Virus record (IMG/VR): IMGVR_UViG_3300030102_001239
Span: 520-21,317 of that record
Reading direction: 5' to 3' (one strand)
Length of the DNA stretch: 20,798 nucleotides
From: a virus
Shown here: positions 1 to 20,798 of the stretch, in pieces
Layout: each line of letters begins with the position of its first letter
Position numbering within the stretch: the stretch's first letter is position 1
The notes under the pieces: model-generated
The model's database searches: none
What the model was told of the DNA's origin: nothing
Seen by the model: the letters and a program-made list of their open reading frames with translations, nothing else
Position numbers and translations under genes: made by a program

Positions 1-70
1 CATCTTTACATAAACAACCTCTACGCCCTCCTCTTGGACTTGTCTTACTTGGTGTTTCAAATTTTTTCAT
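1..70 (-). CDS. Small Arg/Cys-rich protein, N-terminal part (cut by window edge)
   Basis: A frame beginning at ATG at 70, inside an ATGA with the previous stop, runs off the left edge after 23 codons. It begins MKKFETPSKTSPRGGRRGCL and continues CKD. The Arg/Gly segment followed by CLC suggests a small basic protein with a metal-binding or structural cysteine pair. The pattern is one I associate with small genes in flavobacterial phages near the head module, but length and function cannot be given. Confidence 0.55.
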   Translation of the reverse strand, partial: MKKFETPSKTSPRGGRRGCLCKD

Positions 71-186
71 CTACCTTGCCCTCTATATTTTTTTTTATAT
101 CCTGTTTGTCCTACACTCGCATTTTTGCTGTGAGGGTGTGATTTACGTTTATTCTTTCTATATACATTTACAACTTTTCTTGGCAT
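67..186 (-). CDS. 39-aa strongly basic microprotein
   Basis: Starts in the TAATG that ends the protease gene and ends in ATGA with the next gene. The product begins MPRKVVNVYRKNKRKSHPHS and ends KKKYRGQGR. It is rich in Lys and Arg with a Ser/Gly-rich middle (KNASVGQTGY), and would bind nucleic acid or acidic virion surfaces. The KKYRGQGR ending is one I associate with small proteins of flavobacterial phages. Function unknown. Confidence 0.7.
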   Translation of the reverse strand: MPRKVVNVYRKNKRKSHPHSKNASVGQTGYKKKYRGQGR

Positions 187-1772
187 TATGGTTTCTTAGG
201 GTGTCCTTTTGGTAACAGATCGTTGTCGCCTGTATATTTAGCGTTTTGTGGTCTGCCATTCTTTACTAAGTATAAAAAAGCATTTACCCTTGCAAAGCTC
301 CATTGTGAAGCACTTGATACTCTTGGACTTCTTGAAACATTAAAAGCACCTAAACCTCTTTGGAATACTGCCTTTAACATTCCTACATTTACACCATAGC
401 CTAATTTCTTTTTATATCTTTCGTTAAACTCATCAGACTTTTTTTTTAAAGTAGCCTCATCTTGTTTAGATACTTTAGCACCTCTTGTTGTTGAGGCATC
501 GCCTTTTGCTGTTCCTTTACCTTTAGGGTTTGGGTTTGGTGTATCTGACTTAGGTGCTTTAGGAGATTTCTTGATTCCTCCTCTTTCGCCTACCTCAGCT
601 AACTTTACACACTTACCATATACTTTCTTAAAACCTTTAGGACATTTTTTCATATCTTCCTTAATATGAGTTTCACAAGGCATATACCAGGTTTTTAGTT
701 CCCCATCTTTGTCCTCTAAGTCGTGTGTATGAAAACCTTTACAACCTATGTTCTTTGCCATTTCTTCAGCTTTCTCTTGTGTTGCATAAGCTAATCTGTC
801 GTCTATGATTGCAAAGTTATCATCTATTACCATTGTAGCAAGTTGTATCTCGCCTAATTCTTTTAATTTAGATTCTGACCATCTTAGTCCTGCTTTGCCA
901 CCCCATAAAAGATAGGAGATAGTACCACACGCTTTAGAATCTCCCTCATCGTAATATTCCTCTGCTCTACTTAAAAAGGAGTACATTCTTTTTATTGTTT
1001 CTTTTGAGATGGGTTTTCCTTGTGCAAGTTGTTTAGCTCGTATCTTACCTACTTGTGTAGCACATTTGTTGTTTACTTTTTCGTTCAAGTCAATTCCTCT
1101 CTTAGCGTTGTTTTTTACTCCATTAGGGTAATCACTATATGCTTCGAGTTCTCGCCTCTTACCACCCTTTAAACGCTTGTCCTCTCTTACTATTGATCTT
1201 ATTACAGACAACATTTCTTCTGCTTCTTCTTCCTCAAAGTCATTTACAGGCTCTTTAGGTCTTTCCATTTTATCTGCAAAGTAACCCTCTATCGAGAAAC
1301 CTTTGACCTTACCTGTCTTGACAAAGTTGTTCCATATCTCATCGTTGTTTACCTTTACTGCCCCCATCCAAGTACCGACAGGAACATTCAAACCATACTT
1401 ACGAGATTTATCATGCACCTCATCTTCTACTAACCAAGATTCCACTAATGTCAATCCGTTGATTGTATGTTGGTGTTCTAATGTAGCCTTAGATTGATTT
1501 CCGTTCATTAAGTAAAGCTGAGAGGCTTTGGCTACTGTGTCTGTAGAGAAATATATGTAATATTCTTCATCTCCTTTTTTACGATAGATAGGTTTGTTTG
1601 GAATAAGCAAAGCACCCATTAAGATACGCTTTTCTTTATCTACCTCAGCAAGTTTTATCTCCTCGCTTTTTAGTGCAATAAAATCTTCTTCGATTGCAGG
1701 GTTTTCTACTACTGATATAGCTTCTATTCCTGTAAGCTCATCATCTCCTAAAATAAGTTCAACGATTCTCAT
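186..1772 (-). CDS. Multidomain prohead protease (XkdF-like) fused to a DUF5824-like domain
   Basis: 528 aa. Residues about 1-167 match the XkdF-type phage serine protease: GALLIPNKPIYR (53-64), YYIYFSTDTVAKAS, KATLEHQHTINGL (H100), VESWLVEDEVHDKSRKYG, PVGTWMGAVKV and VKGFSIEGYF (S160). Residues 210-310 form a second domain with YPNGVKNNAKRGIDLN, NNKCATQVGKIRAKQLA and ACGTISYLLWGGKAGLRWS. Residues 343-369 are a Cys/His-rich segment (GCKGFHTHDLEDK and WYMPCETHI). A Lys/Pro/Gly-rich linker leads to a DUF5824-like end (LGYGVNVGMLKAVFQRGLGA, SASQWSFARVNAFL). It likely processes scaffold or capsid proteins and may carry virion-assembly domains. It lies 31 nt after the tape measure gene and ends in TAATG with a 39-aa gene. 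Confidence 0.8.
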   Translation of the reverse strand: MRIVELILGDDELTGIEAISVVENPAIEEDFIALKSEEIKLAEVDKEKRILMGALLIPNKPIYRKKGDEEYYIYFSTDTVAKASQLYLMNGNQSKATLEHQHTINGLTLVESWLVEDEVHDKSRKYGLNVPVGTWMGAVKVNNDEIWNNFVKTGKVKGFSIEGYFADKMERPKEPVNDFEEEEAEEMLSVIRSIVREDKRLKGGKRRELEAYSDYPNGVKNNAKRGIDLNEKVNNKCATQVGKIRAKQLAQGKPISKETIKRMYSFLSRAEEYYDEGDSKACGTISYLLWGGKAGLRWSESKLKELGEIQLATMVIDDNFAIIDDRLAYATQEKAEEMAKNIGCKGFHTHDLEDKDGELKTWYMPCETHIKEDMKKCPKGFKKVYGKCVKLAEVGERGGIKKSPKAPKSDTPNPNPKGKGTAKGDASTTRGAKVSKQDEATLKKKSDEFNERYKKKLGYGVNVGMLKAVFQRGLGAFNVSRSPRVSSASQWSFARVNAFLYLVKNGRPQNAKYTGDNDLLPKGHPKKP

Positions 1773-1777
1773 ATATG

Positions 1778-1785
1778 TATAACGT
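1778..1785 (-). promoter_or_regulatory. ACGTTATA element before the protease gene
   Basis: The minus strand reads ACGTTATA, CATAT, ATG. The same octamer with the same 5-nt spacing occurs before the tail chaperone gene at 8210-8217 (ACGTTATA, TATAT, ATG). The shared unit may be a promoter -10-like element or a translation initiation element; it is not the usual TAnnTTTG Bacteroidetes -7 box. Confidence 0.35.
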
Positions 1786-1803
1786 ATTAATTTATTATTT
1801 TGT

Positions 1804-3372
1804 TTATCCTATACTTGCTCCCTGTATAATATTTCTGTCTAACTCTTGTGCAGAGGTTACATCATTAGAAACTACAAAAGCTCTAACAGGTTGTGATGTT
1901 TGACCTGCTATAACATCTGCTAATTGGTCTGTTGTGCTTTGCCCTACAATATTAAATGCAGGAGCTTGTGGTGCTGTAGGCTCTGATGTAGATACGCTTG
2001 GAGAAGATACACTCCCCCCTGCTTTAAGAGCTTTCAAAGCTGAAGATGTTGCCAATACTGATCCTGCGATACCTAAGCCTAATGATATATTGTTGAGTGT
2101 TTTTTCTGCTTTTGCTAATGCCAAGCCTCCCGGCAATAGCGCATATTTTGCTGTAACTGCTGCGTTGGCAGCTTTTGTTTGTATAATTTGTTTTGCAATA
2201 CCTGCTGCATTTTCTCCTATAATTGCTGCTGCTTGTAAAGCTCTGTTTTTACCTGCCATTTTACCAAGTAACTGAAAACCCCTCATGGCTGTATCCATAG
2301 CCATTTCTTGTATTGTAGTTTTAGCCTCTGCAACTTCTCTCTCTATTTCTATGTTTTCTCTTAATAATGAATTTTGATTTGCTAACTGTTCTGATCTAAA
2401 ACCTGTTATTTGTGCAAGTACAGCTTCTTTTTCTGCCTTTGCTTCTAATAGTGCTATTTGGTTTGCATCGCTGTCATTTTTATCAAACTGTGCTTGTGCT
2501 GCTGCTATAACTGCATCTGCATTTGCAATCATTAGCCTTTCTTGCTCTTTAAGGACTTCTCCTAATTTATTGTTAGCTTCTATTCTTTCATCTATTGTTA
2601 GTAATTCGTTGTCTCTAATTTGTCTTAACGATTCTGCCTCCCTGTCTTTTTGCTCTAAAATAATTCTATTTTGTGCTATTGCTAATTCTGCTGTCTTTTG
2701 TAGCTCGACATTAGCCTTTGCAGAATCAAAAGTAGATTTAGCGTAATCAGTAATACCTTTTACTAATTTAGGTGTTACCTCTACTATTTTATCAAATGAA
2801 TTATCTACACCTGTAATAGCATCTACCATTTCTTTACCTGCTTCTTTTACATCGTTTAATGCACCTGCAAAGTCTCCACTAAATACTTTTTGTACTGCAC
2901 TTGATAAAAAGCCTAATGCCTCTAATGATGATTTTACCCTTTCTATAAAATTATCTAACAGCGCTTGTCCAAAGTCTTTTATAGATTGTACAGGATCATC
3001 AAATATACTTTTAAAATAACCTATTACAGTTCCTACGTTAGCATCTAAAAAATTAAACAAATCGTTAAACGCTAAAGATAAAAACTCAAAAGTTGTGTTA
3101 AACCCATCTAATACTTTTTGGTTTTCTTGGAATACTTCTTTTAGTTTTGTAAATGCTGCAAGTAAAAGTCCTATACCAATAGCTTTAAGAGTTGTGCCTA
3201 TTTTACGAACACCCTTAGCTGTATCTTTTGTTGCTTTCTCTACACCCTCAAAACCCTCCTCTGTTTTTTTAACATTTTTATTTAGAGTTTTTACATCGTC
3301 ATTTATATTTTCTATGTTTTTTTCGGCTTTCTCTGTACGAGCCTCCAACTCCATTATTAATTTTTGCGCCAT
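1804..3372 (-). CDS. Tail tape measure protein
   Basis: 522 aa, mostly alpha-helical. The N-terminal part is a coiled coil (MAQKLIMELEARTEKAEKNI, NINDDVKTLNKNVKKTEEGF), followed by a hydrophobic helix LKAIGIGLLLAAFTKLKEVF (63-82). A long Ala/Glu/Lys/Leu-rich region runs from about 220 to 370 (KTAELAIAQNRIILEQKDRE and NNKLGEVLKEQERLMIANAD). The C-terminal half has a hydrophobic helical stretch KNRALQAAAIIGENAAGIAK and SLGLGIAGSVLATSSALKAL, then an Ala/Pro/Ser linker and a small end domain RAFVVSNDVTSAQELDRNI. At roughly 1.5 angstrom per residue it would set a tail of about 78 nm, typical of a siphophage. Tape measure identity is strong; length is an estimate. Confidence 0.85.
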   Translation of the reverse strand: MAQKLIMELEARTEKAEKNIENINDDVKTLNKNVKKTEEGFEGVEKATKDTAKGVRKIGTTLKAIGIGLLLAAFTKLKEVFQENQKVLDGFNTTFEFLSLAFNDLFNFLDANVGTVIGYFKSIFDDPVQSIKDFGQALLDNFIERVKSSLEALGFLSSAVQKVFSGDFAGALNDVKEAGKEMVDAITGVDNSFDKIVEVTPKLVKGITDYAKSTFDSAKANVELQKTAELAIAQNRIILEQKDREAESLRQIRDNELLTIDERIEANNKLGEVLKEQERLMIANADAVIAAAQAQFDKNDSDANQIALLEAKAEKEAVLAQITGFRSEQLANQNSLLRENIEIEREVAEAKTTIQEMAMDTAMRGFQLLGKMAGKNRALQAAAIIGENAAGIAKQIIQTKAANAAVTAKYALLPGGLALAKAEKTLNNISLGLGIAGSVLATSSALKALKAGGSVSSPSVSTSEPTAPQAPAFNIVGQSTTDQLADVIAGQTSQPVRAFVVSNDVTSAQELDRNIIQGASIG

Positions 3373-3494
3373 TCCTTTATTGTTTTAAATGTTTCTTTAA
3401 ATGTCTCAGGGTATTTGTATTTGCCCTTTGCTATGTCTATAAGTTCTGATCCTCCCTCTACATAGGGTAGCATCTCTAATATGTTTTTTATCAT
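3357..3494 (-). CDS. 45-aa microprotein before the tape measure gene
   Basis: A short frame from ATG at 3494 (ATGA with the upstream stop) to TAA, 16 nt inside the tape measure gene. The product begins MIKNILEMLPYVEGGSELID, continues IAKGKYKYPETFKETFKTIK and ends EWRKN. It is helical with a Tyr/Lys-rich end. Stop/start coupling to the upstream gene and a complete fill of the gap support it as real. It lies between two tail genes, so a small tail accessory role is possible; no function can be assigned. Confidence 0.6.
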   Translation of the reverse strand: MIKNILEMLPYVEGGSELIDIAKGKYKYPETFKETFKTIKEWRKN

Positions 3495-5557
3495 AATACG
3501 TTTAATAGTTCTATATCTGCTTCGCCTGTTGTTAGGTTTGTTGTTATACTGTTTATTCTATACTCTGTTCCTGATATTCTAAATTTATCTGCTAACGAAT
3601 AATTTAATAATATATTCATAGGTAGTCTTGCTTTTATTTTGCTTAGTCGATTCTTACTATCAAACACTTGACCTATATAAGTAGAATAAAAGTTTTGAAA
3701 CAATGTGCCTGTAAATGTGTCATCTCCTGTATATTCGTTCAACTCATTAAAGAAGTTTATGTTAGCTGTACTTGTACCTGAAGCAAATGCTACAGAATTA
3801 CTTGGCATATTTATTGAGCCTGTTATCTCTACATCACTATTAAAAACACCTGTTTCAGGATTCACACCATCAACAAAACTTATAGTTTTACTTCCAACAG
3901 AAGTATATACAGGATAAAACAAAACAGGCTTTCCTATATATGAATCTTGATTATCATCTACACTCCAACCCCATTGTGTAGCTGTAGAACTTGAATCGTG
4001 TATATCAACAAGTCTTTCAAACTTCATGTGTCCGAAAGGTAGTTCTATTTTATATAAGCCACCATCTAAGGCTTCATTATTGTTGAAATCAGATGTACCC
4101 CATTCTTTGTTAAATAGTTGATTGTGTATTGCTGCAAAGAAACTATCTGTATCGCCATAACCAAATTGTATTTCTTTAAATGGTAAAGCTACGTTTACTT
4201 GACTTGATTCTACATCTACATATTCTGTTATGTCGTATGTTGCGCCTCCTGAATAATAACTATCTAAAGTCTTAACTACAATAGTACCTGCGTTGTTCAC
4301 AAATGCTGTAAGATTAAACATTTTAAATATGCCTGATAAAAAGTCTATTACTTTCATTTCAGGAATTTGGCTTGTAATTACGAACTCGAATGTTGCTGCT
4401 GCTGTGTAACTACCTGTATTGAATTGGTCAATAATTAAAGGACTGTCTGATTCTTCTATATCTATTTCCCATCCTATATTAGTAAATGTTACTGCTGAGG
4501 TTACTGTTATAGTTACAGTATAGTCCCCCTCTGAGACTGTTGAGCCTCCTTGAGTATATAGATTTATAGTTTTAGAAGCTGATATACCATTTTCAGAATA
4601 AAAACTTACACCATCTTTTTCTATTAATAAATCATAAGTTCCTGTTGGACTTAATAGCTGTAATGTAAACGCTGTTCCATGTGTTGCTGCATCTTCAGTT
4701 ATCCTTAAAGTAGAGGTATTTATCATTGAAGTATAGCCTGAACTTCCTCCTGCAACACTCCAACCATCTACTAAACTTGGAAAGTTTGTAATTTGGTCGC
4801 CTGTTTCTACTACACCTTTTTTTCTGTGTAGCCACATAAATAACTTTGAGTATTGGTCGTTACTTGTTTCTGTAAAGAAATCACTTGAGAATGTAAGACT
4901 ATATTGTGTTTGTATAGCTTCTATGATGTTATGTACTCTTATAGCGTATTTTAGATTATCCCATCTTACACCATGTTTGTTGCTTGTTGGATCTAAGTTA
5001 CCTGTGTTGTGGTCGTTGTCTCCACTATCGTAATATAATCTTTGTGTGTGTGTTATAAGTGGTACGATTATATCGCTACTTGCAGGGTTTGTTTCTAAGT
5101 GTGTTTTAATACTACTTTCGTCAAAGTCTTTATTAAGTGAATTTAGCGATGTTAAGACGTTTAGTTTATCTTCTCCTATTATGTCTTTTAAATCAACTGT
5201 GTTACCAAAGAATGTAACTCTATATGCTGAGGGTTGATTGCTTTTCATATCTACACCCTCTAACTTTATTTTACCCTCTTTAAAAGGCACATGATTTAGT
5301 TCTATTCGTGCTGCTACTTTTTTACGAGCATCAAAAGCACTTTTAGTCAAAGAGGTATTAAGGATGTCAAAGTTATAGTAATGCTTAAATAGTTTGTTGT
5401 TTACTGCTGATGCAGGTAGTGTAAAAGTCTTTGTAAAAGTTGTAAAGATTTTTGCAATATCACGCACATTTTGGATTGTATCTGTGAGACTAACTGTTTC
5501 GTCTTTAAATAAATCAACCCTTGTATCTTGTATATATAGTTGCAGTTCACGCTTCAT
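3491..5557 (-). CDS. Large tail / baseplate-type structural protein (688 aa)
   Basis: The N-terminus MKRELQLYIQDTRVDLFKDE is followed by FTTFTKTFTLPASAVNNKLF (38-57), ADARKK-like AFDARKKVAARIELNHVPF (74-92), then KLEGVDMKSNQPSAYRVTFF. This pattern recurs in tail proteins of Bacteroidetes phages. The middle (about 190-430) is Thr/Ser/Gly-rich beta structure, and the C-terminal part has GGATYDITEYVDVESSQVN and KEIQFGYGDTDSFFAA. The end includes LLNYSLADKFRISGTEYRIN. It probably forms part of the tail tip or distal tail. It is coupled ATGA to the 314-aa gene upstream and to a 45-aa gene downstream, and lies just before the tape measure. Confidence 0.65.
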   Translation of the reverse strand: MKRELQLYIQDTRVDLFKDETVSLTDTIQNVRDIAKIFTTFTKTFTLPASAVNNKLFKHYYNFDILNTSLTKSAFDARKKVAARIELNHVPFKEGKIKLEGVDMKSNQPSAYRVTFFGNTVDLKDIIGEDKLNVLTSLNSLNKDFDESSIKTHLETNPASSDIIVPLITHTQRLYYDSGDNDHNTGNLDPTSNKHGVRWDNLKYAIRVHNIIEAIQTQYSLTFSSDFFTETSNDQYSKLFMWLHRKKGVVETGDQITNFPSLVDGWSVAGGSSGYTSMINTSTLRITEDAATHGTAFTLQLLSPTGTYDLLIEKDGVSFYSENGISASKTINLYTQGGSTVSEGDYTVTITVTSAVTFTNIGWEIDIEESDSPLIIDQFNTGSYTAAATFEFVITSQIPEMKVIDFLSGIFKMFNLTAFVNNAGTIVVKTLDSYYSGGATYDITEYVDVESSQVNVALPFKEIQFGYGDTDSFFAAIHNQLFNKEWGTSDFNNNEALDGGLYKIELPFGHMKFERLVDIHDSSSTATQWGWSVDDNQDSYIGKPVLFYPVYTSVGSKTISFVDGVNPETGVFNSDVEITGSINMPSNSVAFASGTSTANINFFNELNEYTGDDTFTGTLFQNFYSTYIGQVFDSKNRLSKIKARLPMNILLNYSLADKFRISGTEYRINSITTNLTTGEADIELLNVL

Positions 5558-6498
5558 ACTATGTTGTTAATAATGTCGTTTGCATCTTCTACCTCTAATG
5601 TGTATTGTATTAGCTTGTCGTTTAGTGATGTCTTTTTAGTTAATGAGCTTGTAGTTACTACAACAGGATGCCAATTAGAATCAAAGTATATCCACACATG
5701 CTCACTTAACAGTATATCTTCCATAACTGCATTGTAAGCCTCTATCATATAGTTTGTGTTAAGTGTAAATCGCTTTTTACCTGTTTTATTAAATGTCTGC
5801 ACTTGATGTGATTTAGTGTCATAGTTCGATGAGGAATAAGTAAATATATTCCGTTTAAATGTTTCGCTTTTTGTATTTACGTTTTCTACTGACTTTAAAA
5901 AGAAATAATGGTCTTGAGGTGCGCCATTTTTATTTATAAATCGCATTTGTATTGGACTATATTTAGCACTACATATCCTATTAATAGACCAACGATAATT
6001 ACCACTTGCAGATTGCTTTGCTGTATCTGTAGCGCCAATAGTAGATTTATCTTTAGTACCTGAGTTCATATCCCACGCAAACCCTGCTGTATTTTCAGGT
6101 AGATATAATTGTATGCTACCCCCTGTGTTTGTCAATTCAAAATCATCAGGATCAATATCTTGGTTTACACCACTCCAAAATTCTGTATAACCATAAAAGC
6201 CTGTATGTGTTACTGCACTTTGTGCTGTAGCTGTACCCCCACCATCTACTGCTGTATAAGTAGTTATAACATAAGATATAGCTACTGTATCAAAATTAGA
6301 GCCTGTATTGCCACCATAATTAGCACTATAATAGTCTTTGGCTAAACTTGCTATTTCAAATACTGTTCGGTTGCTTGTAGCGTTTTTGAGTATTGTGTAT
6401 CTAAGTGTACCATCTATCGTTAATGCCATTTGAGCTGACAGATGTGATGCTGTAGTAACTGTAACAAAATACGGACTTCTTAATAATATGTTTGCCAT
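5554..6498 (-). CDS. Beta-rich tail structural protein (314 aa)
   Basis: Starts MANILLRSPYFVTVTTASHL and is rich in Thr, Ser, Gly, Asn and aromatic residues, as in virion beta-sandwich proteins. Strand-like blocks include YFVTVTTASHL (10-20), TLRYTILKNATSNRTVFEIA, SIQLYLPENTAGFAWDM and PIQMRFINKNGAPQDHYFFL. A helix EAYNAVMEDILLSEHVWIYF precedes the last strands VVVTTSSL and YTLEVEDAND. There is no signal peptide. It is coupled by TAATG to the neck-like gene and by ATGA to the larger tail gene that follows. Possible roles are major tail, distal tail or baseplate protein; sequence alone does not decide. Confidence 0.6.
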   Translation of the reverse strand: MANILLRSPYFVTVTTASHLSAQMALTIDGTLRYTILKNATSNRTVFEIASLAKDYYSANYGGNTGSNFDTVAISYVITTYTAVDGGGTATAQSAVTHTGFYGYTEFWSGVNQDIDPDDFELTNTGGSIQLYLPENTAGFAWDMNSGTKDKSTIGATDTAKQSASGNYRWSINRICSAKYSPIQMRFINKNGAPQDHYFFLKSVENVNTKSETFKRNIFTYSSSNYDTKSHQVQTFNKTGKKRFTLNTNYMIEAYNAVMEDILLSEHVWIYFDSNWHPVVVTTSSLTKKTSLNDKLIQYTLEVEDANDIINNIV

Positions 6499-7010
6499 TA
6501 ATCTTCTACGTTAAATAATAATTCAAAATTGTTGTCTGTGTCTTCTGCTAATTTTTGTGGTAAATCAACTTTTAGTTTGTCAAATGCTCTTTCAAAAGGT
6601 GCAGTAAAAAACAAACTCGGCTTAATTCCTTTGTTGAATACGCTTCTTGCTATAAGATATTGTAAACTCTTTCTTGGAACAAATCTTCCTTTTTTGTCTC
6701 TCGTTCCTTTGATCCCTTTTCTTATAACCCATTGACTAAAAGCTGAAGCAGGAGGCATTTTAGACTTAAAGCTAAAAGGAGTTCCGTATTTTTGTTTCTT
6801 TCCACTTACACCCTGATCTTGATAGTAACCATATTCTTCCATAAAGAATGTTAATGTAGTTGCATCAGTTGTGTCATTTATTTTATAGGTTAAACTGTTG
6901 TATAGCTTTTTGCTTACGTTTCTACGTTGCTTTGTAAGATTAGTTCTTGCTTGTTTTATAACAAACTTAGCAAATCTATTTAATTCTTGTTTAACCCTGT
7001 TTAACTGCAT
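6498..7010 (-). CDS. Tail completion / neck-like protein (HK97 gp10-like, putative)
   Basis: 170 aa, basic. It begins with a helix NRVKQELNRFAKFVIKQART and contains SKKLYNSLTYKIN and the segment EEYGYYQDQGVSGKKQKYGT (58-77), which resembles the y.iqd.GvsG loop of gp10-like tail-completion proteins. It continues with PPASAFSQWVIRKGIKGTRD and KPSLFFTAPFERAFDKLKVD. Such proteins link the connector to the tail. It lies between the putative tail terminator and a large beta-rich tail protein, with a TAATG start/stop to the latter. Family placement is moderately supported by the motif and the position. Confidence 0.6.
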   Translation of the reverse strand: MQLNRVKQELNRFAKFVIKQARTNLTKQRRNVSKKLYNSLTYKINDTTDATTLTFFMEEYGYYQDQGVSGKKQKYGTPFSFKSKMPPASAFSQWVIRKGIKGTRDKKGRFVPRKSLQYLIARSVFNKGIKPSLFFTAPFERAFDKLKVDLPQKLAEDTDNNFELLFNVED

Positions 7011-7471
7011 ACGTTTATATCATTAGCGATTAATACATTAAACGTACAAGCTACACCTGCCATTTGATTCTCAAATCTTTCGTAGAAGAACTCACAAGAA
7101 GCATCTCCCTCTAATTGATATTTGTTTTGATATAGTGTGCCTTTACTAAGCAGACCTACTAATTTATTTGCTACAGCTAATTGTGTGTTTAGGATGTCTT
7201 GCTCGTTGTTGTTGCCTCTGAATACGTCTGTTGTTTCGTCCTTAGACTGATCTACTACATCCATGCACATTACTGTTATGTTGAAGTTGAGGACTTGTTC
7301 TTGTATAGTTACGTTGTTTACTATTATATGGCTTAAAGGGAAGATTGTTTGTTTAGATAAATCTATGTCAAATATATCGCCTGTTGTTACAGTATTGACA
7401 TTTTCATCTGCTAAGAGATTAGTCTTTATAGTGTCTGTGATTTGGTAATAGCCTCTTACTCCTTGATTCAT
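7001..7471 (-). CDS. Tail terminator / head-tail joining protein (putative)
   Basis: 156 aa, starting MNQGVRGYYQITDTIKTNLL. It has an N-terminal helix and then strands: VNTVTTGDIFDIDL, FPLSHIIVNNVTIQEQVLNF and NITVMCMDVVDQS, followed by a helix NTQLAVANKLVGLLSKG and a final strand CEFFYERFENQMAGVACTFN. The arrangement, with a strand pair around an ALK-like helix, is the tail terminator (gpU-like) pattern, which caps the tail tube. Its start lies in the ATGA formed with the -1 frame of the chaperone, and it overlaps the next gene by 10 nt. The role is inferred from size, strand order and position. Confidence 0.55.
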   Translation of the reverse strand: MNQGVRGYYQITDTIKTNLLADENVNTVTTGDIFDIDLSKQTIFPLSHIIVNNVTIQEQVLNFNITVMCMDVVDQSKDETTDVFRGNNNEQDILNTQLAVANKLVGLLSKGTLYQNKYQLEGDASCEFFYERFENQMAGVACTFNVLIANDINVCS

Positions 7472-8204
7472 CGATTAAATTTACTTTTTATATTCTTTGA
7501 TTCTACCTCTGCTTTTTCTTTCATAAAACTTAAAGCATAAAGACAGGTGTGTATGTTTAGTTTAGTGATATCTTCAAATCTTCTAATATCTCCTTGAGAG
7601 AGACCGAAAAGTGATTGATACCATCCCCATTTTCTGCCGAAGTTAGATACTGCGCTAAGTTCGTTTCCTTGTCCTCCAAAGAGTTCAGCATAGCTTTCGA
7701 CAAGTCCATCCCTAAATTGTAAAAAAAAAGTATAGAACTAAGTACAGCATCCATAGGCATATTTAACATCTTCTCAGGATCATCTCCTGTATAGTCCTCA
7801 ACAAGATACTTTTCTTTATATTTTTGTTTCATTGGTCTATATAAAACATTCATAGCTCTATGTATGTTGTTCATGTCTCCTATGTAAGTATCTAAGTCAA
7901 TATACTCTCCAAATGTCATATCTTCTAACTTAGGTACAAAACCATAATTCCTACCACCCATTTTAAACTCTCTTACAAGCTGAGGTTTCTCATTAAACAT
8001 TTCTGTAAGTATAAGGGTTATGTCTTTAATACTATTTGCTTTCATAGCCATTATTGTATTGCCTCTTAGTCCACAAAATATTTCTATCATTTTTATAGCT
8101 AAGAAGTTCTCATCTTCGTTGTTCTCTTGGATCTTTAGATACTTTTGGTATTGACCTAAAGTTATCTCTCTAAGAGTATCAGGAATATAAACCTCTACTT
8201 TCAT
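7468..8204 (-). CDS. Tail assembly chaperone, -1 frameshift product (gpGT-like)
   Basis: Slippage by -1 on the T9 run would join residues 1-161 of the frame-0 protein to 84 codons in the overlapping frame, giving about 245 aa. The extension begins LQFRDGLVESYAELFGGQGN, contains GRKWGWYQSLFGLSQGDIRR and FEDITKLNIHTCLYALSF, and ends EVESKNIKSKFNR. This looks like a genuine helical protein: KWGWYQSLF and GDIRRFEDIT have the feel of T-type chaperone domains. No ATG occurs in this frame until 18 codons before its stop, so independent initiation of the full domain from ATG is excluded. Its TGA forms ATGA with the next gene, while the frame-0 stop leaves an odd 85-nt gap. Confidence 0.72.
7557..8204 (-). 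CDS. Tail assembly chaperone, frame-0 product (gpG-like)
   Basis: 215 aa. The N-terminal part reads MKVEVYIPDTLREITLGQYQ, then IFCGLRGN, FGEYIDLDTYIGDM, RAMNVLYRPMK and MLNMPMDAVLSSILFFYNLG. It is helical, without signal peptide or membrane protein character. The last 54 residues after F161 end with SAENGDGINHFSVSLKEILE and DLKISLN. This layout, and the frameshift into an overlapping tail frame at the T9 run, match the gpG/gpGT logic of siphophage tail assembly chaperones that bind the tape measure protein. It follows terL by 34 nt. The chaperone call depends mainly on the frameshift architecture and tail-module position. Confidence 0.7.
   Translation of the reverse strand: MKVEVYIPDTLREITLGQYQKYLKIQENNEDENFLAIKMIEIFCGLRGNTIMAMKANSIKDITLILTEMFNEKPQLVREFKMGGRNYGFVPKLEDMTFGEYIDLDTYIGDMNNIHRAMNVLYRPMKQKYKEKYLVEDYTGDDPEKMLNMPMDAVLSSILFFYNLGMDLSKAMLNSLEDKETNLAQYLTSAENGDGINHFSVSLKEILEDLKISLN
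7721..7730 (-). other. Programmed -1 frameshift slippery site C(T)9
   Basis: On the coding strand the run reads C, nine T, then ACAATTT. In frame 0 this is CTT TTT TTT TAC, so the P- and A-site codons (TTT TTT) can re-pair perfectly after a -1 slip. The next codon then becomes TTA, opening 84 sense codons. It matches the canonical X-XXY-YYZ heptamer (T-TTT-TTT). No downstream pseudoknot was evaluated. Confidence 0.7.
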
Positions 8205-8209
8205 ATATA

Positions 8210-8217
8210 TATAACGT
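8210..8217 (-). promoter_or_regulatory. ACGTTATA element before the tail chaperone gene
   Basis: Second copy of the octamer, five bases upstream of the ATG at 8204, in the 34-nt gap after terL. A partial copy (GCGTTATATA) occurs near 9675-9684 upstream of terS. Spacing identical to the copy at 1778-1785 suggests function, but two full copies in AT-rich DNA are weak evidence. Confidence 0.35.
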
Positions 8218-8238
8218 AAAAAATAAAAGTTTTAGAAA

Positions 8239-9408
8239 CTATCTAATTGCATATTGTCCTCTGTTTGGGTTTTTGAGTTGCATCATTAAAGCGTATCGTG
8301 CTGCATCTATACAATCAGGGTGTGTGCCTGTAGGTTTTTGTAGATTGTTTCCCTCTTTGTCTTTATCCCATACATAACCTTGAAGCTCTCTAATTAGATT
8401 CTTGGAATGGCTTGTTATATAGATTTCGTTTTGGTTTATTAGGTTGATTCCGTAAACTATAGAATCTCTACCCTTTGATACAGGAAATACTTTGTGTCCG
8501 TAGTTTCTTAGTTCTTGAATAGACTTAGGCTCTGCACTATCTGCATAGATGTTTTCTCGTATGTCGTTTTGTTTGATGAAATAGCTGAGGTCTCTGTTTA
8601 ACATTCCCTTTCGATAAAGTACCTCATCAAATATATAAGCATCATTCCATTTATAAAGTCTTATGATTGTTGATGGATCTACCGAGTAACCAAAGTCTAA
8701 CCCTGAGCATAGTAATCGTGCTTCATTTGGAATATTATCTATAGGTTTCCAATCAGGAATACATACACCCTCTAAACTACCTATCTGTCCAAGTCCATAT
8801 ACTTTCCACCAATTAGCCCAATAGGTTGAGGTCTTACCTTTATCTTTTGCTTTCTCTATTTCTTTGACTATTGTGTCAGGTAGGCTGTTGTTGTCTTTAT
8901 AGGTTAAGGTTATAAAGTTTGTGTCTTGTTGCCCTACAAGTTCTTTATCAACCCAAAATAAATTAGCAGGGTTAAAGTCTAACCAAATGTTTCCTGATGT
9001 TCTAACAGCTAATTGTTGGTAAGAATCAAAGCTCACATTATTACACTCGTTTATAAATAAGTCTGTTCTTCTTGCGCCTCTTAGTTTGTCAGGCTGATCT
9101 GTACTAAAGAACTCTATATAACTACCATTACTAAATTCGTATTTTAAGGTACTCTTATTGAACTTTCTATCGTCATACCTATTCAACCCCTTTAAGATGT
9201 TTAAAAAGTCTTTTAAAGCGCCTCTACGTAAGTGTGGTATTGATTCTGCTACTATGCTTATTTCTTTTCCTTTGTGTCTTATTGCATAGTCTATAAGGAT
9301 TGCTATTATGCCTATTGTTTTACCTGCTGATGATCCTCCTCTAATTATGCGAACTCTTTTGTTAAGTTCTCTTAGTTTGTTTAGTGCTGAGGTTTTGGTT
9401 AGTTGCAT
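8239..9408 (-). CDS. terL: Terminase large subunit (packaging ATPase and nuclease)
   Basis: 389 aa, close to the usual length for PBSX-like terminases. Walker A is GGSSAGKT (24-31), Walker B is TDLFINECNN (115-124) with Asn at the usual Asp position and catalytic E121, and a coupling-like motif lies near TSGNIWLDFNP (137-147). The C-terminal RNase H-like nuclease has GLDFGYSVDPS (236-246; D238), IYADSAEPKSI (287-297; D290) and THPDCIDAARYALM (362-375; D365, D368). It cuts and translocates DNA into the prohead. It is coupled with terS upstream and precedes the tail chaperone gene by 34 nt. Portal and capsid genes do not follow, unlike in many phages. Confidence 0.95.
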   Translation of the reverse strand: MQLTKTSALNKLRELNKRVRIIRGGSSAGKTIGIIAILIDYAIRHKGKEISIVAESIPHLRRGALKDFLNILKGLNRYDDRKFNKSTLKYEFSNGSYIEFFSTDQPDKLRGARRTDLFINECNNVSFDSYQQLAVRTSGNIWLDFNPANLFWVDKELVGQQDTNFITLTYKDNNSLPDTIVKEIEKAKDKGKTSTYWANWWKVYGLGQIGSLEGVCIPDWKPIDNIPNEARLLCSGLDFGYSVDPSTIIRLYKWNDAYIFDEVLYRKGMLNRDLSYFIKQNDIRENIYADSAEPKSIQELRNYGHKVFPVSKGRDSIVYGINLINQNEIYITSHSKNLIRELQGYVWDKDKEGNNLQKPTGTHPDCIDAARYALMMQLKNPNRGQYAIR

Positions 9409-9650
9409 TAATCAATAAATAAAGGTACATCTTCGTTTATGTGTATGTCCTTTGTTTCTTTTGGTTTACCTGCTACATAGTTGTAGTATAGTTGTACATA
9501 TTTAAAGTCGCCTTTCTCTAAACCCTTTTTTAGAGCTTCAAATGCTAAAGGCTCAAGTGGTGTAAGTTTCTCTATTAGTTTTACTTCTTCTGTCTTAGGT
9601 TTTCTACCTGCACCCTCACGCTTTCCTCCATTGTTTATTCTTTTATCCAT
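9408..9650 (-). CDS. terS: Terminase small subunit (putative)
   Basis: 80 aa using ATG at 9650; a TTG-initiated form from 9674 would add eight residues and would include the 14-bp palindrome, so I prefer the ATG. It starts MDKRINNGGKREGAGRKPKT, a basic Gly-rich segment like the AT-hook-like leader of many small terminases. A helical region with PLAFEALKKGLEKGDFKYVQ and the end YVAGKPKETKDIHIN follow; the KPKETKDI tail is common in small terminase subunits. It recognises phage DNA for packaging. It overlaps the large subunit start (TAATG), and order and coupling strongly support the call. Confidence 0.8.
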   Translation of the reverse strand: MDKRINNGGKREGAGRKPKTEEVKLIEKLTPLEPLAFEALKKGLEKGDFKYVQLYYNYVAGKPKETKDIHINEDVPLFID

Positions 9651-9661
9651 GATTGAAAAAG

Positions 9662-9675
9662 ATTGATTAATCAAT
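9662..9675. promoter_or_regulatory. 14-bp perfect palindrome upstream of terS
   Basis: ATTGATTAATCAAT reads identically on both strands. It lies 11 nt upstream of the preferred terS ATG at 9650 and 9 nt downstream of the previous stop. Its size and symmetry fit an operator for a dimeric regulator, or a small-terminase recognition element, but there is no direct evidence for either. Confidence 0.45.
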
Positions 9676-9684
9676 TATATAACG

Positions 9685-9804
9685 CTACTTTTTTTCTTTT
9701 TTGTCAAGCTGTTTTTTTATTACCTCAACACTCATATAGATTTGGCTTACTATATTCTCTAATCTTTTTATTCTTTGTATTGTGGTGTATTTTTTGTTTA
9801 CCAT
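9685..9804 (-). CDS. 39-aa coiled-coil microprotein upstream of terS
   Basis: A short frame from ATG at 9804 to TAG, overlapping the methyltransferase end by 7 nt. The product begins MVNKKYTTIQRIKRLENIVS and ends with KQLDKKEKK; hydrophobic residues recur at heptad spacing (I, L, I, V, I, V, I). It could dimerise as a short coiled coil. Position just before the packaging genes suggests a packaging or transcription accessory role, but no family name can be given. Confidence 0.6.
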   Translation of the reverse strand: MVNKKYTTIQRIKRLENIVSQIYMSVEVIKKQLDKKEKK

Positions 9805-10424
9805 AGTCTGCCTTGTTGTTTATGTTGTTCTATTCGTTTCTTTGCTGCTTCAAAATATTCTTTATCTATTTCGTATCCTGTTAGCTCAAAGCCTAAGTTA
9901 TGACAAGCTATAGCTATTGAGCCACTACCTAAATGTGTATCAAGTATTGTATCTCCCTCTTTTGCATATTTCATAAGCAACCACTCATATAGTTTTACAG
10001 GTTTTTGTGTAGGGTGCATTTTACCACCTTGTTTTTTTCTGTCTTGTATTACTTTATGTATTGAGTATCTAAATACTTTAGCAGGTTTTTTTAAACCCAT
10101 ACTAACCCAAGCGTACTCAGCAGAAGCAAAATTATCTACTGTTTGTTTTTTATCCCATACGCAAAAATATTCTGTTTCAGGTAATGTAAAATTGTTAGCA
10201 CCCCATATTATCTGATTTCTACTTACCCTAAATAATTCTGTAAAAAAATCACTTCTCGGTTTTATATCCCAATCATTAATTTTAGCATTTGCACATATTC
10301 TATTTGAAACCTCAACCCTATCCCCAAACCTACCAATACCATAAGGAGGATCAACAATAGCTAAGTCAAACTGATTGTCTGACATCTCTTTCATTGCCTC
10401 CATACAATCTTGGTTGTAAATCAT
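9798..10424 (-). CDS. DNA methyltransferase, N6-adenine or N4-cytosine type
   Basis: 208 aa. Motif IV is DPPYGIG (25-31), followed by a likely target region (NRICANAKINDWDIK, VSRNQIIWGANNF), then HPTQKPVKLYEWLL (137-150), and motif I, LDTHLGSGSIAIAC (161-174), with EIDKEY (185-190). This is the beta-class order and a near-textbook phage adenine-type methyltransferase. The THLGSGS variant of motif I (usual F-x-GxG) is common in phages. It is a second enzyme of the same fold in the same operon as the 216-aa methyltransferase but with different target loops, so the two probably modify different sequences. No restriction partner is present. Confidence 0.9.
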   Translation of the reverse strand: MIYNQDCMEAMKEMSDNQFDLAIVDPPYGIGRFGDRVEVSNRICANAKINDWDIKPRSDFFTELFRVSRNQIIWGANNFTLPETEYFCVWDKKQTVDNFASAEYAWVSMGLKKPAKVFRYSIHKVIQDRKKQGGKMHPTQKPVKLYEWLLMKYAKEGDTILDTHLGSGSIAIACHNLGFELTGYEIDKEYFEAAKKRIEQHKQQGRLW

Positions 10425-10789
10425 TCTGTACCTGCTATAATGTGGTCTGATGGATGTCTATTGCGATTGTATTGTTCTATTCTCCATTGTTCGCTATGAA
10501 ACTTATCTGCCTCGATTTCTCTTTGTAGATTCGCAAGGCTGCGCCAAGCGAGTTTTGCTGAGTGGCGTACCCCATCTATATCATACATACCATTCTCAAT
10601 TAGGTGTCGCATAAGTGCATCTAAATCGTCTTTGCTTTTTTCTCTATCCCAATGTATTTCTTTGTCAGGATGATGTTGTTTACTTCCTATGTAGCTTACT
10701 CTTGCTACTTCGCATAGTGCATCAGGAAAGTATTTTATTAGTCCACTATACAAGGGTATCTCTTTTCTCTTTTGTTTGTTCTTTTCCAT
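10421..10789 (-). CDS. Putative dATP/dGTP pyrophosphohydrolase, DUF5664-type (MazG-like)
   Basis: 122 aa. Conserved-looking blocks are RKEIPLYSGLIKYFPDALCE (8-27), EVARVSYIGSKQHHPDK (27-43), IHWDREKSKDDLDALMRHL (45-63) and DGVRHSAKLAWRSLANLQRE (72-91). The set of helices with Asp/Glu/His clusters and the RHSAKLAWRSLA segment matches what I recall of the dATP/dGTP diphosphohydrolase (DUF5664) family, which hydrolyses purine dNTPs to monophosphates. Phages use such enzymes to shape nucleotide pools, sometimes for modified DNA. It lies between a zinc-ribbon gene (TAATG) and a methyltransferase gene (ATGA), which supports a DNA-metabolism role. Activity is inferred from family only. Confidence 0.65.
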   Translation of the reverse strand: MEKNKQKRKEIPLYSGLIKYFPDALCEVARVSYIGSKQHHPDKEIHWDREKSKDDLDALMRHLIENGMYDIDGVRHSAKLAWRSLANLQREIEADKFHSEQWRIEQYNRNRHPSDHIIAGTE

Positions 10790-10953
10790 TAGTATAATTT
10801 ATTTAATTTATTATATATATGAAACTGTATCATAATATTTCTATCATATCTACATTTTCTACATTTGTCATCTAATTTTTTTTTACCATATCTAAAAACA
10901 ACAAATCTATCTTCTGAAAATTCTTTATTACACTTTTTGCACTTTATTTCCAT
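10789..10953 (-). CDS. 54-aa zinc-ribbon microprotein
   Basis: A short frame from ATG at 10953 to a TAA that forms TAATG with the next gene. It begins MEIKCKKCNKEFSEDRF and has a second pair in DDKCRKCRYDRN, giving CxxC at C5/C8 and CxxC at C31/C34 with a 22-residue gap, typical of a small zinc ribbon. The tail is basic and aromatic. It overlaps the DnaA-like gene by 26 nt and fills the gap to the nucleotide hydrolase gene. Such ribbons often bind nucleic acids or RNA polymerase; the specific role is unknown. Confidence 0.75.
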   Translation of the reverse strand: MEIKCKKCNKEFSEDRFVVFRYGKKKLDDKCRKCRYDRNIMIQFHIYNKLNKLY

Positions 10954-11350
10954 CTATATCTTTTAAGGGTAATGTATCTACTATTCTAAGGAGCTTCTTT
11001 AAGTCCTTTGATTTTGTGTAGTCTATTATGTGGTTTATTAATGCTCGTCTTAATTTTGATTTGTTTCTTATTCTAAGTAAGACTATATCAAAATACTTGT
11101 CTATTTTTTGATTGTATCGTCTATGAGTTTCAAAAGATTTTAAACTATGTAAAGCTGTAGCATGATCATAATCTTTTCCTTTAGATTGATAAAAGTCTCT
11201 AATGTCTGTAAACTTCATATTACAATGATGCCTCAACATAAACGTAAGCAAAGACCTCATCTCAATATATTTTCTTTTTCTTGTGTTTTTAAATACATCA
11301 ATGCCTGATATATCTATAATATGTTTTGCTATTTTATTTGCCTCTCTCAT
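10928..11350 (-). CDS. DnaA domain IV-like DNA-binding protein (no ATPase domain)
   Basis: 140 aa. Residues 25-80 match the helix-turn-helix of DnaA domain IV: KYIEMRSLLTFMLRHHCNM (28-45), FTDIRDFYQSKGKD (47-60) and the DnaA signature-like DHATALHSLKSF (62-73; compare D-HST-V-LHA in DnaA). There is no AAA+ domain, Walker motif or DnaB-loading domain, so it cannot act as a full initiator. A stand-alone domain IV could mark a phage origin for host DnaA or helicase, or compete with host DnaA. It follows the first methyltransferase with a 17-nt overlap, and its own 3' end overlaps the zinc-ribbon microprotein by 26 nt. Confidence 0.75.
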   Translation of the reverse strand: MREANKIAKHIIDISGIDVFKNTRKRKYIEMRSLLTFMLRHHCNMKFTDIRDFYQSKGKDYDHATALHSLKSFETHRRYNQKIDKYFDIVLLRIRNKSKLRRALINHIIDYTKSKDLKKLLRIVDTLPLKDIDGNKVQKV

Positions 11351-11984
11351 AAATTCTTTTATTAATTATATCACAATATTTTTTATCTACCTCATAACTT
11401 ATAGTATCATAACCTAAATCATAAGCTACTTTGCTTGTTGTGCCACTTCCTGCAAATACATCAATTATTGTTTGATTTTCTTCTGCTGTAGTTTTTATTA
11501 TTTTGCCAATTACTTCTTCAGGTATCTGACAAGGGTGTTCTGTTTTTTCCTTACTAACATTTTTTACTTGATTTATATTCCACCAATCATAAATCTTTGC
11601 ACCTGTCTTACCCTCTGCTATTCTTTTTTGTATTCGTTTATCGTTTAAGTTTTTATAAGGTTGTCTTACTTTTCTAAAGTCAGGTTTGCATCCCCACCAA
11701 CTTATTAATCTACTTTGCTTACCTGTGTTACTATTGTAAACCCAACATACTACTTGTTCACATTTTACACCTATCGCTTTAGGTAAAAGATTTATTGTTT
11801 CTTCAGGATAATGAATTATAACACAAGGAGTGGGTATTTTAGATAATAAATCTATATAATCATCTTCTACGATTCTATCTTTATATCCGTTGTAATGATA
11901 ACCTTGATTGTAAGGAGGATCTGTAATAGTCAAACCTTTTGGTATTTTACAATCTCTAAAATCTTTATTTATTATTTGTATCAC
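11334..11984 (-). CDS. DNA methyltransferase, N6-adenine or N4-cytosine type (beta-class order)
   Basis: 216 aa. The catalytic motif IV is TDPPYN (21-26) near the N-terminus, and the SAM-binding motif I, DVFAGSGTT (175-183), is near the C-terminus; this order is the beta class. HPCQIPEEVI (150-159) fits the HP.QKP-like conserved segment before motif I, and GYDTISYEVD (191-200) follows as expected. Residues 85-140 (a basic loop with ISWWGCKPDFRKVR) are likely target recognition. No cognate restriction enzyme is visible, so it is an orphan that may protect phage DNA or mark it for regulation. It is the first of two methyltransferases separated by three small genes. Confidence 0.88.
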   Translation of the reverse strand: MIQIINKDFRDCKIPKGLTITDPPYNQGYHYNGYKDRIVEDDYIDLLSKIPTPCVIIHYPEETINLLPKAIGVKCEQVVCWVYNSNTGKQSRLISWWGCKPDFRKVRQPYKNLNDKRIQKRIAEGKTGAKIYDWWNINQVKNVSKEKTEHPCQIPEEVIGKIIKTTAEENQTIIDVFAGSGTTSKVAYDLGYDTISYEVDKKYCDIINKRIYERGK

Positions 11985-12754
11985 AAAGTTCCTTTTATGC
12001 AGTAACTATCTAAGTCTGCTCCGTTAATAAAAAATGTTTCAAATGTCTCTAATGCTTTGGTTACTTTTTCTTTTCCTGAATTATAAAACTCTTGACTTAC
12101 ATCATATATTCCTATGTCTAAACTTCCTTTGTCTATTACTCCAAACTTAAACTCCTCGTATGGTTTGTTGAATAGTTCTGTGTATAAATATACTTGCACA
12201 TCATATCCGTACTTTCTTGCAGCGTATGGAAATGCTTTTAAGTCGCTTGTTGTTTTTAGATCGCATAGTCGGTAGCTATCCAATATGTCGGCTTTCCCAC
12301 GAAAAGGATAACCTTGTACCATACCTATTGCAGGAACTTCAAACTCGCAGTTTGTAATTAGTTGTAAAGCGTGTTCGTTTCTTAGAAAGGCATCAGCTAA
12401 TCTCTCAGCATCGTTCTTTTGTTTTATGGTAAATACCCTGCCATGTTCTTCTTTTGCTAACTTATAAGCCTTAGCGTTTTTAGATTGTACATCTACAAAG
12501 ATTTGTTTCTCAAATACATCAGGCTCTAATATTGCCCAATGAAATAATGATCCTGCATCTAAAGCATTTGATTCTTGTGATCCGTACTCGGTAACGTACT
12601 TATACTTTTTAGGACTATCTAAGAGTAGTTTGATTGATGAGGAGCTTAAAGCTGCCTTTCCTAAATAGCCATAGTAGAAGTCGTCTGACTTCATCAGCTC
12701 TAATATATCATCATGCTTAAATGTTTCTCCATCTAAGAGTTTAATACTATCCAT
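11981..12754 (-). CDS. RecE / exonuclease VIII-like PD-(D/E)XK nuclease
   Basis: 257 aa. The motifs follow the RecE/PDDEXK_1 fold in order: an N-terminal SSSSIKLLLDSPKKYKY, then ALDAGSLFHWAILEP with the conserved His (H72), E139 in the CEFEVPAIG segment, then the catalytic pair FRGKADILD (D156) and YRLCDLKTTSD (D165, K167), and the helix YGYDVQVYLYTE (Q187). This gives a 5'-3' exonuclease that produces single strands for annealing-type recombination. Its expected recombinase partner (RecT, Erf or Red-beta type) is not evident in the window; the OB-fold proteins at 15.3-16.2 kb might serve. It overlaps the methyltransferase gene downstream by 4 nt. Confidence 0.85.
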   Translation of the reverse strand: MDSIKLLDGETFKHDDILELMKSDDFYYGYLGKAALSSSSIKLLLDSPKKYKYVTEYGSQESNALDAGSLFHWAILEPDVFEKQIFVDVQSKNAKAYKLAKEEHGRVFTIKQKNDAERLADAFLRNEHALQLITNCEFEVPAIGMVQGYPFRGKADILDSYRLCDLKTTSDLKAFPYAARKYGYDVQVYLYTELFNKPYEEFKFGVIDKGSLDIGIYDVSQEFYNSGKEKVTKALETFETFFINGADLDSYCIKGTL

Positions 12755-12781
12755 AGTGTAATAAGTATTAAGCCTAAGTAA

Positions 12782-13075
12782 CTAAATGCTAAGGCTTTCA
12801 TTTTGTTTTCGTATTTTTTCATATTCTTTTTCTATTTTTCTTGCTCTCTCTATAGCTCTGTTTTTGGTTAGTCTATATTCTGAAAGTGCTTTTTTATATA
12901 ATCGTATGTTGTTTGAGTATTCTTGAAAGTAAAAAACAACCCTGACTAAAGATTCGGACATCTTCTCTAAGTTCTTTGTTTTTCTTTTATCTAATTGGGA
13001 GGAGACAATAGATGTCAAGAAGTTTAGATCAGACCAAATCTCTAAGTCTTTAAGGTTGTCTATCTTTTTATCCAC
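12782..13075 (-). CDS. 97-aa coiled-coil phage protein (GTG start)
   Basis: An ATG-initiated frame could begin at 13156, but its first 27 codons overlap the 48-aa gene and look non-native. I prefer the GTG at 13075, giving MDKKIDNLKDLEIWSDLNFL, because it forms GTGGATAA with the upstream stop. The protein is helical and very charged: DLNFLTSIVSSQLDKRKTKN, an aromatic segment RVVFYFQEYSNNIRLYK, and a basic coiled coil ERARKIEKEYEKIRKQNESL. It is 27 nt upstream of the RecE-like gene. A DNA-replication accessory role is possible but not shown. Confidence 0.6.
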   Translation of the reverse strand: MDKKIDNLKDLEIWSDLNFLTSIVSSQLDKRKTKNLEKMSESLVRVVFYFQEYSNNIRLYKKALSEYRLTKNRAIERARKIEKEYEKIRKQNESLSI

Positions 13076-13214
13076 AGTAATTCTTAGTCCAACATTCAAA
13101 GGTTTCATTCCATACCATCGGTTTCCAATTAGGATCAAGCTCTGACCTCCAACCAAAAGTGCCTGTTACTACACAATCTTCTAAGATTACTAATTCGTCA
13201 ATAAGTGTTTTCAT
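13068..13214 (-). CDS. 48-aa microprotein
   Basis: A frame from ATG at 13214 to TAA encodes a product beginning MKTLIDELVILEDCVVTGTF and continuing GWRSELDPNWKPMVWNE before ending CWTKNYCG. It has three Cys and four Trp. Its stop lies inside the GTGGATAA that also contains the likely GTG start of the next gene (8-nt overlap). It occupies the region that a longer-start model of that gene would claim; the composition here (balanced acidic and aromatic residues) looks more protein-like than the alternative. Function unknown. Confidence 0.55.
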   Translation of the reverse strand: MKTLIDELVILEDCVVTGTFGWRSELDPNWKPMVWNETFECWTKNYCG

Positions 13215-13264
13215 AATTGTTTTATTTACTGCTAATATACAAAAAAATATTATATAAACAAATG

Positions 13265-13588
13265 TTAATTAAAATTATGTTTAAAGTTATCGTTTTCTAC
13301 TTGCATCTTATAATAAGAAAAGTTTGTCATTCCTAATATATGTGAATCAGTTGGCACAAAATATTTCCAACCTTTACTCATTCCTGCGTTAATATAATAA
13401 AAAAAGAAAGCAGCTTTTTTACCTGTGTTCTTTTTAAATATAACTGTTGCTGTATGATCTGACATAGGTATAATTTTATCTACTTCAAAGGTCTCATTAT
13501 TAAAATTACCTGCTCTATTTTTTTTAGAATATCTTTCTTGCACTTTATATGCAAAGTCTTTTAGGTCGTGTACTAAATGTTTTTTCAT
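13265..13588 (-). CDS. 107-aa protein of unknown function
   Basis: It begins MKKHLVHDLKDFAYKVQERY and is basic in the first third, then forms a strand-rich core (EVDKIIPMSDHTATVIFKKN, AAFFFYYINA, KGWKYFVPTDSHILGM) and ends in NFSYYKMQVENDNFKHN. The arrangement of a helix followed by about four strands suggests a compact alpha/beta domain, but I recognise no family or catalytic motif. It shares ATGA with the upstream gene. About 50 nt of very AT-rich DNA separates it from the next microprotein. Confidence 0.6.
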   Translation of the reverse strand: MKKHLVHDLKDFAYKVQERYSKKNRAGNFNNETFEVDKIIPMSDHTATVIFKKNTGKKAAFFFYYINAGMSKGWKYFVPTDSHILGMTNFSYYKMQVENDNFKHNFN

Positions 13589-13776
13589 ATTAATTTATTG
13601 AGGTCTTTTATCCACAGCCTGTAGGTTGATCCGTTACAAGTACAAGGCTCGTGATATTTATGGTTGTAGTATTTAGAGTGTAGCTCTGCAACTAATTCTA
13701 TTTGTTCTCTGTTTAGCTCGTGTTGTTTAGGTCGGTTAGTAAACTCTAACCACTTTTCTTTATCTTCTTCTACCAT
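13585..13776 (-). CDS. 63-aa phage protein with CxC motif
   Basis: The protein begins MVEEDKEKWLEFTNRPKQ, has a helix REQIELVAELHSKYYNH and then HEPCTCNGSTYRLWIKDLN. The His/Cys cluster (H-x7-H-x3-H-x2-CTC) might bind a metal. It follows the 43-aa CGC protein with 7 nt overlap and overlaps the 107-aa gene by ATGA. The pairing of two small cysteine-containing proteins next to the sigma-like factor suggests a regulatory or host-takeover role, but this is inference only. Confidence 0.65.
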   Translation of the reverse strand: MVEEDKEKWLEFTNRPKQHELNREQIELVAELHSKYYNHKYHEPCTCNGSTYRLWIKDLNKLI

Positions 13777-13901
13777 AGCTTTACTTTGTTTGCTTTATCT
13801 TTTCGTTTGTCGCAACCACAATCATCTCCCCATATCTTTTTTACTAACCACTTGATTCCTGTGTAGGTTGTTATCTTTTCTATTAAATCTCCTAATCCCA
13901 T
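13770..13901 (-). CDS. 43-aa cysteine-containing microprotein
   Basis: A short frame from ATG at 13901 to TAG overlaps the end of the sigma-like gene by 10 nt and the start of the next gene by 7 nt. The product begins MGLGDLIEKITTYTGIKWL and contains WGDDCGCDKRKDKAN. The pattern amphipathic helix, then acidic CGC(D/E) motif, then basic tail is one I associate with small proteins of flavobacterial phages, though I cannot name it. The single CGC could bind a metal as a dimer. Tight coupling on both sides supports expression. Function unknown. Confidence 0.65.
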   Translation of the reverse strand: MGLGDLIEKITTYTGIKWLVKKIWGDDCGCDKRKDKANKVKLW

Positions 13902-14386
13902 TTTATTTCTTGTTTAATTAATGATTTTACGTTTTTGTATGTGTTATATAAAGAGTAATAACTTATGTTTGTTTTCTTTGATAGTTCTGCTATGCTCATG
14001 CCCTCTGATATTAAATCAAATATTTTTCTATCATACCAATATACTTTATCAAGCAGAGTATCTAATTCTTTCATCTTACCCTCTATGTCTTTGTATTCTT
14101 TTATATCTTCTTCTTGTATGTACTTTTCTAAGTAATCTATGTTTACTTTGACAATCTTTTTTTCTTTTCTACACAGATCAAGAAACAATGATTTTAAACA
14201 ACGATACATATAAAAATAATTTATGTCATCGTCATAAGAGATATCTAAACCTTTAGCCAATAAAGTATGTATTTTTATATAGGCTTCTTGTACAACATCT
14301 TCACATTTGTCGCCCTCACATCCAAAGCTCTTAACAATTCTTACCCAATCATTATGCTTTCTTCCTAATTTTTCGAGTGTTGTCAA
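13892..14386 (-). CDS. Sigma-70-like transcription factor
   Basis: 164 aa. Residues about 12-80 match sigma region 2, with the signature CEDVVQEAYIKIHTLL (28-43) and a following aromatic and basic helix (YFYMYRCLKSLFLDLCRKEKK). Residues about 118-160 form a region-4-like helix-turn-helix (DRKIFDLISEGMSIAELSKK, then ISYYSLYNTYKNVKSLIK). It probably directs host RNA polymerase to phage promoters. The predicted start is TTG at 14386: an in-frame TAA lies two codons upstream and the first internal Met is at residue 60, past the region 2 signature. The gene lies 35 nt inside the helicase 3' end, so it is translationally coupled and probably kept low. It could instead be a small RNA-polymerase-associated regulator, but two sigma regions in order are convincing. 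Confidence 0.75.
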   Translation of the reverse strand: MTTLEKLGRKHNDWVRIVKSFGCEGDKCEDVVQEAYIKIHTLLAKGLDISYDDDINYFYMYRCLKSLFLDLCRKEKKIVKVNIDYLEKYIQEEDIKEYKDIEGKMKELDTLLDKVYWYDRKIFDLISEGMSIAELSKKTNISYYSLYNTYKNVKSLIKQEIKWD

Positions 14387-15281
14387 TGGTTAGTTGTTTC
14401 TTAGTTCTATACTTTATTAAATTCTTTCCTCCTATTTGAAAGCCTACATTGTTAAGTATAGACTTAAACATAATTGGACTTTCATGGCTTGTAGGTTTAT
14501 AACCTAAACTCATTTCCTTTACCTTAGCCACATATAATCTTGTGTACATCCAAGCATCAGGACTTGCTATATATCTATGGCAAATAAGAAAATCATCACA
14601 CCTGTTTCCGTTTACAGCTCCACCCTCACTATCTCCTATTGTTGGAGGAGGTGTCATACCTCCGTATTCGTGATTAGGAGAGTGTCGTTTACGCAAAGCC
14701 TCTGTTACTGCATGTGCGCATATCCAAGTAGAAATGTTAAATGTCTTGCAAAAGATTCTTATATCGGTTAGCTGTACATAATTGTACTCATATCCGTTTG
14801 TGTTTCTTAAATCTTTTTTTAAAGAGTTTATAGGATCAATAAGTAAGCCATGATACTCCCAAGCATCTTTTACTTTTTCTGCTAACTTTAAGAGTTGTTT
14901 ATAGGTGTATTGTCTGTTTATATCTACAAACTTAAAATGATTATAGACAAACTCTTTTGATTCTTCATAGTCTCTTTCTTCTATTTTGTTTATTGGTTTG
15001 CCCTCTATAAATTCTATTAGCTTTTTGATTAATTGTACAGGATCATTCTCACTTGAAAAAACTAACCATCTTATATTGTGTTTAAGTGAGTAGAGCAACA
15101 TAAGATAAAATGTGAAGTGTGTTTTTCCTACGTTGTTATGCCCTAAGATAAAATTCATATTACCTGCTACAAACCTAAATGAGCTGTCTATCTCTTTGTG
15201 TCCTAACTTTAAGGCTTCTTTGACTTTGCCTTTTCGGTAGTCGTTTAGTTTGTTTATATGTTCTGAATAGTTTATTAGCAT
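14352..15281 (-). CDS. DnaB/RepA-type replicative helicase ATPase (RecA fold, no primase domain)
   Basis: 309 aa. A single RecA-like motor domain is visible. Walker A is GHNNVGKT (47-54), a strand WLVFSSEND (72-80) carries the catalytic-acid region, and Walker B is HGLLIDPINSL (144-153). A sensor-like segment TWICAHAVTEALRK (185-198) and IGDSEGGA (215-222) correspond to the DnaB/T7 gp4 motifs H3 and H4. There is no zinc or TOPRIM primase part and no N-terminal DnaB dimerisation domain, so it resembles the stand-alone helicases of small phages that borrow host primase. The start codon touches the terminator U-tract, so expression probably needs read-through or antitermination. The 3' end overlaps the sigma-like gene by 35 nt. 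Confidence 0.8.
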   Translation of the reverse strand: MLINYSEHINKLNDYRKGKVKEALKLGHKEIDSSFRFVAGNMNFILGHNNVGKTHFTFYLMLLYSLKHNIRWLVFSSENDPVQLIKKLIEFIEGKPINKIEERDYEESKEFVYNHFKFVDINRQYTYKQLLKLAEKVKDAWEYHGLLIDPINSLKKDLRNTNGYEYNYVQLTDIRIFCKTFNISTWICAHAVTEALRKRHSPNHEYGGMTPPPTIGDSEGGAVNGNRCDDFLICHRYIASPDAWMYTRLYVAKVKEMSLGYKPTSHESPIMFKSILNNVGFQIGGKNLIKYRTKKQLTIDNTRKIRKKA

Positions 15282-15306
15282 AAAAAAAGGGGGTGCGAAA
15301 CCCCCT
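15282..15306 (-). terminator. Intrinsic terminator after the SSB gene, abutting the helicase start codon
   Basis: On the transcript the sequence reads AGGGGGT, TTCGC, ACCCCCT and then a run of U. This is a perfect 7-bp GC-rich stem with a 5-nt loop followed directly by a U-tract of 7 (first U shared with the stem). It is the only strong intrinsic terminator found in the window. The last U is adjacent to the A of the helicase ATG at 15281, so any helicase transcript reading through carries this hairpin just before its start codon. Confidence 0.85.
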
Positions 15307-15322
15307 CTATTGAAATTTAAAA

Positions 15323-15655
15323 TTAAAATGGTAGATCATCTTCTCTGTCAGGTGCTTGGTCTTGTGCAGTTACCTCTTTATACTCTCGGACTTTCCATCC
15401 GTTCAGAGTTGTGAAGTATAGCACTTTACCATCACGATTTGTCCATTCTCTACCTCTAACATTAAAAAACACTTCTACTGTGTCTCCTAATTTCCATACA
15501 TCAAGTAAACCACAATTATTTTGTGTGAAATCTACTGATATTACTTGAGGGTATTTATCATTTGTTTCTACTATAAGTTTTCTAAATCTAAATGTTCCCT
15601 TTTCTTCTACGTCTGTTATTCTTTTTACTTTTCCTGTAATTGACATTTTATCCAT
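15323..15655 (-). CDS. Single-stranded DNA-binding protein, DUF3127 type
   Basis: 110 aa. The core follows the DUF3127 pattern common in Bacteroidetes: an N-terminal SITGKVKRI strand, KLIVETNDKYPQVISVDF, then LGDTVEVFFNVRGREW and LNGWKVREY, which build an OB fold. The C-terminus is an acidic linker ending DREDDLPF, matching the acidic tip by which SSB proteins recruit replication partners. It probably coats ssDNA during phage replication. The gene is the last of its operon; a strong intrinsic terminator follows its stop after about 16 nt. Family assignment comes from my recollection of the pattern, supported by the DDLPF tail. Confidence 0.75.
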   Translation of the reverse strand: MDKMSITGKVKRITDVEEKGTFRFRKLIVETNDKYPQVISVDFTQNNCGLLDVWKLGDTVEVFFNVRGREWTNRDGKVLYFTTLNGWKVREYKEVTAQDQAPDREDDLPF

Positions 15656-15851
15656 TTTTATTTGTTTTTAAATATACTCTTTTTGGTGTTCTATCGTATC
15701 TTAAACTTCTGACACCATCTCTATCTATAATTTGATTTTCTAAATCTATAATTATATAACCTTGTTTTACAAGAAGTTCTATTGCTCTTAATTGTTCTTG
15801 CGCCCTTTCTTGTATTCTATAACTTTCAAATATTTCGTTGCTTATTGCCAT
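15648..15851 (-). CDS. 67-aa phage protein of unknown function
   Basis: The protein starts MAISNEIFESYRIQERAQEQ and has a helical, Glu/Arg/Gln-rich first half followed by a short beta-rich end (GYIIIDLENQIIDRDG, then RTPKRVYLKTNKNG). The basic end could bind nucleic acid or a protein partner. It lies between two OB-fold genes and overlaps the start of the DUF3127-type SSB gene by 8 nt, so it is probably co-expressed with them. I do not recognise a family. Confidence 0.6.
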   Translation of the reverse strand: MAISNEIFESYRIQERAQEQLRAIELLVKQGYIIIDLENQIIDRDGVRSLRYDRTPKRVYLKTNKNG

Positions 15852-15854
15852 AAC

Positions 15855-16205
15855 TTAACTTATTATCCAATTATAAAAATGTTTAGCATCCTCTACTACA
15901 CTAACTCTGTCTGATTGAGGTCTCCCTGCATTAAACTCAGCAGCAGCTTTTAAACACGCTAATTTAGATATTGTTACATCTTTATTGGGTGTAGATTGTG
16001 GCTGAGTGTAAACAAGTTTGGCAGTTCCGTATTGTTTGTTAGTGATTTCGTATTCTACAAAGTCGCCTACCTTTCGCTTAAATTCACCTTTTGCGAGAAA
16101 CTGAAAACTTTGACCATCATCAAATTGAACTTGATACTTATTAAAAGTACCTGAACTGTTTGACCATTCTCCTTTTTCTTGAATAAATTTAATTTTTCCT
16201 TTCAT
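15855..16205 (-). CDS. Putative OB-fold ssDNA-binding accessory protein
   Basis: 116 aa in two parts. Residues 1-66 read as a small beta-barrel: KGKIKFIQEKGEW, YQVQFDDGQSFQFLAKG, VGDFVEYEITNKQYG and AKLVYTQ, with short strands, Gly turns and basic residues as in OB folds. Residues about 75-116 are helical (ISKLACLKAAAEFNAG ... VVEDAKHFYNWIIS), a tail type I associate with phage single-strand-binding or annealing accessory proteins. It sits 3 nt upstream of a 67-aa gene and two genes upstream of a clearer SSB, in the recombination module. Nucleic-acid binding is inference; no catalytic motif is seen. Confidence 0.5.
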   Translation of the reverse strand: MKGKIKFIQEKGEWSNSSGTFNKYQVQFDDGQSFQFLAKGEFKRKVGDFVEYEITNKQYGTAKLVYTQPQSTPNKDVTISKLACLKAAAEFNAGRPQSDRVSVVEDAKHFYNWIIS

Positions 16206-16317
16206 AATTATTTAATTGATTTTGTAATTGATTTATTTTATTTAATAATGCTTCGACCTTATAACTATATTCTAATAGTATAGTGTCGTAAGTTTGACTT
16301 GAATAATTTGTTCTCAT
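16189..16317 (-). CDS. 42-aa coiled-coil microprotein
   Basis: A short frame begins at the ATG at 16317 and ends in a TAA 17 nt inside the next gene. The product begins MRTNYSSQTYDTILLEYSYK and continues with a Leu/Asn/Gln-rich helix (ALLNKINQLQNQLNNYE) with hydrophobic residues at heptad spacing. It fills the gap between ninG and the OB-fold gene. The upstream 70 nt are very AT-rich and include a U-run and TATAACTTTA, which differs by one base from the Bacteroidetes -7 consensus, but no -33 element is visible. Function unknown; it may oligomerise. Confidence 0.55.
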   Translation of the reverse strand: MRTNYSSQTYDTILLEYSYKVEALLNKINQLQNQLNNYERKN

Positions 16318-16387
16318 AACTTAATTTTTCTTAAAGTTATAAAAAATATTTTGATTTAAACTAATGTTAATAAAAAAAAAATAATTA

Positions 16388-16759
16388 TTAGGAGTATTGT
16401 TCTATTAAATCTTTTAGATCTTGGTCGGAAAACTTTTTGATTTGTCTTGACATTGTGATTAATTCATCGGCTGTACCCTCGCCATAAGTCTTGTCTATGT
16501 ATTTGCCCATTATGTAGTTTTGTCCACCATGAAAACCATTACAGCTTTTGCATTGAACATGTACGTTTTGTTGATGCCAACGAGTAGAATAGTGTCTGCG
16601 AGATACAAAGTGTCCTGCATCTACCTCTTTCCAATGTTTACGAGTGCCACAAGTTACACATTGTACTAAATTTTCTTTAGCGTGTCTTGTTCTTATGTAG
16701 ATACTAAATACTTTGTCAAGTTTTTTTACAAGTCCTTTGCGAGATATTTTTCTTGGCAT
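16388..16759 (-). CDS. ninG: NinG-like (Rap) recombination endonuclease
   Basis: 123 aa. It contains the zinc and HNH-like core of phage lambda NinG/Rap: CVTCG (C34, C37), VDAGHFVSRRH (H50), then NVHVQCKSCNGF (C70, C73, N74) and H77-GGQNY. These residues form the metal site and nuclease centre that resolve branched DNA during phage recombination. The protein is shorter than lambda NinG but contains the full core plus a C-terminal helix. It is the first gene after the intergenic region and heads the replication and recombination module, upstream of two ssDNA-binding candidates. Family identity is well supported by motif order; substrate specificity is assumed from the family. Confidence 0.88.
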   Translation of the reverse strand: MPRKISRKGLVKKLDKVFSIYIRTRHAKENLVQCVTCGTRKHWKEVDAGHFVSRRHYSTRWHQQNVHVQCKSCNGFHGGQNYIMGKYIDKTYGEGTADELITMSRQIKKFSDQDLKDLIEQYS

Positions 16760-16867
16760 GTTGTAATTTACAAAAAAAAAGACTAACTTAGCCTATTATA
16801 TATATAATATATACACTTCCATTAAACAACCAAATAGACTATAGGTCTTATATATATTAACTTTATA
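16760..16867 (-). promoter_or_regulatory. AT-rich intergenic control region between holin and ninG
   Basis: This 108-nt stretch between the holin stop and the ninG start has no credible ORF. It contains a perfect 16-bp palindrome TATTATATATATAATA at 16794-16809. It also has a short dyad with arms AGAC/GTCT around a 5-nt centre (AGACTATAGGTCT on the plus strand, about 16842-16854) and an A9 run at 16772-16780 (U9 on the transcript). On the minus strand TTGTTT is followed after 17 nt by TATATA, a weak sigma-70-like promoter candidate. No match to the Bacteroidetes -7 consensus TAnnTTTG was found. It is the most likely place for the lysis transcript to end and the replication operon to begin, but both signals are weak. 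Confidence 0.4.
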
Positions 16868-17284
16868 CTACGCTTTTTTCTTAAATTTCTCAACAGACCT
16901 GCCTCCAAAGTAAGCCAAGAAAACAATTGTAAGCAATTCTTTCACAACTTCAAGCTCTTGTATTTGTAGAAACCAACCTATCACAAAAGCAACAGTCAAA
17001 AAGATTAAAGTTAATGGTCTTACATTCTGCGTTAATTTTGATCCTTGAGAATCTGCTACCCATCTTTTAGTTACCTCTTGCATTTCTATTAAATCAAATT
17101 CTAAGCGTTTTAAGGCTTCTTCTTTGTCTTGTGGGGGTAAGGTATCATCTTTACTAATTACGTTCTTTACAATGCCTAATAAACCCTCTGAGGGCAATGC
17201 ATCGCCTACAAAGTCTGCTATGTTACTGCCTTTAGACAATAAGAATTGTCCTACCTTTGTGTCTTTAAATTTTTTCTTACTCAT
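16868..17284 (-). CDS. Holin of the GTA / 3TM superfamily
   Basis: 138 aa. The family hallmark is clear: an amphipathic helix with EMQEVTKRWVADSQGS (about 67-82), then the conserved LTQNVRPLTL (83-93), then two hydrophobic segments, about 90-108 (PLTLIFLTVAFVIGWFLQI) and about 113-130 (VVKELLTIVFLAYFGG), and a basic tail SVEKFKKKA. Such proteins permeabilise the inner membrane so the cytoplasmic amidase reaches peptidoglycan. The N-terminus (SEGLLGIVKNVI) may supply a third membrane-associated helix. It is the last gene of the cassette, followed by the longest gap without a gene in the window. Assignment follows from the RW..D and NVRPLTL signature. Confidence 0.85.
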   Translation of the reverse strand: MSKKKFKDTKVGQFLLSKGSNIADFVGDALPSEGLLGIVKNVISKDDTLPPQDKEEALKRLEFDLIEMQEVTKRWVADSQGSKLTQNVRPLTLIFLTVAFVIGWFLQIQELEVVKELLTIVFLAYFGGRSVEKFKKKA

Positions 17285-17420
17285 AATAAAATCTCCATTT
17301 TAGTTGTATAATTAATAAGTATATGTTTAACTCCTCAAAATTATGCTCTGTGTCAGCAGGGTAATAATTGAAACCTAAGTTTATTCCGTTAGGTAAAAGA
17401 AGTATAACAGAAAAGTCCAT
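17277..17420 (-). CDS. 47-aa lysis-cassette microprotein
   Basis: A short frame begins at the ATG inside the TAATG that ends the endolysin gene. It ends in a TAA that overlaps the holin start by 8 nt. The product begins MDFSVILLLPNGINLGFNYY and ends NIYLLIIQLKWRFYYE, with two hydrophobic stretches separated by a charged middle (PADTEHNFEELN). The stop/start coupling on both sides and the full use of the gap between endolysin and holin support it as a real gene. It may be membrane-associated; the second stretch, YLLIIQLKW, is too short for a confident transmembrane helix. Function unknown. Confidence 0.65.
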   Translation of the reverse strand: MDFSVILLLPNGINLGFNYYPADTEHNFEELNIYLLIIQLKWRFYYE

Positions 17421-17842
17421 TAGCAGTTGCTTATGTATTGGTATTCTGCTTTGGCATCAAAACTTGGACAAGCCTTAGTAGAGAAGTCTCTGTGTCCATA
17501 TATTTTTGATTTAGGGTATTGTTCTTTTAATTCTTGTAACAAGTCAAGTAGGGTGTCTTTCTGTGCTTGTGTGCGTGTATCTTTAGGCTCTTTCATATCT
17601 TTAGTCATACCACCTGCGTAACTAATTCCTATAGAGCAATAGTTTTGTCCTGAACAATGTGCGCCTGTTCTTTCTATTGGTCTTGCTTCTTGTAGTTCCC
17701 CATCTAACTTTATGTGAAAGTGATAACCTACATCTGACCATCCTCTTTCCTCAACATGCCACTTTCTTATTTCCTGTACATCAACTTCTCTCCCCTCAGG
17801 TGTAGCTGTACAATGCACTATGATTTTTGTTACTTGTCTCAT
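17420..17842 (-). CDS. N-acetylmuramoyl-L-alanine amidase endolysin (Amidase_2 / T7 lysozyme type)
   Basis: 140 aa, a compact single catalytic domain without a cell-wall binding module, as usual for Gram-negative phages. It cleaves the amide bond between N-acetylmuramic acid and the stem peptide. The zinc ligands expected for the family are present: H10 in IIVHCTAT, H117 in YGHRDF and C125 in KACPSFD. Y40 in DVGYHFHI and K123 correspond to the catalytic Tyr and Lys positions of T7 lysozyme. No signal peptide or SAR anchor is seen, so release needs the holin encoded downstream. The gene starts inside the end of the beta-barrel gene (ATGA) and ends in TAATG with a 47-aa gene. Confidence 0.95.
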   Translation of the reverse strand: MRQVTKIIVHCTATPEGREVDVQEIRKWHVEERGWSDVGYHFHIKLDGELQEARPIERTGAHCSGQNYCSIGISYAGGMTKDMKEPKDTRTQAQKDTLLDLLQELKEQYPKSKIYGHRDFSTKACPSFDAKAEYQYISNC

Positions 17843-19014
17843 AATCTAAAATTTAAACCTACACTTGAATTATAAATTTTTGAATCCCAAAACTTTGTGT
17901 ATTCGCCCTCTACAAACACACCGATTCTTTTACTAATCTTCCAACCTAAGCTAACCCCTGCTTGATAATCTTCCCATTGTTCATGCTCAGAATCTTGTCT
18001 AAGTCCACCTAACCCCCAATTATTTCTATTAAGATAACTAAAATCTACATCTCCCTTAACGTATTTATGATACGGAAGTAAGTATGATCCGTAAGCGTGT
18101 AGCCAAAACTTACCACCTTTTCCGTAGTGATAAAAGTCAAAACCAACAAGAGGACTTACCACACCAAAAGCATCTAACTCATCCCAAACTTCGTTATTAT
18201 AACGATTTATAAGATTTTCAAATACTGTATCTCTAAACTGTAAATCTGTATAAGCTACTACGTTACCTTGTGGATCATACCAATAGTAATCAAACACTTC
18301 TTCTCCATCTATGTTTATTGTTACCCATTGGTCAGTAAAACCATAATTATATCCAAGCTGATACCAATAGTTTACAGGATAGCCTTGCTCGTTTGTTTCG
18401 TTTAACCATATCTCTATTGGGTTGTAGCCATAAGGACGTATGTGTGATCTATACATAGCTCCTGCGCTTAGACTAAACTTTTTACCTATTGGTAGTTTAG
18501 CTCGTATTTCTGCTGATTGATAATTAAAATCTACTCTACCTTGCTTTCTGCTTTCTACTTTTACCATATGGTATTTACCACTATGCTTTATAAAATATCT
18601 ATGGTTCTTATATATTTCGTCTCTTGATCTTTCTTTCTCAAAGTGAAATGTGTATTCTAAACCACTTACAGGAGAGTTACTTGCAGAAAGTCCTATGTTG
18701 TTTTCTGTGCCATCGTAATAGTGTTTACCTTTCATCTCATAATCAAACCTTGCTATCTTGCGAATACCAAAGCCGTAACGATAATCAAAGTCGTAATAGT
18801 CTGTACCATCAACAACAACAGGAACATCATATAAACCACCATCAGGATTTGTTCTGACAAAATAATCTTTAGGTTGTTCTTTAGGATTGTCAATGTCTCC
18901 TGCTATGTATATTGTGCTGTACTTAAATAAGTCTTTGTATATTTTCTCAAATAGGTTTTGTGATGTAGCTTGTGTTGCTACAAAAAACAAAACAAATGTA
19001 ATAAGTGTTCTCAT
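17839..19014 (-). CDS. Signal-peptide-bearing outer-membrane beta-barrel-like protein
   Basis: 391 aa. Residues 1-19 (MRTLITFVLFFVATQATSQ) form a signal peptide. The mature protein is very rich in Tyr, Phe, Trp and Gly, with many alternating amphipathic strands. The last strand runs GVFVEGEYTKFW ... SSVGLNFRL, the usual C-terminal shape of a barrel targeted to the BAM machinery. About residues 150-180 (FNYQSAEIRAKLPIGKKFSLSAGAMYR) look like adjacent barrel strands. It does not resemble TonB-dependent receptors and has no plug. It overlaps the endolysin start by ATGA and follows the thioredoxin-like gene by 2 nt, so it sits inside the lysis cassette. Possible roles are outer-membrane disruption at lysis, or surface alteration that blocks superinfection. 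Neither is shown by sequence alone. Confidence 0.7.
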   Translation of the reverse strand: MRTLITFVLFFVATQATSQNLFEKIYKDLFKYSTIYIAGDIDNPKEQPKDYFVRTNPDGGLYDVPVVVDGTDYYDFDYRYGFGIRKIARFDYEMKGKHYYDGTENNIGLSASNSPVSGLEYTFHFEKERSRDEIYKNHRYFIKHSGKYHMVKVESRKQGRVDFNYQSAEIRAKLPIGKKFSLSAGAMYRSHIRPYGYNPIEIWLNETNEQGYPVNYWYQLGYNYGFTDQWVTINIDGEEVFDYYWYDPQGNVVAYTDLQFRDTVFENLINRYNNEVWDELDAFGVVSPLVGFDFYHYGKGGKFWLHAYGSYLLPYHKYVKGDVDFSYLNRNNWGLGGLRQDSEHEQWEDYQAGVSLGWKISKRIGVFVEGEYTKFWDSKIYNSSVGLNFRL

Positions 19015-19016
19015 AA

Positions 19017-19340
19017 TTAAAATTTGCTATCTATTATTTCTTCTATTTCTTCTTCGATTCTTTGTATCGCATTATCAGGAAGTTTTAAGGATATACCTGA
19101 TTCTACTCGCATTACTTCCTCATCGTTATAAAACAATATAATTGTAGGAATATATTTTATATTGTGTTTTTTAAAGGCACTACTCTCCTTTGACATATAT
19201 AATGTTTTTGCATCATATGCCTTAAAAGGTTTTAAGGAAACCTCATTATCCTTTACAAATTCAGCACTATACTGAACTACTTCAACCTGTGCAGATATCG
19301 CACATACCCACAAAAAAGCAATCGTTACACATAATCTCAT
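19017..19340 (-). CDS. Exported thioredoxin-fold protein lacking the CXXC active site
   Basis: 107 aa. The N-terminus MRLCVTIAFLWVCAISAQ is a typical short signal peptide, with a likely cut after residue 17. The mature part reads like a thioredoxin: a beta strand VVQYSAEF (21-28), a helix with AFKKHNI (55-61), then YIPTIILFYNDEEV (63-76), which has the cis-proline context (P65) and the following strand and turn. The positions where the redox CXXC should sit contain no cysteine; the only two cysteines (C4 and C13) are in the signal peptide. It is therefore unlikely to be a disulphide reductase and may bind proteins in the periplasm. ATGA coupling to the TM coiled-coil gene upstream and a 2-nt gap to the beta-barrel gene downstream suggest joint expression. 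Confidence 0.7.
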   Translation of the reverse strand: MRLCVTIAFLWVCAISAQVEVVQYSAEFVKDNEVSLKPFKAYDAKTLYMSKESSAFKKHNIKYIPTIILFYNDEEVMRVESGISLKLPDNAIQRIEEEIEEIIDSKF

Positions 19341-19648
19341 TTTTTACTTATTTGATATAGTCTTTCGTCTATCTTCTGTAGCTGATCTTTAACTTCTTTT
19401 ACATCTCCACTTAATACATCAGTTTTTTCTTCTACTCTTTGTATAGTCGATCTGACTAACTCGTCTTTATATTGAAACTCTACAGGATTTACTGCATTGT
19501 TTTTTAAACTTTGTATATCTTCTGTGTTAGTGTCAACACTTGCCTGTAAGGTAAAGTATATACCAAACAAACTTGAAAGCCCTACTACTGCTCCTATAAT
19601 CTCTTTTAGAGATAAACTAAACTTGCTTTCTGGATTCAGCTCTGCCAT
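19337..19648 (-). CDS. Single-TM coiled-coil membrane protein of the lysis region
   Basis: 103 aa. Residues about 15-35 (KEIIGAVVGLSSLFGIYFTL) form one clear hydrophobic segment after a short polar N-terminus. The rest is a charged helix with heptad-like spacing from about 40 to 103, ending in EVKDQLQKIDERLYQISKK. This one-TM-plus-periplasmic-coiled-coil layout is shared by inner-membrane spanins and by small holin-like or accessory lysis proteins. It is coupled on both sides: TAATG with the upstream gene and ATGA with the downstream exported protein. A spanin-like or holin-like role is inference from topology and position; no family signature was recognised. Confidence 0.7.
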   Translation of the reverse strand: MAELNPESKFSLSLKEIIGAVVGLSSLFGIYFTLQASVDTNTEDIQSLKNNAVNPVEFQYKDELVRSTIQRVEEKTDVLSGDVKEVKDQLQKIDERLYQISKK

Positions 19649-20013
19649 TACATTTTATTTTCTAGGTACGACACACCCATAAAACCGTGCATACCCTCGT
19701 TATCTAAATCAAGTGCAAAGCTCTTCCATCCGTAAGGATGATCTACACTTACGTTACCCTCTTCGTCAACTTCTTCTAAATTTTTCCAAAGAACGTCCAC
19801 GTGATATTTGTCAGAAAGAACAGGTGCTTTTACTTCCTCGCCATCTGCATCATACTCGCCTTGCTCAATAACTATGTTACCTAGCTTAACAATAGTATGT
19901 GCGTGTGCAGGAACATCGTTGCCCTCTTCATCCTTTACACTTGGTAAAGCATTGATCTTAGCTAAAGCACTAGCTTCATCTGCAAACTCATATTTACTTA
20001 TTTTTATTCCCAT
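19648..20013 (-). CDS. Small acidic phage protein of unknown function
   Basis: 121 aa, starting 2 nt after the stop of the lectin-like gene and ending in a TAATG overlap with the next gene. It begins MGIKISKYEFADEASALAK and is rich in Asp and Glu, with mixed alpha/beta character and no membrane segment or signal peptide. The middle (about residues 28-60) has acidic, repetitive text such as DEEGNDVPAH and YDADGEEVKAP, resembling loops in phage structural accessory proteins. Position between the adsorption protein and the lysis cassette suggests a virion accessory or assembly role, but no motif supports a specific function. Confidence 0.7.
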   Translation of the reverse strand: MGIKISKYEFADEASALAKINALPSVKDEEGNDVPAHAHTIVKLGNIVIEQGEYDADGEEVKAPVLSDKYHVDVLWKNLEEVDEEGNVSVDHPYGWKSFALDLDNEGMHGFMGVSYLENKM

Positions 20014-20015
20014 TT

Positions 20016-20798
20016 CTATTGTGTTAATTGTGTTAATAAATTTGTTATTTCGGTATTACTCATACCATCTGTATCATAATATCTTAAATCTTTTACTTTT
20101 GCTCTTAGCTTGTCAGAGCCATTAGATTGCTGAAAAGATAAATCGTTTAATGTGCCTGTAGAAAAAGTAGAGCCACTTGTATCTTCTGCTCTTTTACTAC
20201 CATCTACCCATAGTTCAAACTGATTAGCTTTATATAGTAAAGCCATTTTCCTAAAAGAGGTTACACTTAATCCTGTAAAAACTAAACTACATTGTGTAGC
20301 ACCACCTACTGTTACTACGCCTTTTATTTCGTTTGTTACTGTGCTATATCCTAATCTTACAGTATTAGCTACAGAACCATCATTTATGTTTACTCTTCTA
20401 AAACCATTGTCTGTTGCTATGTCTCTTTTCATTTCTGCGTATAATATACCCTCTACTGAATTAAAAGTATTTACATCTCCTGCTCCTGAGCAAGATTCTG
20501 TACTTCTTGTAGATGATCCTGATGAGGTTGGTATGTAGCTTGTTGCGTAGTTTGCTTGTTCAAACTGCCACCCCCATATAAATATGTTAGAATTTCCATC
20601 TCTGGAAACTGTAGTGCTTGTACCGTTTGTACTTACTCTCAAAACAAGTGTTCCTGTAGTATCGCTTGAATGTGTAGTAAAAGTAATAGAACAACGATAC
20701 CACCCATTTCCATAATTTTCTATTTTAGCTGTATGACCTGTTGCAGCACTTACGACTGCTCCTGTGTTTAAATTAAAAAACGATTGACCATCAGCAGG
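20016..20798 (-). CDS. Lectin-like (concanavalin/LamG-fold) virion adsorption protein, C-terminal part
   Basis: The reading frame stays open to the right edge of the window, so the true start is outside; a TTG at 20642 is only an internal codon. The visible 261 residues carry a jelly-roll pattern: a first module with the motif NGWYRCSITF, then FIWGWQFEQ and ATSYIPTSSG, then a second LamG-like module ending in LRYYDTDGMSNTEI. These motifs recur in carbohydrate-binding tail-fibre or virion-surface proteins of many phages. It is rich in Ser, Thr and Gly, as expected for an extracellular beta-sandwich. It lies at the end of a structural module, just before the lysis genes, which fits a receptor-binding or virion decoration role. 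The glycan bound cannot be told from sequence. Family assignment is fairly secure; the exact virion location is inference. Confidence 0.75.
   Translation of the reverse strand, partial: PADGQSFFNLNTGAVVSAATGHTAKIENYGNGWYRCSITFTTHSSDTTGTLVLRVSTNGTSTTVSRDGNSNIFIWGWQFEQANYATSYIPTSSGSSTRSTESCSGAGDVNTFNSVEGILYAEMKRDIATDNGFRRVNINDGSVANTVRLGYSTVTNEIKGVVTVGGATQCSLVFTGLSVTSFRKMALLYKANQFELWVDGSKRAEDTSGSTFSTGTLNDLSFQQSNGSDKLRAKVKDLRYYDTDGMSNTEITNLLTQLTQ

Follow-up and report, generated by a model that had tools for sequence, protein, structure and literature searches.

The lambda genes G/GT, and their analogues HK97 gp13/14 and P2 E/E', consist of two overlapping open reading frames (ORFs) in the structural module which yield a short product and a -1 extension of it, with a slippery run near the frame switch. 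The G part of the lambda protein binds the tape measure and the T part binds the major tail protein, while both are absent from virions. Every characterised two-form tail chaperone uses ribosomal slippage (PMC5009743), which was measured at 6-7% in two HK97-like genes (PMC3711429). A second group of genes, Shigella mxiE/spa13, Yersinia tssM3 and Thermus dnaX, carry an A or T run of about nine or more, make two products with a common N-terminus and have nearby stops in the unused frame; in these, slippage was shown by RNA evidence.

A gene with features of both groups lies in a 20,798-nucleotide stretch of DNA (the window), taken from the 21,664-base record of an uncultured virus (IMGVR_UViG_3300030102_001239, positions 520 to 21,317). 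It shares the overlapping ORFs, the short product with its predicted -1 extension and the slippery run of lambda G/GT and its analogues, but has no detectable sequence or family match to them and adjoins the large terminase gene. Its family further differs from them in having a site that is always a T9 or T10 homopolymer, a long frame-0 tail (55-85 codons are dual-coded in most members) and relatives in which the protein is encoded by a single in-frame ORF. With the mxiE/spa13, tssM3 and dnaX genes it shares the long run, the common N-terminus of its two predicted products and the nearby stops in the unused frame; unlike theirs, its slippage is predicted from sequence, and its T9 also holds a ribosomal heptamer. 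Among cultured siphophages the same T9, the same frames and a KWGWY-type -1 domain were found in the Nonlabens phages P12024L (gp40/gp41) and P12024S (gp38/gp39; PHROG 32199), in which, however, frame 0 ends after 78 nt and the locus is annotated as two separate hypothetical genes, the recoding having been missed. A literature search found no paper on recoding in these phages.

Our proposal is that this one gene would give rise to two proteins sharing an N-terminal domain (residues 1-161). The majority of products would terminate in frame 0 as a protein of 215 amino acids, while a minority would shift to the -1 frame on reaching U9 and so gain a helical C-terminal domain of 84 residues; the two forms, in a fixed ratio, may then serve tail assembly as a chaperone in the manner of lambda gpG and gpGT. 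That some -1 recoding takes place at the T9 is very probable on the comparative evidence, and the explanation as a whole (a T9-slip gene, two chaperone-like forms and a narrow lean to polymerase slippage) is somewhat favoured. The features concerned are listed in Table 1.

Table 1. Coordinates of the candidate recoded gene and its features in the window
Feature	Position	Strand	Remarks
Frame-0 ORF, short product of 215 aa	7557..8204	(-)	ATG at 8204, TAA at 7559-7557; phrog_32199 E 2e-22; full-length match in 80 homologues
T9 run, candidate slip site	7721..7729	(-)	C at 7730, A at 7720; frame 0 reads CTT TTT TTT TAC
In-frame heptamer T_TTT_TTT inside T9	7722..7728	(-)	zero silent change in clade A
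-1 frame extension, C-terminal part of predicted long product	7468..7722	(-)	84 codons + TGA; purifying selection; aligns with in-frame relatives
Dual-coded overlap of frame 0 and -1 frame	7557..7722	(-)	166 nt
KWGWY motif of -1 frame	7618..7632	(-)	frame 0 reads these bases as part of NGDGI
TAG ending third (+1) frame soon after run	7712..7714	(-)	
Frame-0 stop TAA	7557..7559	(-)	identical alignment column in 69/69 near-clade sequences
Next gene, 156 aa, possibly tail terminator	7001..7471	(-)	ATG overlaps -1 frame TGA (ATGA)

An earlier note, made from the window's letters, had described a C followed by nine T's, two frames open across about 165 nt, a gap of 85 nt between the frame-0 stop and the next gene, and an 84-codon -1 frame whose TGA sits in the ATGA of that gene; all of these numbers were right. 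It had also stated that the -1 frame has no ATG until near its end, and the earliest ATG was indeed found at codon 67 of 84. Past TTT TTT this frame continues TTA CAA TTT AGG (LQFRDGL...KWGWYQS...SKFNR) and closes with the TGA at 7470-7468. Since the window is AT-rich, a T9 is not in itself rare (7 matches to T9 or A9 against 4.2 expected); what goes beyond chance is the combination of the T9 with the open frames. An A9 at 439-447, in the prohead protease gene of the same phage (1772-186), has no open alternative frame and served as a negative control. The XkdF-like protease (Peptidase_S78_2) encoded by that gene (186-1772) is an unusual fusion whose C-terminal half contains stretches of DUF3721 and DUF5824. 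In a structure model of the frame-0 product, residues 1-170 were confidently predicted (most blocks 83-96) and the tail beyond residue 178 was not (55-69).

A search with the frame-0 protein retrieved 80 loci at 64-99% identity, and in all 79 intact near homologues the T9 kept its place and register and was accompanied by an open -1 frame bearing KWGWYQS and by a frame-0 tail; the -1 frames mostly finished in the ATGA of the next gene. In one homologue (L046:4001-4647) the first reading frame breaks off 34 codons in, ahead of a T9 region that is itself intact; this is either an error or a pseudogene. As a guard against bias, a search blind to the slip site used only the -1 domain, from 17 residues past the slip onward, as its query. 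More than 590 contigs were matched, and of the 80 loci kept, 79 had an in-frame T_TTT_TTT, the remaining locus being truncated by a contig end. Additional, distant queries brought the total to 369 loci with 244 distinct -1 domains, across which the identity of the short form drops to about 27%. Among the 244 unique homologues the run was T9 in 208 and T10 in 36, T7 and T8 never occurred, and the shift was -1 in every case. Apparent T6 sites in L335, L340 and L352 proved to be mislocated, the real T9 lying downstream, and a seeming exception in L241 was a spurious motif match. The Nonlabens phages P12024L and P12024S, both cultured isolates, have the same CTTTTTTTTTATCATTTAGGG, of which a copy was also present in the long chromosome-like contig G216. 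A search of the phage collection with the T domain alone gave zero matches. The comparison of homologues for which the note had called thus found the T-rich heptamer and the -1 domain both conserved, and its central claim, -1 recoding at the T run giving a trans-frame product, is borne out at the sequence level by all 369 loci (all T9 or T10, all -1) and by the alignment of fused relatives.

These relatives were reached through a fold match to Flavobacterium phage 6H. In Duneviridae (FPSV-F7, laban6-1 and Ingeline), in Polaribacter phage Leef_1 and in a Microcystis phage (phrog_25418), the protein is encoded by one ORF of 259-301 amino acids. The profile of the trans-frame product aligned with these single-ORF proteins over both of its parts (hhalign probability 97.9, E 6e-13, columns 5-235), whereas the alignment of the frame-0 form stopped at residue 162, which is the slip site. 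By profile alignment the PHROG 25418 relatives (Cellulophaga phage Ingeline gp5; Flavobacterium phages FPSV-F7, 6H and laban6-1 gp17; Polaribacter phage Leef_1; Microcystis phage Mea-Yong924-1) have the same two-part protein; they differ from the window gene in their continuous ORF, in a T6 followed by G at the switch and in that no short form is predicted. In the single-ORF genes with the LFF motif, the switch point reads TTT TTT G (T6), not T9. The single-ORF relatives prove independently, at the level of aligned sequences, that the protein truly continues in the -1 frame. In Flavobacterium phage 6H itself, gp10 (NC_021867.1, 10352-10927; L294) is shorter than the 293-amino-acid ORF of FPSV-F7, the rest being spread over two other frames; because its relative FPSV-F7 has a single ORF, the break in 6H is probably a sequencing error or a local mutation.

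An error of sequencing or assembly in the length of the T9, the true gene being one ORF, would fit with the single ORFs of the Duneviridae and with the fact that one extra T would join the frames. It is, however, exceedingly improbable, as hundreds of independent contigs, besides two isolates and a chromosome-like contig, carry the identical T9, frame 0 stays open for about 56 codons (longer than chance permits), and the site in the single-ORF relatives holds at most T6 rather than a T10 in the joining frame. Under the second possibility the second domain would be a gene by itself, translated from a start of its own by re-initiation or internal initiation. The Nonlabens phages speak for it: there an ATG ahead of MEGFSLKWGWY shares bases with the frame-0 stop (TAATG), and gp41 is annotated at that point in the record. 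This too is highly unlikely: no ATG was present in the open -1 frame upstream of the KWGWY motif in any of the 80 loci from the slip-site-blind search, conservation of the -1 frame begins directly at the T run (F1, L2, F4 and R5 are invariant in 48 sequences), and the in-frame relatives are fused at exactly that point. Further into the domain, G34 and W35 of the KWGWY motif are invariant in the same number of sequences, and the K32/W33/Y36 region is nearly so. The earlier note had itself named stop codons in the -1 frame of homologues, the lack of a slippery run, a far-off start codon for the second domain and a T9 length error as grounds for doubt; none of them survived the survey of homologues, the length error being practically refuted. 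Sequencing error and an independent second gene are effectively excluded by the single-ORF relatives, whose alignment covers both parts of the trans-frame product but breaks off at the slip site in the frame-0 product. The TAATG overlap in the Nonlabens phages (L083:11989-12683, JQ823123.1 gp40/gp41; L388, P12024S gp38/gp39) is an observation in its own right, as re-initiation there could add a third product.

Selection on the two frames was assessed by counting substitutions on a tree of 69 near-clade sequences, sorted by their effect in both frames. In the overlap, omega of the -1 frame was 0.40 (0.28-0.58) given a frame-0 change and 0.25 given none, compared with a neutral value of 1.31 for the virtual -1 frame upstream of the run. 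Purifying selection on the -1 domain is strong. For frame 0 in the overlap omega was 0.72 (95% range 0.51-1.09), against 1.19 in a control region past its stop. A test of frame-0 omega conditioned on silence in the -1 frame was discarded, as its values fell below 1 in the non-coding control region too. Frame 0 remained open past the slip for a median of 56 codons in the 244 unique homologues, where 6 were expected from re-coding the -1 protein with synonymous codons (per-sequence P median 0.003). The stop-free state of the frame-0 tail is thus clearly kept, while its amino acids are weakly constrained. The overlap of frame 0 with the -1 frame ranges from 24 to 255 nt between groups, and therefore the frame-0 tail has no single fixed form; in a freshwater-type group (L102, L111-L118 and relatives) it reaches 240-255 nt and takes in almost the entire -1 domain. 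The possibility that the tail is a mere shadow of KWGWY proved true in part, given the weak constraint on its amino acids, but leaves its avoidance of stops. The suggestion of the earlier note that both ends of the chaperone are selected in two frames accordingly stands for the -1 frame and for the absence of stops in frame 0; for the frame-0 amino acids the selection is weak, and the length of that tail is variable. The third (+1) frame closes 2-6 codons after the start of the heptamer in all 244 unique homologues, a closure which may be forced by the dual coding of the other two frames. At the silent positions of the heptamer no changes were counted on the tree, while two-fold silent sites upstream averaged 8.7 changes and 0 of 37 were unchanged. 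A 19-base exact repeat (E 4e-4) was also noted between window positions 7574-7592, in the -1 domain region, and G000:C1:244-262 at the contig end, outside the window.

As to function, a lambda G/GT-like role in tail assembly is likely for the two-form product by analogy, and is the best reading because lambda G and GT are likewise two forms from one structural-module gene. The gene opens the tail-side module directly after the large terminase gene, rather than lying between the major tail protein and tape measure genes; a tape-measure-like gene follows five genes further on (3372-1804, phrog_167 E 2e-4). In Duneviridae the single-ORF gene precedes the tape measure gene without adjoining it and comes after portal and adaptor; synteny was sought between the next gene of the window and its Duneviridae neighbour and no homology was found. 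The HMM of PHROG 32199, a family of unassigned function, covered the N-terminal domain in the window protein (E 2e-22) and in 48 of 48 members. Pfam and NCBIfam searches gave no convincing match, no PHROG family with a chaperone function matched, and PDB searches by sequence and fold gave zero matches. The location beside the large terminase gene and, in Duneviridae, away from the tape measure gene, together with family libraries that hold no chaperone name for the protein, would suit a recoded gene with another task, such as a head-tail connector assembly factor or other structural-module helper. Such a role is possible but appears less probable, as a gene that heads a tail module and yields two forms through -1 recoding bears the hallmark of G/GT, and weak matches were obtained to the fold of a 'Tail assembly chaperone protein' of ctCpR1 (E 0.023, probability 0.99) and, in 12 of 48 members, to the phrog_166 'tail protein' (best E 0.005). 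The lambda-type tail chaperone of the earlier note is plausible on the overlapping two-form arrangement, while the position of the gene is not that of lambda and no Pfam, NCBIfam or PHROG chaperone family match accompanies it.

The device that makes the shift was weighed between RNA polymerase and ribosome. Slippage of RNA polymerase with the addition of one U is about an even prospect. In many bacterial genomes selection against slippage sets in at a length of nine (PMC1088944), and an A9 in Yersinia tssM3 slips at 15-25% (PMC4256274). The rival is classical -1 programmed frameshifting of the kind used by lambda G/GT and P2 E/E', in which the ribosome would slip on U_UUU_UUU and the extra T's would be due to the residues encoded; this is plausible if somewhat doubtful. 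The device is established in tail chaperones (PMC5009743), conserved hydrophobic or aromatic residues are encoded by the flanking T's of the T9 as well, which could make run length a by-product, and the in-frame T_TTT_TTT occurs in every homologue, which does not discriminate as any T9 contains one. No RNA structure 3' of the run was detected in 30 homologues (mean z +0.3, -0.1 and +0.4 for 50, 80 and 120 nt, in a search without explicit pseudoknots). Low-efficiency ribosomal sites such as that of lambda do not need a 3' structure, a point in favour of the ribosome.

Against the ribosome, T7, T8, T_TTT_TTC alone or another heptamer was found in zero homologues, and known chaperone slip sites reportedly vary widely. 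The T9/T10 occurs in three codon registers, the commonest being NTT TTT TTT TAY, with TTT TTT TTT CTG in L278 and L282, and GGT TTT TTT TTG in L395, L413 and L414, of which the sister L415 has GTT TTT TTT TGG; the register changes, yet the run stays at least nine long. Judged by flank frequencies, this double register compensation has a P of about 0.007, a post hoc value from about two independent lineages. Elsewhere in the genes of these phages, avoidance of T and A runs rises with their length and does not follow frame: in-frame T7/T8 heptamers are avoided no more than out-of-frame ones (0.69 and 0.64), and about two true cases of T9 or longer remain against 8.5 expected, once seven slip genes counted among them are set aside. 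This avoidance of long runs could instead reflect replication slippage. Given that RNA polymerase usually begins to slip at a length of nine, that the length of the run persists across three registers and that no 3' RNA structure was seen, slippage by the polymerase is no less likely than slippage by the ribosome; we lean narrowly to RNA polymerase, with both together possible.

In 397 genomes of one flavobacterial family the split form was found in 3, once in a long chromosome-like contig, and the single-ORF profile matched in 15. Split-form genes in flavobacterial assemblies include L389 and L390 (Winogradskyella MAG) and G216:C1:2638188-2638912 (L394, L396), the last in the long contig, which suggests a prophage and a flavobacterial host range; the window phage is of marine flavobacterial type. 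Elsewhere in the window two putative DNA methyltransferases, recognised by eye from NPPY/DPPY-type motifs, are encoded 0.9 kb apart at 9798-10424 and 11334-11984.

Recoded tail chaperones themselves were already known; new here is a recoded chaperone-like gene whose site is exclusively a T9/T10 homopolymer, whose dual-coded overlap is long and whose relatives in other phages are fused. The records compared annotate the gene as one unknown or as two separate unknowns, and the predicted long product is missing from the databases. The long dual-coded stretch makes a good set for studies of overlapping genes. We suggest, tentatively, that a very large and mostly uncultured group of flavobacterial phages may set its tail-chaperone ratio by polymerase slippage at T9/T10, while Duneviridae would make the fused form only. 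The recoding phages and their relatives with only the fused form offer a natural comparison, through which two questions become testable: whether tail assembly truly depends on a ratio between two forms, and whether that ratio can be set by RNA polymerase in place of the ribosome.

Follow-up and report, generated by a model that had tools for sequence, protein, structure and literature searches.

A candidate spanin-like module of a membrane coiled coil, an exported thioredoxin-fold protein and a predicted outer-membrane barrel beside a phage endolysin gene

The window analysed here is a stretch of 20,798 nucleotides from a virus (positions 520 to 21,317 of the IMG/VR record IMGVR_UViG_3300030102_001239), in which six open reading frames occupy positions 16868 to 19648, all of them on the minus strand. 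Read along this strand, they encode a transmembrane coiled-coil protein (TMcc), an exported thioredoxin-like protein (Trx107), a beta-barrel (barrel391), an amidase, a small protein (p47) and a holin. The TMcc and Trx107 genes overlap by 4 bp, a gap of 2 bp separates the Trx107 and barrel genes, and overlaps of 4 bp (barrel/amidase), 1 bp (amidase/p47) and 8 bp (p47/holin) follow, just as expected from the six-gene cassette described in an earlier note on this DNA. Upstream, the gene of p121 (121 aa, 19648..20013, minus strand; phrog_18574, E 1.6e-7) overlaps that of TMcc by 1 bp and forms a conserved left boundary. The view of the six genes as one unit could be upheld for the triad of TMcc, Trx107 and barrel391, which are linked, but not for p47 and the holin, which are part of an amidase block found without the triad too. 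The layered order from inner membrane over periplasm to outer membrane, which the same note had proposed, had to be abandoned, as the order varies and the barrel comes first in about half of the loci.

The endolysin of the amidase block, an N-acetylmuramoyl-L-alanine amidase of 140 aa (17420..17842), matches PF01510 (Amidase_2, E 4e-17) and phrog_822 (E 2.5e-57), and the holin (138 aa, 16868..17284) matches phrog_3427 (E 6e-13), so that both assignments made from the sequence stand; a relative also matches GTA_holin_3TM (PF11351) just under its cut-off. The third member, p47 (47 aa, 17277..17420), likewise occurs in phages lacking the triad. Triad-less cousins whose amidase is 60-66% identical retain this gene and the holin, and mostly p121, p47 and NinG, but small transmembrane proteins fill the triad site between p121 and the amidase.

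TMcc (103 aa, 19337..19648) is predicted to comprise a short cytoplasmic N-terminus, one transmembrane helix (residues 16-34, 19547..19603, placed by hydropathy and charge asymmetry) and a periplasmic coiled coil. The N-terminal side of the helix is more positive than the C-terminal side in 33 of 35 homologues, pointing to an N-in/C-out topology, and heptad periodicity is significant in all 35, in agreement with the membrane coiled coil suspected beforehand. Family members differ by an indel of exactly seven residues, that is one heptad, and E57, K61, D62 and R66 are invariant. As far as prediction goes, TMcc fits the description of an i-spanin, an inner-membrane protein of N-in/C-out topology with a periplasmic coiled coil, and is similar in size to the T4 i-spanin of 117 aa (PMC6139136).

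Trx107 (107 aa, 19017..19340), predicted to be exported and soluble, ends in a C-terminal Phe and carries a signal peptide (19290..19340) with putative cleavage before Q18 according to the Bacteroidota Q-rule; this Gln is nearly invariant among the homologues, and an AxA/Q-like cleavage pattern fits 137 of 146 of them. Structure prediction could have refuted the thioredoxin-like character claimed for this protein, but the AlphaFold2 model (pLDDT 86) adopts a thioredoxin fold (Z 11.6 to 6mos). The family profile matches PDB thioredoxins, in most cases with E values no better than 2.5e-8; the row that scores best (6.7e-11) has no stretch that passes on its own. The cis-proline (P65-T66) is retained, and a CxxC redox centre is present in none of the 149 triad members; the only two CxxC-bearing matches are separate genes, by sequence ordinary thioredoxins. 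Searches of a phage genome collection with tblastn returned nothing for Trx107 of the window or for Trx and TMcc of a second locus (L014), and only weak matches, some to annotated thioredoxins, for the Trx of a third (L072).

Barrel391 (391 aa, 17839..19014) has a Sec signal peptide (18961..19014, putative cleavage before Q19), the pattern of which fits 133 of 153 homologues. Its model (pLDDT 77, pTM 0.64, residues 89-113 poorly modelled) predicts a transmembrane antiparallel barrel with, by our own reading of the DSSP assignment, about 12 strands and three large outer loops; the beta-barrel on which the earlier note had staked its proposal was thus returned. Its best structural counterparts in the PDB are barrels of the outer membrane (TamA, CymA, NanC and other generic ones), and the only close viral structure model is the unnamed BFVD entry A0A516LKJ4. 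By sequence the barrel has no match in the PDB, no family in Pfam, NCBIfam or PHROG, and, for the window and L072 barrels, no tblastn match in a collection of deposited phage genomes. None of the A4 members matches a PorP/SprF profile (Pfam, NCBIfam), fold comparison being too general here, and a catalytic Ser-His-Asp set was sought by eye and not found. Given the Sec signal peptides on both Trx107 and the barrel, a virion role as an ejection conduit was rejected.

Charged residues are invariant in the predicted strands (R85, E93, E120, R129, K152, E154, R189, D293, D349, E369), and H316 sits in a predicted outer loop. Together with the seat of the module in the lysis block, these residues would suit a lysis without any bridge, in which the barrel is a pore or lipid-active enzyme that the TMcc-Trx pair activates or silences until the holin fires; we consider this unlikely, since no enzyme barrel is prominent among the structural matches and no catalytic motif was recognised in the barrel. 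The three large outer loops could instead serve superinfection exclusion or surface conversion, the late-displayed barrel masking or replacing the receptor and thereby sparing progeny from infected cells or debris, with TMcc and Trx107 assisting its placement. Phage-borne porins adjoining lysis genes do alter receptor status, as the Lc/NmpC porins of PA-2 and DLP12 illustrate. However, these loops show no hypervariability (in A1, the majority fraction averages 0.72, versus 0.80 in the strands), and an obligatory inner-membrane coiled coil would be left unexplained, so we regard this role, too, as improbable.

The barrel is encoded in more than 570 IMG/VR stretches, and TMcc, Trx107 and barrel391 constitute a widespread yet uncharacterised module. 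Wherever the flanking sequence is long enough (89 of 89 barrels), genes of TMcc and Trx lie next to the barrel gene on the same strand. Conversely, both partners accompany 85 of 86 Trx genes, and all 86 when the whole record of the exception (L178) is searched, its barrel being located further along. This linkage is far beyond chance, and the incomplete loci (L105 and most others) are explained by contig ends. An endolysin (M15 or Amidase_2) lies near 101 of 135 deduplicated full-triad loci, a neighbour gene in L072 matches the endolysin family phrog_33083, and of the 73 loci from a search seeded with the M15 endolysin alone, 62 contain the complete triad. The module adjoins unrelated endolysin types, and the scattering of its genes away from lysis genes, which had been named as a refutation, was not seen; in many relatives the triad stays with the endolysin. 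A nutrient porin or auxiliary gene set residing in the late region by coincidence would agree with the BFVD matches, which include phage-encoded outer-membrane-type proteins, but is very unlikely given a fixed set of three genes beside different endolysin types and gene replacement at the same site. Linkage to the endolysin, and in many loci to the holin, would also be expected if the triad governed lysis timing, TMcc and Trx107 acting on the holin as antiholin or superinfection sensor in the manner of T4 RI and the barrel sensing at the outer membrane. The known holin family, however, was seen near just 54 of 157 loci, and the holin varies between lineages while the triad persists, for which reason we give this explanation hardly any credence.

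Within the triad, 102 of 147 pairs of TMcc and Trx genes share an overlap of 4 or 1 bp, and the distances of the two proteins are correlated (r 0.81). Given M15, the partial correlations are 0.77 for TMcc-Trx, 0.51 for TMcc-barrel and 0.43 for Trx-barrel (permutation p 0.001); TMcc and Trx co-vary far above the endolysin background. Barrels at least 75% identical occur in loci whose Trx may share just 21% identity; a specific barrel-Trx interface is therefore not evident, and the barrel moves between phage groups carrying quite different TMcc/Trx pairs. In a distant lineage, a large gene can separate the TMcc-Trx pair from the barrel. The hosts of the module are Bacteroidota, judging from signal peptides that follow the Q-rule and from T9SS cargo genes nearby. 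Such cargo adjoins the module in the distant lineage; as none was seen in the lineage of the window, a general T9SS role was dropped.

Seven related records of 30-55 kb contain TMcc without the barrel (positive control 5/5), and in six of them a lipoprotein gene directly precedes TMcc, five passing a strict lipobox rule and one (L341) recognised by the family profile only. By the strict rule, a lipobox ORF precedes TMcc in 5 of 7 barrel-less versus 21 of 149 barrel-bearing loci (about 14%; Fisher p 0.0015), a test resting on seven related records chosen after inspection, and several of the 21 ORFs are themselves barrels with a possible lipobox. Given these 21 loci, barrel and lipoprotein are not strictly exclusive. 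The overlap between the lipoprotein gene and TMcc measures exactly 32 bp in 11 barrel-bearing loci, and in one locus (L313), where TMcc and Trx are present, no barrel and no lipoprotein were seen. In L319 the operon runs from M15 to lipoprotein and TMcc and terminates there. This arrangement of lipoprotein and TMcc genes is the classical o-spanin/i-spanin layout. Superinfection exclusion accounts neither for this lipoprotein nor for the co-variation of TMcc and Trx, and the spanin-like reading, itself supported in part, is the better supported of these two ideas raised in the earlier note; predicted folds, endolysin linkage and the lipoprotein of the barrel-less relatives speak for a spanning set, whereas p47 falls outside it and the gene order varies.

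We therefore think it rather probable that the triad is an envelope-spanning outer-membrane disruption module, functionally similar to spanins. TMcc would be anchored in the inner membrane, its coiled coil reaching into the periplasm, where the redox-dead Trx107 would bind it and, probably, the barrel on its periplasmic side as well. The barrel in turn would be the outer-membrane anchor, the part played by the lipoprotein in classical spanins. Once the holin has fired and the endolysin has stripped the peptidoglycan, the bridge would be free to collapse or oligomerise and so break or fuse the outer membrane. We infer contact, spanning, timing and disruption; the tools support the location and fold predicted for each part, the obligatory linkage, the seat in the lysis block, the TMcc-Trx co-variation and the lipoprotein beside TMcc. 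More tentatively, the triad may be a three-component machine for disrupting the outer membrane that is widespread among phages of marine Bacteroidota; its dedicated barrel and redox-dead periplasmic thioredoxin adaptor would replace the lipoprotein o-spanin and take a physical route different from the membrane fusion of lipoprotein spanins, for example by the barrel being pulled or unfolded.

About 13% of surveyed phages, including flavobacterial and Bacteroides phages, have no recognisable spanin, and how they breach the outer membrane is an open question (PMC6139136). The triad is a concrete candidate for this missing step in many marine phages and, if this is true, would to our knowledge represent the first integral outer-membrane protein in the role of an o-spanin, a possibility already considered for outer-membrane proteins (PMC6139136). 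As the earlier note had supposed, no description of such a set was found in the open-licence literature on spanin-like sets of flavobacterial phages, on phage thioredoxins with barrels or on superinfection exclusion by phage outer-membrane proteins.

Like the two-component spanins lambda Rz/Rz1 and T4 PseT.3/PseT.2, the triad has a predicted type II inner-membrane coiled coil, the gene of which overlaps that of a partner next to the endolysin gene. As in such spanins, the subunit genes adjoin or overlap near lysis genes and an exported partner appears bound for the outer-membrane side; relatives without the barrel carry a lipoprotein gene next to TMcc. It differs in that its outer-membrane part is a predicted 391-aa beta-barrel and not a lipobox lipoprotein, and in the thioredoxin-fold protein that always accompanies this barrel as a third component. 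The non-overlapping gene set of the window contains no lipobox ORF, Trx107 and the barrel carrying Q-rule SPI signals, and we therefore do not file the triad as a spanin. Most two-component spanins also possess a periplasmic cysteine, about 4% of the known pairs being without (PMC6139136), whereas the mature TMcc, Trx107 and barrel391 of the window contain no cysteine.

With the unimolecular spanins (T1 gp11) the triad would share the outcome, disruption of the outer membrane after the endolysin has acted, but it consists of three proteins, with no lipobox and no single chain crossing the periplasm, and the combination of lipobox and C-terminal transmembrane helix in one protein was not found. 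Unimolecular spanins are the only type reported from Bacteroidetes phages (PMC12596118); that survey discarded o-spanin candidates without a lipobox, so a module of the triad type would have been missed. The Croceibacter phages P2559S/Y and Bacteroides phage B124-14 are listed as spanin-less (PMC6139136). In P2559S, a transmembrane coiled-coil gene (gp29) lies beside the endolysin, and an unannotated ORF at 27508-28065, encoding an exported protein of 185 aa, overlaps it in a different frame. This protein has a Q-rule signal peptide, and its middle looks helical and its C-terminus strand-like; compared with the triad, these are two small proteins with neither thioredoxin fold nor full barrel, and no sequence similarity was noted. 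Thioredoxins serve structurally, independent of redox activity, in T7 DNA polymerase and in the assembly of the filamentous phage f1. Trx107 resembles them in keeping the cis-proline groove with no need for cysteines, and differs from them in being phage-encoded, by prediction exported to the periplasm, and coupled to a membrane coiled coil.

The three genes TMcc (19337-19648), Trx107 (19017-19340) and barrel391 (17839-19014), encoding an inner-membrane coiled coil, an exported protein and an outer-membrane protein, respectively, lie on the minus strand of the window, which belongs to an IMG/VR virus record of 21.7 kb. They are transcribed after p121, a 121-aa gene, and followed on the same strand by an amidase (17420-17842), the 47-aa gene p47 (17277-17420) and a holin (16868-17284), the amidase and the holin being assigned by profile; every junction from p121 through the holin is an overlap of 1-8 bp or a gap of 2 bp. 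None of the triad proteins strongly matches any named family, and Trx107 gave only sub-threshold thioredoxin matches (E 0.06-0.08). Elsewhere, this small phage carries two DNA methyltransferase genes (9798-10424 and 11334-11984, both minus strand), for both of which phrog_67 is the best PHROG.

Among the matches listed, barrel-encoding IMG/VR stretches numbered 48 in the single-sequence scan and more than 570 in the profile scan, Trx-encoding ones 25 and more than 270. Deduplication left 157 contigs, among which barrel-TMcc-Trx (65) is about as frequent an order as TMcc-Trx-barrel (64). Two TMcc-Trx pairs flank a single barrel in L066, L067, L069, L143, L144, L146 and L147; the second Trx of L067 is very divergent, with about 20% identity to that of the window. 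TMcc directly precedes Trx wherever both are present, overlapping it by 4 or 1 bp in 102 of 147 pairs. Where the available flanks measured 5 kb or more upstream and 2.5 kb or more downstream, both partners accompany all 89 barrels and 85 of 86 Trx genes (in the sole exception, L178, the barrel is located further along the same record), in loci which were retrieved by barrel or Trx themselves. An independent test of linkage is therefore the set seeded with the M15-type endolysin of locus L014 as the only bait, in which 62 of 73 loci contain the whole triad.

The neighbouring endolysin is Amidase_2 in the window lineage and Peptidase_M15_3 in most other loci. One of these two enzymes is nearby in 101 of 135 full-triad loci, many of the remainder stopping at contig ends. 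L072/L073 and L116 carry a third type. The one in L072 matches phrog_33083 (endolysin); in L073 and L116 it was recognised only by a YkuD-like motif. The amidase (60-66% identical) and the holin are retained in the closest triad-less cousins, as are p121, p47 and NinG in most cases; in those read out, small TM proteins occupy the triad position. In L201 (3465-3842), and similarly in L211, L217, L229 and L230, this is a protein of 119-125 aa preceding the amidase, in which two likely TM helices are combined with a coiled coil, several of these loci adding a TM protein of 51-60 aa. At the lysis locus the triad thus acts like an interchangeable cassette. The p47 gene, mostly kept in its absence, belongs to the endolysin-holin block. 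Control of lysis timing seems a very improbable role for the triad.

Signal peptides followed by glutamine, the Bacteroidetes Q-rule (PMC5837995), were found in 137 of 146 Trx homologues and 133 of 153 barrels. Large secreted phage-encoded proteins with a C-terminal T9SS type A sorting domain (TIGR04183/PF18962) adjoin or lie near the module in the distant lineage (L072 1-3324 and L178 6789-9884, both plus strand), and would be phage-borne cargo for the type IX secretion system of the host. Together, these signal peptides and sorting domains point to Bacteroidota as hosts. One contig with a barrel-TMcc-Trx module, filed as a Woesearchaeota MAG (L074, PBPJ01000041.1), is probably a mis-binned Bacteroidota phage.

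The Trx family profile matched PDB thioredoxins, in most cases with E no better than 2.5e-8, and structural alignments of the AlphaFold2 model of Trx107 (pLDDT 86) with thioredoxins reached Z 11.6. Since CxxC occurs in none of 149 triad members, while the cis-proline is invariant in a 49-sequence alignment and a C-terminal Phe nearly so, Trx107 is a redox-dead thioredoxin fold, which has presumably kept the peptide-binding groove. Two CxxC proteins also found by the profile are encoded by separate genes elsewhere in their loci and by their sequence appear to be ordinary thioredoxins.

Barrel391 was modelled with antiparallel strands (pLDDT 77, pTM 0.64; residues 89-113 poorly), and the closest solved structures are outer-membrane barrels, none of them specific. 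Its secondary structure reads as 12 strands with periplasmic N- and C-termini, the large loops on the outer side spanning residues 43-76, 192-282 and 313-348 approximately. We regard a nutrient porin as highly unlikely and a stand-alone outer-membrane pore or enzyme as unlikely. Superinfection exclusion, in which the exposed loops could take part, is likewise unlikely; the loops are somewhat less conserved than the strands, yet not hypervariable. Three distant-lineage barrels (L182 6585-7688, L183 6579-7661, L187 12443-13516) begin with what may be a lipobox (LVSC/ITSC, for example) and then a Cys-Cys-(A/S)-Gln site; their cleavage site is ambiguous, and they may be lipidated.

Across 82 loci with TMcc, Trx, barrel and M15, the TMcc-Trx distance correlation was 0.81, the background values obtained with the M15 enzyme being 0.47 and 0.39. 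Given M15, the partial correlation was 0.77 for TMcc-Trx, 0.51 for TMcc-barrel and 0.43 for Trx-barrel, all with permutation p 0.001. TMcc and Trx are a tight pair; the barrel is coupled to them, yet also moves. Barrels at least 75% identical co-occur with Trx proteins down to 21% identical, which makes a barrel-Trx interface of high specificity less likely and is the chief difficulty for a model in which the triad bridges the envelope with the barrel in place of a lipoprotein o-spanin.

TMcc has a single predicted TM helix. Charge places its N-terminus inside in 33 of 35 members, and heptad periodicity is significant in all 35; the coil differs between members by an indel of exactly 7 residues, and E57, K61, D62 and R66, just past the linker, are invariant. 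Seven M15-bearing records (30-55 kb) contain TMcc, and a search of them for the barrel found none, the positive control recovering it in 5 of 5. In six of the seven a lipoprotein gene directly precedes TMcc (L340, L343, L283, L319 and L345 by the strict lipobox rule, L341 by family profile only); the strict rule, a crude one, holds in 5 of these 7 records, a small set chosen after inspection, vs 21 of 149 barrel-bearing loci (Fisher p 0.0015). The L319 operon ends with lipoprotein-TMcc alone, and a search of its record found no Trx. In 11 loci, most also with a barrel, the lipoprotein and TMcc genes overlap by exactly 32 bp (L037, 10030-10476/10445-10735; L038, L039, L047, L087, L096, L103, L106, L290, L297, L304), and this small protein, which has a lipobox and a high content of Pro, Asn, Tyr and Ser, is a candidate classical o-spanin. 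Based on these adjacent lipoproteins, the L319 pair and the 32-bp overlaps, we read TMcc as i-spanin-like, with either a lipoprotein or barrel and Trx together, and at times all of these, as its putative outer-membrane partner.

Kongari et al. listed 91 of 677 phages without spanin, among them Croceibacter P2559S/Y and Bacteroides B124-14, and considered that an OMP could serve as o-spanin (PMC6139136); a 2025 survey, which removed o-spanin candidates without lipobox, gave no spanins other than unimolecular ones for Bacteroidetes phages (PMC12596118). In P2559S (L346, NC_018276), the TM coiled-coil gene gp29 beside the endolysin is overlapped by 167 bp by an unannotated ORF (27508-28065, plus strand), whose exported 185-aa product has a Q-rule signal peptide, a helical-looking middle and a strand-like aromatic C-terminus; it found no relative in the phage collection and, judging from this one genome, could be a non-lipoprotein o-spanin. 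By membership the triad is not a spanin, since no lipobox was found in the window's set of non-overlapping genes, and our claim, towards which we lean somewhat, is that it works like one: TMcc resembles the T4 i-spanin (117 aa; PMC6139136) in size and predicted topology, and the lipoprotein-TMcc pair of L319 matches the two-component spanin layout.
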